Part shown: in pieces, positions 1 through 46,573 of the stretch | Layout of the letters: each line of letters starts with the position of its first letter | Numbering within the stretch: the stretch's first letter is position 1 | NCBI GenBank assembly: GCA_947385365.1 | Contig: CANDKT010000004.1 | Coordinates: 1-46,573, forward strand | DNA length: 46,573 nt | Direction of reading: 5' to 3' | Source of the DNA: an uncultured Bacillota bacterium | Lineage (GTDB): Bacteria; Bacillota; Clostridia; Oscillospirales; Oscillospiraceae | Notes under the pieces: model-generated | Told to the model about the DNA's origin: nothing | The model's input: only the letters and a program-made list of their open reading frames with translations | Databases searched by the model: none | Position numbers and translations under genes: made by a program

Positions 1-350
1 CACCGGTCGTAGACCGGTGACTGAGAGGGCAAAGAAAAAGAAAATCCTCTTCGCCTTGCCCTCTCCGTCTGGCCTTCGGCCAGCCACCTCCCCCAAAGGG
101 GGAGGCAAGTTCACCCACCTGAAAGCCGTGCGCCCTTGGCTCCCCCCTTGGGGGAGCTGTCACCGGTCGTAGACCGGTGACTGAGAGGGCAAAGAAAAAG
201 AAAATCCTCTTCGTCCTGCCCTCTCCGTCTGGCCTTCGGCCAGCCACCTCCCCCAAAGGGGGAGGCAAGTTCACCCACCTGAAAGCCGTGCGCCCTTGGC
301 TCCCCCCTTGGGGGAGCTGTCACCGGTCGTAGACCGGTGACTGAGAGGGC
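1..350. repeat. Tandem 160-bp repeat, 2.2 copies
   Basis: Two nearly identical 160-bp units (1-160, 161-320) are followed by a 30-bp partial third copy (321-350). Each begins with the palindrome CACCGGTCGTAGACCGGTG and contains GC-rich inverted repeats (GGCCTTCGGCC, CTCCCCCAAAGGGGGAG, CTCCCCCCTTGGGGGAG). Only a few bases differ between copies, near 29-33 versus 189-193. Elements of this look are dispersed in many Oscillospiraceae genomes. No transposase or convincing ORF lies inside, so it is non-coding, perhaps MITE-like. The left end is cut by the window edge. Positions 351-436 hold only the leader of the next gene. Confidence 0.85.
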
Positions 351-436
351 TCTGTGCGTCCCCGCCTGGAAAGTTTCCGTATTCGGGAGCATAGATGGAA
401 GAATTGAAATAAAAAAGAATCAGAAAGGTTTGTCGT

Positions 437-652
437 ATGGAAACGTATGCGATCAAGATACACACGGAGTTCATCAAGCTCCAGGACCTGCTGAAATTCG
501 CGGGCGCGGTGGAGACCGGCGGGGACGCGAAATTGATTATTCAAGAGGGCCGGGTGACGGTCAACGGGGAGGTCTGCGCTATGCGCGGGAGAAAACTGCG
601 CCCCGGAGACCGGGCCTGCATCGACCACGACACGGAACTGCTGGTGCAATGA
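437..652 (+). CDS. rlbA: S4-domain RNA-binding protein YaaA/RlbA
   Basis: This 71-residue protein is one small S4 RNA-binding fold, with the core LIIQEGRVTVNGEVC followed by RGRKLRPGD. The length is normal for the YaaA/RlbA family that sits between dnaN and recF in Firmicutes. The family is linked to ribosomal RNA binding or assembly, but its exact role is not settled. The ATG has an AAAGG-type SD at the expected distance. The stop overlaps the recF start by 4 nt (ATGA), so the two genes are probably translationally coupled. The location suggests dnaA and dnaN lie just left of the window. Confidence 0.9.
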   Translation: METYAIKIHTEFIKLQDLLKFAGAVETGGDAKLIIQEGRVTVNGEVCAMRGRKLRPGDRACIDHDTELLVQ

Positions 653-1767
653 GACTCAAGACGCTTGAACTGGACCGTTTCCGCAACTACACCCACTTGG
701 AAGCGGACTTCGATTCCAGGGTGAACCTGATCTACGGCGACAACGCCCAAGGCAAGACCAATCTGCTGGAAGCAATCGCCTACCTGTCCTGCGCCCGGTC
801 CCATCGGGCCCGGTACGACCGGGAGATGATTCAACTCGGCGCGGCGAGCGCGTGCGTCAAAGGCGGGGTGGTCAGCCGGGAACGGGACTTCACGCTGGAA
901 GCCCGCTTGGCGCAAGGCCGGGGGAGGCAATTGTTTTCCAACGGGGTCCGGCTGAAATCCGCGGGGGAACTGTCAGGGATTCTGAACACGGTCCTCTTCT
1001 GTCCGGAGGACCTCTCGCTGGTCCGGGAGGGCGGCGCGGAACGGCGGCGGTTTTTAGATAACGCCATCTGCCAGCTGCGGCCCCGTTACGCGAAGGCGTT
1101 GGCGGAGTACAACCGGCTCTACGAGCATAAGACCCGGATTTTACGGGACTGGCCGGAGAACCCTTCTCTGCTGGACACGCTGGACGACTTCAACTTACGC
1201 ATGGCTCAGACGGGCGCGCTCCTGATCCACTACCGCGCCCACTTCATCAAACGCCTGCGGGAACACGCCCCGGCTATCCACGCCGACTTCTCCGGCCGGA
1301 AGGAAGAATTAGGGCTGGCTTACCAGACCGTGTCCACCGTTGACGACCCGTTGAAACGGCCTGCGGACCTTCTCCCCTGCCTGCTCCGCCACCAGGAGAC
1401 CCACCGGCAGGCGGAGTTGGACGCCCGGCAATGCTTATCCGGCCCGCATAAGGACGACCTGCTGGTGGACCTCAACGGGAACCCGGCGAAAACTTACGGC
1501 TCCCAGGGCCAGACCCGCACGGCGGCGTTGTCGCTGAAGCTCAGCCAGCGGGAGATCTTCCAGGAGGAGACCGGCGAATGGCCCGTCCTGCTTCTGGACG
1601 ACGTCCTGTCCGAGCTGGACCCCAGACGGCAGGCGTTCGTTCTCAACCGTATCCGGGGCGGTCAGGTGTTCATCACCTGCTGCGAGGAGGAAAAATTGGA
1701 GGGCCTGAAAGCCGGAAGAGCGTTCCATATTCATGACGGAACGCTGGATTTTGAAAAAGCGAGGTAG
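649..1767 (+). CDS. recF: DNA replication/repair protein RecF
   Basis: RecF is an SMC-like ATPase that, with RecO and RecR, loads RecA onto gapped single-stranded DNA. The 372 residues match the usual length. Visible motifs are Walker A GDNAQGKT (residues 30-37), LSGPHKDD (263-270), the ABC-type signature GSQGQTR (284-290) and Walker B LLLDDVLSELD (314-324). The reading frame stays open to 337, but the true start is the ATG at 649, which overlaps the rlbA stop and gives the canonical MRLKTLELDRFRNY N-terminus. It belongs to the rightward origin-proximal cluster. Confidence 0.96.
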   Translation: MRLKTLELDRFRNYTHLEADFDSRVNLIYGDNAQGKTNLLEAIAYLSCARSHRARYDREMIQLGAASACVKGGVVSRERDFTLEARLAQGRGRQLFSNGVRLKSAGELSGILNTVLFCPEDLSLVREGGAERRRFLDNAICQLRPRYAKALAEYNRLYEHKTRILRDWPENPSLLDTLDDFNLRMAQTGALLIHYRAHFIKRLREHAPAIHADFSGRKEELGLAYQTVSTVDDPLKRPADLLPCLLRHQETHRQAELDARQCLSGPHKDDLLVDLNGNPAKTYGSQGQTRTAALSLKLSQREIFQEETGEWPVLLLDDVLSELDPRRQAFVLNRIRGGQVFITCCEEEKLEGLKAGRAFHIHDGTLDFEKAR

Positions 1768-1770
1768 TCT

Positions 1771-2124
1771 ATGGAAATCGTGTCAATTATTACCGACGCG
1801 TTTCTGTTTCTCCTGTCCCTCCTGTTCGGAGCTTGTATGCCCATTCTCCCGCTGGTTTCGATCAAAAACAGATGGGTTAGAATGGCCGTGATGGGGTTGA
1901 CCGAAGCGGTCGCGCTGTATGTGTCCGTGACCTACTTATATGGGTGGATTGTGGTAAGGGGAAACGTTTGGGGCGCTGTCTTCAACAACGCGGGAATCAT
2001 CGCCGCGCTGTTCATGGGGTACGTGCTGGGGTACTTCCCGTGCCGGTACCTGGCGAACCTGCCGGAAGGGACTTATTTGCTCCTGCTCCTGCGCAGGAAG
2101 CCGGACGAGAAGGACGAGGATTGA
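1771..2124 (+). CDS. Small membrane protein of unknown function
   Basis: A 117-residue protein with about three hydrophobic helices (roughly residues 6-30, 37-62 and 68-92) and a charged cytoplasmic-looking tail ending KPDEKDED. It starts 4 nt after recF stops and ends 3 nt before remB starts, so it is part of the same operon. No family recognised. The tight spacing and intact frame make it a real gene. Any role in envelope or chromosome organisation would be a guess. Confidence 0.75.
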   Translation: MEIVSIITDAFLFLLSLLFGACMPILPLVSIKNRWVRMAVMGLTEAVALYVSVTYLYGWIVVRGNVWGAVFNNAGIIAALFMGYVLGYFPCRYLANLPEGTYLLLLLRRKPDEKDED

Positions 2125-2126
2125 GT

Positions 2127-2381
2127 ATGTATTTGCATTTAGGGCAGTCCGTAGTGATTCCGGAACGGGATATTCTGGGCATCTTCGACCTGGACAACGC
2201 CAGCTGGGCCTACAAGACCCGGGCGTTTCTGGCGAAAGCGGAACAGGAGGGCCGGACCATCTGGCTGACGGAGGACCTGCCTCGGTCCTTCCTCCTGGCG
2301 GACAGCCGTTGGGGTGAACCGGTCGTTTACATCTCCCCGTTTTCGTCCGCTTCCCTGGCGGAGAGTGCGAGACGGACTTGA
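2127..2381 (+). CDS. remB: Extracellular matrix regulator RemB (DUF370)
   Basis: This 84-residue protein begins MYLHLGQSVVIPERDILGIF and carries the DUF370 core (IFDLDNASWAY, then YISPFSSASL). RemB (formerly YaaB) lies next to recF and gyrB in Bacillus and is a relative of the matrix-gene regulator RemA. Family membership is secure from sequence and context; its regulatory targets in Clostridia are not known. The start at 2127 is 3 nt after the previous stop. An upstream extension of the frame to 1944 only overlaps the membrane-protein gene and is not used. Confidence 0.88.
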   Translation: MYLHLGQSVVIPERDILGIFDLDNASWAYKTRAFLAKAEQEGRTIWLTEDLPRSFLLADSRWGEPVVYISPFSSASLAESARRT

Positions 2382-2405
2382 ATCATGAATCAGGAGGGAC
2401 ACGAA

Positions 2406-2795
2406 GTGGAACCGATTGAATACCTATGGAAAGACCGCAAGCGTTTTTTAGGAATGCCGCTGTCCTTTACGCGCTACCGGCTCAGTCAGGACCGGCTGTT
2501 CTGCGAGAAGGGGTTCCTGAACATCAAGGCGGACGAAGTGCTGCTCTACCGGGTGCGGGACCTTCAGCTGAACATCTCGCTGTTCCAGCGCATTTTTGGA
2601 GTCGGGACAGTGTGCGTGATCTCCTCGGACCAGAGCATCCCGCATTTGGATTTGAAGAACATCAAACGCCCCAGAGAGGTCAAAGAATTGATTCACCAGA
2701 ACGTGGAAGAGGCGAAAAATAAACGCCGTATGCGTACCACGGAGGTCATGAGCGGCGGCGGAGAGGACTTCCACGAGTCCGGGGACGTCGATTAA
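2406..2795 (+). CDS. Bacterial PH-domain-like protein (YdbS/bPH2-like)
   Basis: A 129-residue cytosolic protein resembling the bacterial PH fold: the strand pattern LPLSFTRYRLSQDRLF is followed by a VLLYRVRDLQL hinge and a KRPREVKELIHQNVEEA helix. A strong SD, AGGAGGG at 2392-2398, lies 7 nt before a GTG at 2406 and overlaps any ATG at 2385, so GTG 2406 is the likely start. The tail (RMRTTEVMSGGGEDFHESGDVD) is polar. It sits between remB and gyrB. Bacterial PH-domain function is mostly unknown, so only the fold is called. Confidence 0.7.
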   Translation: MEPIEYLWKDRKRFLGMPLSFTRYRLSQDRLFCEKGFLNIKADEVLLYRVRDLQLNISLFQRIFGVGTVCVISSDQSIPHLDLKNIKRPREVKELIHQNVEEAKNKRRMRTTEVMSGGGEDFHESGDVD

Positions 2796-2841
2796 AACAC
2801 GAGGACGCGCAGGCGCGCGCCGTTAAATTGCGGAGGTAATC

Positions 2842-4797
2842 ATGGCAGAAGAATTGAACCAGCAGAACGAACTGAACACCACTCAGACCGACCACGAGTA
2901 CGGCGGTTCCGAGATTCAAGTATTGGAAGGTCTGGAAGCGGTGCGCAAACGTCCAGGTATGTATATCGGCTCCACTTCGGAGTCCGGCTTGCACCATCTG
3001 GTGTATGAAATTGTGGACAATTCCATCGACGAAGCCTTAGCCGGTCACTGCACCGACATCACCGTGACCATCAATCCGGGCAATACCATCACGGTCACGG
3101 ACAACGGCCGCGGTATCCCGGTAGACATACAGCCTCAGACCGGCAAGCCGGCTCTGGAAGTGGTCTTCACGATTCTCCACGCGGGCGGGAAGTTCGGCGG
3201 AGGCGGGTATAAAGTCTCCGGCGGACTCCACGGCGTAGGCGCGTCCGTGGTCAACGCCCTGTCCGAGTGGCTGGAGGTCCAGGTCCACAAAAACGGCGAA
3301 ATCTACGAAATGCGCTTCTCCCGCGGCAAGATTACCCAGGAAATGAAGGTCGTCGGGAAAACGGACCACACCGGAACAACCGTCACGTTCAAGCCGGACC
3401 CGGAGATGTTCGAGACGCTGGAGTACAGCTATGAGACGCTCCACACCCGTATGCGGGAGGAGGCGTTCCTTAACGCCGGCCTGCGTATCCAGACGGTAGA
3501 CCTCCGCCCCGGTCAGGAGCAGGAAGACGATATGTGCTACGAGGGCGGTATCCGGGAGTTCGTCTCGTTCATCAACCGGAATAAGGACCCGCTTCACCCA
3601 GACGTCATCTACATGGCCGGGGCCAGAGAAGACTCTATGGCCGAGATCGCCATGCAGTACAACGACGGGTATCAGGAGGTCATGGTCTCCTTCGCCAACA
3701 ACGTCCACACCCCGGAGGGCGGTATGCATGAGGAAGGCTTCCGGCGCGCGCTGACCAGCGCGCTCAACGCCTACGGGCGGAAGGTCAAGCTGCTCAAAGA
3801 CGACGAGAAGGTCTCCGGCGACGACTGCCGGGAAGGTCTGACCGTGGTCATCTCGGTCAAGCTCACGGAGGCGCAGTTCGAGGGCCAGACGAAGGCCAAG
3901 CTGGGCAACAGCGAAATGCGGGCTCTGGTCAGCAGCATCGTCAGCGAGAAGCTGGAAATCTACCTGGAAGAGAACCCAGCCGTTGGCCGGGCGATTCTGG
4001 AAAAGGCGCTCATGGCCAACCGCGCCCGGGAAGCCGCCCGGAAAGCCCGCGAAGCGATACGGAGAAAGACCGCCTTAGGCGGCGCGGCTATGCCGGATAA
4101 GCTGCGGGACTGCAACGAAAACAACCCGGAACTGACCGAAATCTATATCGTCGAGGGCGACTCCGCCGGAGGTTCCGCCACCCAAGGCCGGGATTCCCGT
4201 TTTCAAGCCATCCTTCCCCTGTGGGGTAAGATGCTCAATGTGGAGAAAGCTCGGGCGGATAAGGTCTATGGCAACGATAAACTCACCCCCGTCATCACCG
4301 CGTTGGGCGCGGGCATCGGGGACGACTTCGACCTGAACAAGCTGCGTTACCATAAAGTCATCATCATGGCCGACGCCGATGTGGACGGCGCACATATCCG
4401 GACGTTGCTGCTCACGTTTTTCTTCCGCTTCATGCGGCCCCTGATCGAAAACGGGTATGTCTACTCCGCCGTCCCGCCCCTGTTCAAGCTGACCCGCGGC
4501 AAGATTACCCGGTTGGCGTTCTCGGAGGAGGAACGGGACCGTATCTCCGCCGAACTGCGGGGCGATAACCCGAACGCGAAGGTGGATATCTCCCGTTTCA
4601 AGGGCTTGGGCGAGATGAACCCGCACGAGTTGTGGGAGACTACGATGGACCCGGAACGCCGCACGCTCCGCCGGATCGAGTTGGACGACGCCGTCCGCGC
4701 CGACGAGACGTTCACCATTCTCATGGGCGAGAAGGTCGAACCGCGTAAGGAGTTCATCGAACGCAACGCACGCTACGCCGTGAATCTGGATTACTGA
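2842..4797 (+). CDS. gyrB: DNA gyrase subunit B
   Basis: GyrB supplies the ATPase and TOPRIM parts of gyrase, the A2B2 enzyme that introduces negative supercoils. The 651 residues correspond to the shorter Gram-positive type. The GHKL ATPase motifs are present: [10 protein letters not shown] with catalytic Glu56 and Mg-ligand Asn60, DNGRGIP near 87-93, and [11 protein letters not shown] near 127-137. The TOPRIM motifs are EGDSAGGSA (Glu438) and DADVDGAH (from Asp511). A consensus GGAGG SD precedes the ATG. gyrA follows after 67 bp. No promoter was found in the 46 bp before the start, so it is probably co-transcribed with the recF cluster. Confidence 0.98.
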
Positions 4798-4864
4798 CAT
4801 GGCTGCGAGGAAATGAAGCGGAAAAGTTTGAAAACACCCGCCTCTAACAAGGAGGACCTGATAA

Positions 4865-7405
4865 ATGAGCAAGAAACCCCAATACGACCCCGAGGAGATC
4901 CGCTATCCGGATCAGAAGATCGTCACCTCTCCCCTGGTGCCGGAGATGGAGAAGTCCTATATCGAGTATGCCATGTCCGTCATCGTCGGCCGGGCCTTGC
5001 CCGACGTGCGGGACGGTCTGAAACCCGTCCACCGGCGCATTCTCTACGCCATGTACGAGGACAACTTGACGGCTGATAAACCCTTCAAAAAATCGGCCAC
5101 TTGCGTAGGCGACGTGCTGGGCCGTTACCACCCCCACGGCGACGGCAGCGTCTACGACGCCCTGGTCCGCCTGGCGCAGGATTTTTCTATGCGCTACATG
5201 CTGGTGGACGGACACGGCAACTTCGGCAGCGTGGACGGCGACCCCCCGGCGGCGTACCGCTACACCGAAGCCCGTATGTCGCGCCTGTCCGACGAAATGC
5301 TCCGGGATATCGAAAAGGATACCGTCGACTGGGACCCCAACTTCGACGAGACCCGCCGGGAACCCAAAACGTTACCGTCCCGCTTCCCGAACCTGCTGGT
5401 CAACGGCTCCAGCGGCATCGCGGTCGGCATGGCTACCAACATCCCGCCTCACAATATGCGGGAGGTCATCAACGCGGTGATCCGCATCCTGGACGACCCG
5501 GAAGCCAATCTGGGCGACTTGATGGAGCATATCAAAGGCCCCGACTTCCCCACCCGAGGCATCATCATGGGCCGCAGCGGAATCCGGGCGGCTTACGCCA
5601 CCGGCCGGGGCCGCGTGATGGTCCGCGCCCGCCACGAGTTCGAGGAGTTCGGCAAGGACCGGACCCGCATCATCATCACGGAGATCCCATACCAAGTGAA
5701 CAAGCGTATGCTCATCAAGAACATGGCCGATCAGGTGGAAGACAAACGTTTAGAGGGCATCTCCGACATCCGGGACGAGTCCGACCGGAACGGTATGCGC
5801 ATCGTCATCGAGCTGAAACGCGACGCCAATCCGCAAGTGGTACTCAACCGCCTCTTCGCCCAGACCCAGCTCCAGACCACCTTCGCCATCAATATGCTGG
5901 CCCTGGTGGAGGTCAACGGCAAACTCCAGCCCCGCATCCTATCCCTGCGGCACATCCTGGACGAGTACATCGCCTATCAGGAGCAAATCATCATCCGTCG
6001 CACAAAATACGACCTGCGTAAGGCGCAGGAACGCGCCCATCTGCTGGAAGGTCTGCTCGTCGCCCAGGACAACATCGACGAGGTCATCCACATCCTCCGC
6101 AACAGCTACGACAACGGCAAACAGCGGCTCATGGAACGCTTCCAGCTGGACGACGTGCAGGCGCAAGCAATCTGTGATATGCGTCTCATCGCGCTCCAGG
6201 GCCTGAACCGGGAGAAGTTGGAAAACGAGTATAAGGAGTTGGAGGAGAAGATCGACTACTTCAACCGCCTGCTGGCCTCCGAGGAAATGCTCCGCGGCGT
6301 CCTCAAGGACGAGCTGGCCGCCATCCGGGACAAGTACGGCGATGAACGCGTCACGGAAATCCAGGACGTGGAGGACGAGATCGACATCGAGGACCTCATC
6401 GAAGAGGAACAGTGCGTCTTCACCCTCACCCAGGCGGGCTATATCAAACGCACGCCGGTCAGCGAGTACGCCGCGCAGTCCAAAGGCGGTATGGGAAAGA
6501 AGGGCATCACCACCCGAGAAGAAGACTACGTGGTGGATGTGTTCACCGCGTCCACGCACGACTATATCCTCTTCTTCACCGACACCGGCAAGGTCTACCG
6601 GAAAAAGGGCTACCAAATCCCCGAGAGCGGCAAGACCGCCAAAGGTACAAATATCATCAACATCCTCCAGGTGGAGCAGGGCGAACGGGTGCAGGCAATG
6701 CTCCACTACCGGGAAGTGAGCGAAAAAGAGCTGTACCTGTTCATGGTCACGCGTCAAGGCACCGTGAAGCGTCTGCCGGTGTCCGCGCTGAAAAATCTGC
6801 GCAACAACGGCATCCGCGCTCTCACCTTGGACGAGGGCGACGAACTGGTCAGCGTGCGGGAGACCGACGGGACTAAAAAAATCCTGATCGCCACCCACGA
6901 CGGTATGGCCGTCTGCTTCGACGAGAACGATGTGCGTCCTATGGGCCGTACCGCCGTAGGCGTCCGAGGCATCCGCCTGCGGGACGGGGACTATGTCGTA
7001 GGCGCCGCCCGGGCCATTGAGGGACGGACCGTGCTGTCCATCACCGAAAAAGGCTTCGGCAAGCGGACCCCCGTGGAGGAGTACCGCGTCACCAACCGGG
7101 GCGGTCTGGGCATCAAAAACTATATGGTCACGGAAAAAACCGGACCTATCGTAGGCGTCAAGGTCGTGGACGGCTCCGAGGACCTGCTCCTGGTCACGCA
7201 AGCCGGTATCTTGATCCGCACCCATGTGGACGCCATCCGTCTGGCTGGCCGGGCGACGCAAGGCGTCATCGTCATGCGCTTCAAGGAGGAGGGCGATCAG
7301 GTCATCTCTCTGGCTCTGGCTACCCGAGAGGAAGACGGTCCGCAGAACGAGGAACTCTCCGAAGAAGCCGCGCCTGCGGAGGGACCGGAGACGCAAAACG
7401 CGTAA
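4865..7405 (+). CDS. gyrA: DNA gyrase subunit A
   Basis: GyrA cuts and rejoins DNA through a tyrosine and wraps DNA with its C-terminal beta-pinwheel. The 846 residues are typical. The active site [11 protein letters not shown] places the catalytic Tyr at residue 133. The quinolone region reads [16 protein letters not shown] (residues 88-103), so the E. coli Ser83 equivalent is Gly94 and the Asp87 equivalent is Asp98. The pinwheel repeats lie roughly at 505-820, with the GyrA-box-like stretch [11 protein letters not shown], followed by an acidic tail. The SD AAGGAGG sits 9 nt before the ATG. It directly follows gyrB, and the GyrA-box argues against it being ParC. Confidence 0.97.
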
Positions 7406-7433
7406 CAGCCGCTTCTGAAAGGAGCTGTGTCCT

Positions 7434-7874
7434 GTGAAACGAAAAAGACGCTATACGGTGCGCTGCGAACCCACCGGAGCAAACCGGACTATGGTCCGAT
7501 TCATCGGCGTGTTCCACGCCGTGTTCGGGACCGTGTTCGCGCTCATCGCCCTGACCGCAATCATCCCATCCGCCGGGCTGTTCGGGTTGATCTTCCTGGC
7601 GGCAGGTCTGTTTTTCGCCGTCAACGGGACGTTGATCGCGCTGGGCAAGAACGGTTTGACGGGACCCTCCTACCGCATCGAAACCGACGAGGAAGAGGAC
7701 CTTTTGAATCAGGGACCGCTCCGCGGTCCGGAACCGGAGTCCCATGACCATATCCCGTCCACCGCCCTGAACGCGCAGGGCCGTCTGGAACAGCTGAAGA
7801 ACCTGAAGGCCGCCGGGTTGATTACCGAGCAGGAGTATCAACAAAAACGCCGGGAAATTGTGGAAAAACTGTAA
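7434..7874 (+). CDS. Membrane protein with C-terminal SHOCT domain
   Basis: A 146-residue protein with a basic N-terminus (MKRKRRYTVRCEPTG), two hydrophobic helices (roughly residues 23-45 and 48-68), an acidic linker and a C-terminal SHOCT-type segment (GRLEQLKNLKAAGLITEQEY followed by QQKRREIVEKL). SHOCT domains are short helical hairpins found at protein ends, often in oligomerising membrane proteins. The start is GTG 7434, 9 nt after AAAGGAG. It lies 28 bp after gyrA and 12 bp before miaA. The specific function is unknown. Confidence 0.75.
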   Translation: MKRKRRYTVRCEPTGANRTMVRFIGVFHAVFGTVFALIALTAIIPSAGLFGLIFLAAGLFFAVNGTLIALGKNGLTGPSYRIETDEEEDLLNQGPLRGPEPESHDHIPSTALNAQGRLEQLKNLKAAGLITEQEYQQKRREIVEKL

Positions 7875-7886
7875 GGGGGTTTGCCA

Positions 7887-8828
7887 GTGATCTCGAAAAT
7901 CTTGGTCATCACCGGCCCGACCGCTTCCGGTAAGACCCGCCTGGCGGTGGAACTGGCGAAGCTCCGGGACGGAGAAGTGGTCTCCGCCGACTCCATGCAG
8001 GTCTACCGCCATATGGACATCGGCACCGCAAAACCGACTCCGGAGGAGATGGAAGGCATCCCGCACCATATGCTGGACGTCGTCGACCCGGAAGAGGACT
8101 TCTCCGTAGCCCGCTACGTGGAGATGGCCGCCCGCTGTGTGGACGATATCCTGCGCCGGGGCAAACTGCCTATCCTCGCGGGGGGGACGGGGCTGTATAT
8201 CGACTCTCTTCTTACCGGACGCTCCTTTGTACCGGTCCACTCGAACAGCCCCTTACGCCTCAGCCTGCAAATGCGGGCCCAGGAGGAAGGGAGCGTCAAA
8301 CTGTGGCAGGAGCTGAAAGCCGTAGACCCTGCGGCGGCGGCTCTGCTCCACGCCAACGACGAAAAACGGATCATCCGCGCGCTGGAGGTCTACCTCATCA
8401 CCGGCAAGTCCATCACCCAATACAACCAGGAGAGCCAATCTGTCCCGCCTCGGTACCAGCCCCTGACCCTCAACCTCAGCTTCGCCCGCCGGGAGGATAT
8501 GTGGACGCGGATCGACCAGCGGGTGGATTCCATGATCGAACAGGGGTTGGTTCAGGAAGTCCAGTCCCTTCTGGACCGCGGCGTGCCGGAACGCTGCACG
8601 GCCATGCAGGCCATCGGTTACAAGGAGATCGCCGCCGCGCTGCGGACCGGCGGGAGTCTGGGCGCCGCCGTGCAGGAAGTCAAACTGCATACGCGGCAGT
8701 ACGCCAAACGTCAGCGGACTTGGTTCCGGAGGAATCAGGAGGCAAAGCAATTAGTTTGGGAGCAGGAACCAGATATTGGGTCCGCCTGTCAGGTTTCGAC
8801 CAAATATATGGTAGAATTTGGTATATGA
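7887..8828 (+). CDS. miaA: tRNA dimethylallyltransferase MiaA
   Basis: MiaA transfers an isopentenyl group from DMAPP to N6 of A37 in tRNAs that read UNN codons. The P-loop GPTASGKT is near residues 9-16; [17 protein letters not shown] and the [11 protein letters not shown] motif follow. The 313 residues are normal. A TTG at 7881 is in frame, but the SD AAGGGGG (7873-7879) fits the GTG at 7887 (7-nt spacing) and not the TTG (1 nt), so GTG is chosen. hfq follows, the classical Firmicutes order. Confidence 0.95.
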
Positions 8829-8884
8829 TAGAAGCACTCAGGCGGCCGCAGCGCGGCCGTCAAAGAAAAAAGGAGTGTTTCCAT

Positions 8885-9121
8885 ATGCCGAAAACAAACA
8901 ACTTGCAGGAGATCTTCCTCACCCAAGCCCGCCGGGAACGGCGGAGCGTCACGATGTTCCTGGTCAACGGGTTCCAGATGCGGGGGTACATCACCGGATT
9001 CGACGCGTTCACCGTGATCCTCAGCAGCGACGGGAAACAGCAGGTGGTGTACAAACACGCCATCTCCACCATCGTGCCGGAACGCCCCATTCCGTTGACC
9101 AGCCCGGGAGAGGAGGACTGA
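8885..9121 (+). CDS. hfq: RNA chaperone Hfq
   Basis: Hfq forms a hexameric Sm ring that binds small RNAs and A-rich messages. The 78-residue protein shows Sm1 ([20 protein letters not shown]) and the Sm2 signature YKHAIS. The ATG at 8885 is preceded by AGGAG at 9-nt spacing. The frame is open far upstream only because it overlaps miaA in another frame. The miaA-hfq order supports the call. Its presence is relevant because candidate small RNAs are seen near 35.2 and 35.6 kb. Confidence 0.95.
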
Positions 9122-9161
9122 ACGGTCCCATCCCGCGCCGTGGAATAAAGAGAGAGGAACC

Positions 9162-10427
9162 ATGAAGCAAGGCAGACTTTTCATCAACGTTACCATGATC
9201 CTGATCGCCGCGGTCATCGCGGTCTACTTCACCGTGTACATCTTCAACGCCTTCCAGGAACCCTACACCACTACCCCGGCTTACCTCTACACGGCCAACG
9301 ACAGCGTGGAGGCGTCCGGCGTGCTGGTGCGGGAAGAGGTGGTCCTCCCGGAACAGAACGGAATCGTGGACCTGATCCGCGGAGAGGGCGAAAAAGTCGG
9401 CGTCGGCCAACGGCTGGCGTTGGTCTACCGGGACACCCAAGCCCAATCCGATCAGGCAGAGCTGGAAGCTCTGGAACTGGAAATCGAACTGCTGGAGTAC
9501 GCCGCGTCCGAGAGCGGCGACACCCAGTCCGCCGCCCGTCTGGACGAGACGATTCTGCAATCGGTGGTGGAACTGCGCGCCTCCGCCGCGTTGAACAACT
9601 TCAGCCTGCTGGAAGAACAGGTCGTCAACGTCAAGAGCAGCGTGCTGAAACGAGGCTACACCTACGGCGACGGCTTGACCTCCGCCGGTCTGAACGCGCG
9701 GCTCCAGAGCCTCCAGAGCCGGCGCGCCGAAGTGGAAGGCCGGACGTTTACCTCCACTTCCGCGGTCCGCGCCCCCCGTTCCGGGACCTTCTCTTCCCTG
9801 GTGGACGGCTACGAGGAACGGCTCACGCCTGAGAACGTCTTTTCCCTCACCCCGTCCTCCCTCAAGGAGATCCTGAACGGTCCGGGCGGCGGTCCGTCCG
9901 GCATCGGGAAACTGGTCACTTCCAACTGCTGGTACTTCGCCGCGACCCTCCCGGAGGAGGCCGCCCAGCGGTTGAAGGAGAACTCTCACGTCAAAATGCG
10001 CTTCACCGGCGACTTCAGCCAGGATGTGGACATGAAAGTGGAAAAAATCGGCGCGAAAGAGGGGAACGAACGGTTCGTGGTCTTCTCCTCCGACCGCTAC
10101 CTGGGCCGGACTACTCTGCTGCGCATCCAGACGGCGGAGCTGATCTTCGACAGCTGGAGCGGCCTGCGCGTACCAAAAAACGCCCTGCGCCTCGTCAAAA
10201 GCACCTACACCGACAAAGAAACCGGTCAGGAACTGGAACAGAACCGTTTGGGCGTCTACGTGCTGATCGGCGGCCGGGTGGAGTTCAAAGAGGCCGAAGT
10301 CGCGATGGAAGGCGGCGATTACTACGTCCTCCGCCCCGCCGACGCCAGCAGCCACGCCCTGCGGGCGGGAGACATCATTCTCGTGGATGGGACGGGCCTG
10401 TACGACGGCCAGCGTCTGGAATTTTAG
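9162..10427 (+). CDS. HlyD-family-like membrane-anchored protein
   Basis: A 421-residue protein with one N-terminal membrane anchor (residues about 8-28) and a long extracytoplasmic region. It contains a barrel-sandwich-like portion (VEASGVLVREEVVLPEQNG), a helical hairpin (about 90-180) and a late beta-domain (RVPKNALRLV, ending GTGLYDGQRLEF). This resembles HlyD/MacA periplasmic adaptors. In many Clostridia such a gene sits just before yggS-sepF, as here, without an adjacent ABC transporter, so its partner is unknown. The SD GAGAGAGG precedes the ATG. Family is fairly sure; function is not. Confidence 0.72.
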   Translation: MKQGRLFINVTMILIAAVIAVYFTVYIFNAFQEPYTTTPAYLYTANDSVEASGVLVREEVVLPEQNGIVDLIRGEGEKVGVGQRLALVYRDTQAQSDQAELEALELEIELLEYAASESGDTQSAARLDETILQSVVELRASAALNNFSLLEEQVVNVKSSVLKRGYTYGDGLTSAGLNARLQSLQSRRAEVEGRTFTSTSAVRAPRSGTFSSLVDGYEERLTPENVFSLTPSSLKEILNGPGGGPSGIGKLVTSNCWYFAATLPEEAAQRLKENSHVKMRFTGDFSQDVDMKVEKIGAKEGNERFVVFSSDRYLGRTTLLRIQTAELIFDSWSGLRVPKNALRLVKSTYTDKETGQELEQNRLGVYVLIGGRVEFKEAEVAMEGGDYYVLRPADASSHALRAGDIILVDGTGLYDGQRLEF

Positions 10428-10544
10428 TCCACACCGGATGTGGAAAACGTCCCCGCCCGCGGGACAAGCCCTGGAAAACGGCCCGTAGGGCCGGGGGTCC
10501 GGAAACAAATCAGCCGAAACGTTAAGAAAAAGAAGGTAGCTCGC

Positions 10545-11243
10545 ATGGATTTGACCCAAAATATCGCCGCTGTGCGGGAAAAAATCGCCGCGGCGGCTCG
10601 CGCCGCCGGACGGCCGCCGGAGGAAATCACCCTCTGCGCCGCCACGAAAGTGCAAAGCGACGCGACGATCCGCGCCGCAATCGCCGCCGGTATCCAGGTG
10701 TGCGGCGAGAACCGCGTGCAGGAATTGACCGCGCACCTGAATGCAGATGCCTACTCCGGCGCGCAGGTCCACTTTATCGGACACCTCCAGACCAATAAGC
10801 TCAAACAGGTGGTCGGCAAAGTCGCCCTGATTCAATCCGTGGATTCCCTCCACCTGCTGGAAGCAATCCAGAAACAGGCGGAAAAAGCCGGTTGTGTCCA
10901 AGACGTCCTGCTGGAAGTCAACGTCGCCGCGGAAGCCAGCAAAAGCGGCTGTCTGCCGGAAGAAGTTCCCGTTTTGGCCGCATCTGCCCGCTCCCTGACC
11001 CATATCCGCCTCCGAGGGTTGATGGCAATCCCTCCGGTCTCCGCCGGGCCAGGAGACAATCGGATATATTTTCACACAATGTATCAGCTTTTTATTGACA
11101 TGAAGCGTAAAATGAAGGATAATCAAGAAGATATCGACTGTCTGTCTATGGGAATGAGCGGCGACTATGAGGACGCAATCGCTGAAGGCGCAACCCTGGT
11201 CCGGGTGGGAACTGCTCTGTTCGGTCTGCGTCCGCCTGCGTGA
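10545..11243 (+). CDS. yggS: YggS/YlmE PLP-homeostasis protein (PLPBP)
   Basis: A 232-residue single-domain PLP-binding TIM-barrel protein involved in vitamin B6 homeostasis. The PLP lysine is in CAATKVQ near residue 36. GENRVQEL, HFIGHLQTNKLKQV, MSMGMSGD-like MGMSGDYEDAI and VRVGTALFG are family landmarks. The start is ATG 10545 behind a weak AGAAGG; the frame is open to 10440 but no better start was found. It lies upstream of sepF, the usual position of ylmE in the Firmicutes division cluster. Confidence 0.93.
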   Translation: MDLTQNIAAVREKIAAAARAAGRPPEEITLCAATKVQSDATIRAAIAAGIQVCGENRVQELTAHLNADAYSGAQVHFIGHLQTNKLKQVVGKVALIQSVDSLHLLEAIQKQAEKAGCVQDVLLEVNVAAEASKSGCLPEEVPVLAASARSLTHIRLRGLMAIPPVSAGPGDNRIYFHTMYQLFIDMKRKMKDNQEDIDCLSMGMSGDYEDAIAEGATLVRVGTALFGLRPPA

Positions 11244-11289
11244 ACGGCTGGACGTCAGGCAGTATGCAAAGGAAAAGAGGATTTTTGCT

Positions 11290-11805
11290 ATGGGAATTTT
11301 TGACGAACTGAAACGTATCGCTCACCCGTATGACGACCCAGATGAGGAACCTTACGAAGAAGAGGAAGAGTTCGACGTCCCCGCACGCCCCGTGGAACGC
11401 CGGGAACGCAGCCGTACCGATTCCTCCTACGGCGTGCGCGAGTCCTACGCCTCCCGGGAATCCCCCTACAGCTCCCGCAGTCAGAACGACGACTCCCGCA
11501 GCAATAAAGTCGTCAATATCCGCGCCGCGACGCAACTGCAAGTCGTACTGGTCAAACCGGAGAAGTTCGAGGACGCCTCCACCATCGCCGATCACCTGCG
11601 GGAAAAACGCACCGTCGTACTGAACCTGGAGTCCACCAATAAGGATATCGCCCGCCGCCTGCTGGACTTCCTGTCCGGCGTGGCTTACGCCAACGAGGGG
11701 AAAATCAAAAAAGTCGCCATCGCTACCTACATCATCACACCCTACAATGTGGATATCCTCGGCGACCTGATCGACGAGTTGGAGAATAACGGACTGTACT
11801 TCTGA
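11290..11805 (+). CDS. sepF: Cell division protein SepF
   Basis: SepF links FtsZ filaments to the membrane and shapes the septum. The 171 residues start with MGIFDELKRIAHPYDD (amphipathic membrane-binding helix region). An acidic then Arg/Ser-rich linker follows (about 15-75). The C-terminal SepF domain (about 80-171) includes RTVVLNLEST and RRLLDFLSGVAYA. The ATG at 11290 has an AGAGG SD at 9 nt. The usual ylmG and ylmH genes between sepF and divIVA are absent here. Confidence 0.93.
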   Translation: MGIFDELKRIAHPYDDPDEEPYEEEEEFDVPARPVERRERSRTDSSYGVRESYASRESPYSSRSQNDDSRSNKVVNIRAATQLQVVLVKPEKFEDASTIADHLREKRTVVLNLESTNKDIARRLLDFLSGVAYANEGKIKKVAIATYIITPYNVDILGDLIDELENNGLYF

Positions 11806-11902
11806 ACCGTCCGCCCGCGTCAACCTGCCTTGCAGCCGGAGGGAAAGAATCAAAATCCCTCCGGCAAGAAGCCTTTGTTTCTGGAATGGAGGAGAGAAAA
11901 AG

Positions 11903-12664
11903 ATGCTTACACCTCAGGAAGTTTCGGAATGGACCTTTCCCAGGGCGACTTTCGGCGGCTACAGTATGCCTCAAGTGGATAAGTTCTTGGACACCTTGAC
12001 CGGCGACTACTCCGCGCTGTACAACGAAAACGCCGTTCTGAAAAGTAAGATGAAGGTCTTAGTCGACCAGGTGGAGGAGTACCGCGCCACCGAAGAGACC
12101 ATGCGGAAGGCTCTGATGACCGCCCAGCGGATCGCCGATGAACAGGTCCGTCAGGCGGAACAGAAAAAAGCAGAGGTACTCTGTCAGGCCGAGGAGGAAG
12201 CCCGCCACCGGAGCGCGGAGCTGGGTAAGGTCATCGAAGCCGAAGTCTTCCGCCTCCAACAGGCCAAACAGGCGACCGCCGCGTTCGTGGCGAAAGTCCG
12301 CGCCCTCGTCGCACAACAGGAGACGTTCCTGTCCCAGTTGGCCGACCTGTGCCCTCCGGAGTCCGCCCAAACCGAGAGCAAGGTGGAAGAAACCGCGGAG
12401 GAAATCGACGACAGCGTCCAGCGTCTCCTGGCCAAGGCGATGATGGACGCCGCGGTGGAAAATATGAAGTCCCGTCAGGAGCCGGAAACACCCGAGGACT
12501 TGAGCGATACCGCGGAGTTCGCCATCCCCCCCGCCCCGGCCGGCGGCGCGGCGCCGCCTGCAAAACCCGCCGCGAAACCCGCCGAACCAACTCCGCCCGC
12601 GCCTCAAAGCGGTCACATCGACTTCGGCAGCCTCCAGTTCGGGCGGGACTACGAGATCAAATAA
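11903..12664 (+). CDS. divIVA: DivIVA-family protein
   Basis: A 253-residue coiled-coil protein. Its N-terminus carries the DivIVA membrane-targeting region (MLTPQEVSEWTFPRATFGGY, then MPQVDKFLDTL). A long coiled coil (about 30-150) is followed by a Pro/Ala-rich tail with repeated PAKPAAKPAEP. DivIVA proteins mark negatively curved membranes (poles, septa) and recruit division or sporulation partners. GGAGAG precedes the ATG. It is the last gene of the rightward cluster and is followed by a strong terminator. Confidence 0.9.
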   Translation: MLTPQEVSEWTFPRATFGGYSMPQVDKFLDTLTGDYSALYNENAVLKSKMKVLVDQVEEYRATEETMRKALMTAQRIADEQVRQAEQKKAEVLCQAEEEARHRSAELGKVIEAEVFRLQQAKQATAAFVAKVRALVAQQETFLSQLADLCPPESAQTESKVEETAEEIDDSVQRLLAKAMMDAAVENMKSRQEPETPEDLSDTAEFAIPPAPAGGAAPPAKPAAKPAEPTPPAPQSGHIDFGSLQFGRDYEIK

Positions 12665-12667
12665 AAC

Positions 12668-12704
12668 ACTGGCAGGGGAACGTTCCGGTACCCTGCCAGT
12701 TTTT
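12668..12704 (+). terminator. Rho-independent terminator after divIVA
   Basis: A 10-bp stem ACTGGCAGGG/CCCTGCCAGT (12668-12677 with 12691-12700) is followed immediately by TTTT. It lies 4 bp past the divIVA stop and ends the long housekeeping operon. Confidence 0.9.
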
Positions 12705-12726
12705 CGTCCCCGCGTCCGTAAAGAAA

Positions 12727-12860
12727 GTGGATTTTTTTGTATTCTCCCCCCTTCGGGGGGAGAATACAGTTTTTATGAGACGGGCGTGACAACAAAGAGA
12801 GTGGATTTTTTTGTATACTCCCCCTTCGGGGGAGTATACAGCTTTTATGAAACGGGAGTG
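12727..12860 (+). repeat. Two tandem palindromic repeat units (GTATTCTCCCCC family)
   Basis: Unit 1 has a perfect 13-bp stem GTATTCTCCCCCC with loop TTC (12739-12767). Unit 2 has a perfect 12-bp stem GTATACTCCCCC with loop TTC (12813-12839). Both are preceded by GTGGATTTTTTT and followed by CAGYTTTTATGARACGGGMGTG. In unit 2, T to A in the left arm is matched by A to T in the right arm. Together with the terminator they fill most of the 327-bp gap before the ATPase gene. A TATAAT-like hexamer at 12932-12937 could be that gene's -10, but no good -35 is seen. Confidence 0.88.
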
Positions 12861-12991
12861 CGTCGGGCGCGGAGCGAAACAAAACTTTTTTCTTTCCCCA
12901 CGATTCCCCCAAAACCGGACAGGCTATGCTTTATAATAGCCGCAGAGACCGCGTTTCCGTCTCTCTGAAATTCCGCGAGGAGGGAATCTAT

Positions 12992-15655
12992 ATGGGTGAA
13001 TGGCACAGCAGACCAGCGGCGCAGCTCATGGCGGAGCTGGAGACGTCCCCCAAAGGACTTCCGGCAAAGGAAGCCGCCGCCCGCTTGACGCGCTCCGGTC
13101 CAAACCAGCTCCAGCCGCCAAAACGACCCTCTATGCTCGTCCGCGTCCTGGCGCAGCTCCGGGACCCTATGATCCTGGTCCTCCTGACCGCAGCGGCTCT
13201 GTCTTTGGCCGCCAGCGGCGGCGCGGATTGGCTGGACAGCGCGATCATCCTCGTCATCGTCGTGGTCAACGGCGTGATCTCCATCACCCAAGAGGACCAC
13301 GCCCAACACGCTTTGGAAGAACTGCGCCGTATGAGCGCGCCTATGGCCCTGGCCTTCCGGGACGGGAAACCGGTCAAGCTCCCCGCCTCTTCCCTGGTCC
13401 CCGGCGACGTCATCCTCCTGGAGTCCGGCGATCAGGTCCCGGCAGACGCCCGGCTCCTGGAGTGCAGCCGCCTCCAAGCCGACGAGAGCGCCATGACCGG
13501 CGAGTCCGTCCCGGTGGAAAAGGCTCCCTCCGACTCCCTCCCCCCGGACACGCCGTTAGGCGACCGGAAAAATATGCTCCTGTCCGGCACCCTCATCACC
13601 GCCGGACGCGGTTCCGCTCTGGTGGTCGCCACCGGTATGCATACCCATATGGGCCACATCGCCAGTCTGCTCCTGGAAAACCGCCCCGAAGATACCCCGC
13701 TCCAACGGCGGATGGCTGAAATCTCCCGTTCCCTGTCCCTGCTGTGCCTGCTGGTGTGCGCTGTCATGTTCGGCGTGGGCCTGCTCCAAGGCCGCGATAT
13801 GCTCGGGATGTTCCTCACCGCCGTCTCCCTCGCCGTGGCCGCCATACCGGAAGGCTTGCCCGCTATCGTCACCATCGTCCTGGCCTTAGGCGTCCAGCGT
13901 ATGGCCGGACGCGGCGCAATCGTCAAAAAACTGCCCGCCGTGGAGACCTTAGGCTGCGCCAGCGTCATCTGCTCGGATAAAACCGGCACCTTGACGCAAA
14001 ATAAGATGACCGTGCAGCAGCTCTGGGTCCCGCCCGGCGGACACCGGCGGGACGCGCTCCTGGCCGGCTGCCTGTGTTCCGACGCCCGCCTGGAATGGCG
14101 CGCGGGCGCGCCTACCGCTTCCGGCGACCCGACCGAATGCGCGCTGGTCGTAGCCGCCGCGCGGGAGGGCGTGGATCAGGAGAAATCCGCGCAGGAGTGG
14201 CCCCGTTCCGCGGACCTGCCCTTCGACCCCAAACGGAAGCTGATGTCCACCATCCACCCAAAACCAGAGGGCGGTTGGGTGGTGTTCGTCAAAGGCGCGC
14301 CGGACGTGCTGCTCCAACGGTGCGCCGCCGGGCCGAACGGCCCGCTGACCTCAGCCGATCTTCAACGCGCCGCCGCCGTCAACGAGGAAATGGCCGGAAA
14401 AGCCTTGCGGGTCATCGGCGTGGCCCGGCGGGAGTTGTCCATCCTCCCGCCCGGTCTGGAGGACCAGGCCGTGGAACATTCCCTGACCTTCCTGGGTCTG
14501 TTCGGCCTGATGGACCCGCCCAGACCGGAGGTCCGGGCGGCGGTGGACAAGTGCCACTTGGCCGGGATACGTCCCGTGATGATTACCGGCGACCACCGGG
14601 CGACGGCTTGCGCCGTGGCCCGGCAGTTGGACATGATCCGTCCCGGCGATTGGACCGCCACCGGTCCGGAACTGGACTTCATGCCTCAGGAGATGCTGGA
14701 CGGGGATATCGAAAAGTTTTCCGTCTTCGCGCGGGTGTCCCCGGAGCATAAAATGCGCATCGTGCAGGCGTGGCAGAAGAAAGGTTACGTCGTGGCGATG
14801 ACCGGAGACGGCGTCAATGACGCGCCCGCGCTCAAAAGCGCAGACATCGGCTGCGCGATGGGCCTGGCGGGGACCGACGTGGCCAAAGGCGCGGCTCATA
14901 TGATCCTCACCGACGACGACTTCTCCACCATCGTGTCCGCCGTGGAGGAAGGCCGCGGGATCTACTCCAACATCCGGAAAGCCATCCACTACCTCCTGTC
15001 CTGCAACATCGGGGAGATTTTCACGATTTTTATTGCCACGCTGCTGGATTTTGGACAAATGCCGCTGGTCCCGGTACAGCTGCTGTGGCTCAATCTGGTC
15101 ACGGACTCCCTGCCCGCCCTGGCGTTGGGCGTGGAACCGGTGGAGGCGGGCATCATGGAACAGCCGCCCCGGGACGCGCAAGCGGGGCTGTTTGATCGGA
15201 AGTTCTCCTTCCGCCTGGCCTGGCAGGGCCTGATGGTGGGCGGACTGACCCTGACCGCTTATTTCCTGGGCTTCACGCGGTCCGCGCCGGAACAGGCGGG
15301 CGCGGCCGCCAACACAATGGCGTTCGCAACCCTGACCCTGTGCCAGCTGTTCCACGCCTTCAACATCCGGAGCGAAGACCGCTCCATCTTTTCCCTGGGC
15401 CTGTTCTCCAACCCCGCCATGAACAAAGCCTTTCTGGCCGGGCTGGGACTCCAACTGGCGGTTCTGCTCCTGCCGCCTCTGCAAGGCGTGTTCTCCGTCG
15501 CCCCGATGACCGTCCCGCAATGGCTCTCGGTTCTGGGTCTGGCCGCGGCCCCCGTCCCCATCTGCGAACTGGACAAGGCTCTGCGCCGCAAAACCGCCCG
15601 GCCGCGCCGCCCCGCCTCACAGCCGGAGACCCGGATCTCAAAGCCCCGCGTCTGA
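12992..15655 (+). CDS. P-type Ca2+-transporting ATPase (P2-type)
   Basis: An 887-residue pump with the N-terminal cation ATPase domain, M4 motif VAAIPEGLPA, phosphorylation motif DKTGTLT (Asp329), MTGDGVND hinge, M5 SCNIGE and M6 NLVTDSLPA. These match SERCA/YloB-type Ca2+ exporters: the Glu of PEGL and the Asn, Thr and Asp of M6 are kept. The M8 position equivalent to SERCA Glu908 is Gln785, as in one-Ca2+ pumps. The SD GAGGAGGG (12977-12984) selects ATG 12992 over the open frame to 12926. It is monocistronic. Mn2+ as an alternative substrate cannot be excluded. Confidence 0.9.
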   Translation: MGEWHSRPAAQLMAELETSPKGLPAKEAAARLTRSGPNQLQPPKRPSMLVRVLAQLRDPMILVLLTAAALSLAASGGADWLDSAIILVIVVVNGVISITQEDHAQHALEELRRMSAPMALAFRDGKPVKLPASSLVPGDVILLESGDQVPADARLLECSRLQADESAMTGESVPVEKAPSDSLPPDTPLGDRKNMLLSGTLITAGRGSALVVATGMHTHMGHIASLLLENRPEDTPLQRRMAEISRSLSLLCLLVCAVMFGVGLLQGRDMLGMFLTAVSLAVAAIPEGLPAIVTIVLALGVQRMAGRGAIVKKLPAVETLGCASVICSDKTGTLTQNKMTVQQLWVPPGGHRRDALLAGCLCSDARLEWRAGAPTASGDPTECALVVAAAREGVDQEKSAQEWPRSADLPFDPKRKLMSTIHPKPEGGWVVFVKGAPDVLLQRCAAGPNGPLTSADLQRAAAVNEEMAGKALRVIGVARRELSILPPGLEDQAVEHSLTFLGLFGLMDPPRPEVRAAVDKCHLAGIRPVMITGDHRATACAVARQLDMIRPGDWTATGPELDFMPQEMLDGDIEKFSVFARVSPEHKMRIVQAWQKKGYVVAMTGDGVNDAPALKSADIGCAMGLAGTDVAKGAAHMILTDDDFSTIVSAVEEGRGIYSNIRKAIHYLLSCNIGEIFTIFIATLLDFGQMPLVPVQLLWLNLVTDSLPALALGVEPVEAGIMEQPPRDAQAGLFDRKFSFRLAWQGLMVGGLTLTAYFLGFTRSAPEQAGAAANTMAFATLTLCQLFHAFNIRSEDRSIFSLGLFSNPAMNKAFLAGLGLQLAVLLLPPLQGVFSVAPMTVPQWLSVLGLAAAPVPICELDKALRRKTARPRRPASQPETRISKPRV

Positions 15656-15703
15656 GCCGCCGGAGTTTTTGCGGAAATTTTCCGAAAATCGGTCCGTTTT
15701 CCC

Positions 15704-15732
15704 TTTACATAGGGCGAAAACTGTGCTATAGT
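15704..15732 (+). promoter_or_regulatory. Sigma-A promoter of rpsO-pnp
   Basis: TTTACA (15704-15709), a 17-bp spacer and TATAGT (15727-15732) lie about 140 bp upstream of rpsO. Confidence 0.75.
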
Positions 15733-15739
15733 AACCGGG

Positions 15740-15873
15740 TGTGAAGCATCACATAAAAAAGATTGCCCATCTCCTTCGTTCCAGGGTACGGCCTGAACGT
15801 CTGAAAGGTTCAGGGATTCACCAGCCTGTTACGCAGATTTTGGGCAGATTCAATCGGAAAGGTGGAACTCTCT
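15740..15873 (+). promoter_or_regulatory. Long rpsO 5' leader with hairpin
   Basis: About 130 nt separate the predicted transcription start from rpsO. The leader holds a 7-bp hairpin CCTGAAC/GTTCAGG (15792-15814, 9-nt loop) and further pairing potential. S15 commonly represses its own synthesis by binding its leader, so this may be an S15 autoregulatory element. That is inference: the fold does not clearly match a leader family I can name. Confidence 0.4.
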
Positions 15874-16140
15874 ATGATTCGCAAAGACGAAAAAACAGCC
15901 GTGATCCAAGCCAACCGTACCCATGAGACCGATACCGGTTCCCCCGAGGTCCAGATCGCAATCCTCACCGCCCGCATCAACGAGCTGACCACGCACCTGA
16001 AAGTCCACATCCACGATAACCATAGCCGCCGCGGCCTGTACAAAATGATCGGCAAACGCCGCAAGCTGCTGGACTACCTGATGGCCAAGGATATCGAACG
16101 CTACCGCGCCATCATCGCCAAGCTGGGCATCCGGAAGTAA
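15874..16140 (+). CDS. rpsO: 30S ribosomal protein S15
   Basis: S15 is a primary 16S rRNA-binding protein of the small-subunit platform. The 88 residues ([11 protein letters not shown] to IIAKLGIRK) are the normal size. Family landmarks include [12 protein letters not shown]-like [14 protein letters not shown] and [15 protein letters not shown] 15874 has AAAGGTGG 8 nt upstream; a GTG at 15862 in the same frame lies inside that SD and is rejected. The rpsO-pnp order is conserved across bacteria. Confidence 0.97.
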
Positions 16141-16150
16141 GACTGTGTTC

Positions 16151-16288
16151 CATAGGGCGGCGCGTCTGCGTGCCGCCCTATGTTCGCACATAAGCGCGGC
16201 GTCTCCGTCACTTTTAGCAGTTGAATATGGACCTGAAACGTCCCGGCCTGAGGCCCGTATTCAAATGCTAAAAGGCAGCTGAGACGCC
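16151..16288 (+). promoter_or_regulatory. Structured rpsO-pnp intergenic leader
   Basis: First hairpin: CATAGGGCGGC/GCCGCCCTATG (16151-16161 with 16172-16182), with no T-run after it. Second structure: outer stem GGCGTCTC/GAGACGCC (16198-16205 with 16281-16288), then TTTTAGCA/TGCTAAAA (16212-16219 with 16266-16273) and TTGAATATGG/CCGTATTCAA (16221-16230 with 16255-16264). It stands directly before the pnp SD. In E. coli the pnp leader stem is cut by RNase III and PNPase then represses its own mRNA; a similar role here is inference. Confidence 0.7.
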
Positions 16289-16314
16289 GGAAAAAAGAAA
16301 AAAGGAGCAAAAAT

Positions 16315-18465
16315 ATGGCAACGATTATCAAGCACAAGCAATTCCCTAAGTTCAAGAGCTGGACGATGGACCTCTGCGGCCGCCCCCTGACCATCGAAGT
16401 GGGCAAAGTCGCCGAACTGGCAAACGCCAGCGCAATGGTCAAGTACGGCGAGACCACCGTCTTAGTGGCCGTCACCGTAGCCCCCCGCCCCAGAGACGGC
16501 GTGGACTTCTTCCCCCTGAGCGTGGACTTCGAAGAGAAACTGTACGCCGTAGGCCGTATTCCCGGCTCCTTCATGCGCCGCGAAGGCCGTCCCTCCCTGC
16601 CCGCCGTGCTGGCCAGCCGCCTCATCGACCGCCCCATGCGCCCCCTCTTCCCCTACGACTTCCGCAACGACGTCTGCATCACCTGCACCGTCATGAGCGT
16701 GGACTACGATTGCTCCCCCGAAGTCGCCGCTATGATCGGCGCGTCCGCCTGCGTCAGCTACTCCGAAATCCCCTTCGCCGGTCCCATCGGCTGCCTGGAA
16801 GTGGGTTACTGCGACGGACAGATCGTCCTCAACCCCAATCAGGAACAGCGTAAAACCTCCCGTATGGACGTGACCGTCGCCGCTACCCGCGAGAAGGTCG
16901 TCATGATCGAAGCCGGCGCCGACGAAATCCCCGACGAGATCATGTACTCCGGCATCGTCAAAGCCCACGAGGAAATCCGGAAACAGATCGACTTCATCGA
17001 CCGGATCGTGGCCGAGATCGGCAAGCCGAAGATGGAGTACGAACACGCGCAGTTCAATCAGAAGCTGTTCGACCGGATCGTGTCGGAGTTCATGGACGAG
17101 GCCAAAGCCGCGATGGATACCGACGATAAGAACGTCCGCGAGGACCGCTGGAACGCCATGATCGACCACTGGCACGAGAGATACCTGGAAGAATACCCCG
17201 ATATGGACCAGTACCTGGAGGAGTTCACCTATAAGTTCCAGAAGAAGATCGTCAAAGCCTGGCTGCTGGAAGGCCACCGCGTGGACGGCCGCGCGAAAAA
17301 TGAGATCCGTCCCCTGGCCGCGGAAGTCGGTCTCCTGCCCCGCGTCCACGGCTCCGGGATGTTCACCCGCGGACAGACCCAAGTGCTGTCTATCGCGACC
17401 CTGAACACCTTGGCCGCCGTCCAGAAGCTGGACACCATCTGGGAAGAGGAAGAGAAACGTTATATGCACCACTACAACTTCCCGTCCTACTCCGTGGGCG
17501 AAGCCCGCGCGTCCCGCTCTACCAACCGCCGCGAGTATGGCCACGGCGCGCTGGCGGAACGCGCTCTGTTACCCGTCCTGCCCAGCGTGGACGAGTTCCC
17601 ATACGCCATCCGCGTGGTCAGCGAAGTGCTGTCCTCCAACGGCTCCACGTCGCAAGGCTCCATCTGCGGCTCCACCCTGGCCCTTATGGACGCCGGCGTC
17701 CCCATCAAAGCCCCCGTCGCCGGAATCTCCTGCGGCTTGATCCAAGACGACGACGGTTCCTTCCAGACCTTCATCGACATCCAAGGTGTGGAAGATTTCC
17801 ACGGCGAGATGGACTTCAAAGTCGCCGGGACCAAGTCCGGCATCACCGCCATCCAAATGGACCTGAAAAACGACGGCCTGACTCATGAGATCATCAAAGA
17901 AGCCCTGGAGATCACCCGGGACGCCCGCGTCGCTATCCTGGACGAGATCATGCTGCCCTGCATCTCCGCCCCCAGAGCCGAGGTGAGCCAGTACGCCCCT
18001 AAAATGCTCACCATGAAGATCGACCCCGAAAAAATCCGCGAGGTCATCGGAAAAGGCGGCTCCGTCATCCAGAAGATCACCGCGGAGTCCGGCGCGACGG
18101 TGGATATCGAAGAAGACGGCACCATCCACATCGCGTCCCCCAACGCCTCCTGCTGCGACGCCGCGAAGAAAATGATCGAGACCATCGTCTTCGTCCCGCA
18201 GGTCGGCGAGCTGTACTACGGGAAGGTCGTGCGTATCCTCCCGTTCGGCGCGTTCGTGGAGCTGGCTCCGGGGAAGGACGGCATGGTCCACATATCCAAG
18301 CTGGCGGAACGCCGTGTGGAACGTGTGGAAGATGTGGTGAACCTGGGCGATATGATCTGGGTCAAGGTCACGGAGATCGACGAGAAGGGCCGCGTGAACC
18401 TCTCCTACCGCGACGCCCTGCGGGAGATCAAAGCCAAGAGAGAGTCCGGCACGTCCATCTCATAA
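16315..18465 (+). CDS. pnp: Polyribonucleotide nucleotidyltransferase (PNPase)
   Basis: PNPase is a trimeric 3'-5' phosphorolytic exoribonuclease of mRNA decay. The 716 residues contain two RNase PH-like domains (about 15-235 and 320-550), a helical linker, a KH domain with IGKGGSVIQKI (about 579-589) and a C-terminal S1 domain (about 630-700; YYGKVVRILPFGAFVEL, then GKDGMVHIS). AAAGGAG precedes the ATG. The codon choice is strongly C-ending, consistent with a highly expressed gene. It is paired with rpsO and the structured leader. Confidence 0.97.
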   Translation: MATIIKHKQFPKFKSWTMDLCGRPLTIEVGKVAELANASAMVKYGETTVLVAVTVAPRPRDGVDFFPLSVDFEEKLYAVGRIPGSFMRREGRPSLPAVLASRLIDRPMRPLFPYDFRNDVCITCTVMSVDYDCSPEVAAMIGASACVSYSEIPFAGPIGCLEVGYCDGQIVLNPNQEQRKTSRMDVTVAATREKVVMIEAGADEIPDEIMYSGIVKAHEEIRKQIDFIDRIVAEIGKPKMEYEHAQFNQKLFDRIVSEFMDEAKAAMDTDDKNVREDRWNAMIDHWHERYLEEYPDMDQYLEEFTYKFQKKIVKAWLLEGHRVDGRAKNEIRPLAAEVGLLPRVHGSGMFTRGQTQVLSIATLNTLAAVQKLDTIWEEEEKRYMHHYNFPSYSVGEARASRSTNRREYGHGALAERALLPVLPSVDEFPYAIRVVSEVLSSNGSTSQGSICGSTLALMDAGVPIKAPVAGISCGLIQDDDGSFQTFIDIQGVEDFHGEMDFKVAGTKSGITAIQMDLKNDGLTHEIIKEALEITRDARVAILDEIMLPCISAPRAEVSQYAPKMLTMKIDPEKIREVIGKGGSVIQKITAESGATVDIEEDGTIHIASPNASCCDAAKKMIETIVFVPQVGELYYGKVVRILPFGAFVELAPGKDGMVHISKLAERRVERVEDVVNLGDMIWVKVTEIDEKGRVNLSYRDALREIKAKRESGTSIS

Positions 18466-18538
18466 AAGGGGAGAATACAAAAACTTATAAACGCCGGGAG
18501 ACCCGGTCCGATTCACGGACCAGCCTCCCGGCGTATTT
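18466..18538. terminator. Terminator between convergent pnp and M23 genes, plus half repeat
   Basis: 18466-18478 (AAGGGGAGAATAC) is a half copy of the GTATTCTCCCCC palindrome. A strong hairpin ACGCCGGGAG/CTCCCGGCGT (18491-18534) with inner GGTCCG/CGGACC follows. T-rich sequence lies on both sides, so it probably works in both directions. Confidence 0.8.
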
Positions 18539-18550
18539 TGCGTTTCCCGC

Positions 18551-20176
18551 TCAGCGTAAGTAGTTCAGAGGATTGACCGCGGTGCCTTTGACGCGGACCT
18601 CAAAGTGACAGTGGTTGCCGGTGGAACGTCCGGTACTGCCCGCCTTCGCGATCGCCTGACCCTGATAGACCTTCTCCCCGGCGCGCACCAGCAGGGACGA
18701 GTTATGCCCGTAGTAGGTCTGCGTGCCGTTGTCGTGGGTGATGATGACCAGCTTGCCGTAGCTGCCCTTCCAGCCCGCGTAAGTCACCGTGCCGCCATCG
18801 GCGGCTTTGATGGTCGCGCCGTAGCTGGCCCGGATGTCAATCCCGGAATGGTAGCTGTAGCTCCCGAAAATGTACCGCCCGCCAAAGTAGGAGTTGATCC
18901 GCCCCGAAATGGGCCAGATAAAACGTCCTTTGGACGCTGTTTTCGGTTTTTCCTTGGTGCCGACTGCCTTGACCGTAGTGGTCGGTTCCCGGACCGTCGT
19001 CGTCGACTGCACTTCCCGGTCCCGCTCGTAGCCGTTGACGAACGTCACGTCCGCTTCAATCCGCGCCTCGCCCGGTTCGCCCTTGGTCAGGATCTTCGAA
19101 TCGCCCTTGTACATGGAACTGTCCGGTTTCTCTTCCACGGGACATTCGATGGGCTGCGTGTAGACCTGATGCTCCACCGTCTGCACGGACAGCATGGGGA
19201 TCTCTTCCCTGACGTTCAGCACCTGGCCGATCATCAGGCTGTTGATGTTCACGTCAGGGTTCAGCGCCTTCAGGTCGCTGACGGACATATCGTTCGTGTA
19301 GGCGATGGCGTTGAACGTGTCCCCTTTCTGGACGGTGTAAGTCGTCTCGCCGGTGGTATTGGCCTCCAGCGCGCCGCGCATTTCGTCGACCGTCATCAGT
19401 TCGTCCGCCGCGTAGACGTAGCCGACCCGGAGATCTTCCACGAATCCCGCCTCCGTGGTGTTCGCGGTCACATACTGGGACTTGAGATCGTCCAGCATTT
19501 TGTTGAGCGTCTCCTCATCCTTGACCACGCCTACCACTTCTCCGTCCACCGTCACCTCGCACTTGCGCAGGTGATCGGTGGCGGAAGCCAACTGTCCGTA
19601 GAAGAAGTTCTTGATCTCGATATCGCTGCTCAGGTCGCTTTTCAGCGTCAGCGTGAACTGGTAGTCCACGTTCCCGTTCACCTGGTAGGCGTAGCCCAGC
19701 AGAGAAGCGCCCTCCTCTTCCACCTGGCGGATGGCGTCGGAGACGATCTCCTGATCCGCGACGACGCCGACCTGCTGACCGTTCACCGTCACGGCGTAGC
19801 TGGGCGTGTACAAGGACATCAGCGTCAGCGCGCCCCCCAGCGCCGCCGACACCACCAGAAAAGAAGCTGGACCTACCGCGCGGCGTCCGGCCGCGCTCTG
19901 GATGAGGTACGCCCAGCGGCGGAGATGGAGGTACGTCCACTCCTTCGCGCGGTCCCACGCGGCGGCGGTTTTCTGACGCCGTTCTTCCCGCGTGCGGGAC
20001 GCGTCCTGTCCCTGCGCCGGAGCCGCCGTCTGTGGCGCAGACTGCGCCTGTTCCGGAACGGCGCGCTCCGTTTCCGCCGGACGCGGCTGTGTGTGATGGG
20101 CTTCTTTGGGACGGCGGGACCAGTTACGGTCCTGCCGGTTTTGCTCTCTGCGGACTTTTTGCGCTGTTTCGACCAT
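18551..20176 (-). CDS. M23 peptidoglycan endopeptidase with LysM and G5 domains
   Basis: A 541-residue envelope hydrolase. The N-terminal 90 residues are charged and cytoplasmic, followed by one membrane segment (about 103-124). LysM spans about 279-322 (YTVQKGDTFNAIAYTNDM), a G5-type beta region about 329-406, and a LytM/M23 metallopeptidase about 436-540. The Zn ligands HSGID (His443, Asp447) and HCHFEV (His522, His524) are present, so it should be active, cutting peptide cross-links. The SD GGAGG lies 6 nt before the ATG. The upstream region has GTTAC-N6-GTAAC, a possible control site. It could act in division or spore cortex remodelling; the data do not decide. Confidence 0.9.
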   Translation of the reverse strand: MVETAQKVRREQNRQDRNWSRRPKEAHHTQPRPAETERAVPEQAQSAPQTAAPAQGQDASRTREERRQKTAAAWDRAKEWTYLHLRRWAYLIQSAAGRRAVGPASFLVVSAALGGALTLMSLYTPSYAVTVNGQQVGVVADQEIVSDAIRQVEEEGASLLGYAYQVNGNVDYQFTLTLKSDLSSDIEIKNFFYGQLASATDHLRKCEVTVDGEVVGVVKDEETLNKMLDDLKSQYVTANTTEAGFVEDLRVGYVYAADELMTVDEMRGALEANTTGETTYTVQKGDTFNAIAYTNDMSVSDLKALNPDVNINSLMIGQVLNVREEIPMLSVQTVEHQVYTQPIECPVEEKPDSSMYKGDSKILTKGEPGEARIEADVTFVNGYERDREVQSTTTVREPTTTVKAVGTKEKPKTASKGRFIWPISGRINSYFGGRYIFGSYSYHSGIDIRASYGATIKAADGGTVTYAGWKGSYGKLVIITHDNGTQTYYGHNSSLLVRAGEKVYQGQAIAKAGSTGRSTGNHCHFEVRVKGTAVNPLNYLR

Positions 20177-20327
20177 AGGAGACCTCCATCTATCTCAAAC
20201 GGCGGACCGCCGTAACGCCAGTGGCTTCAAAAAGGTTACAATTCGGTAACAAAGACAATATACACTTTTTTCCTCCCCCCGTCAACCCTTTTTTTCTTCG
20301 CGCCCGCGCCGCCCTATAAAAAAAGCG

Positions 20328-20453
20328 GTATTCTCCCCCGAAGGGGGAGAATACAAATCGTAAAAAAGCGGCATTCTCCCCCGAAGGGGGAGAATACAAA
20401 TCGTAAAAAAACGGTATTCTCCCCCGAAGGGGGAGAATACCCAAAAAATCCAC
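20328..20453 (-). repeat. Three tandem reverse-oriented palindromic repeats
   Basis: Three copies lie at 20328-20354, 20371-20397 and 20414-20440, each a 12-bp stem with loop GAA, separated by AAATCGTAAAAAA spacers. They are the reverse complement of the family at 12.7 kb (the CCAAAAAATCCAC flank marks orientation). The middle copy has one mismatch (GCATTC). They fill much of the 278-bp gap between two minus-strand genes, directly after the stop of the 20455-21714 gene, where the hairpins could act as 3' ends. Confidence 0.88.
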
Positions 20454-20454
20454 G

Positions 20455-21714
20455 TTAGCTCTGGCTGCCGGACGAAGCGCTTCCGTCCGTTCCGTCGTTC
20501 TGGCTCTGGATCGCCAGCATCTCCTCGTAAGCGGCTTCCTTGATCTTTTCCGCTTCCTCCCAGAACGTCTTCGGGTCGATGGAACCCAACGCCTCCAGTG
20601 TCGTCACGCCGTAGCTGTCCACCCACTCCTGACTCTTCTCCTGCATCAGGTTGAACACCAGCATATCGCGGAACTGGTCCGGGTCCAGAGGCAGCCGCAG
20701 GATGATGTGATAGCCGAACTCGCTCTCCACCACGTCGCTGATCTCCCCGTCCTGGAGCGCCAACGCCGCCGTCTCGAACGGCTCCACCATCTGGCCCCGG
20801 TACGCCTCGTAGCCGTCCGGGTTCGCCGCCAACCCTGTGTCTTCGCTGTACTCGTTCATCAGCTGGTCGAACAGCGCGATAGGGTCCTCCGCCGCCCGGA
20901 GCTGCGTCAGGAAACCATCAATCTGTTCCTTTTTCTGTGCAATGGTCTCCTCGTCCAGGCTCTCGTTGGTCGACATATCCTTCGTCAGGAGCAGGATGTG
21001 TTTGGCCCGGTAGTAACCCTGTTCCGCAGCGTAGGCCAACGCCTCCGCGTCCGTGGGGTAACTTGCGCTTTCCGGTCCGAAGTACTTGTTCTGGAGCTGG
21101 CTCTCGAAGCTGCTCCATGTGTACATCTTCTGGAACAGCTCCCAGTCCATCATGTTCATCCAGAGGCAATGCTCCAAGGCGGTCGTATCGCCGTTCACGC
21201 TCTCCAGAAGGTTCTCGTGGTAGTCGTTCAGGTCCTGTGCCACCTCCGGAGCGACCGTCAGGTCCTCCTTCTGGGCCAGCTCGGGCAGGAGCCGGTAGAA
21301 AGCCGCCACGTTCAGAGAACTGTCCATCATGCTCGTGGACAGGTCCTTGCCTTCCTCGGCAGCCTCGCTGTCCCAGGGCAGCTCCGACATCCCGCTCATC
21401 TGGACCGTGTACTCGATGTTGTAGTTCAGCCAGTAGAGGAACATCCCCGCGGTGATCTCATACTCGCCTATCTTGGCGACCACGGTGTCTTTGGCCAGAC
21501 CGGACGCCGCCAGGAACGGGTCCTGAATCGCGGTGAGATCCACCGGTTCGGTCTGGACGCCGGAACCGGATACAGACCCGGAACCAGCGCCAGACCCGGA
21601 GCCGGAACCAGAACCCGAAGAACTGGATACGTCGCCTTTGGAACAGCCCCCCAGCAGGGATGCGGACAGAGCCAGAACGGTCAGTATGGCTCCCATACGT
21701 TTGAGTCGATTCAT
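20455..21714 (-). CDS. Parvulin-type peptidyl-prolyl isomerase lipoprotein (PrsA/SurA-like)
   Basis: A 419-residue lipoprotein: signal peptide with lipobox LLGGC near residue 22, then a Ser/Gly repeat linker (SSSSGSGSGSGSG) and a SurA-N-like helical region. A PpiC rotamase domain follows (about 265-370, with YRAKHILLLTKD and SEFGYHIILRLPLD). Such proteins fold secreted proteins outside the membrane. ATG 21714 has AAAGGA upstream; the open frame to 22449 runs antisense to tadA and is discarded. The C-terminus is Ser/Gly/Gln rich. The promoter is predicted at 21785-21813. Confidence 0.85.
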   Translation of the reverse strand: MNRLKRMGAILTVLALSASLLGGCSKGDVSSSSGSGSGSGSGAGSGSVSGSGVQTEPVDLTAIQDPFLAASGLAKDTVVAKIGEYEITAGMFLYWLNYNIEYTVQMSGMSELPWDSEAAEEGKDLSTSMMDSSLNVAAFYRLLPELAQKEDLTVAPEVAQDLNDYHENLLESVNGDTTALEHCLWMNMMDWELFQKMYTWSSFESQLQNKYFGPESASYPTDAEALAYAAEQGYYRAKHILLLTKDMSTNESLDEETIAQKKEQIDGFLTQLRAAEDPIALFDQLMNEYSEDTGLAANPDGYEAYRGQMVEPFETAALALQDGEISDVVESEFGYHIILRLPLDPDQFRDMLVFNLMQEKSQEWVDSYGVTTLEALGSIDPKTFWEEAEKIKEAAYEEMLAIQSQNDGTDGSASSGSQS

Positions 21715-21784
21715 GAATGCAGATTCCTTTCTAAAATAAACCAAAACCCCGCCCATGCTTGGAACCCCGCGGCGATTTTTGTCT

Positions 21785-21813
21785 ATCATAGCACAAATCC
21801 AACGGAGAAGCAA
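21785..21813 (-). promoter_or_regulatory. Predicted promoter of the parvulin lipoprotein gene
   Basis: On the minus strand TTGCTT (21808-21813), a 17-bp spacer and TATGAT (21785-21790) point toward the ATG at 21714. Confidence 0.6.
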
Positions 21814-21842
21814 CCTCCCGCCGCCCAAATATTTTACGGGCC

Positions 21843-21871
21843 TTGCATTTGTCCGTCCGGCAGGGTAGAAT
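21843..21871 (+). promoter_or_regulatory. Predicted promoter of tadA
   Basis: TTGCAT (21843-21848), a 17-bp spacer and TAGAAT (21866-21871) lie about 40 bp upstream of the tadA ATG. Confidence 0.6.
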
Positions 21872-21909
21872 AACGGAAAGTATGCTTCGAAGAGAGAGGA
21901 GCGCGTAAG

Positions 21910-22362
21910 ATGACGGTCCGAGGGCATGAATACTACATGGCGCAGGCGTTGGCGTTGGCGCGGGAGGCGGAACGGACAGGAGACGTCCCAGTCGGCTGCG
22001 TCGTCGTCCGGGACGGCGAGATCATAGGCCGCGGCCGCAACCGGAGGGAGGCGTCCGGCGACGCCACCGCTCACGCCGAGATGGAGGCGATCCGGGACGC
22101 CTGCGCCCGGACGGGCGCGTGGCGGCTCCACGGCTGCGCGCTGTACGTCACGATGGAACCGTGCCCGATGTGCGCCGGAGCGATTCTCAACGCGCGGATC
22201 GAGGAGATCCACTATGGGACCAGAGACGCAAAAGCAGGCTGCTGCGGTTCCGTACTCAACCTCTTCGAGGAGCGTTTCAACCACCATCCGCGTATCTACC
22301 CCGGCCCGTTCGCCGCGGAGTGCGAAGGACTCCTGCAGGCCTTCTTCCGGGCGTTGCGGTAG
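21910..22362 (+). CDS. tadA: tRNA-specific adenosine deaminase TadA
   Basis: TadA converts A34 to inosine in the wobble position of tRNA-Arg(ACG). The 150 residues show the Zn deaminase signature HAEMEAI (His55, catalytic Glu57) and EPCPMCAGAI (Cys85, Cys88). The NARIEEIHYGTRDAKAGC stretch is typical for TadA rather than free-base deaminases. The SD AGAGAGGAG precedes the ATG. I looked for the SRP RNA often found after tadA in Firmicutes and did not see its conserved loop here. Confidence 0.94.
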   Translation: MTVRGHEYYMAQALALAREAERTGDVPVGCVVVRDGEIIGRGRNRREASGDATAHAEMEAIRDACARTGAWRLHGCALYVTMEPCPMCAGAILNARIEEIHYGTRDAKAGCCGSVLNLFEERFNHHPRIYPGPFAAECEGLLQAFFRALR

Positions 22363-22469
22363 GACGCCGCCCCGCCGGACAGGCTCCGGGTCCTGCGCCC
22401 GCATAATCCTGCGGACCTGCGCATATGCTTTCCCTATCCGAACGCGCACACAGGATAAGGAGTGATACT

Positions 22470-23642
22470 GTGAGAGAACGCAGGAACGAAATCGGACGTG
22501 CTGTCCGCCGCGGGACCGCGTTGGGTCTGGCGGCGGCAGGGCTGTGGGCGATCAGCCTGACCGCGGACTTCTCCAGTCTGAGCCAGGAGGCGGCCGCGTT
22601 GGGGAAGCATTCCCGGACCGCGGCGGCTCTGCTGTACAGCCAGCTGGGCGGGCCCGCGCCGGACGGCGGAACGCCTGCGTTATCCGGCTGGGGCCGGCTG
22701 CTGCTGGAACAGTCCGCGCTTCTGGCCGCCGGGGAACCCGCAGTCTCCGCCCGCCGCGCCGCGCCGCTCGAACAGGGATCTCCGCCAGAGGAACCGGTCA
22801 CGTCCAGCGACGACCAGGAGGAACCGGTTCTCCGCCCGCCGGAAACCGAGGACGGCATCGTCGAGATGACCGCGCAGGGCAAGGCAGGAAACAAGTACCT
22901 CTTCGGACAGGGCGTGTACCTGTACAACCGCACCGATATGGAACTGGACGAGTCCGTCCTCACGGCCGGAACCGCAGACGTCCCGCTGGGAGAGGGTCCG
23001 CAAATCCTCATCGTACATACCCACGGGAGCGAGGCGTACTCCCAGACCGACGGGGACCTCTACGAGGAGAGCGACCCGTACCGCACCACGGACTGTACCC
23101 ACAATGTCGTCAAAGTGGGCGCAGAGATCGCGACCGTGTTCCGCGCCTACGGCTTCCAAGTGGTCCACGACACCACATTGTTCGACTACCCGTCCTATAA
23201 CGGGGCCTATGACCGCTCCAAAGCGGCGGTGGAACAGTGGCTGGCGCAGTACCCTACCATCCGGGTCGTGCTGGACGTACACCGGGACGCTCTGGTGGGA
23301 CAGGAGGGACAGGTCTACAAGCTGGTGTCCTGGGAGGCGGAACGGAAAGTCGCACAGGTCATGTTCGTGGTAGGCAGTAACGGGTCCGGGTTGGAACACC
23401 CCAGATGGCGGGATAACTTAGCCTTTGCCGTCCGACTCCAGCAGAACCTGGTCCAAGGCTACCGTAGTTTAGCGCGGCCTATCGTCCTGCGCAACAGCCG
23501 CTACAATCAACAGCTTCTGCCTGGTTCCCTTCTGGTGGAGGTGGGCGGCCACGGCAATACGCTGACCGAAGCGATTGCAGGCGCGCGTCTCTGGGCGGAC
23601 AACGTGGCCCGGACTCTGAAGGAGCTGAAAGAGGAGCCGTAA
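22470..23642 (+). CDS. spoIIP: Stage II sporulation protein P
   Basis: SpoIIP is an amidase/endopeptidase that, with SpoIID and SpoIIM, thins septal peptidoglycan for engulfment. The 390-residue protein has an N-terminal membrane anchor (about 18-38) and a low-complexity linker. The catalytic domain carries ILIVHTHGSEAY, SYNGAYDRSKAAVEQWL, VVLDVHRDAL and LLVEVGGHGNTLTEA. The start GTG 22470 is 7 nt after AAGGAG (22457-22462); an in-frame ATG at 22425 lacks an SD. It is strong evidence for a spore-former. No sigma-E/F-type promoter was assigned. Confidence 0.93.
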   Translation: MRERRNEIGRAVRRGTALGLAAAGLWAISLTADFSSLSQEAAALGKHSRTAAALLYSQLGGPAPDGGTPALSGWGRLLLEQSALLAAGEPAVSARRAAPLEQGSPPEEPVTSSDDQEEPVLRPPETEDGIVEMTAQGKAGNKYLFGQGVYLYNRTDMELDESVLTAGTADVPLGEGPQILIVHTHGSEAYSQTDGDLYEESDPYRTTDCTHNVVKVGAEIATVFRAYGFQVVHDTTLFDYPSYNGAYDRSKAAVEQWLAQYPTIRVVLDVHRDALVGQEGQVYKLVSWEAERKVAQVMFVVGSNGSGLEHPRWRDNLAFAVRLQQNLVQGYRSLARPIVLRNSRYNQQLLPGSLLVEVGGHGNTLTEAIAGARLWADNVARTLKELKEEP

Positions 23643-23671
23643 GCAGGACGTCTTCCAGCTTCCAGGTCTGC

Positions 23672-23750
23672 GGATTTTTCCCCCTTCGGGGGAGAGTACA
23701 GCTTTTATAGTGGATTTTTTTGTATTCTCCCCTTTTTGGGGGAGAATACC
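23672..23750 (+). repeat. Two palindromic repeat copies, one damaged
   Basis: The first copy (about 23672-23710) has lost the TTGTATTCT part of the left arm. The second (23711-23750) has GTGGATTTTTTT and stem GTATTCTCCCC / GGGGGAGAATAC with loop TTTTT. Both follow the spoIIP stop. Confidence 0.8.
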
Positions 23751-23772
23751 ATTTTTTCTGTGGTCAAAAGAA

Positions 23773-23807
23773 AAATCACCTCAGCGTTCACTGAGGTGAT
23801 TTCTTTC
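23773..23807 (-). terminator. Terminator of tRNA-Ala
   Basis: An inverted repeat AAATCACCTCAG/CTGAGGTGATTT (23773-23802) is followed on the minus strand by TTCTTTT, directly after the tRNA 3' end. Confidence 0.88.
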
Positions 23808-23808
23808 C

Positions 23809-23885
23809 TGGTGGACCTGAAGGGGATCGAACCCTCGAACCTCACGGATGCGAACCGTGCGCTCTCCCAGCTGAGCTACAGGCCC
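23809..23885 (-). tRNA. tRNA-Ala (CGC anticodon)
   Basis: A complete cloverleaf on the minus strand. The acceptor is GGGCCTG/CAGGTCC with the alanine identity wobble pair G3-U70. The D arm is GCTC/GAGC and the anticodon arm CACGG-TTCGCAT-CCGTG (anticodon CGC). The T arm is GAGGG-TTCGATC-CCCTT, the discriminator is A and CCA is encoded. The variable loop AGGTTC is 6 nt, one longer than usual. It reads GCG codons. It has its own promoter and terminator. Confidence 0.93.
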
Positions 23886-23922
23886 AGAAAAACTGCCGCG
23901 CGTCGTTTCACACGGCTTTTCT

Positions 23923-23950
23923 ATTATAACAGATTTCCGAGAAATGTAAA
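23923..23950 (-). promoter_or_regulatory. Promoter of tRNA-Ala
   Basis: On the minus strand TTTACA (23945-23950), a 16-bp spacer and TATAAT (23923-23928) lie 38 bp before the mature tRNA 5' end. Confidence 0.75.
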
Positions 23951-24065
23951 GAGTTTTTTTTGCCCTTTTCTCCCGGTCCCGTAAATTTCTTTTTGGGCAG
24001 TTTTCGCCGTCTGGGCGGAGAGACCGGAAGTTTTCCGCCTCGCGCCCACGAAAAAAATTTTTTTC

Positions 24066-24107
24066 GGGAAAGGTGTACGCGTTCGTACACCTTTCCCCCC
24101 TTTTTTT
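24066..24107 (+). terminator. Strong orphan terminator, plus strand
   Basis: A perfect 14-bp stem GGGAAAGGTGTACG/CGTACACCTTTCCC (24066-24079 with 24084-24097) is followed by CCC and seven T. A CGA7T7CG palindrome (24049-24066) abuts it. No plus-strand gene lies immediately upstream, since the tRNA is on the other strand, so it may end an unrecognised short RNA or read-through from spoIIP. Confidence 0.82.
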
Positions 24108-24163
24108 CCCTATTTGTAGAGGCTCCGAAAAAGCCCAACCTATGACGTGAAGGAGGAGAAACA

Positions 24164-24634
24164 ATGGATGAAAAAATCACCCAATGGAAGACCGCAATCG
24201 CGGCCGCTGGCGGTCTGCTGACCGCTCTGTGGGGTTGGCTGGGCTGGCTTGTGCTGGGCTGGATCGCCGCGATGGTCCTGGACTACCTGACCGGTTCCGC
24301 CGCCGCCTGTAAAGCCGGGAATTGGTCTTCCGCCCACGCCCGCGAGGGCATCTGGCATAAGGCCGGGATGATTGTTGTGGTCCTTGTCGCCGGAGGCGCG
24401 GATCTGCTGCTCTCCCTGCTGCTCGCCAACCTGCCCGTTTTGGCGTTCCCGGTGCGTTACCCCGGCCTGCTCTGCCCGATGGTCCTCGTTTGGTACAGCA
24501 TCACGGAGCTTGGTTCCGTGATCGAAAACGCCGTCCGTATGGGGGCGGTCGTCCCGGAATGGCTCAAAAAAACGCTGGAGATCAGCCGGGACGCGGTGGA
24601 CAAGCTGGCTGGGGAGGACGAAGATGACCGCTGA
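24164..24634 (+). CDS. Phage-type holin (toxin secretion/phage lysis family)
   Basis: A 156-residue membrane protein of the Phage_holin_4 type. Three to four hydrophobic segments (about 10-38, 62-85, 88-118) surround the family stretch MVLDYLTGSAAACKAGNWSS, with an amphipathic C-terminus ending EDEDDR. Holins form pores that release endolysin; the same family includes TcdE-like secretion holins. The start has GAAGGAGGAG. It overlaps the endolysin gene by 11 nt. No capsid, terminase, integrase or tail genes are nearby, so it is an isolated lysis cassette. Confidence 0.88.
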   Translation: MDEKITQWKTAIAAAGGLLTALWGWLGWLVLGWIAAMVLDYLTGSAAACKAGNWSSAHAREGIWHKAGMIVVVLVAGGADLLLSLLLANLPVLAFPVRYPGLLCPMVLVWYSITELGSVIENAVRMGAVVPEWLKKTLEISRDAVDKLAGEDEDDR

Positions 24635-25307
24635 ACGTGTTTTGGAGGCCGCCCGCGCGGAGTTGGGGACCAAAGAGTCTCCGCCCGACTCCAACAAATG
24701 CAAATACAACACCGCTTACTATGGCCGGGAAGTTTCCGGGTCCGGCTACCCCTGGTGCGCCGCTTTCGTCTGGTGGTGCTTCCAGCGGACTGGAGCGGCC
24801 AAGCTCTACTTCGGCGGCGGGAGGACCGCCTACTGTCCGACCCTTCTGAATTACCACAAAGCGCAGGGACAAGCGGTGCAGGGCGGCTACAAGCCCGGCG
24901 ATATCGTCTTTTTCAACTTCCAGGGGCAAAAAAATCCCGCCCATGTCGGTATTTGCGAGTCCTGGGATGGGCAATATATCATTACCATCGACGGCAACAC
25001 CGGCGCCGGCAACGACGCCAACGGCGGAGCCGTCTTGCGCCGGAGACGGCACAAAAAGTACATCGTCGGGGCGTACCGCCCCGCCTACAAGGAGGAAATC
25101 CGTATGTCTGAAGAGCAAGTCCGGAAATTAGTCCGGGACGAACTGGCGCGCGTGGAAGCCGAATCCGCTGCCCGACCTGTCCCCGATTGGGCCAAGGAAC
25201 TCTACGCGGAAGTCGTGGCCCGCGGGATCACCGACGGTTCCCGTCCAATGGCCGCCGCTACGCGGCTGGAAACCGCCATCATGGTCCACAGCGCGACGAA
25301 ACCATAA
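24624..25307 (+). CDS. CHAP-domain endolysin
   Basis: A 227-residue cell-wall hydrolase. The N-terminal CHAP amidase/endopeptidase domain has nucleophile Cys45 (YPWCAAFVWW), general base His107 (NPAHVGI) and a polar third residue near 123-125 (TIDGN). After about residue 160 comes a short C-terminal module ending WAKELYAEVVARGITDGSRP, like the SLH-like tails of clostridial phage amidases. It partners the holin. A strong internal SD and ATG (25104) in the same frame could yield the C-terminal module alone. No signal peptide is seen, consistent with holin-dependent export. Confidence 0.88.
   Translation: MTAERVLEAARAELGTKESPPDSNKCKYNTAYYGREVSGSGYPWCAAFVWWCFQRTGAAKLYFGGGRTAYCPTLLNYHKAQGQAVQGGYKPGDIVFFNFQGQKNPAHVGICESWDGQYIITIDGNTGAGNDANGGAVLRRRRHKKYIVGAYRPAYKEEIRMSEEQVRKLVRDELARVEAESAARPVPDWAKELYAEVVARGITDGSRPMAAATRLETAIMVHSATKP
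25089..25307 (+). other. Internal in-frame translation start within the endolysin
   Basis: AAGGAGG (25089-25095) lies 8 nt before an ATG at 25104, in frame with the endolysin (its codon 161). It would give a 67-residue protein starting MSEEQVRKLVRDELARVEAE, exactly the region after the CHAP domain. The match to the anti-SD is as good as those of full genes in this window. Confidence 0.5.
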
Positions 25308-25350
25308 CACGGGACCGCCGGAACGTCCGGAAGCGTGCAGAGAACCTTGA

Positions 25351-25427
25351 GGATTTTTTGTATTCTCCCCCTTTCAGGGGGAGAATACAGCTTTTATGGG
25401 GAGAATACCGTTTTTATGAGACCGGCG
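25351..25427 (+). repeat. Palindromic repeat copy plus half copy
   Basis: A full copy GTATTCTCCCCC/GGGGGAGAATAC with a 5-nt loop (25360-25388) is followed by a half copy GGGGAGAATACCG plus the flank TTTTTATGAGACCGGC (25398-25427). It lies between convergent genes. Confidence 0.82.
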
Positions 25428-25430
25428 GGG

Positions 25431-26186
25431 TCAAGCGTAATAGTACCGCCAGCCTGACGCGGTCTGCACACGGCGCACGGTCACGCCGAAAACGCGTTCC
25501 AGAACGCCGTCCGCACAGAGCTTCTCCGGAGGTCCGTCCGCCTGGAGCCGTCCCTCCGCGAACACGACCAGCCGGTCCGCCGCCCTCAGAGCCAGGCACA
25601 GATCGTGCAGCACCAGCACGACCGTCCGGCCCTCGTCGGCCATCCGGCGGGCTAACGCCATCACTTCCAGCTGACAGGACACGTCCAGGTAAGCGGTAGG
25701 CTCGTCCAAAAGCACGTTCTGCGTGTCCTGCGCCAGCACCATCGCGAAGTAGATCCTCTGCCGCTGTCCGCCGGACAGCTCCGCCATAGGCCGCTCCGCC
25801 AACTCCAAAGCGTCCACCTGTTCCAGGGCGCGGCGGACGGCAAGCTGATCCTCCGGGCGGTAACGCCGGGGGTAGTCCAGGTACGGGAACCGCCCGTGCA
25901 GCACCATCCGGCGGGCGTTGATATCCGGCACGTTCCGGGACTGCGCCAGGTAGGAGATCCGGCGGGCTCTCTGACGGGGCGTCAGACGCTCCAACGCCTG
26001 CCCGTCTAACCAGATCCCTCCGCCTAAACGCGGCTGGAGTCCCAGAATCGTGCGCAGGAACGTACTCTTCCCGCAGCCGTTCGGCCCCGCTAACACCGTC
26101 AGTTCCCCAGGCCCGAAGGTCAGCGTCACGTCTTCCAGCACGGACCGGGCCGGGTACCCGGCCCGTAGGGATTCCAGCTGTATCAA
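25431..26186 (-). CDS. ABC transporter ATP-binding protein (FecE/BtuD-type)
   Basis: A 251-residue ATPase of iron-siderophore, heme or cobalamin importers: Walker A GPNGCGKST, signature LSGGQRQR, Walker B VLLDEPTAYLD and switch His in VLVLHDL. A TTG at 26186 overlaps the permease stop and has GGGGAGGG 8 nt upstream, so it is preferred to upstream ATGs (for example 26225), which lack an SD. It is the last gene of the minus-strand transporter operon and energises the FecCD-type permease. Confidence 0.9.
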   Translation of the reverse strand: MIQLESLRAGYPARSVLEDVTLTFGPGELTVLAGPNGCGKSTFLRTILGLQPRLGGGIWLDGQALERLTPRQRARRISYLAQSRNVPDINARRMVLHGRFPYLDYPRRYRPEDQLAVRRALEQVDALELAERPMAELSGGQRQRIYFAMVLAQDTQNVLLDEPTAYLDVSCQLEVMALARRMADEGRTVVLVLHDLCLALRAADRLVVFAEGRLQADGPPEKLCADGVLERVFGVTVRRVQTASGWRYYYA

Positions 26187-27187
26187 AACGTCCGCCCTCC
26201 CCTCTGCCGCAGCAGCAGCCATAGAAAAAACGGTCCGCCTAAAAACGACAGCACGATTCCCACCGGCAGCTCGTAGGGCGCGAACAGGACCCGCGCCAGT
26301 AAATCGCACCCGGTCAGCAGCGCCGCGCCCCCCAACGCGGACGCAAGCAGAAAGTACCGGCTCTCTCCGCCCGCCAGCCGCCGCATGATGTGAGGCACGA
26401 TCAGTCCTACGAAACCTAACAGTCCCGCAAAACTCACCGCCGCCCCCGCTAACGCCGCCGCCAGCGTCAGCAGCACCAGACGCAGCGAACGGACCCGTAA
26501 ACCTAAACTCTGCGCGGTGTCCGTCCCCAGCATCAGCACGTCCATCTCACTGCCCAGCGCGAACGCCGCCGCCAGCGTCGGGAGGATCACCCAAGCCGCC
26601 GGGATCACCCGCGCCATCGTGACCCCAAACAGCCCGCCTACGCGGAAATCCGAGTACCCGCTGAGCGCTTCCGGCACAAAGGTGATGACCGCGTCGATGC
26701 CCGCGCCAAAGATGCTGGACACCGCCGCTCCCGTCAGCACGACCGTGAATCGAGACGCTCCGGTCCTCCGCGCGACGGACAGCACCAGCAGGACTCCGGC
26801 CAACGCCCCCAAAAAAGCCGCCAGAGGTCCGCACGGTTTCTCGGGGAACAGCGCGCAGCTCAACGCTACCATCAGCCCGGCTCCGGCGTTGACGCCGATG
26901 AGGTTGGGCGCGGCTAGAGGGTTGGCCAGCACGTTCTGGATGATCGCCCCGGAACAGGCCAACGCTCCGCCCGCCAGCAGGCAGCCGCACGTGCGCGGGA
27001 AGTAGACGTACCGCACAATCCGCGCCGCCGCGTCCGACCCGCCCGCTCCGCATAACGCCCGCCATACCGCCGCCGGCGACACGGCTACCCCGCCGAAACA
27101 GAGGCTCAGGCCCGCCAGCGCCAAAACCAGCCCGGACAGTACGGTCAGTTCACGAATCCGGGTAGAGGAGCTTCGCCAGCTCTTCAT
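26183..27187 (-). CDS. FecCD-family ABC permease
   Basis: A 334-residue integral membrane protein with about ten helices. It carries the family landmarks PRTCGCLLAGGALACSGAII, QNVLANPLAAPNLIGVNAGA, the coupling region LGLRVRSLRL and GLIVPHIMRRL. It forms the translocation channel for a ferric chelate, heme or corrinoid. The gene begins 38 nt inside the end of the binding-protein gene with a GGGGGGAA SD, and overlaps the ATPase start by 4 nt. The ligand cannot be told from sequence. Confidence 0.92.
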   Translation of the reverse strand: MKSWRSSSTRIRELTVLSGLVLALAGLSLCFGGVAVSPAAVWRALCGAGGSDAAARIVRYVYFPRTCGCLLAGGALACSGAIIQNVLANPLAAPNLIGVNAGAGLMVALSCALFPEKPCGPLAAFLGALAGVLLVLSVARRTGASRFTVVLTGAAVSSIFGAGIDAVITFVPEALSGYSDFRVGGLFGVTMARVIPAAWVILPTLAAAFALGSEMDVLMLGTDTAQSLGLRVRSLRLVLLTLAAALAGAAVSFAGLLGFVGLIVPHIMRRLAGGESRYFLLASALGGAALLTGCDLLARVLFAPYELPVGIVLSFLGGPFFLWLLLRQRGGRTF

Positions 27188-28088
27188 ACGCTTCCCCCCA
27201 CCGCCTGTTGGGCTTCAAATTGTACAGCTGATCGTCCAAAATGTGGAACCGCCCCTCCTGTACCGCGGTCAGTTCCCCCCACGCCGGATTGCTCAACAAC
27301 GTCTGTTCCAACGTGCGTTCCGCGTCCGTCTGGTCCGCCCCTTGCAGCACCGCGAACACAAAGTCCGGGTCCTCCGATAGAATGACCTCCAAGCTCAGCT
27401 GCTCCAACAGCCCGTTCGGGCTGTCCGCTACATTGACGCAGTCCAGATCCGCCAGCATCTCCCCCAGCACGCTGTCCCGGCTGTCCTTGACCTTGCAGCT
27501 GGAACCCGTAGCCCGGACGTACAGCACCCGAGGCCGGGACCCGTCCGCTTTGGCTCTGGCCGCGTCGATCTGCGTCTGGAGAGCCAGCCCGTACTGCTCA
27601 TAGTACTGCGTCTGACCGGTGATCTGCGTGCAGATGTCCAGCATATTCAGGTAATCCTCGAAGCCGGTCACGTGGAAGTACGCCACGGGCAGCCCCATTG
27701 CTTCCAACGTCTCCAGCAGCTCCACCTGCGCGGCGGTGTTGCTGCTGGCCAGGACCAGATCCGGCTGGACGGAAAGGAGAAGTTCCAGGCTCGGGGTCTT
27801 GACGCCGCCTAAGTCCACGACGTCCTCGTCCAAGCCCAGGTCGAAGCTGGTCCAAGCGTCCCCTGCCGCCGCCGTCAGCGTATCCTTCCCGCCCGCCAGG
27901 CACCATATGTCCGCGAAGCTCCCGGTGAGCGCGGCGACGCGTTCCGGCTGATCCACCGTCACGGTCCGGCCCAGGCTGTCCGAGAACGTCACGCCAGTCG
28001 CCGGAGCGGTCGAGACGCTTCCTCCCCGCCCGCCGCAGGCGGTCAGCAACAGCGCCGATACCAAAAACAAAACGATTTTCCGTCTCAT
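27150..28088 (-). CDS. ABC substrate-binding lipoprotein (PF01497-type)
   Basis: A 312-residue lipoprotein: signal peptide with lipobox LLTAC, then a class III binding fold (VTFSDSLGRTVTVDQPERVA, SVQPDLVLASSNTAAQVELL). It captures a ferric siderophore, heme or cobalamin for the downstream permease. It is the first gene of the operon, with a promoter at 28139-28167. I saw no cobalamin-riboswitch core in the short leader, which mildly favours iron over B12, but no Fur box was confidently found either. Confidence 0.88.
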   Translation of the reverse strand: MRRKIVLFLVSALLLTACGGRGGSVSTAPATGVTFSDSLGRTVTVDQPERVAALTGSFADIWCLAGGKDTLTAAAGDAWTSFDLGLDEDVVDLGGVKTPSLELLLSVQPDLVLASSNTAAQVELLETLEAMGLPVAYFHVTGFEDYLNMLDICTQITGQTQYYEQYGLALQTQIDAARAKADGSRPRVLYVRATGSSCKVKDSRDSVLGEMLADLDCVNVADSPNGLLEQLSLEVILSEDPDFVFAVLQGADQTDAERTLEQTLLSNPAWGELTAVQEGRFHILDDQLYNLKPNRRWGEAYEELAKLLYPDS

Positions 28089-28138
28089 AGGGACCCCTCC
28101 CGTCCGTCCGCGCCCGCAAATTGGAGCCGTTTGGTCCT

Positions 28139-28167
28139 ATTCTAACAGAAAGCTCCTCCTTTTACAA
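28139..28167 (-). promoter_or_regulatory. Promoter of the ABC importer operon
   Basis: On the minus strand TTGTAA (28162-28167), a 17-bp spacer and TAGAAT (28139-28144). Confidence 0.6.
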
Positions 28168-28189
28168 GAGCCACCGTTCCGGCGTCACG

Positions 28190-28243
28190 CCCGTCTCATA
28201 CAAGCTGTATTCTCCCCCCAAAGGGAGAAGAATACAAAAAATC
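28190..28243 (-). repeat. Reverse-oriented palindromic repeat copy
   Basis: An imperfect stem at 28207-28235. Its reverse complement carries the family flanks GGATTTTTTGTATTC on one side and ACAGCTTGTATGAGACGGGC on the other, so it is a full unit. Confidence 0.8.
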
Positions 28244-28251
28244 CCGCATAT

Positions 28252-28274
28252 GTCTATTATCGTAGACTATCGTT
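28252..28274 (+). promoter_or_regulatory. Possible operator before the XRE gene
   Basis: An inverted repeat GTCTA-N6-TAGAC (28252-28267) overlaps a direct repeat of TATCGT (28258-28263, 28269-28274). It lies about 50 bp before the XRE start. Autoregulation is an inference. Confidence 0.35.
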
Positions 28275-28320
28275 TTCCCGTTTTCTCCTACACTATCTGT
28301 TGAGAAAGAGGGGTGAGGCG

Positions 28321-28557
28321 GTGCAATTCGACAATCGTGCGGTTGGGAGAACCATTCGCAGTCTCCGCAATAAGAAGGGCGTATCTCAAGATGTTTTGAG
28401 CGGCTTCGCGGGAATTGCCCGCACTCATCTGACAATGATTGAGAACGGGGATAAACAGGCAAATTTTGAAACCATCTGGAAAATTGCAAATGCTCTGGAT
28501 ATGCGTCCCAGTGAGCTTGTTGCTCAAATTGAGGCTGAAATAGAACGAAATAGTTGA
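28321..28557 (+). CDS. Small XRE-family HTH regulator
   Basis: A 78-residue protein that is essentially one HTH_3 domain: RTIRSLRNKKGVSQDVLSGF, then IARTHLTMIENGDKQ as recognition region and MRPSELVAQIEAEI at the end. AGAGGGG at about 28307-28313 places GTG 28321 as the start; an in-frame TTG at 28300 lies before that SD. It resembles phage or plasmid Cro/CI-like repressors, with no effector domain. Codon usage is less GC-rich than the neighbours, hinting at acquisition. A terminator follows at 28621. Confidence 0.85.
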   Translation: MQFDNRAVGRTIRSLRNKKGVSQDVLSGFAGIARTHLTMIENGDKQANFETIWKIANALDMRPSELVAQIEAEIERNS

Positions 28558-28620
28558 TAGTATGGGACGGGGCGCGGTAGTAGCGGCAAGCAATGGACCC
28601 GTTGCAAAACGGCAAAAAAA

Positions 28621-28662
28621 GAGGAAATTGGCAGCCCCAAAGGGCAGCCAATTTCTCTTTTT
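28621..28662 (+). terminator. Terminator after the XRE gene
   Basis: A long hairpin GAGGAAATTGGCAGCCC/GGGCAGCCAATTTCTC is followed by TTTTT. The T-run on the plus strand fits the XRE gene. Confidence 0.88.
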
Positions 28663-28691
28663 GCTTAAATGGGGCGTGACGCTGGAGTCTG

Positions 28692-30830
28692 TCAGAAGCG
28701 GTCGGGCCAGCCGGAGAGGAACCAGACCGGCGCGAGCCAGCTGAGCAGGAACACGAGTAAGTTCAGGGGAGACAGGGAGCTGTAGGCGGCCAGCGAGACC
28801 AAATAAGCGGCTAACGCGACGCCTAAGGCGGCGCTCATGCAGCACAGGGCCGCGCCCAAACGGACCGCGCGGCGTAAGCGGCGGCCAGCGGTGACGGCCT
28901 CGGCGCAGGGGAAGAGTCCCTCCCGGCACAGCAATGCGGTGAGGGTCTCGCTGTGGAGCTGGTCCGGGTCGGACAACTCCCGGCGGCGTTCCACTTGCGG
29001 GAAATCCATCTTGTCCGCGGCCAGCCGGAAGCGTTGTTGGAGCATCGCGGGGATCAGGTTAAAGTCCCGGGTGGCCAAAACTACGGAGACTTTCTCCCGC
29101 ATCAGCTCCTCCACGGAGGGGAAGACGGTGTCGGGCAGGGAGTAGTTCAGGGCGAAAATACCGGCCAGCTGTCCGTTGATGGCGCAGAAGACCGCGCTTT
29201 TGACGTTCAGGCCGGGGGGCAGGGAGATCTCCATCAGGCGCATGAAGGCGGCGGAGCCGACTAAGACCTGATCGCCTCGGATCTCGGCGGACAGGCCGCC
29301 CTCGTAGCAGCACAGGTCGTTGGCCTTACGCATCAGGCCGCCCAAGGCCCGCAGCTGTTCGTGGAACAGGCGGGTCAAGCCGCTGCCGGAGTCCCGGATG
29401 AGGGTCGCGGTGTAGGCCATGACGCGTTCCACGGGGAAATTGTGGAACATTTTGTACCCGTTGAACTCCACGTAGCCCGGCGGGAAGAGGTCGGAGTCGG
29501 TGACGAGGAGCCGGTTTCCGCGGCGGGACCGGGCGACGCCCGGCCAACCGGCCAGAGCCGCGCCGCTTTGGGCCAAGCGGCGGGCGAGTTTGAACACAGG
29601 CCGTCCGTAGACCAGCGCCCCGCCGAACGCCGCGGATGCGGTGAACAACGCGGACAGCGCCCAGATCAAGTCCTGTCTGTGTTCCACGGTAGCCACGAAC
29701 GCCAGCAGTACGTCGGCCAGGAACAGCAGCGGACAGCAGCGGCTGTAGATACGCTGCGCCCCGTCGTCCGTCTGGATCTGACTGCCGAACCCTTCCGGCG
29801 TGCCCGGCCACTTGGAGAAGCTGTCTTTACCGTTCCACTTGCCGGGGTCCAGGGTGATCCGGTAAGGTTCGGCGGAAGCCGCGGCGGTCCGGCAGGACAG
29901 CCGCAGTCCAGCGCGTTTGCAGAAGCTCCCGTGGAGCAGGAAAAACATCCCGAACAGGACCGCCGCGGCGTAGGGCAAGCGCGGGGTCTCGGGCGGGTGC
30001 AGGGCCAGCAGGATGCCGTCCGCCAGCGTGAAGCCGCAGGAGAACGCGGCTAAGGTATCCATCCCGAACCGTCCCCGCAGACCGCGCCACAGGCCGACGG
30101 CTAACGCGTCGATGGCCAGCAGCGCGCCCAGTCCGAGCAGGCCGACGGCGAACCAGCCTTGTATTGCGGCGACGTCCTCCGGCCACGCCAGTCCCAGCGC
30201 GGGGATCAGCAGCTGTCCGCCTGCGGCGCAGGCCAGGAAAAACAGGAACACGCTCCGCACTTGCATCCCGTGCAGGCCGATCCCGTAACGCCGGGCCAAT
30301 TCCTCCGGCGGCGTGTCCGGCGGCGGCGGCGCGGCGCGGTGGGGCAGGCGGAACCACGTTTCCCGTTCCGGTCCGGCCTCCTCCAACGGTTCGTCCTCCC
30401 AATCCGTTCCTGGGATCAGGCTTTCCAAACGGCGCACTTCTTCCGGGTCGGTACTCTCGTCCTCTTCGAACATCCGGTCCGCGTAGTGGTCTGCGCGGCG
30501 GCTCAAGTCCTTCAGGAACGCGGTCAATACGCTTTCCTCCCGGCTTTTCGGCTGCGTCTCCTCGTGGACCTCTTCCCGCCGCTCCCCGCCGGGGAATGGG
30601 ATGACCGTGTCGGATTCCGCTCCATCGTCTTCTTCCGGCTCCTCGTCCGGCGCGTCCTCGGGCGGCGCAGCTACTGCGCCGGGAAACGCTACGACTTTCG
30701 GCTTCGGCCCGCGCCCGTACTCCGCCAGGATCTCGTCCAGTGAGAACCCGGCTCCGTCCGCGCTCCCGATGAGTTTTTTCACATCGGCCAAGTCGCTCGT
30801 GTTCATTTTTTTATCTTCGCGCTCGTCCAT
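28692..30830 (-). CDS. P-type-ATPase-like membrane protein lacking the phosphorylation site
   Basis: A 712-residue protein. An acidic soluble N-terminus (1-165, with FSLDEILAEYG and VIPFPG) precedes four helices (about 192-305), a loop, two helices (about 365-410), a soluble domain (411-650) and two terminal helices (655-705). The topology and the stretch IRGDQVLVGSAAFMRLM to INGQLAGIFALNYSLPD resemble the end of the nucleotide domain and the P-domain of P1B ATPases. DKTGT is replaced by TDSDLFPPG (444-452), and TGDN and GDGxND are missing. It therefore cannot cycle as a pump by known chemistry. The SD AAGGAG is 5 nt before the ATG. A regulatory or scaffold role is conjecture. Confidence 0.72.
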   Translation of the reverse strand: MDEREDKKMNTSDLADVKKLIGSADGAGFSLDEILAEYGRGPKPKVVAFPGAVAAPPEDAPDEEPEEDDGAESDTVIPFPGGERREEVHEETQPKSREESVLTAFLKDLSRRADHYADRMFEEDESTDPEEVRRLESLIPGTDWEDEPLEEAGPERETWFRLPHRAAPPPPDTPPEELARRYGIGLHGMQVRSVFLFFLACAAGGQLLIPALGLAWPEDVAAIQGWFAVGLLGLGALLAIDALAVGLWRGLRGRFGMDTLAAFSCGFTLADGILLALHPPETPRLPYAAAVLFGMFFLLHGSFCKRAGLRLSCRTAAASAEPYRITLDPGKWNGKDSFSKWPGTPEGFGSQIQTDDGAQRIYSRCCPLLFLADVLLAFVATVEHRQDLIWALSALFTASAAFGGALVYGRPVFKLARRLAQSGAALAGWPGVARSRRGNRLLVTDSDLFPPGYVEFNGYKMFHNFPVERVMAYTATLIRDSGSGLTRLFHEQLRALGGLMRKANDLCCYEGGLSAEIRGDQVLVGSAAFMRLMEISLPPGLNVKSAVFCAINGQLAGIFALNYSLPDTVFPSVEELMREKVSVVLATRDFNLIPAMLQQRFRLAADKMDFPQVERRRELSDPDQLHSETLTALLCREGLFPCAEAVTAGRRLRRAVRLGAALCCMSAALGVALAAYLVSLAAYSSLSPLNLLVFLLSWLAPVWFLSGWPDRF

Positions 30831-30860
30831 TGGTACTCCTTCGCCGGGCTACGCGTTTTG

Positions 30861-30893
30861 CAAGGTCCCGCCCCCGGCTGAGACGGGACCTTG
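30861..30893. other. Intergenic hairpin between rlmB and the P-ATPase-like gene
   Basis: A perfect 10-bp stem CAAGGTCCCG/CGGGACCTTG (30861-30870 with 30884-30893) without a T-run on either side. It could be a weak terminator or an RNA processing or stability hairpin in a minus-strand transcript. Confidence 0.6.
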
Positions 30894-30905
30894 AACTTGT
30901 CTCTG

Positions 30906-31685
30906 CTAACCGCCTGTCCGCTGCCGCACCGCCTCGTACAGCAGCACCGCCGCCGCTGCGGAAGCGTTCAGCGAATTGATCTTCCCGAACATCGGGATGG
31001 ACACCGTAAAGTCGCACGTCTCCGCCACTAAACGTCCCATTCCTTCCCCTTCGCTGCCGATGACGATGGCCGCGGGACCTTTCAGGTCCGCCCGGTACAG
31101 GCTCGTGGTCCCTCCGGCGGCCGTCCCGAACACCCAGATACCAGCCGCTTTCAGCTCCTTGAGCAGCGCGGGTAAATTCGGCACGCGGGCGACCGGCACG
31201 TGCGCGACCGCTCCCGCGGACGTCTTCGCCACCACCGCCGTCAGCCCTGCGGAACGGCGTTTCGGGATAATTACCCCGTGCGCGCCTGCCGCGTCCGCCG
31301 TGCGGATGACCGCCCCTAAATTATGCGGGTCGCTCAACTCGTCGCACACCACCAGCAAAGGCGGTTCTCCTTTTTCCTGCGCGGCGGCTAACATCTCGTC
31401 CACGCTCGCGTAGGCCCGCACCGCCGCCTGCGCGATTACGCCTTGATGCGCGTGCGTGCGGCTCATCGCGTCCAGCTTCCGCCGGTCCGCCTCCACTACG
31501 ACCACGCCCTTCTCCCGCGCCGAAGCCGCGATATGGCCTAACGCCCCGTCGTGTTCCCCTTTTTGCAGGAAGATCTTGTCCAGATTGACTCCGGCCCGTA
31601 ACGCTTCAATCACCGCGTTCCGGCCTTCTATGATTCCGTCGTTTTCCGTTTCGACCGGCGCGGAGCGCCGTAACCGTTCCCGCAT
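30906..31685 (-). CDS. rlmB: 23S rRNA 2'-O-methyltransferase RlmB (TrmH/SpoU family)
   Basis: A 259-residue SPOUT methyltransferase that methylates G2251-equivalent 23S rRNA. It has an N-terminal substrate-binding region (IIEGRNAVIEALRAG, HQGVIAQ) and a C-terminal knot with DPHNLGAVIRTADAAG, IVIGSEGEGM and SLNASAAAAVLLYE. The SD GGGAGGA precedes the ATG. The family also contains tRNA methyltransferases; the presence of both domains favours RlmB-type. Confidence 0.9.
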   Translation of the reverse strand: MRERLRRSAPVETENDGIIEGRNAVIEALRAGVNLDKIFLQKGEHDGALGHIAASAREKGVVVVEADRRKLDAMSRTHAHQGVIAQAAVRAYASVDEMLAAAQEKGEPPLLVVCDELSDPHNLGAVIRTADAAGAHGVIIPKRRSAGLTAVVAKTSAGAVAHVPVARVPNLPALLKELKAAGIWVFGTAAGGTTSLYRADLKGPAAIVIGSEGEGMGRLVAETCDFTVSIPMFGKINSLNASAAAAVLLYEAVRQRTGG

Positions 31686-31743
31686 AGTAATCCTCCCAGC
31701 AAACGCTTTTTTTTAGGATTGTCCACTTTTTGTGATTGCCTAC

Positions 31744-31901
31744 GCCTCGCAGCATCGGGGTCCAGGGGGTTGGCCCCCTGGCGCGGGTCCAGGGGCGCGG
31801 AGCCCCTGGCGGGTTTGGGCGGAGCCCAACATAAAATAATCCAGTTCTTTTTGGTTCTTTTTCTCTCGAGAAAAAGAACCTGGACCCCGATGCCGCGAAG
31901 C
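31744..31901. repeat. 158-bp inverted-repeat element with nested hairpins
   Basis: Terminal inverted repeats of 23 bp (31744-31766 and 31879-31901, two mismatches, core GCATCGGGGTCCAGG) enclose three nested GC hairpins (CCAGGGGGTTGGCCCCCTGG, CCAGGGGC/GCCCCTGG, GGGCGGAGCCC) and a GGTTCTTTTTCTC/GAGAAAAAGAACC palindrome. No ORF. It looks like a MITE or REP-like element. It occupies part of the 412-bp gap between rlmB and the response regulator. Confidence 0.8.
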
Positions 31902-32010
31902 GTGGTCTATCACTAATCCGCTCCTGCAATTATACCCTACCAACTCCCCCCCGTCAACAAAAAGCGCCTTGGTCTTGCGCATTTGGTCGGCTTGTACTAC
32001 AATCGGAACT

Positions 32011-32069
32011 GTAAGAAATTCGTAAGAGATTTCCCAACGTCTTTGTAAGAAACAGCTGTTATCCTAAGA
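32011..32069 (+). promoter_or_regulatory. GTAAGA direct repeats upstream of the response regulator
   Basis: GTAAGA occurs at 32011-32016, 32022-32027 (11 bp, one helical turn apart) and 32045-32050, with a related CTAAGA at 32064-32069. OmpR-type regulators bind such direct repeats, so this is probably the autoregulated promoter. No consensus -35 is present, as expected for an activated promoter. Confidence 0.55.
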
Positions 32070-32097
32070 CCAGCGAACGAGGAAGGAGCAAACCCTC

Positions 32098-32802
32098 ATG
32101 AGAGAAACACAGGACACGATACTAGTCGTGGACGACGACCGGGAGATCGTCGGCGCGATTGCGGCGGCGTTGGAGAAGGAGGGCTACCGAGTCCTGCGCG
32201 CCTACGACGGGATGCAGGCGCTGGAACAGGCGTTGGAACCGTCGCTGCGGCTGATTCTGATGGACGTGATGATGCCGCGCTTGGACGGCCTGTCGGCGGT
32301 GCTGCGGATACGGGAACGTCGGAATCTGCCGATCATCGTGCTGTCGGCCAAGAGCGAAGAGAGCGATAAGGTGTTAGGGCTGTCTATGGGGGCGGACGAT
32401 TACGTCACGAAACCGTTCGGGGTACAGGAGCTGGTGGCGCGGGTACGCAGTCAGCTGCGCCGCTACACGCGCTTAGGCGACGTGAACGCCGTGACGGAAG
32501 GCCGTATCGTCAACGGACGGCTGAGCTACGACCCGGAAGGCCGCGTGCTGGAAGCCGATGGCGATCCGGTCCGGCTGACCAACATCGAGACCGGTATCGT
32601 GGACCTGTTCATGCGGAACTTAGGCCGCGTGTTCCCGGCGGAGGAGATTTACCGGCGGGTCTGGGGGGAATCCGCCTGGGCGTCGGAAAACACCGTGATG
32701 GTGCATATCCGGCGCATCCGGGAGAAAATCGAGCTGAATCCTCGGGAGCCAGATTACTTGAAAGTGGTGTGGGGAATTGGATACAAAATGGAAAAAAAGT
32801 AG
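32098..32802 (+). CDS. OmpR/PhoB-family response regulator
   Basis: A 234-residue regulator. Receiver domain residues 5-120 have the acidic pocket VDDD (12-14), phospho-acceptor Asp56 (LMDVMMP), a Ser/Thr switch in VLSAKS and Lys105 (TKPF). A winged-helix DNA-binding domain follows (about 140-232; EEIYRRVWGE, ENTVMVHIRRIREKI, LKVVWGIGYKME). The SD GGAAGGAG precedes the ATG. The stop overlaps the kinase gene by 26 nt, so the pair is co-expressed. The VanR-like architecture does not reveal the signal. Confidence 0.93.
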   Translation: MRETQDTILVVDDDREIVGAIAAALEKEGYRVLRAYDGMQALEQALEPSLRLILMDVMMPRLDGLSAVLRIRERRNLPIIVLSAKSEESDKVLGLSMGADDYVTKPFGVQELVARVRSQLRRYTRLGDVNAVTEGRIVNGRLSYDPEGRVLEADGDPVRLTNIETGIVDLFMRNLGRVFPAEEIYRRVWGESAWASENTVMVHIRRIREKIELNPREPDYLKVVWGIGYKMEKK

Positions 32803-35098
32803 CCGGAGCGGAACGTTCCTCGGCTTCCTGGCCTTCGTCCTGAGCGTCTCGCTGCTGCTGGACGGAGCGGTCTACTTCGGGAACGCGCTTGGTTCCGCCA
32901 GCGGGCGGCGGCAGATAGCGGACAGTTTCGCGGCGGATTGGCGGGACAGCGGCGCGTTCCGTCAGTTCGTCGGCTCCCGCCTGGAAACGCTCATCACGAT
33001 GGGCGCGGGAGGTCTCGTCTACGGCTACGACGGCTATTGGGACATCAACCGTGAAAATTACTACAAGATCAACAGCAATCGTTCCCAAGCCATCCACGAC
33101 AAGTGGAAGGACGACAAAAACGTCCTCTACACCGTCGCCAAAGACGGCGAAACGCTCTACAGCAACAGCGAAACGCTCCACACGTCCACCGCGCCCGCCG
33201 GGCTGCCGGAAGGGTACAGTTTCCTGCTCCAGTTCGACGGCGCGAAGGTCCGCGCCTGGAAAAACGGCTCCGAACTGGACCTCTACGGCGACGGCTACTA
33301 CCGCTACGACAGCGCGGAAAGCGAACTGCAATGGTACCTCCCCGGTTACCGGAACTTCACCGTAGACGAGGCCGGCGCGAAAGTCCGCGTGACGATGGCC
33401 GTCATCGACGTCCCACAAACGTTCGTTCGAGGCAGCTACGGCAAGGACGGCACGCAATACTACAACGAACTGTACTACGTCAAGCAAAACTTAGCCGATT
33501 GCCGCGCCGCTGTGAGCGCGCACGGGATACGTCTGGCTCTCGGCGCGGGGCTGTTCCTACTGTACGTGGTCCTGCGCCGCGGCAAACGTCAGGCCGATCA
33601 AGTCCTAGCCCGCTGGACCGGGAAGCTCTGGTTCGAAGCAAAACTTCTGCTGACCGTGTCCGTCGTGTTCCTCTTCCTACCCCGCCCGGCGTACTTGGGA
33701 CAGGTCTGGTCCGAGTTGACTTACGCCTACGCCCCCACCGTCGCAATCAGCGGCGGTTCCGCGTCCACCGCGTCGGATGTTGATGTTGGAATCATACAAG
33801 AAGACGTTCAGACCTACGAGATCCCTATGGAGGCGTATCAGGAACAGACGGACCGCTTCGGCAGAGCCATGACTATCCTCTCCGAAAACGGCGGCTGGCT
33901 GCTGCGGGAGTACCTCGGCGAGCTGGCCCAAGCGACTGCGAACCTGCTGGTGATCTTCTGGACGGTCTACCTGCTGGTCTTCAACGACTGGCGGTATAAT
34001 CCCGGCTTCTGGAAACACGGCGTATTCGGCCTGATCGCCGCAGGCGAATCCAAATACCCGCTCCAAAAACAACTGCGCCGTATGAACGGCTTCTTCGGGT
34101 TAGCGGTGGGGACGCTGTGGCTGGAAACGTTATCGCTGCTGGTTTTGCAGACCGTGCGCGCTTACCTGCCCGCGTGGTTCATCTGGAACTTACTGGGTCT
34201 GCCTTGGCTGTTGTCCGCGGTGGTGTGGGGGTGGTTCTACCGGCGTCAGAAACGGCTGTGGCAGGATTTCGGCGCGGTGTCGGAACAGCTCGCCGCGATA
34301 CGAAACGGGTCCTTGACCGACGACCTGCTCCTGCCTGAAGACGCCGGACTGTACCAAATGGCCGACGACCTGAACCACATCCGTCAGGGACTCCACCAGG
34401 CCGTGGAAGAACGTACCCAGAGCGAACGCATGAAAGTGGAACTCGTCACCAACGTCTCCCACGACCTGAAAACCCCGCTGACCTCCATCCTCAGCTACAC
34501 GGAGCTTCTGGCTCAGGAACCGCTGGAACCTCCCGCCAGCGAGTACGTCCAGATCATGAGCCAGAAAGCCCAGCGGCTCAAGGCGATGGTCCAGGACGTC
34601 TTCGAGGTCAGCAAAGCCGCCTCCGGACAGCTCCCTGTGAAACTGGAACGTCTGGATTACGCCCGCCTGCTCCGCCAGACGCTGGCCGATATGGCGCAGG
34701 CAATCGAAGCCAGCGGCTTGACCTTCCGCACGGACCTCCCCGAAACGGAAGTCCCTATCACCGCCGACAGCGACCGCTTGTACCGCGTCTTCCAGAACCT
34801 CATCGGCAACGCCTTGAAATACTCCCTGCCCGGCTCCCGCGTCTACCTGAACCTGTCCGTGGAACACGGTTCGGCTACCGCCAGCGTCCGCAACACCTCC
34901 GCCGAGGAGCTGAAACCAGGCGTGGAATACACCGCACGCTTTGTCCGCGGCGACGAGAGCCGTTCCGATGGCGGCTCCGGACTCGGCTTGTCCATCGCCC
35001 AGTCCTTCGCCCAAGCCTGCGGCGGGGAACTCTCCGTTTCCACCGACGCCGACCTCTTTACCGCTGCCGTCACTTTCCCACTGGGCGAAAATCTATAG
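32777..35098 (+). CDS. Multi-pass sensor histidine kinase
   Basis: A 773-residue kinase. TM1 (about 14-33) and a large extracytoplasmic domain (about 35-248) precede two helices (250-268, 286-304). A second outer loop (about 305-383), further helices (385-402, 437-460, 466-487) and a HAMP-like linker follow. The core has SHDLKTP (phospho-acceptor His562), N-box NLIGNALKY (from 674) and G-box GSGLGLSIAQ (from 733). The first available start is TTG 32777, inside the regulator gene, with a poor SD, so the exact start is uncertain. The two-loop, six-helix sensor is unusual for an OmpR-type partner. The ligand is unknown. Confidence 0.9.
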   Translation: MDTKWKKSSRSGTFLGFLAFVLSVSLLLDGAVYFGNALGSASGRRQIADSFAADWRDSGAFRQFVGSRLETLITMGAGGLVYGYDGYWDINRENYYKINSNRSQAIHDKWKDDKNVLYTVAKDGETLYSNSETLHTSTAPAGLPEGYSFLLQFDGAKVRAWKNGSELDLYGDGYYRYDSAESELQWYLPGYRNFTVDEAGAKVRVTMAVIDVPQTFVRGSYGKDGTQYYNELYYVKQNLADCRAAVSAHGIRLALGAGLFLLYVVLRRGKRQADQVLARWTGKLWFEAKLLLTVSVVFLFLPRPAYLGQVWSELTYAYAPTVAISGGSASTASDVDVGIIQEDVQTYEIPMEAYQEQTDRFGRAMTILSENGGWLLREYLGELAQATANLLVIFWTVYLLVFNDWRYNPGFWKHGVFGLIAAGESKYPLQKQLRRMNGFFGLAVGTLWLETLSLLVLQTVRAYLPAWFIWNLLGLPWLLSAVVWGWFYRRQKRLWQDFGAVSEQLAAIRNGSLTDDLLLPEDAGLYQMADDLNHIRQGLHQAVEERTQSERMKVELVTNVSHDLKTPLTSILSYTELLAQEPLEPPASEYVQIMSQKAQRLKAMVQDVFEVSKAASGQLPVKLERLDYARLLRQTLADMAQAIEASGLTFRTDLPETEVPITADSDRLYRVFQNLIGNALKYSLPGSRVYLNLSVEHGSATASVRNTSAEELKPGVEYTARFVRGDESRSDGGSGLGLSIAQSFAQACGGELSVSTDADLFTAAVTFPLGENL

Positions 35099-35117
35099 AA
35101 AAAGACGCTTGCCAAAC

Positions 35118-35147
35118 TTGACAAAACGTCCGCTTACCGTGTATAAT
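35118..35147 (+). promoter_or_regulatory. Consensus promoter, plus-strand RNA of module 1
   Basis: A perfect TTGACA (35118-35123), an 18-bp spacer and a perfect TATAAT (35142-35147). Confidence 0.85.
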
Positions 35148-35153
35148 AGTTGA

Positions 35154-35247
35154 CGGAAGGGCATCGTTACAGACGGTCAGCCCTTACAGTTTGGCAAAGA
35201 AATTTCTATGCTGACTGCTCGTGCCACCGGGCAGTCAGCACGCTTTT
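35154..35247 (+). ncRNA. Candidate antisense RNA, module 1
   Basis: A predicted transcript of about 94 nt runs from the consensus promoter to a terminator-like hairpin TGCTGACTGC/GCAGTCAGCA (35209-35218 with 35231-35240) followed by CGCTTTT. No ORF with an SD is seen. Its 3' end is complementary to the 3' end and stop-codon region of the peptide gene on the other strand. It begins with GGAAGGGCATCGTTACA, which also occurs, with one change, in the 5' leader of the opposing transcript. The ends are predicted only. Confidence 0.6.
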
Positions 35248-35330
35248 GGGGCCGTGAGTACCGTCACCAAAACGGTGAACATCACGCACAGCACAAAGCG
35301 GAGGACTTTCATCCAACGCTTATCACCCAT
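35235..35330 (-). CDS. 31-residue hydrophobic peptide, type I toxin-like, module 1
   Basis: On the minus strand a 31-codon ORF encodes a peptide starting MGDKRWMKVLRF, with a single membrane-spanning stretch (about residues 9-26) and the end TAPKAC. The SD AAGGGGGTGA is near-consensus and 5 nt before the ATG. CACCCCC (35337-35343), covering most of the SD on the plus strand, can pair with GGGAGTG (35351-35357), so in the mRNA the SD is closed in a hairpin. Its promoter is consensus and the leader is about 80 nt. The stop codon lies within the shared terminator stem. The pattern is that of type I toxins (TxpA, BsrG). No named family recognised and toxicity is unproven. Confidence 0.55.
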   Translation of the reverse strand: MGDKRWMKVLRFVLCVMFTVLVTVLTAPKAC

Positions 35331-35417
35331 CAGCCTCACCCCCTTTTCCAGGGAGTGGCCAACCGCCTTTATGTAACAATGCCCTTCCGGCCTCCGCCTG
35401 ACGGCGTCGGCATCCCT

Positions 35418-35447
35418 ATTATACCAAATCACATCGCTATTTGTCAA
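35418..35447 (-). promoter_or_regulatory. Consensus promoter of peptide gene, module 1
   Basis: On the minus strand TTGACA (35442-35447), an 18-bp spacer and TATAAT (35418-35423). Confidence 0.85.
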
Positions 35448-35483
35448 ATCTTACCGCTCGCTTGGACACATTTGTATTAAAGA

Positions 35484-35500
35484 GCTTTTTGTATTCTCCC
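35484..35500 (+). repeat. Half palindromic repeat between the two modules
   Basis: GCTTTTTGTATTCTCCC is the left arm of the dispersed palindrome family without a right arm. It marks the join between the two tandem modules. Confidence 0.55.
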
Positions 35501-35524
35501 TTGAAAAAAGACGCTTTGCCAAAC

Positions 35525-35554
35525 TTGACAAAACGCCCGCTTACCGTGTATAAT
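35525..35554 (+). promoter_or_regulatory. Consensus promoter, plus-strand RNA of module 2
   Basis: TTGACA (35525-35530), an 18-bp spacer and TATAAT (35549-35554). Confidence 0.85.
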
Positions 35555-35560
35555 AATTGA

Positions 35561-35652
35561 CGGAAGGGCATCGTTACGGACGGTCAGCCCAAATCAATCA
35601 GAATAGGAACCTATGCTGACTGCTCGCGCTACCGGGCAGTCAGCACGCTTTT
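35561..35652 (+). ncRNA. Candidate antisense RNA, module 2
   Basis: The equivalent of the module 1 RNA, about 92 nt, ending at the hairpin TGCTGACTGC/GCAGTCAGCA (35614-35623 with 35636-35645) and CGCTTTT. Its 5' motif is conserved, but about 30 nt in the middle (around 35584-35611) do not match module 1. Two bases of the hairpin loop also differ. Confidence 0.58.
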
Positions 35653-35735
35653 GGGGCCGTGAGTACCGTCACCAAAACGGTGAACATCACGCACAGCACA
35701 AAGCGGAGGACTTTCATCCAACGCTTATCACCCAT
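35640..35735 (-). CDS. 31-residue hydrophobic peptide, type I toxin-like, module 2
   Basis: It encodes the same 31-residue peptide as module 1, with the same SD, hairpin (35742-35748 with 35756-35762) and leader. The frame is open upstream for 85 codons, but those codons run through the promoter and leader and lack an SD, so the short ORF is chosen. The perfect identity of the copies points to recent duplication or gene conversion. Confidence 0.55.
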   Translation of the reverse strand: MGDKRWMKVLRFVLCVMFTVLVTVLTAPKAC

Positions 35736-35822
35736 CAGCCTCACCCCCTTTTCCAGGGAGTGGCCAACCGCCTTTATGTAACAATGCCCTTCCGGCCTCC
35801 GCCTGACGGCGTCGGCATCCCT

Positions 35823-35852
35823 ATTATAGCAAATCAGAGCGCGAATTGTCAA
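35823..35852 (-). promoter_or_regulatory. Consensus promoter of peptide gene, module 2
   Basis: On the minus strand TTGACA (35847-35852), an 18-bp spacer and TATAAT (35823-35828). Confidence 0.85.
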
Positions 35853-35914
35853 ATCCCGCCGCCCATTCGGGCGGCGTTTTACTTGGAGCAATTCCAATTT
35901 AGGATTGTTTTTCT

Positions 35915-35943
35915 GCGGCGGCGCATGTATAATAGAAGCAGAA
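35915..35943 (+). promoter_or_regulatory. Promoter of the Lrp-aminotransferase-thrH operon
   Basis: TTGTTT (35915-35920), a 17-bp spacer and TATAAT (35938-35943), about 44 bp upstream of the Lrp-family ATG. Confidence 0.75.
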
Positions 35944-35986
35944 ACCGCCGCCTGCCCAAACGGACCGGCGCGAAACGGAGGAAACT

Positions 35987-36466
35987 ATGGAAAAGCTGCT
36001 GGAATTGCTGGAACAGGATTGCACGATGCCTGTGGAACAGTTGGCGGCCGCCTTGGGCGAACCGCCCGAGGCGGTACGGGCCGCGCTCAAACAGTACGAG
36101 AAGGACCGCGTAATCTTAGGCTACCAGGCCGTCATCGACTGGGACCAGATCCGCCGGGAGACCGTCACCGCGTTGATTGAGGTCAACGTCACGCCGCAGT
36201 CCATCGACGGCTTCGACCGGATCGCCGAGCGGATCTACCAGTACGACGAGGTGGAGAGTATGTACCTGATGAGCGGGTCCTTCGACCTGACCGTCATCGT
36301 CTCCGGACGCACGCTCCGGGAAGTGGCGCAGTTCGTCGCGTCGCGGCTGGCTCCGATTCAGGGCGTCACCGGCACCGCCACCCACTTCATCCTGAAAAAA
36401 TACAAAGAAAAACATCTGGTGTTCCGCCCCCAGGACCCGGAGGAAAAGGAGTTTATTTTCGTATGA
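35987..36466 (+). CDS. Lrp/AsnC-family transcriptional regulator
   Basis: A 159-residue regulator with an N-terminal winged-helix (about 1-50; TMPVEQLAAALGEPPEAVRA) and a C-terminal RAM/AsnC effector domain (about 62-145; TALIEVNVTPQ, GSFDLTVIVSG). These proteins usually sense amino acids. The GGAGGA SD lies before the ATG. Its stop overlaps the aminotransferase start (ATGA), a common pairing, so it probably controls its own operon in response to an amino acid. Confidence 0.9.
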   Translation: MEKLLELLEQDCTMPVEQLAAALGEPPEAVRAALKQYEKDRVILGYQAVIDWDQIRRETVTALIEVNVTPQSIDGFDRIAERIYQYDEVESMYLMSGSFDLTVIVSGRTLREVAQFVASRLAPIQGVTGTATHFILKKYKEKHLVFRPQDPEEKEFIFV

Positions 36467-37656
36467 CTTACGAGAACATCCTGAATCAGCGTATCCAGAA
36501 CGTGAAACCTTCCGGCATCCGTAAGTTCTTCGATATCCTGGAGGAAATGACCGACGCCATCTCCTTAGGCATCGGCGAGCCGGACTTCGTGACGCCTTGG
36601 CATATCCGCGACGCCGGTATCTACTCCCTGGAACGCGGGCATACCAAGTACACCTCCAACGCCGGTATGCTCCAGCTCCGCCGGGAAATCGCCGCTTACC
36701 TCAACCGCCGCTTCGACTTGCAGTACGACTACGCTTCCCAGATTCTCGTCACCGTCGGCGGCAGCGAGGCGATTGATTTAGCCCTCCGCGTGCTGGTCGA
36801 CCCCGGCGATGAAGTCATCGTTCCCGTGCCGTCCTTCGTCTGCTACGGCCCGCTGGCGGAAATGTCCGGCGGCGTGCCGCGTTACCTCACGCTCAAAGCG
36901 GAAAACGAGTTCCGGCTCACCCCGGACGAACTCCGCGCCGCGATCACCCCGAAAACAAAAGTCCTCGTCTTACCATTCCCGTCCAACCCGACCGGCGGTA
37001 CGATGGACCGGAAGGATTTGGAGGGCATCGCCGAGGTACTCCGCGGCACCGATATCATGGTCCTCTCCGACGAAATCTACGCCGAATTGACTTACGGCCG
37101 CCGCCACGTCTCCTTGGCGAACCTGACCGATATGTATGAGCGGACCGTCGTGGTCAACGGCTTCTCAAAAAGCCACGCCATGACCGGTTGGCGGATGGGC
37201 TACGTCTGCGCGCCGCAGCCTATCGTCGCCGCGATGACCAAACTGCACCAGTTCGGCATCATGTCCGCCCCGACCACCAGTCAGTACGCCGCCGTGGAAG
37301 CCATGCGCAACGGCGACCGGGACATCGAACATATGCGCGAGGAGTACGACCGCCGCCGCCGCTACCTGGTGGAAAACTTGAACCGGATCGGTCTGCACTG
37401 CTTCGAGCCGAAAGGCGCGTTCTACGTCTTCCCGGATATCCGCGCCACCGGCCTGTCCAGCGAGTCCTTCTGTGAGCGGTTCCTTCTGGAAGAGAAAGTC
37501 GCTGTCATCCCCGGTTCCGCGTTCGGCCCCGGCGGCGAAGGCTTCGTGCGCGCCTGCTACGCCGCGTCGATGAAGGACATCGCCGAGGCGGTCGCCCGTA
37601 TGGACAATTTCCTCACAAATCTGAGAAGAAAACAAGGAAAAGAGGTACTTTCGTGA
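36463..37656 (+). CDS. Class I/II PLP aminotransferase (PatA/AspC-like)
   Basis: A 397-residue fold-type I aminotransferase. It has the substrate glycine loop ISLGIGEPDF (33-42), Asn175 in PSNPTGG, Asp203 and Tyr206 in SDEIYAELTY, PLP-lysine Lys236 in NGFSKSHAMTGWRMGY and a C-terminal Arg in FVRACYA. It probably transfers an amino group between an amino acid (aspartate, aromatic or related) and 2-oxoglutarate; specificity cannot be read off. It is translationally coupled to the Lrp gene before and thrH after (GTGA overlap). Confidence 0.92.
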   Translation: MTYENILNQRIQNVKPSGIRKFFDILEEMTDAISLGIGEPDFVTPWHIRDAGIYSLERGHTKYTSNAGMLQLRREIAAYLNRRFDLQYDYASQILVTVGGSEAIDLALRVLVDPGDEVIVPVPSFVCYGPLAEMSGGVPRYLTLKAENEFRLTPDELRAAITPKTKVLVLPFPSNPTGGTMDRKDLEGIAEVLRGTDIMVLSDEIYAELTYGRRHVSLANLTDMYERTVVVNGFSKSHAMTGWRMGYVCAPQPIVAAMTKLHQFGIMSAPTTSQYAAVEAMRNGDRDIEHMREEYDRRRRYLVENLNRIGLHCFEPKGAFYVFPDIRATGLSSESFCERFLLEEKVAVIPGSAFGPGGEGFVRACYAASMKDIAEAVARMDNFLTNLRRKQGKEVLS

Positions 37657-38252
37657 ACATTGTGTGTTTGGATATGGAAGGCGTTTTGGTACCGGAAATC
37701 TGGATTGCCTTCTCCGAGGCCAGCGGAATCCCGGAACTGCGCCGCACGACGCGGGATGAACCCGATTATGATAAGCTGATGACCTGGCGGCTGGGCGTCC
37801 TGAAAGAACACGGGTTAGGTTTGAAGGAAATCCAGAACGTCATCGCTCAAATCGACCCGCTCCCCGGCGCGAAAGGCTTCCTGGACGCCCTGCGCGCCGA
37901 AACCCAAGCCGTCATCCTGAGCGATACCTTTGAACAGTTCGCACAGCCCTTGATGGAGAAGCTGGACTGGCCCACCCTCTTCTGCAACACCTTAAACGTC
38001 GCCCCGGACGGCGAGATCACAGGTTACAAAATGCGCTGTCAGCAGTCGAAGCTCTCCACCGTGCGGGCGTTCCAGTCGATTGGTTACGACACCATCGCCG
38101 CCGGGGACAGCTTCAACGACCTGGGCATGATTCAAGCCAGTAAAGCCGGGTTTCTGTTCCGCTCCACCCCCGCGATCAAAGCCGCGCACCCCGAAATCCC
38201 CGCCTTCGAGGACTTCGACGCGCTCCTGAACGCCATCCGCGCCGCTCTGTGA
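37653..38252 (+). CDS. thrH: ThrH: phosphoserine phosphatase/homoserine phosphotransferase
   Basis: A 199-residue HAD-family enzyme with motif I DMEGVLVPE (Asp7, Glu9), motif II VILSDTFEQF, and motif III/IV AAGDSFNDLGMI. The DMEGVLVPE variant is typical of ThrH, which moves phosphate from phosphoserine to homoserine and can replace ThrB. The GTG start overlaps the previous stop. With hom (44734) and lysC (46033) in the same window, a role in threonine synthesis is plausible. A plain phosphoserine phosphatase is the alternative. Confidence 0.88.
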   Translation: MNIVCLDMEGVLVPEIWIAFSEASGIPELRRTTRDEPDYDKLMTWRLGVLKEHGLGLKEIQNVIAQIDPLPGAKGFLDALRAETQAVILSDTFEQFAQPLMEKLDWPTLFCNTLNVAPDGEITGYKMRCQQSKLSTVRAFQSIGYDTIAAGDSFNDLGMIQASKAGFLFRSTPAIKAAHPEIPAFEDFDALLNAIRAAL

Positions 38253-38255
38253 GTG

Positions 38256-38360
38256 GCGGGGCTAGCCCCGCACCCCATTGGGGCTTCGCCCCAAACCCCA
38301 CCAGAGGGGCCAGCCCCTCTGGACTCCCTGGACTGCGGCCCGTGAGCAATCTCTGAAATT
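38256..38360. repeat. GC-rich hairpin cluster with shared tail
   Basis: Three perfect or near-perfect hairpins: GCGGGGCTAGCCCCGC (38256-38271), TTGGGGCTTCGCCCCAA (38278-38294) and CCAGAGGGGC/GCCCCTCTGG (38301-38322). They are followed by CTGCGGCCCGTGAGCAAT, whose near copy lies at about 44679-44695. It is non-coding and follows thrH. Confidence 0.75.
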
Positions 38361-38411
38361 TTTGCGTTCTTACGTTTGGATGTTCTTTCTGTTTTCGGAA
38401 TGGAGGCTTTT

Positions 38412-38993
38412 ATGGGATTCCCAATTGAAAAAATGCACTACACCTTTGCTGATCTTCTCGAAATGACCGATGTGGAACACTGCGAGGTGATTCATGGGGA
38501 ACTTCTGGCACTCGCCGCTCCTATGCGAATCCACCAGGACGTGAGCCGGGAACTTTTCGTTCAGATTGCGAACTATCTCGATGGAAAGAAGTGCAAGGTT
38601 TATTCCGCGCCCTTTGCCGTGCGCCTGTTTGAGCAACATGACGAGAAACCGGAAGATGTCGATACCGTCGTGGAACCGGATATCGTGGTCGTGTGTGACC
38701 CGGATAAGCTGGACCAGTACGGGTGCAAAGGCGCGCCGGACTTCATCATCGAAATCCTGTCCCAGTCGACGCAAAAGCGTGATATGCTCGTGAAATTGCG
38801 GCTGTATCAGAGCGCGGGCGTCAAAGAATACTGGATCGTCAGTCCGTCTGCCGAATCCATTCAGGTCTATTTGCTGCATGAAGGGAAATTGGTCATCCAC
38901 GAAGTCTACGAGAAACAAGACACTGCGCACGTCTCCGTTCTGGACGACTGTTCCATTGATTTGCGCAAAGTATTCCGTGCGCAATCAGGATAA
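38412..38993 (+). CDS. Uma2-family (DUF820) PD-(D/E)XK-like protein
   Basis: A 193-residue protein with the Uma2 core: EVIHGELLALAAP near the start, EPDIVVVCDPDKLDQYGCKG, PDFIIEILSQST, KRDMLVKLRLYQSAGVKEYW. The Asp of EPDI, the Glu of IIEIL and the Lys of KLRLY fit a restriction-like nuclease site. Family function is unknown. GGAGG (38402-38406) is 5 nt before ATG 38412, preferred over the ATG at 38400 that overlaps this SD. Base composition is more mixed than the neighbours; these genes are often mobile. Confidence 0.85.
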   Translation: MGFPIEKMHYTFADLLEMTDVEHCEVIHGELLALAAPMRIHQDVSRELFVQIANYLDGKKCKVYSAPFAVRLFEQHDEKPEDVDTVVEPDIVVVCDPDKLDQYGCKGAPDFIIEILSQSTQKRDMLVKLRLYQSAGVKEYWIVSPSAESIQVYLLHEGKLVIHEVYEKQDTAHVSVLDDCSIDLRKVFRAQSG

Positions 38994-39005
38994 ATGAGGT
39001 ATCAT

Positions 39006-39209
39006 ATGGGAATTTTTATCGGTCTGCTGCTTTTATTGACACCGCTGCTTCTGCTGCTCATCGCGGCGCTCGGTACGCCAGCTGTCGCGGCGTTGTTCGC
39101 GCTGGTTCTGTCCGGGCTGGGCCTGAACCATATCCGCCTGACGGGAGAGATCAAAGACCTGAAAGAGCGTCTGGACCATCTGGAACGCCAGAACAGAGAG
39201 GGGAAATGA
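39006..39209 (+). CDS. Small membrane protein with coiled-coil tail
   Basis: 67 residues: one long Leu-rich hydrophobic region (about 2-45, possibly a helical hairpin) and a charged C-terminal helix (EIKDLKERLDHLERQNREGK). GAGGT at 38996-39000 favours ATG 39006 over the ATG at 38994, which is part of that SD. It lies 12 bp after the Uma2 gene and 3 bp before the next, so it is operonic. No family recognised. Confidence 0.65.
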   Translation: MGIFIGLLLLLTPLLLLLIAALGTPAVAALFALVLSGLGLNHIRLTGEIKDLKERLDHLERQNREGK

Positions 39210-39212
39210 ATC

Positions 39213-39560
39213 ATGCACCTGTTCGGTTGGGGGAAAAATAAAGATACGGCTGATTTTTCGTTCCGCGTGGACGACGTGTTCCATATCAAAGGTCACGGCG
39301 TCGTCGTCACCGGTCAGGTGACGGCGGGGAAGGTCCGCAAAGGCGTTCGCGTGACCTGCGTCAAAGCCGATGGGACCAGTTTCCCTTGCCTGATCCAGAA
39401 GATCGAACAGCCGGACCCAAGCGTTCGGGGGCAGTTCGTGCATCCGGACTACGCCAGCGCGGACGGTCCGTTCCAGGGGAGCTACGCGTTCTGGATCGCG
39501 GACCGCCAGCCGTCGGAGTTCCACTCCGGCGACCGGCTGATCGCCGGAGAGAACGCGTGA
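39213..39560 (+). CDS. Stand-alone EF-Tu domain-2-like protein
   Basis: A 115-residue protein with no GTPase domain. The segment FSFRVDDVFHIKGHGVVVTG, QVTAGKVRKGVRVT resembles domain II of EF-Tu/SelB-type translation factors, a beta-barrel. The rest (CLIQKIEQPDPS to FHSGDRLIAGENA) continues the barrel. Short clostridial homologues are usually labelled elongation-factor-like hypotheticals. It sits 3 bp after the small membrane protein, with GAGGGGAA as SD. Function is unknown; substrate or RNA binding is only a guess. Confidence 0.65.
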   Translation: MHLFGWGKNKDTADFSFRVDDVFHIKGHGVVVTGQVTAGKVRKGVRVTCVKADGTSFPCLIQKIEQPDPSVRGQFVHPDYASADGPFQGSYAFWIADRQPSEFHSGDRLIAGENA

Positions 39561-39591
39561 AGAAATTGATTCAGGAAATGGGTGATTTTCA

Positions 39592-40869
39592 ATGACTGCT
39601 TCGTTTGCGGAGCTTCCGTTCCAAACGGCGGACATTTTACTGCCCGTGGATTGCGACCTGAGCCTTTGGTCGGTGGTGGCCTGCGATCAGTACACGTCTC
39701 AGCCGGAGTACTGGCAGCGGGTGGAGGAACAGGTCGGACGCGCGCCGTCGTCCCTGCGGCTGATCCTGCCGGAGAGCTGCTTGGAGGGGCCGGACGTGGA
39801 GACCGACATCATGGAGATCAACAACACCATGACGCGGTATCTTCGGGAAGGCCGCTTCCGCACGCTGCGTGAAACGATGGTCTACACGGAACGTACCCTG
39901 GATGACGGTTCGGTGCGCTGCGGGCTGATCGGCAAGGTGGACCTGACGCAGTACAGCTACGAGCCGAACGCTGCCGCCGCAATCCGGGCCACCGAGGAGA
40001 CGGTCATGGAACGTATCCCGCCGCGGGTGAAGGTGCGCAAAAACGCGCCCATTGAGCTGCCGCACGCCATGCTGCTGGCGGACGACCCGGAAGACGGTTT
40101 GTTTTCCGGCTTGCGCGGCGCGCGGGACGATATGGAGCTTCTGTACGATTTCGACCTGATGGAGAACGCCGGACACGTCCGCGGCTGGCGGCTGGACGCG
40201 GAGCAGTTGGAGTTCACGGCGTCCGCTTTACGCGCCTTGCAGGCGCGGGCCGTGCGGGAACGGAACGGGTTGCTTTTCGCGGTGGGGGACGGCAACCACT
40301 CCCTGGCCGCCGCCAAGGAGTGCTACGAACGCCGGAAACGGCTCACAGCACCGGAACAGTGGCTCTCTTTGCCCTCCCGTTTCGCTCTGGCGGAGCTGGT
40401 CAACCTCCACGACCCCGCCGTGTCCTTCCACCCCATCCACCGGGTGGTCTTCGGCGCGGAACCGCAGGACGTCCTGAACGCCCTGTGCCGCTTCTACCCC
40501 GGCGCAAAACGGGGCGTTTGGAGCGAGGACCTCCCGTACAACGCCATCCCTTACGCCTACGGCGATACCCGCGGTTCCGTCACGCTGCCCGGCCCGGCTC
40601 AACCGATGCCGGTGCATCTCCTCCAGACGTTCCTGGACAGCTGGCTGCGCACCGCTTCCGGCGTCCGGGTGGACTACATACACGGCCGTCAAGTGGCCTG
40701 CCAACTGGCCCTACGGCCCCGGACCACCGCGTTCCTGATGCCGTCCGTGCCGGAAAACGAACTGTTCTCCGCCGTGGCCCGGGACGGCGCGTTTCCGCCG
40801 AAGTCCTTCTCCATCGGCCGGGCGCAGGACAAACGGTTCTATCTGGAAGCCCGGAAGATCCGGGCGTGA
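39592..40869 (+). CDS. DUF1015 family protein
   Basis: A 425-residue cytosolic protein with DUF1015 landmarks: WSVVACDQYTSQPEYWQRVE near residue 27, a GLIGKVDL-type segment, and FAVGDGNHSLAAAKECYE near residue 228. The length is near the family norm. The family's biochemical role is unknown; it is often near serine or one-carbon genes. It begins 31 bp after the EF-Tu-like gene and is followed 9 bp later by ispE. Confidence 0.85.
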   Translation: MTASFAELPFQTADILLPVDCDLSLWSVVACDQYTSQPEYWQRVEEQVGRAPSSLRLILPESCLEGPDVETDIMEINNTMTRYLREGRFRTLRETMVYTERTLDDGSVRCGLIGKVDLTQYSYEPNAAAAIRATEETVMERIPPRVKVRKNAPIELPHAMLLADDPEDGLFSGLRGARDDMELLYDFDLMENAGHVRGWRLDAEQLEFTASALRALQARAVRERNGLLFAVGDGNHSLAAAKECYERRKRLTAPEQWLSLPSRFALAELVNLHDPAVSFHPIHRVVFGAEPQDVLNALCRFYPGAKRGVWSEDLPYNAIPYAYGDTRGSVTLPGPAQPMPVHLLQTFLDSWLRTASGVRVDYIHGRQVACQLALRPRTTAFLMPSVPENELFSAVARDGAFPPKSFSIGRAQDKRFYLEARKIRA

Positions 40870-40878
40870 GGGGGAGCT

Positions 40879-41730
40879 ATGGAACGACACGCCCACGCGA
40901 AACTGAACCTGTCCCTGGACGTGCTGGGGAAACGTCCCGACGGCTACCACGAGATGAAAATGGTCATGCAGTCCATTTCCCTGTCCGACCGCCTGACGTT
41001 GGAATGGCGCGAGGAACCTGGCGTCCGGGTGCGTTCGACGTTGAGCTTCCTCCCGGTGGGGGAAAAAAATCTGGCCGCCGCCGCCGCGCTGCGGTTCTAC
41101 GAGGCCCTGGAGCGGGAACCGCCCGGTTTGGTCATCACGCTGGAAAAACACATCCCCGTCTGCGCCGGGATGGGCGGCGGGAGCAGCGACGCCGCCGCGG
41201 TTCTCCGGGGCCTGAACCAGCTGGAAGGTTCCCCATTCCCGCCGGAGCGGCTGGCGGAGATCGGCGCGCGGGTGGGTTCCGACGTCCCCTACTGCGTGCT
41301 GGGCGGGACCGCCCTGGCGCAGGGCAGAGGTGAAATCCTAACGATTTTGCCGCCGCTTCCGACCTGCTGGGCCGTGGTCTGCAAACCGGAGTTCTCCATC
41401 TCGACCCCGGAACTCTTCGCCCGGCTGGACCAGTGCCGTATCCGCTGCCGGCCGGATACCGCCGGGATACTCGCGGCGTTGGAGTCCGGCGACTTGTACG
41501 GCGTGGCGCGGCGTATGTACAACGTCTTCGAGGACGTGCTGCCGCCCCGCCAGCAAAACCGTATCGCGGCCCTGAAGCATACCCTGATCCAATACGGCGC
41601 GTTAGGGGTCAGCATGAGCGGCACCGGTCCGACGGTCTTCGGGCTGTTCGACGCCCCCGAGACCGCCCGGCTCGCGCAACAGCGCCTCACGCAGGATTGC
41701 CCCGAAACTTTTTTGTGCCAGACCGTCTGA
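40879..41730 (+). CDS. ispE: 4-diphosphocytidyl-2-C-methyl-D-erythritol kinase
   Basis: IspE phosphorylates CDP-methylerythritol in the MEP isoprenoid pathway, which also feeds the DMAPP used by MiaA. It is a 283-residue GHMP kinase with HAKLNLSLDVLGKRPDGYH (Lys near 8, Asp near 20-21), ATP loop PVCAGMGGGSSDAAA near 92-106, RVGSDVPYCVLGGTAL (catalytic Asp) and late GSGT-like MSGTGPTVFGLF. The SD GAGGGGGAG precedes the ATG. A terminator follows. Confidence 0.95.
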   Translation: MERHAHAKLNLSLDVLGKRPDGYHEMKMVMQSISLSDRLTLEWREEPGVRVRSTLSFLPVGEKNLAAAAALRFYEALEREPPGLVITLEKHIPVCAGMGGGSSDAAAVLRGLNQLEGSPFPPERLAEIGARVGSDVPYCVLGGTALAQGRGEILTILPPLPTCWAVVCKPEFSISTPELFARLDQCRIRCRPDTAGILAALESGDLYGVARRMYNVFEDVLPPRQQNRIAALKHTLIQYGALGVSMSGTGPTVFGLFDAPETARLAQQRLTQDCPETFLCQTV

Positions 41731-41746
41731 CGAGGAATACATATAG

Positions 41747-41788
41747 AAAACGCCACTGGAAAACCGCTCCAGTGACGTTTTATTTTTT
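41747..41788. terminator. Bidirectional terminator between ispE and the XRE gene
   Basis: The stem AAACGCCACTGGA/TCCAGTGACGTTT (one mismatch) has TTTTATTTTTT after it on the plus strand and GTTTTCT on the minus strand. It serves both convergent genes. Confidence 0.85.
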
Positions 41789-42079
41789 GTTTGAAACCCG
41801 CAGTTCTTCCACAATGATCGTAAGCGCTTCGATTTGCCGGTCGGTCAAACCGTCGACGTTGATGGAACGGTTGCCCGGCGCACCGAGAAGATAATCTGTG
41901 CTTACGCCAAATAGCCGCGCGATTTGGAGCAGTACGTCGTAAGGCGGATAGTGGATCTCGTTTTCGTAGGAGCTGATGACCGACTTGGAAACGCCAAGCT
42001 GTTTTGCAAGCGCGACCTGTGATATATTCCTCTGGGTCCGTAACTGTTTTATTTTCTGTCCCATCTGCGGTAAATACAC
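41780..42079 (-). CDS. XRE-family HTH regulator
   Basis: A 99-residue protein with HTH_3 domain GQKIKQLRTQRNISQVALAKQ, then LGVSKSVISSYENEIHYPP. A short C-terminal helix region follows (LTDRQIEALTIIVEELRVSN). The SD AAGGAGG is 8 nt before a GTG at 42079, which is preferred to the ATG at 42103 upstream of that SD. It diverges from the SLH-protein gene; the shared 164-bp region holds a palindrome and a perfect promoter, so it probably represses or regulates that gene and itself. Confidence 0.85.
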   Translation of the reverse strand: MYLPQMGQKIKQLRTQRNISQVALAKQLGVSKSVISSYENEIHYPPYDVLLQIARLFGVSTDYLLGAPGNRSINVDGLTDRQIEALTIIVEELRVSNKK

Positions 42080-42133
42080 TTCCGCCGCCTCCTTCCTGCA
42101 CATCTGATTTTATAGAATCAATGGACAGAATTA

Positions 42134-42183
42134 CAGGAATTTTTCCTGAAATAGTTGACATCCGGTTTCCAGTCGTTTATAAT
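42134..42183 (+). promoter_or_regulatory. Perfect promoter with upstream palindrome
   Basis: TTGACA (42155-42160), a 17-bp spacer and TATAAT (42178-42183) read toward the SLH gene. CAGGAA-TTT-TTCCTG (42134-42148) is a perfect inverted repeat 6 bp upstream of the -35, a likely operator for the divergent XRE protein (inference). Confidence 0.75.
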
Positions 42184-42243
42184 CATGACAAGCAGAAGAT
42201 TGGAACGCAAAACCCGCAACAAAACAGATAAGGAGGCTCTAAT

Positions 42244-43263
42244 ATGAAACGTTTTATTTCTCTGCTGCTCTTTTTTGCTGTCACATTGTCCTTGGCCACA
42301 AGCACGTTTGCGGCCAGCCCGGAGGCGATGGACGCCGCAAATGCGCTCTATCAACAGGGGCTTTTCAGCGGGACGGGTGGAACTGATGCGAACGGGAACC
42401 CGAATTTTGAACTGGACCGCGCCCCGACAAGGTATGAAGCAGTCACGATGCTCGTCCGTCTGTTAGGCAAGGCGGATGAAGCGCAAAACACCGCTTGGAA
42501 TACACCATTTACCGATGTAGCTGACTGGGCGAAGCCTTATGTTGGGTACGCTTACGCAAACGGCTTGACCTCTGGCACGTCGGACACCACATACGGGGGA
42601 GATCAGAAGGTAACTGCGTCTGAATATTTGACCTTTGCTCTTTGCACCCTTGGCTATAAGGCAGGAATCGATTTCCATTGGAATAAGGCATGGGAATTGT
42701 CCGATCAAATCGGATTGACCGATGGACGCTATAATGCGGACACGACCAGTTTCACACGTGGAGATGTGGCAATCATTTCTCACAAGTTATCCACTCTGTC
42801 CGACTCAAAGCCCTCCGAAACCCCATCGGACACGGAAATGAAACCTGACACGTCCTCTACCACAGCACCTCCTGAAATAAAACTTTCCATTATGGAACAC
42901 GTTGTTGCTGGATTAAAAGCAATAAAAAACGGAACCGAAAATGCTGCAACCGCTGACAAATTTATGGCATTTGAAAATATGAACTACGCAATGGAGTGTT
43001 GCAAAAATGTGGCAGCAAACTCTCAGACAGTTATAGACGAATACAATACTGCCATTTCTCTGTGTGCCGATTATTCTGATACACAAACTGTGAAAGCAGC
43101 TCTAATTGTGATACGTGATAGTTGGTCCTCTCTTCTTAGCTTTCCGGCATACACAGAACAAGCTATCGACACTTATATCGACGATGTGCTTGCAGTAATT
43201 GAAAAATCTCTGGCTTTTAATGATATAATTGTTGGTGAGATTGAACGCTGGACGGACGATTAA
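42244..43263 (+). CDS. Secreted SLH-domain surface protein
   Basis: A 339-residue exported protein with signal peptide MKRFISLLLFFAVTLSLATS and likely cleavage after TFAA. S-layer homology-like repeats cover about 27-190 (APTRYEAVTMLVRLLG, PFTDVADWAKPYVGYAYANG, FTRGDVAIISHKLS). A Ser/Thr/Pro linker follows (about 193-212), then an unrecognised helical domain (about 215-339). SLH repeats anchor to pyruvylated wall polymers. The 3' half is clearly AT-richer than the neighbours, a sign of acquisition. SD AAGGAGG. The paired XRE regulator suggests conditional expression. Confidence 0.85.
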   Translation: MKRFISLLLFFAVTLSLATSTFAASPEAMDAANALYQQGLFSGTGGTDANGNPNFELDRAPTRYEAVTMLVRLLGKADEAQNTAWNTPFTDVADWAKPYVGYAYANGLTSGTSDTTYGGDQKVTASEYLTFALCTLGYKAGIDFHWNKAWELSDQIGLTDGRYNADTTSFTRGDVAIISHKLSTLSDSKPSETPSDTEMKPDTSSTTAPPEIKLSIMEHVVAGLKAIKNGTENAATADKFMAFENMNYAMECCKNVAANSQTVIDEYNTAISLCADYSDTQTVKAALIVIRDSWSSLLSFPAYTEQAIDTYIDDVLAVIEKSLAFNDIIVGEIERWTDD

Positions 43264-43339
43264 CGAAAGTTAACTGTTCTTGCAGAGGCTCAAAATTTTC
43301 AAGGACAACCTCAATTGCAAGTGATTGAATCCAGAAAAA

Positions 43340-43383
43340 CCTGTCCATACTGTAAGTAAACTTACGGTATGGGCAGGTTTTCC
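43340..43383 (+). terminator. Terminator after the SLH gene
   Basis: A 17-bp stem (43340-43356 with 43361-43377; CCTGTCCATAC half, with one or two wobble pairs), loop TAAA, then TTTT. Confidence 0.88.
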
Positions 43384-43402
43384 ATTTCAGGGAGGGATTT
43401 CT

Positions 43403-44032
43403 ATGGACCGGAAATTGAAACGTTGGGAGTTATCCCTTTTGCTGGGCGTGGTGTGCGCGCTGTTGCTGGGGGGCTGGCTGCGGCAGGAACAGGACGATTT
43501 AGCCGGAAGCCTCTTGCGGCTGCACATCCTCGCCAACTCCGACAGCGCGGAAGATCAGGCGTTGAAAGCCGCCGTTCGGGATCGGGTCCTGGAAGAAGCC
43601 CAAACCCTCTGGCCGCAGGACGCCACCCTGGAAGAGGCAAAACAAGCCGTCTCCAACCACCTGGACGACTTGGCCCGCGCCGGTCAGGCGGTCGTGGACG
43701 CGCACGGGTACGACTACCCCGTCTCGGCCAGCCTGGAAACGTGCTGGTTCCCGACGCGGGAGTACCAGAACTTCTCCCTCCCGGCGGGGAATTACCAAGC
43801 CCTCCGGGTGGTCATCGGACGGGGAGAAGGCCGGAATTGGTGGTGCGTAGCGTTCCCGCCTCTGTGCCTGGGGGCCGCCAGCGAGACCCTCGAACAGGCC
43901 GCTCAGACCGGCTGCTTCACCCCGGAACAGACCGCCTTGCTCTCCGGCGAACCGGACGGGTACGTCCTGAAATTCAAGGCGATGGAACTGCTGGGCCAGC
44001 TGGAAGGACTCCTGGAAGGCTGTACAAAATGA
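43403..44032 (+). CDS. spoIIR: Stage II sporulation protein R
   Basis: SpoIIR is the forespore-made signal that triggers SpoIIGA to process pro-sigma-E in the mother cell. It has 209 residues with an N-terminal signal/anchor (about 9-27), then the family hallmark LRLHILANSDSAEDQALKAA and VRDRVLEEA, a YPVSASLETCWFPTREY region and GEGRNWWCVAFPPLC. GGGAGGG is 7 nt before ATG 43403; the frame opens at 43325, but that part spans the preceding terminator. With spoIIP it supports sporulation. Confidence 0.95.
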   Translation: MDRKLKRWELSLLLGVVCALLLGGWLRQEQDDLAGSLLRLHILANSDSAEDQALKAAVRDRVLEEAQTLWPQDATLEEAKQAVSNHLDDLARAGQAVVDAHGYDYPVSASLETCWFPTREYQNFSLPAGNYQALRVVIGRGEGRNWWCVAFPPLCLGAASETLEQAAQTGCFTPEQTALLSGEPDGYVLKFKAMELLGQLEGLLEGCTK

Positions 44033-44042
44033 CAAATTCCGC

Positions 44043-44086
44043 GGCGGAATGGAGGAAAACTTCCTCTGTTCCGCCATGATTTTTCC
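44043..44086 (+). terminator. Terminator after spoIIR
   Basis: Nested stem GGCGGAA/TTCCGCC (44043-44049 with 44069-44075) and inner GAGGAA/TTCCTC, followed by ATGATTTTT. Confidence 0.8.
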
Positions 44087-44087
44087 C

Positions 44088-44116
44088 TTGCAGGCGGAAT
44101 GCCCCTGTGCTACAAT
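44088..44116 (+). promoter_or_regulatory. Promoter of the ACT-hom-lysC group
   Basis: TTGCAG (44088-44093), a 17-bp spacer and TACAAT (44111-44116) about 64 bp before the ACT-protein start. Confidence 0.6.
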
Positions 44117-44179
44117 ATACCACAGTTCAAAAACAAATGACCTTGTACCGCGGACACGCGGGACCTCGGAGGTGAGACT

Positions 44180-44620
44180 GTGGCCGCTCAAACGAAATAC
44201 TTCATTGTGGAGGCTTCCGCTATGCCGGAAGTCTTCCTCAAGGTCGCGGAGGCGAAGCGTCTCCTGGACACCGGTGAGGAGACCACTGTGAACCGTGCCG
44301 CCCGCGCCGTCGGAATCAGCCGCAGCGCGTTCTACAAGTATAAGGATGCCGTACACCCCTTCAACGACATGCTCCACGGCAGGATCGTGACCTTCCAGAT
44401 CCTGCTCAAAGACGAACCCGGCATCCTGTCCAACACCCTGAACGTCTTCGCCGGTACGGGCGTCAATATCCTCACCATCAACCAGAACATCCCCGTCAAC
44501 GGCTGCGCCGTCGTCACGATGACCGCGGAGACGTCCGCTCTGCGGCGCTCCCTGGAGGAGGTGCTTCTCGACGCCGGCGCCGCGCCGGGCGTCATCAAGT
44601 GCGAGATCCTCGCCGGGTAA
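44180..44620 (+). CDS. ACT-domain protein (PheB/UPF0735 type)
   Basis: A 146-residue protein with an HTH-like N-terminal half (TVNRAARAVGISRSAFYKYK) and a C-terminal ACT domain (about 70-145; FQILLKDEPGILSNTLNVFA, GTGVNILTINQN). ACT domains bind amino acids. In Firmicutes this family often lies directly before homoserine dehydrogenase, as here, suggesting a sensor or regulator of the aspartate pathway. The start is GTG with SD GGAGGTGA. Confidence 0.88.
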   Translation: MAAQTKYFIVEASAMPEVFLKVAEAKRLLDTGEETTVNRAARAVGISRSAFYKYKDAVHPFNDMLHGRIVTFQILLKDEPGILSNTLNVFAGTGVNILTINQNIPVNGCAVVTMTAETSALRRSLEEVLLDAGAAPGVIKCEILAG

Positions 44621-44700
44621 GCGGGGCTCTGCCCTGGACCCGCCAGGGGGCGGAGCAAAAACCCCCTGGACCCCGAAACTGCGCCCGTGGGCAATTTGGG
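44621..44700. repeat. GC-rich hairpin repeat related to those at 31.7 and 38.3 kb
   Basis: It contains GGGGCTCTGCCCTGGACCC, the hairpin CCAGGGGG/CCCCCTGG (44643-44669) and the tail CTGCGCCCGTGGGCAATTTG, close to the tail of the 38.3-kb element. It is non-coding and separates the ACT gene from hom. Confidence 0.7.
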
Positions 44701-44733
44701 GAACAGTAGATAGAATGATTTGGAGGGACAATC

Positions 44734-45945
44734 ATGGTTCAAGTAGCAATTTTAGGATTCGGTACGGTCGGCTCCGGCGTGGCGGAGGTCCTGACCACCA
44801 ACGGCGGTCTGATTGACCAGCGCGTGAACGATTTGGTCCGGCTGAAGTACATCCTGGATGTGCGGGACTTCCCCGACAGCCCCTACAAGGAACGCTTCGT
44901 GAAGGACTTCTCGGTCATCGAGAACGACCCCGAAGTGGACATCGTGGTGGAGACCATCGGCGGCGCGAAAATCGCGTTGGAGTTCACCACCCGCGCCCTG
45001 AAAGCCGGTAAGAGCGTGGTCACGTCCAACAAGGAACTGGTGGCGACGCACGGTTACGAGCTGCTCCAACTGGCCCGGGAACACGGGTGCAGCTACCTGT
45101 TTGAAGCCAGCGTCGGCGGCGGTATCCCGATCCTGCGGCCTCTGACGTCCTGCCTGGCCGCCAACGAGCTGGAGCAGATTACCGGCATCCTCAACGGCAC
45201 CACGAACTATATTCTCACCCGCATGATCCGGGCCGGGCTGACCTTTGAACAGGCGTTGGCGGAGGCGCAGGCCAACGGCTACGCCGAAAAAGACCCCACC
45301 GCCGATGTGGACGGCCACGACGCCTGCCGGAAAATCTGCATTCTGGCCGCGCTGGCGTTCGGACGCCACGTCTACCCCGATCAGGTCGCGACCCAAGGCA
45401 TCCGGGACGTCACCCTGGAAGACGTCGCCTACGCCGACTCCGTGGGCTACAAGATCAAACTGCTGGGCCGCGCCATCCGTCAGCCGGACGGCAAAGTGTG
45501 CGCGTTCGTCGCGCCGCACCTGGTCCCGGCGTCGAACCCCCTGTCCGGCGTGGAAGACGTCTTCAACGCCATCTCTGTCACCGGCAACGCCATCGGCGAC
45601 GCGATGTTCTACGGGCGCGGCGCGGGGAAATTGCCCACCGCTTCCGCGGTCGTGGCCGACGTCATCGACATCGCCAAGGACCTGAAACGGGACCGCCGGA
45701 ACGATTGGGGCCCCGGCAGTCCGGATTTAGTCGTGTCCGCCGACTGCCTGACGTCCCCCTGGTACGTCCGGGCGAAGCTCAGCGCGGTCCAGGCGCGGGA
45801 ACGCTGCGGGGACGTGCAGCTGCTGGCCCGCAACGGCGCGCCCGCCGGAGAATGCGCGTTCCTGACCGCGCCGATGACCGAGCCGGAACTTCTCGAAAAG
45901 CTGTCCGGCGTGGAAACAGACTCCATCCTCCGGGTGCTGGCCTGA
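44734..45945 (+). CDS. hom: Homoserine dehydrogenase
   Basis: It reduces aspartate semialdehyde to homoserine, the branch point to threonine and methionine. The 403 residues carry the Rossmann motif GFGTVGSGVAE (8-18), VVTSNKELVATHG, GGGIPILRPL, GILNGTTNYILTRM, EKDPTADVDGHDA and a catalytic Lys in VGYKIKLLG. The C-terminus (PWYVRAKLSA to LSGVETDSILRVLA) is a short ACT-like tail, probably for threonine feedback. SD GGAGGG. It is followed by lysC, so the pathway genes are clustered. Confidence 0.95.
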   Translation: MVQVAILGFGTVGSGVAEVLTTNGGLIDQRVNDLVRLKYILDVRDFPDSPYKERFVKDFSVIENDPEVDIVVETIGGAKIALEFTTRALKAGKSVVTSNKELVATHGYELLQLAREHGCSYLFEASVGGGIPILRPLTSCLAANELEQITGILNGTTNYILTRMIRAGLTFEQALAEAQANGYAEKDPTADVDGHDACRKICILAALAFGRHVYPDQVATQGIRDVTLEDVAYADSVGYKIKLLGRAIRQPDGKVCAFVAPHLVPASNPLSGVEDVFNAISVTGNAIGDAMFYGRGAGKLPTASAVVADVIDIAKDLKRDRRNDWGPGSPDLVVSADCLTSPWYVRAKLSAVQARERCGDVQLLARNGAPAGECAFLTAPMTEPELLEKLSGVETDSILRVLA

Positions 45946-45967
45946 GCCGCGCCCGCCGCATAGGATA

Positions 45968-45992
45968 GCGGGGAGCGTCCGACGCTCCCCGC
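45968..45992. other. Intergenic hairpin between hom and lysC
   Basis: An 11-bp perfect stem GCGGGGAGCGT/ACGCTCCCCGC with loop CCG and no T-run. It may modulate read-through or mRNA stability between hom and lysC. Confidence 0.6.
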
Positions 45993-46032
45993 CACCACGT
46001 GTATCCCGAATCTGATAGGGGGAAACCAGAAT

Positions 46033-46573
46033 ATGGCACTCATTGTACAAAAATTCGGCGGCTCCTCCGTCGCCGACGCGGACTGCGTGCGCAACGTGGC
46101 CCGCATCATCACCGAGACTTACCGCCGGGGCCACAGCGTCGTGGTCGTGCTGTCCGCCCAGGGCGATACCACCGACGACTTGATTGAAAAAGCAGCCCAG
46201 CTTAACCCGCATCCCTCCAAACGGGAGATGGATATGCTGCTGTCCACCGGCGAACAGATTTCCATTGCTCTGTGCGCGATGGCAATCGAACATATGGGGT
46301 ATCAGGCCATCTCTCTCACCGGCTGGCAGGTGGGCCTGCTCACCGACTCCGCCTACGGCAACGCCCGCATCAAACGTATCCGCACCGAACGGATTCAAAA
46401 AGAGCTGGATAAGCGGAAAATCGTCCTCGTGGCGGGGTTCCAGGGCATCAACCGCTACGACGACATCACGACGCTGGGCCGGGGCGGGTCCGATACCTCC
46501 GCCGTGGCGTTGGCCGCGGCCCTCCACGCCGACCTGTGCCAGATCTACACCGACGTGGACGGCGTCTACACCG
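46033..46573 (+). CDS. lysC: Aspartate kinase, truncated by window end
   Basis: The first 180 residues of a class I-type aspartokinase: [11 protein letters not shown] (nucleotide-binding Lys in KFGGSS), [55 protein letters not shown] and YTDVDGVYT. It makes aspartyl phosphate, the first step to lysine, threonine and methionine. An AGGGGGAA SD precedes the ATG. The regulatory ACT half lies beyond the window. Confidence 0.95.

Follow-up and report, generated by a model that had tools for sequence, protein, structure and literature searches.

The window, a stretch of 46,573 nucleotides from an uncultured bacterium of the Oscillospiraceae, contains two copies of a small module, at 35109-35457 and 35516-35862. 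A repeat search split these copies into two blocks (75 and 252 nt, each 96% identical), because a stretch of about 25 nt differs between them (the linker of Table 1); save for this stretch the copies are near-identical. Each module has one promoter per strand, and all four are of sigma-70 type and perfect (TTGACA-N18-TATAAT, 12/12 matches, 18-nt spacers), just as an earlier reading of the same letters (the sequence-only reading) had described. Between 35000 and 36000 there are six promoter-like sites, where shuffles average 0.5. The minus strand of both modules holds the hydrophobic 31-codon ORF with the SD GGGGGTG noted in that reading, and the TGA stop of the peptide indeed lies inside the stem TGCTGACTGC/GCAGTCAGCA. 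That reading had overlooked the differing stretch of about 25 nt. The opposing RNA of about 93 nt with its own promoter is upheld as a prediction from the promoters and the match to an RNA model. Judged by their sequence, the window modules appear to belong to a widespread family of RNA-controlled bacterial self-toxins, as yet without a name, in which almost all parts are conserved save a short segment of the antitoxin RNA.

Table 1. Predicted features of the two modules, in positions of the window
Feature	Module	Position	Strand	Basis or remark
Toxin promoter	1	35418..35447	-	TTGACA-N18-TATAAT, TG before -10
Toxin promoter	2	35823..35852	-	TTGACA-N18-TATAAT
5' hairpin of toxin mRNA	1	35390..35412	-	predicted fold
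5' hairpin of toxin mRNA	2	35795-35817	-	predicted fold
Toxin leader element H_T	1	35357..35384	-	pairs with toxin's own 3' UTR at H_A complement; repeats, folds, covariation
Toxin leader element H_T	2	35762..35789	-	repeats, predicted folds
SD-sequestering hairpin (CACTCCC...GGGGGTG)	1	35337..35357	-	alignment of relatives
SD-sequestering hairpin	2	35742-35762	-	alignment of relatives
Putative toxin ORF, 31 aa	1	35235..35330	-	ORF calling
Putative toxin ORF, 31 aa	2	35640..35735	-	ORF calling
Predicted toxin terminator hairpin	1	35104..35131	-	overlaps antitoxin -35 box
Predicted toxin terminator hairpin	2	35510..35538	-	overlaps antitoxin -35 box
Antitoxin promoter	1	35118..35147	+	TTGACA-N18-TATAAT
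Antitoxin promoter	2	35525..35554	+	TTGACA-N18-TATAAT
Antitoxin RNA	1	35154..35253	+	model-match span, 75.8 bits (copy belongs to model's own alignment); predicted ~93-nt RNA within
Antitoxin RNA	2	35561..35658	+	model-match span, 75.8 bits (copy belongs to model's own alignment)
Antitoxin 5' hairpin H_A	1	35159..35183	+	complement in toxin mRNA is H_T partner
Antitoxin 5' hairpin H_A	2	35566-35590	+	complement in toxin mRNA is H_T partner
Hypervariable linker (proposed address)	1	35184..35208	+	same-host copy comparison
Hypervariable linker (proposed address)	2	35591..35613	+	same-host copy comparison
Antitoxin terminator hairpin hp2	1	35209..35240	+	holds toxin stop codon; loop variable
Antitoxin terminator hairpin hp2	2	35614..35645	+	holds toxin stop codon

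Relatives were collected by a pattern for the hydrophobic core and tail of the peptide, so that an intact ORF among the 74 modules collected is given by construction. An antitoxin promoter with at least 10 of 12 matches is present in 71 of the 73 modules in which it could be scored and a toxin promoter in 55 of 73, compared with 0.5-0.6% of shuffles; these shuffles, like those used below for toxin-direction terminators and the linker-stem hairpin, preserve base content only and not neighbours. In the 72 modules with both promoters scored, the antitoxin promoter is better in 49, equal in 16 and worse in 7. A covariance-model search of the host's family, which the sequence-only reading had suggested, found the antitoxin RNA in 55 of 250 genomes at E 0.01, source genome included; in 30 of the 55 the hit reaches 1e-6 or better. 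The source genome has nine antitoxin RNA copies, eight of them with a peptide, and on either side of its modules lie long ORFs which, by appearance, resemble ordinary chromosomal genes. A scan of genome contigs gave one further locus. A tblastn search with one 31-aa query found no match in annotated phages and plasmids, so short a query being weak evidence of absence.

The window peptide has a best 15-residue Kyte-Doolittle mean of 2.69 (mean 2.94 over distinct peptides). Peptides of the modules comprise 24-33 aa, have a basic N-terminus and frequently end in -PKAC. Conservation of the reading frame, as expected by the sequence-only reading, is borne out by codon position 2 being the slowest and by a pN/pS of 0.67 over codons 2-24 (0.77 and 1.37 when the frame is shifted); constraint at the protein level is modest, and therefore it is mainly hydrophobicity that is conserved. 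We infer that the peptide is a membrane toxin. The window peptide has no match in Pfam and NCBIfam, and the peptides of 37 relatives gave scattered weak matches in Pfam, NCBIfam and PHROGs (best E about 0.02), such as a transmembrane helix may produce. For the module as a whole, RNA or peptide, there is no convincing match in Rfam, Pfam, NCBIfam or PHROGs; an Rfam snoRNA model at 11 bits, from a search at E up to 5, was rejected. We also dropped the idea that the antitoxin RNA contains a small coding ORF (ATGGCGGTGGCC...), this ORF being absent from the window copies and, among the source-genome copies compared by eye, unconserved past four codons.

The antitoxin fold was assessed in 58 of 74 reference RNAs, a set from which loci of a divergent family had already been excluded. 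Over these 58 RNAs 95.6% of cells are paired (99.3% in the terminator stem), and the covariation score was reached by 0 of 500 shuffles. The number of pair types does not exceed that of shuffles, 488 of 500 of which equal or surpass it; in the 5' hairpin only 2 of 10 pairs show changes on both sides. The stem looks like the terminator of the antitoxin. Unbroken TTTT within 10 nt of it occurs in the antitoxin direction in 64 of 81 modules and in the toxin direction in 13 (both in 7), and this separates the directions, whereas looser T counts separate them poorly (4/6 T, 67 antitoxin versus 36 toxin; 5/8 T, 14 versus 19) and by these the stem might also end the toxin mRNA. Past the antitoxin -10, a toxin-direction terminator of -12 or better is found in 41 of 71 modules versus 3.4% of shuffles, and in 35 of these 41 it includes TGTCAA, which is complementary to the antitoxin -35; by the rule used, 30 of 71 modules are without a good one. 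The claim that both RNAs meet at one stem probably holds for the antitoxin; the best toxin-direction terminator in the window lies about 100 nt beyond the stem, over the antitoxin -35 box. The antitoxin gene thus appears to lie wholly inside the 3' UTR of the toxin mRNA. A bidirectional terminator had been our own first reading of the stem and was given up for the nested antitoxin in view of these terminators, the T-tract test agreeing only in part. A linker-stem alternative hairpin of at least 5 paired bases occurs in 27 of 81 modules (means 12.7 with swapped arms, 6.4 with shuffled linkers) and is not relied on, because the arm used includes two linker bases. On this reading a single stretch of DNA would serve in two or three ways: the predicted antitoxin terminator encodes the C-terminus and stop of the toxin, the 5' hairpin would correspond to the clamp of the toxin mRNA, and the -35 box lies within the predicted toxin terminator.

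In the toxin mRNA the SD sits in a local hairpin, and the proposed pairing CACTCCC/GGGGGTG in the leader is retained at 97.4% of pairs over 38 aligned relatives. Upstream of the SD the leader would take part in long-distance helices, and the alignments and folds indicate that it is paired, with covariation, to the toxin's own 3' UTR. These helices are 85.0% and 97.4% paired over 38 mRNAs, with 11 of 19 pairs changed on both sides, in an alignment that favours clean columns (14 of 52 mRNAs, mostly with badly aligning longer or shorter leaders, were left out). The match of the leader to the antitoxin 5' end has a mean of 26.0 within a module and 17.0 between genomes, a difference reached by 0 of 2000 permutations. 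Mismatches in the 63 distinct alignments scoring at least 20, out of 72 modules, kept a G-U pair 121 times and broke it 33 times (by genome 30 versus 2, with 9 ties). Predicted folds of 71 modules have at least 10 long-distance pairs in 70, with a mean of 26.1 versus 16.8 in chimeras; 221 of 284 chimeras also reach at least 10, and therefore much of this pairing rests on shared consensus. The nested antitoxin and the long-distance clamp were adopted on the strength of the mismatch asymmetry, the folds and the terminators past the antitoxin -10. They also displaced our earlier idea that the same-sense motif is a protein site or a kissing hairpin.

Two origins other than pairing in the mRNA are conceivable for the likeness of leader and antitoxin 5' end: gene conversion acting on inverted repeats, or a protein-binding site common to both. 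Leader and antitoxin 5' end do form an inverted repeat in the DNA, and the antitoxin folded alone makes a bulged 5' hairpin of the H_A element in most printed folds. We nevertheless regard these origins as improbable: mismatches that break pairing are rarer per column in cognate than in non-cognate comparisons (0.017 versus 0.039), much less so those that keep G-U (0.064 versus 0.071), and gene conversion alone predicts symmetry. Moreover, RNAalifold on 52 mRNAs (modules with distinct ORFs from a hand-picked list of 31 genomes) chose the leader-3' UTR pairing, yet with an unfavourable covariation term (+4.7). The linker, segmented in 81 of 89 modules, raises a different question. In 11 same-host pairs, three of them from one trio and one (L129/L135) same-host only by a shared number in contig names, mean identity is 0.97 for ORF and leader, 0.90 and 0.82 for the promoter spacers, 0.72 for the loop and 0.58 for the linker. 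Such divergence is explicable by relaxed constraint, neutral drift or a local mutational hot spot with no role in specificity; identity among same-host linkers is close to the background of 0.49, and the module 1 linker repeats, in inverted orientation, a stretch that lies upstream of the second antitoxin promoter, a hint of template switching. An unconstrained linker is still the less favoured option and rather unlikely, given that in all 11 pairs the linker (about 21 nt) has diverged further than either promoter spacer. It is also 100% identical at apparently one locus in two species (ORFs 93% identical). In two more cross-host pairs the stem loops match exactly and the linkers agree at 95% and 86%, against ORF identities of just 63% and 74%. 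Three such pairs out of 3,240 are a narrow base.

As one alternative the sequence-only reading had named a mobile non-coding repeat; an element of MITE or REP type without a coding role would account for the multicopy and tandem arrangement. Frame-specific constraint and covariation make it most implausible: codon position 2 shows the lowest substitution frequency (0.233 versus 0.457 and 0.433), the RNA structures covary strongly, and 26 of 29 antitoxin loci from the RNA-model search have a hydrophobic, SD-led ORF whose end lies within the stem, a count not fully independent of the ORF because the model was built from modules chosen by peptide (L175 and L177 are without a peptide by the rule used). 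Alternatively, as the sequence-only reading allowed, the peptide might be a regulator: a non-toxic membrane peptide, likewise controlled by the antisense RNA, that modulates a membrane process instead of poisoning the cell. This would suit a constraint falling mostly on hydrophobicity and the apparently chromosomal surroundings of the source-genome modules. We consider it fairly improbable, since layered repression by SD hairpin, long-distance pairing and a strong antisense promoter suits a harmful product, the peptides differ widely under the same antitoxin design, and modules occur in viral contigs. On six such contigs 8 of 10 ORFs tested match PHROGs families, 7 of them named lysis, tail or connector.

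The modules are thus, in our judgement, probably a new family of type I toxin-antitoxin modules with a nested antitoxin, a clamped mRNA and a private address. This agrees with the toxin-antisense pair without a named family put forward by the sequence-only reading, which is supported by the SD-led hydrophobic peptides, the strong opposing promoters, the covarying RNA structures, the multicopy tandem arrangement and the modules in phage contigs. An mRNA of a predicted 315 nt or so, on the minus strand in the window, would encode the N-terminally basic peptide; the antitoxin RNA, with the better promoter in most modules, would be nested in its 3' UTR on the other strand and therefore be complementary to it over its whole length. 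The full-length mRNA would be inert through the local hairpin hiding the SD and the leader-3' UTR pairing, both backed by covariation. The first contact of the antitoxin is probably made by its hypervariable linker and stem loop, followed by annealing to the 3' UTR; RNase III would then cut the duplex, by analogy with TxpA/RatA. As the antitoxin does not cover the SD, inhibition must act through decay or indirectly. Upon loss of the module the antitoxin, presumably the shorter-lived RNA, would be exhausted, 3' trimming would remove the long-distance pairing and the peptide would be made, by analogy with hok and AapA.

Linker and stem loop may form a private address that keeps co-resident modules orthogonal: it would diversify between co-resident copies, and the antitoxin of one would spare the toxin of another. 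Evenly balanced, to our mind, is the further proposal that the antitoxin RNA and not the toxin defines the family, as a fixed chassis (5' hairpin and terminator) with a swappable address that is under diversifying selection between copies sharing a host and passes from module to module even where the toxins differ. If true, the arrangement would parallel plasmid incompatibility groups at the RNA level, and several prophage or chromosomal addiction modules with one toxin could coexist in a cell with no cross-silencing. The modules bear on the question of what keeps near-identical toxin-antitoxin copies with RNA antitoxins independent of each other within a cell; discrimination in Ibs/Sib is reportedly the subject of a paper by Han et al. 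from 2010. Natural pairs differing almost only in about 25 nt, such as the window modules, make copy independence directly testable. The family is widespread in one clade, was missed by the family libraries searched, and offers there a covariation-backed case of long-distance toxin mRNA clamping with an unusually dense overlap of signals.

The known systems compared here are those nearest to the modules. The sequence-only reading had invoked the convergent 3'-overlap design of TxpA/RatA and BsrG/SR4; the antisense overlap stands, but it probably comprises the whole antitoxin RNA and not the 3' stem alone, and is joined by the 5'-3' long-distance interaction of the mRNA. In txpA/RatA of a Bacillus subtilis prophage, an antisense RNA with its own promoter has a predicted 3' overlap of about 120 nt, with proposed loop-loop initiation and duplex decay by RNase III (PMC3531473). 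The modules share with it, and with BsrG/SR4, the own-promoter antisense RNA, an extensive (here predicted) 3' overlap and a prophage setting; they differ from TxpA/RatA in that the antitoxin overlaps over its full length, its -35 lies within the predicted toxin terminator and the leader-3' UTR pairing covaries. As to a toxin homologous to TxpA, the window peptide and its relatives gave no convincing match in Pfam or NCBIfam. In the Fst/Ldr par locus of pAD1 the SD lies in a local stem-loop, an intramolecular helix forms at the toxin RNA 5' end, direct repeats give complementarity between both RNAs and the stem, as a bidirectional intrinsic terminator, also ends the toxin RNA; most Fst/Ldr members have a P/D/S/TXXXG motif in the transmembrane part (PMC7472228). 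A short membrane-type peptide, convergent RNAs, the SD stem-loop and the 5' intramolecular helix are likewise predicted here, whereas the repeats are inverted, both RNAs being same-sense in their 5' regions, and the motif is absent from the window peptide on direct inspection. Clostridioides difficile type I pairs (CD0956.2-RCd10 and relatives) are convergent, overlapping and located in prophages, and their antitoxins are mostly cognate-only, RCd12 also acting on CD0977.1 despite three mismatches (PMC6563280, PMC7699646); their toxins (30-56 aa, lysine-rich C-terminus) differ by description from the 24-33 aa peptides with basic N-terminus. Ibs/Sib of E. coli also has several copies per genome, with recognition domains TRD1 and TRD2 (PMC4147584); Sib covers SD and coding region, whereas the predicted antitoxin here lies over stop codon and 3' UTR only. 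AapA/IsoA of Helicobacter combines a 5'-3' long-distance interaction on the toxin mRNA, several chromosomal aapA copies and a short peptide (PMC6733600). Such an interaction in the full-length toxin mRNA is shared in silico with AapA/IsoA and hok/Sok; unlike in AapA, where a 3' element masks the SD, the partner of the 3' UTR in these modules would be the leader at a place upstream of the SD hairpin.

Sequence comparison supports a candidate toxin-antitoxin module with two promoters, a folded antitoxin RNA, a hairpin at the Shine-Dalgarno (SD) sequence, a 5'-3' clamp in the toxin mRNA and a hypervariable segment. In each module the predicted toxin mRNA, encoding a hydrophobic peptide, lies on the minus strand and the predicted antitoxin RNA of about 93 nt on the plus strand. 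The sequence-only reading had described two tandem modules with consensus opposed promoters and a hydrophobic peptide behind a near-perfect SD. Both observations hold, since the two promoters of each window module (TTGACA-N18-TATAAT) match at 12 of 12 positions and the minus-strand ORF, MGDKRWMKVLRFVLCVMFTVLVTVLTAPKAC, is preceded by GGGGGTG. Tandem copies are also present at three further places in the genome of origin (2.69 Mb), which contains eight peptide-bearing modules in total and nine antitoxin RNAs (covariance model, E 1e-4), with two extra weak matches at E 0.01. The ninth antitoxin, on contig C15, has lost its toxin ORF and its -10 is weakened to TATGAG; it may be a remnant of a module or an antitoxin RNA that stands alone.

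Coordinates of the modules and other features (window positions unless contig C15 is named)
Feature	Position	Strand	Remark	Source
Module 1	35109-35457		tandem with module 2	repeat search of window
Module 2	35516-35862		tandem with module 1	repeat search of window
Part of module 1 linker	35188-35199		inverted copy of 35514-35525	
Inverted linker copy	35514-35525		upstream of second antitoxin promoter	
tRNA gene	23812-23885	-		Rfam
Ninth antitoxin RNA	C15:3552-3648		locus L033, 3549-3686	covariance model

Among the loci of the RNA-model search, the stem that holds the toxin stop codon was located in 29 of 30; in 26 of these 29 it contains the end of a hydrophobic ORF that has 24-33 codons and an SD. 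By the same ORF rule two of the 29 (L175 and L177) are toxin-less antitoxins, and the remaining one, L178, comes from a genome in which the toxin ORFs end shortly before the stem. The peptides vary widely between modules. Seven antitoxins found with the covariance model (L158, L164, L165, L167, L170, L174 and L181) even lie opposite quite different hydrophobic peptides, several of them in genomes without a listed peptide-profile match. A frame without conservation had been named as evidence against the toxin-antitoxin reading; over codons 2-24, pN/pS is 0.67 in frame versus 0.77 and 1.37 in the shifted frames and codon position 2 varies least (0.233), which indicates that the constraint is frame-specific and mostly on hydrophobicity. 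In codons 25-31 synonymous and nonsynonymous variation are both at their lowest (pS 0.152, pN 0.132), as expected for a stretch that doubles as the template of the antitoxin's terminator.

A sequence in the same sense is common to the toxin leader and the antitoxin 5' end, and the leader is therefore complementary to the 3' UTR of its own mRNA. This match is module-specific, with a mean score of 26.0 within modules versus 17.0 between genomes (72 modules; 0 of 2000 permutations as high). Where leader and antitoxin differ, a G-U pair in the mRNA is kept 121 times and broken 33 times; as the clamp statistics count related modules as independent, the count per genome is safer (30 kept versus 2 broken, 9 ties). 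Pair-breaking transitions fall to 0.017 per column in cognate from 0.039 in non-cognate comparisons, whereas wobble-keeping transitions are nearly unchanged (0.064 versus 0.071). In 38 aligned mRNAs the two clamp helices keep 85.0% and 97.4% of their pairs, 11 of 19 pairs have changed on both sides, and none of 500 shuffles equals the covariation score that the structure has as a whole. With whole 3' arms exchanged, pairing averages 0.875 instead of 0.918, a value that none of 5000 exchanges reached. Minimum-energy folds contain at least 10 long-distance pairs in 70 of 71 modules; because 221 of 284 chimeric mRNAs do so as well, much of the pairing is carried by the consensus alone. Alifold on 52 mRNAs chose the clamp pairing, yet with an unfavourable covariation term (+4.7).

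Just beyond the antitoxin -10, an intrinsic terminator in the toxin direction (-12 kcal/mol or better) is found in 41 of 71 modules versus 3.4% of shuffles, and 35 of these 41 contain TGTCAA, the complement of the antitoxin -35. In the window, the predicted hairpins occupy 35131-35104 (module 1) and 35538-35510 (module 2). Since the clamp also requires a toxin mRNA reaching that far, the antitoxin gene including its promoter appears to sit within the toxin transcription unit, and the entire antitoxin RNA appears to be antisense to the toxin 3' UTR and last codons. Of the geometry proposed in the sequence-only reading, the shared stem with the stop codon is retained, and the overlap probably extends beyond the 3' stem. 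The stem itself looks like the antitoxin's terminator: TTTT follows it at a distance of up to 10 nt in the antitoxin direction in 64 of 81 cases, and in the toxin direction in 13 of 81. Partial toxin termination there is possible, because looser T counts separate the directions poorly (4 of 6, 67 versus 36; 5 of 8, 14 versus 19). Among 72 modules, the antitoxin has the better promoter in 49 and the worse one in 7; in the other 16 the two promoters are equal.

The hypervariable segment consists of the linker of about 21 nt between the antitoxin 5' hairpin and the stem, together with the stem loop. The two window modules encode the same peptide, and most of what distinguishes them lies in linker and stem loop. 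Across 11 same-host module pairs with ORF identity of at least 0.93, mean identities are 0.97 for ORF and leader, 0.90 for the antitoxin and 0.82 for the toxin promoter spacer, 0.72 for the stem loop and 0.58 for the linker (background 0.488); in all 11 pairs the linker has a lower identity than either spacer. Two copies in one genome (G154) have ORFs 98% identical and linkers 64% identical, and two pairs of loci on viral contigs of IMG/VR, each apparently from one isolate as judged by shared contig numbers (L129/L135, L127/L132), encode the same peptide with different linkers. Neutral drift accounts for divergence between same-host copies, but does not easily explain three cross-host pairs with linker identities of 0.86-1.00 and identical stem loops. 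One of these (L042/L065, ORF 0.93) is apparently a single locus in two species; the ORFs of the others are only 0.63 (L126/L144) and 0.74 (L036/L139) identical. Diversification between co-resident copies combined with exchange between modules would explain both divergence and sharing, although three pairs are a narrow basis for this. New linkers may be born by local template switching, as the module 1 linker has a perfect 12-nt inverted copy nearby. In 27 of 81 aligned antitoxins, at least 5 bases at the foot of the terminator stem can pair with linker sequence instead, a possible anti-terminator-like switch.

We propose that the peptide is toxic to the cell and that linker and stem loop act as an address, which would set the toxin that a given antitoxin silences. 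The toxin mRNA/antitoxin duplex would decay by RNase III, as an excerpt of PMC3531473 describes for txpA/RatA, and the toxin mRNA would be activated through 3' trimming, by analogy to hok and AapA (excerpt of PMC6733600).

A profile of 37 peptides matched 34 of 400 family genomes (20 of 106 genera) and 17 of 394 order genomes (E 0.001 or better; own genome counted). The suggested covariance-model search, with an antitoxin model built from 58 RNAs, matched 55 of 250 family genomes and 35 of 106 genera (E 0.01; own genome counted), 30 of the 55 at 1e-6 or better, and 3 of 291 class genomes (E 1e-4; own genome counted). Presence within genera is patchy (3 of 18 genomes in one, 3 of 20 in another). 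Two weak class matches in another family (L182, L183) are arranged in much the same way, with different hydrophobic peptides. Their leaders carry the motif GGTTAGC. Layout and motif suggest that the module design may predate this family of peptides. A two-pattern search of IMG/VR gave 22 contig stretches, some mutual near-duplicates, and a scan placed the module in 21; on six module contigs, 8 of 10 tested ORFs match PHROGs families, 7 of them named lysis, tail or connector. Neither 50,697 phage records nor 72,556 plasmid records gave a tblastn match to a single query peptide of 31 aa.

As to earlier descriptions, no convincing match to the module RNA or peptide was found in Rfam, Pfam, NCBIfam or PHROGs, in line with the proposal of a pair without a named family. 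The tRNA gene is the sole Rfam match at gathering threshold within the window. Nothing in titles and abstract beginnings of the open PMC literature, a scope outside which subscription papers and preprints fall, was recognised as the module family, which does not prove that it lacks an earlier description. Among known systems the nearest are txpA/RatA, Fst, AapA/IsoA, hok/Sok and Ibs/Sib, each with at least one defining feature that the modules lack or that lies beyond sequence analysis.
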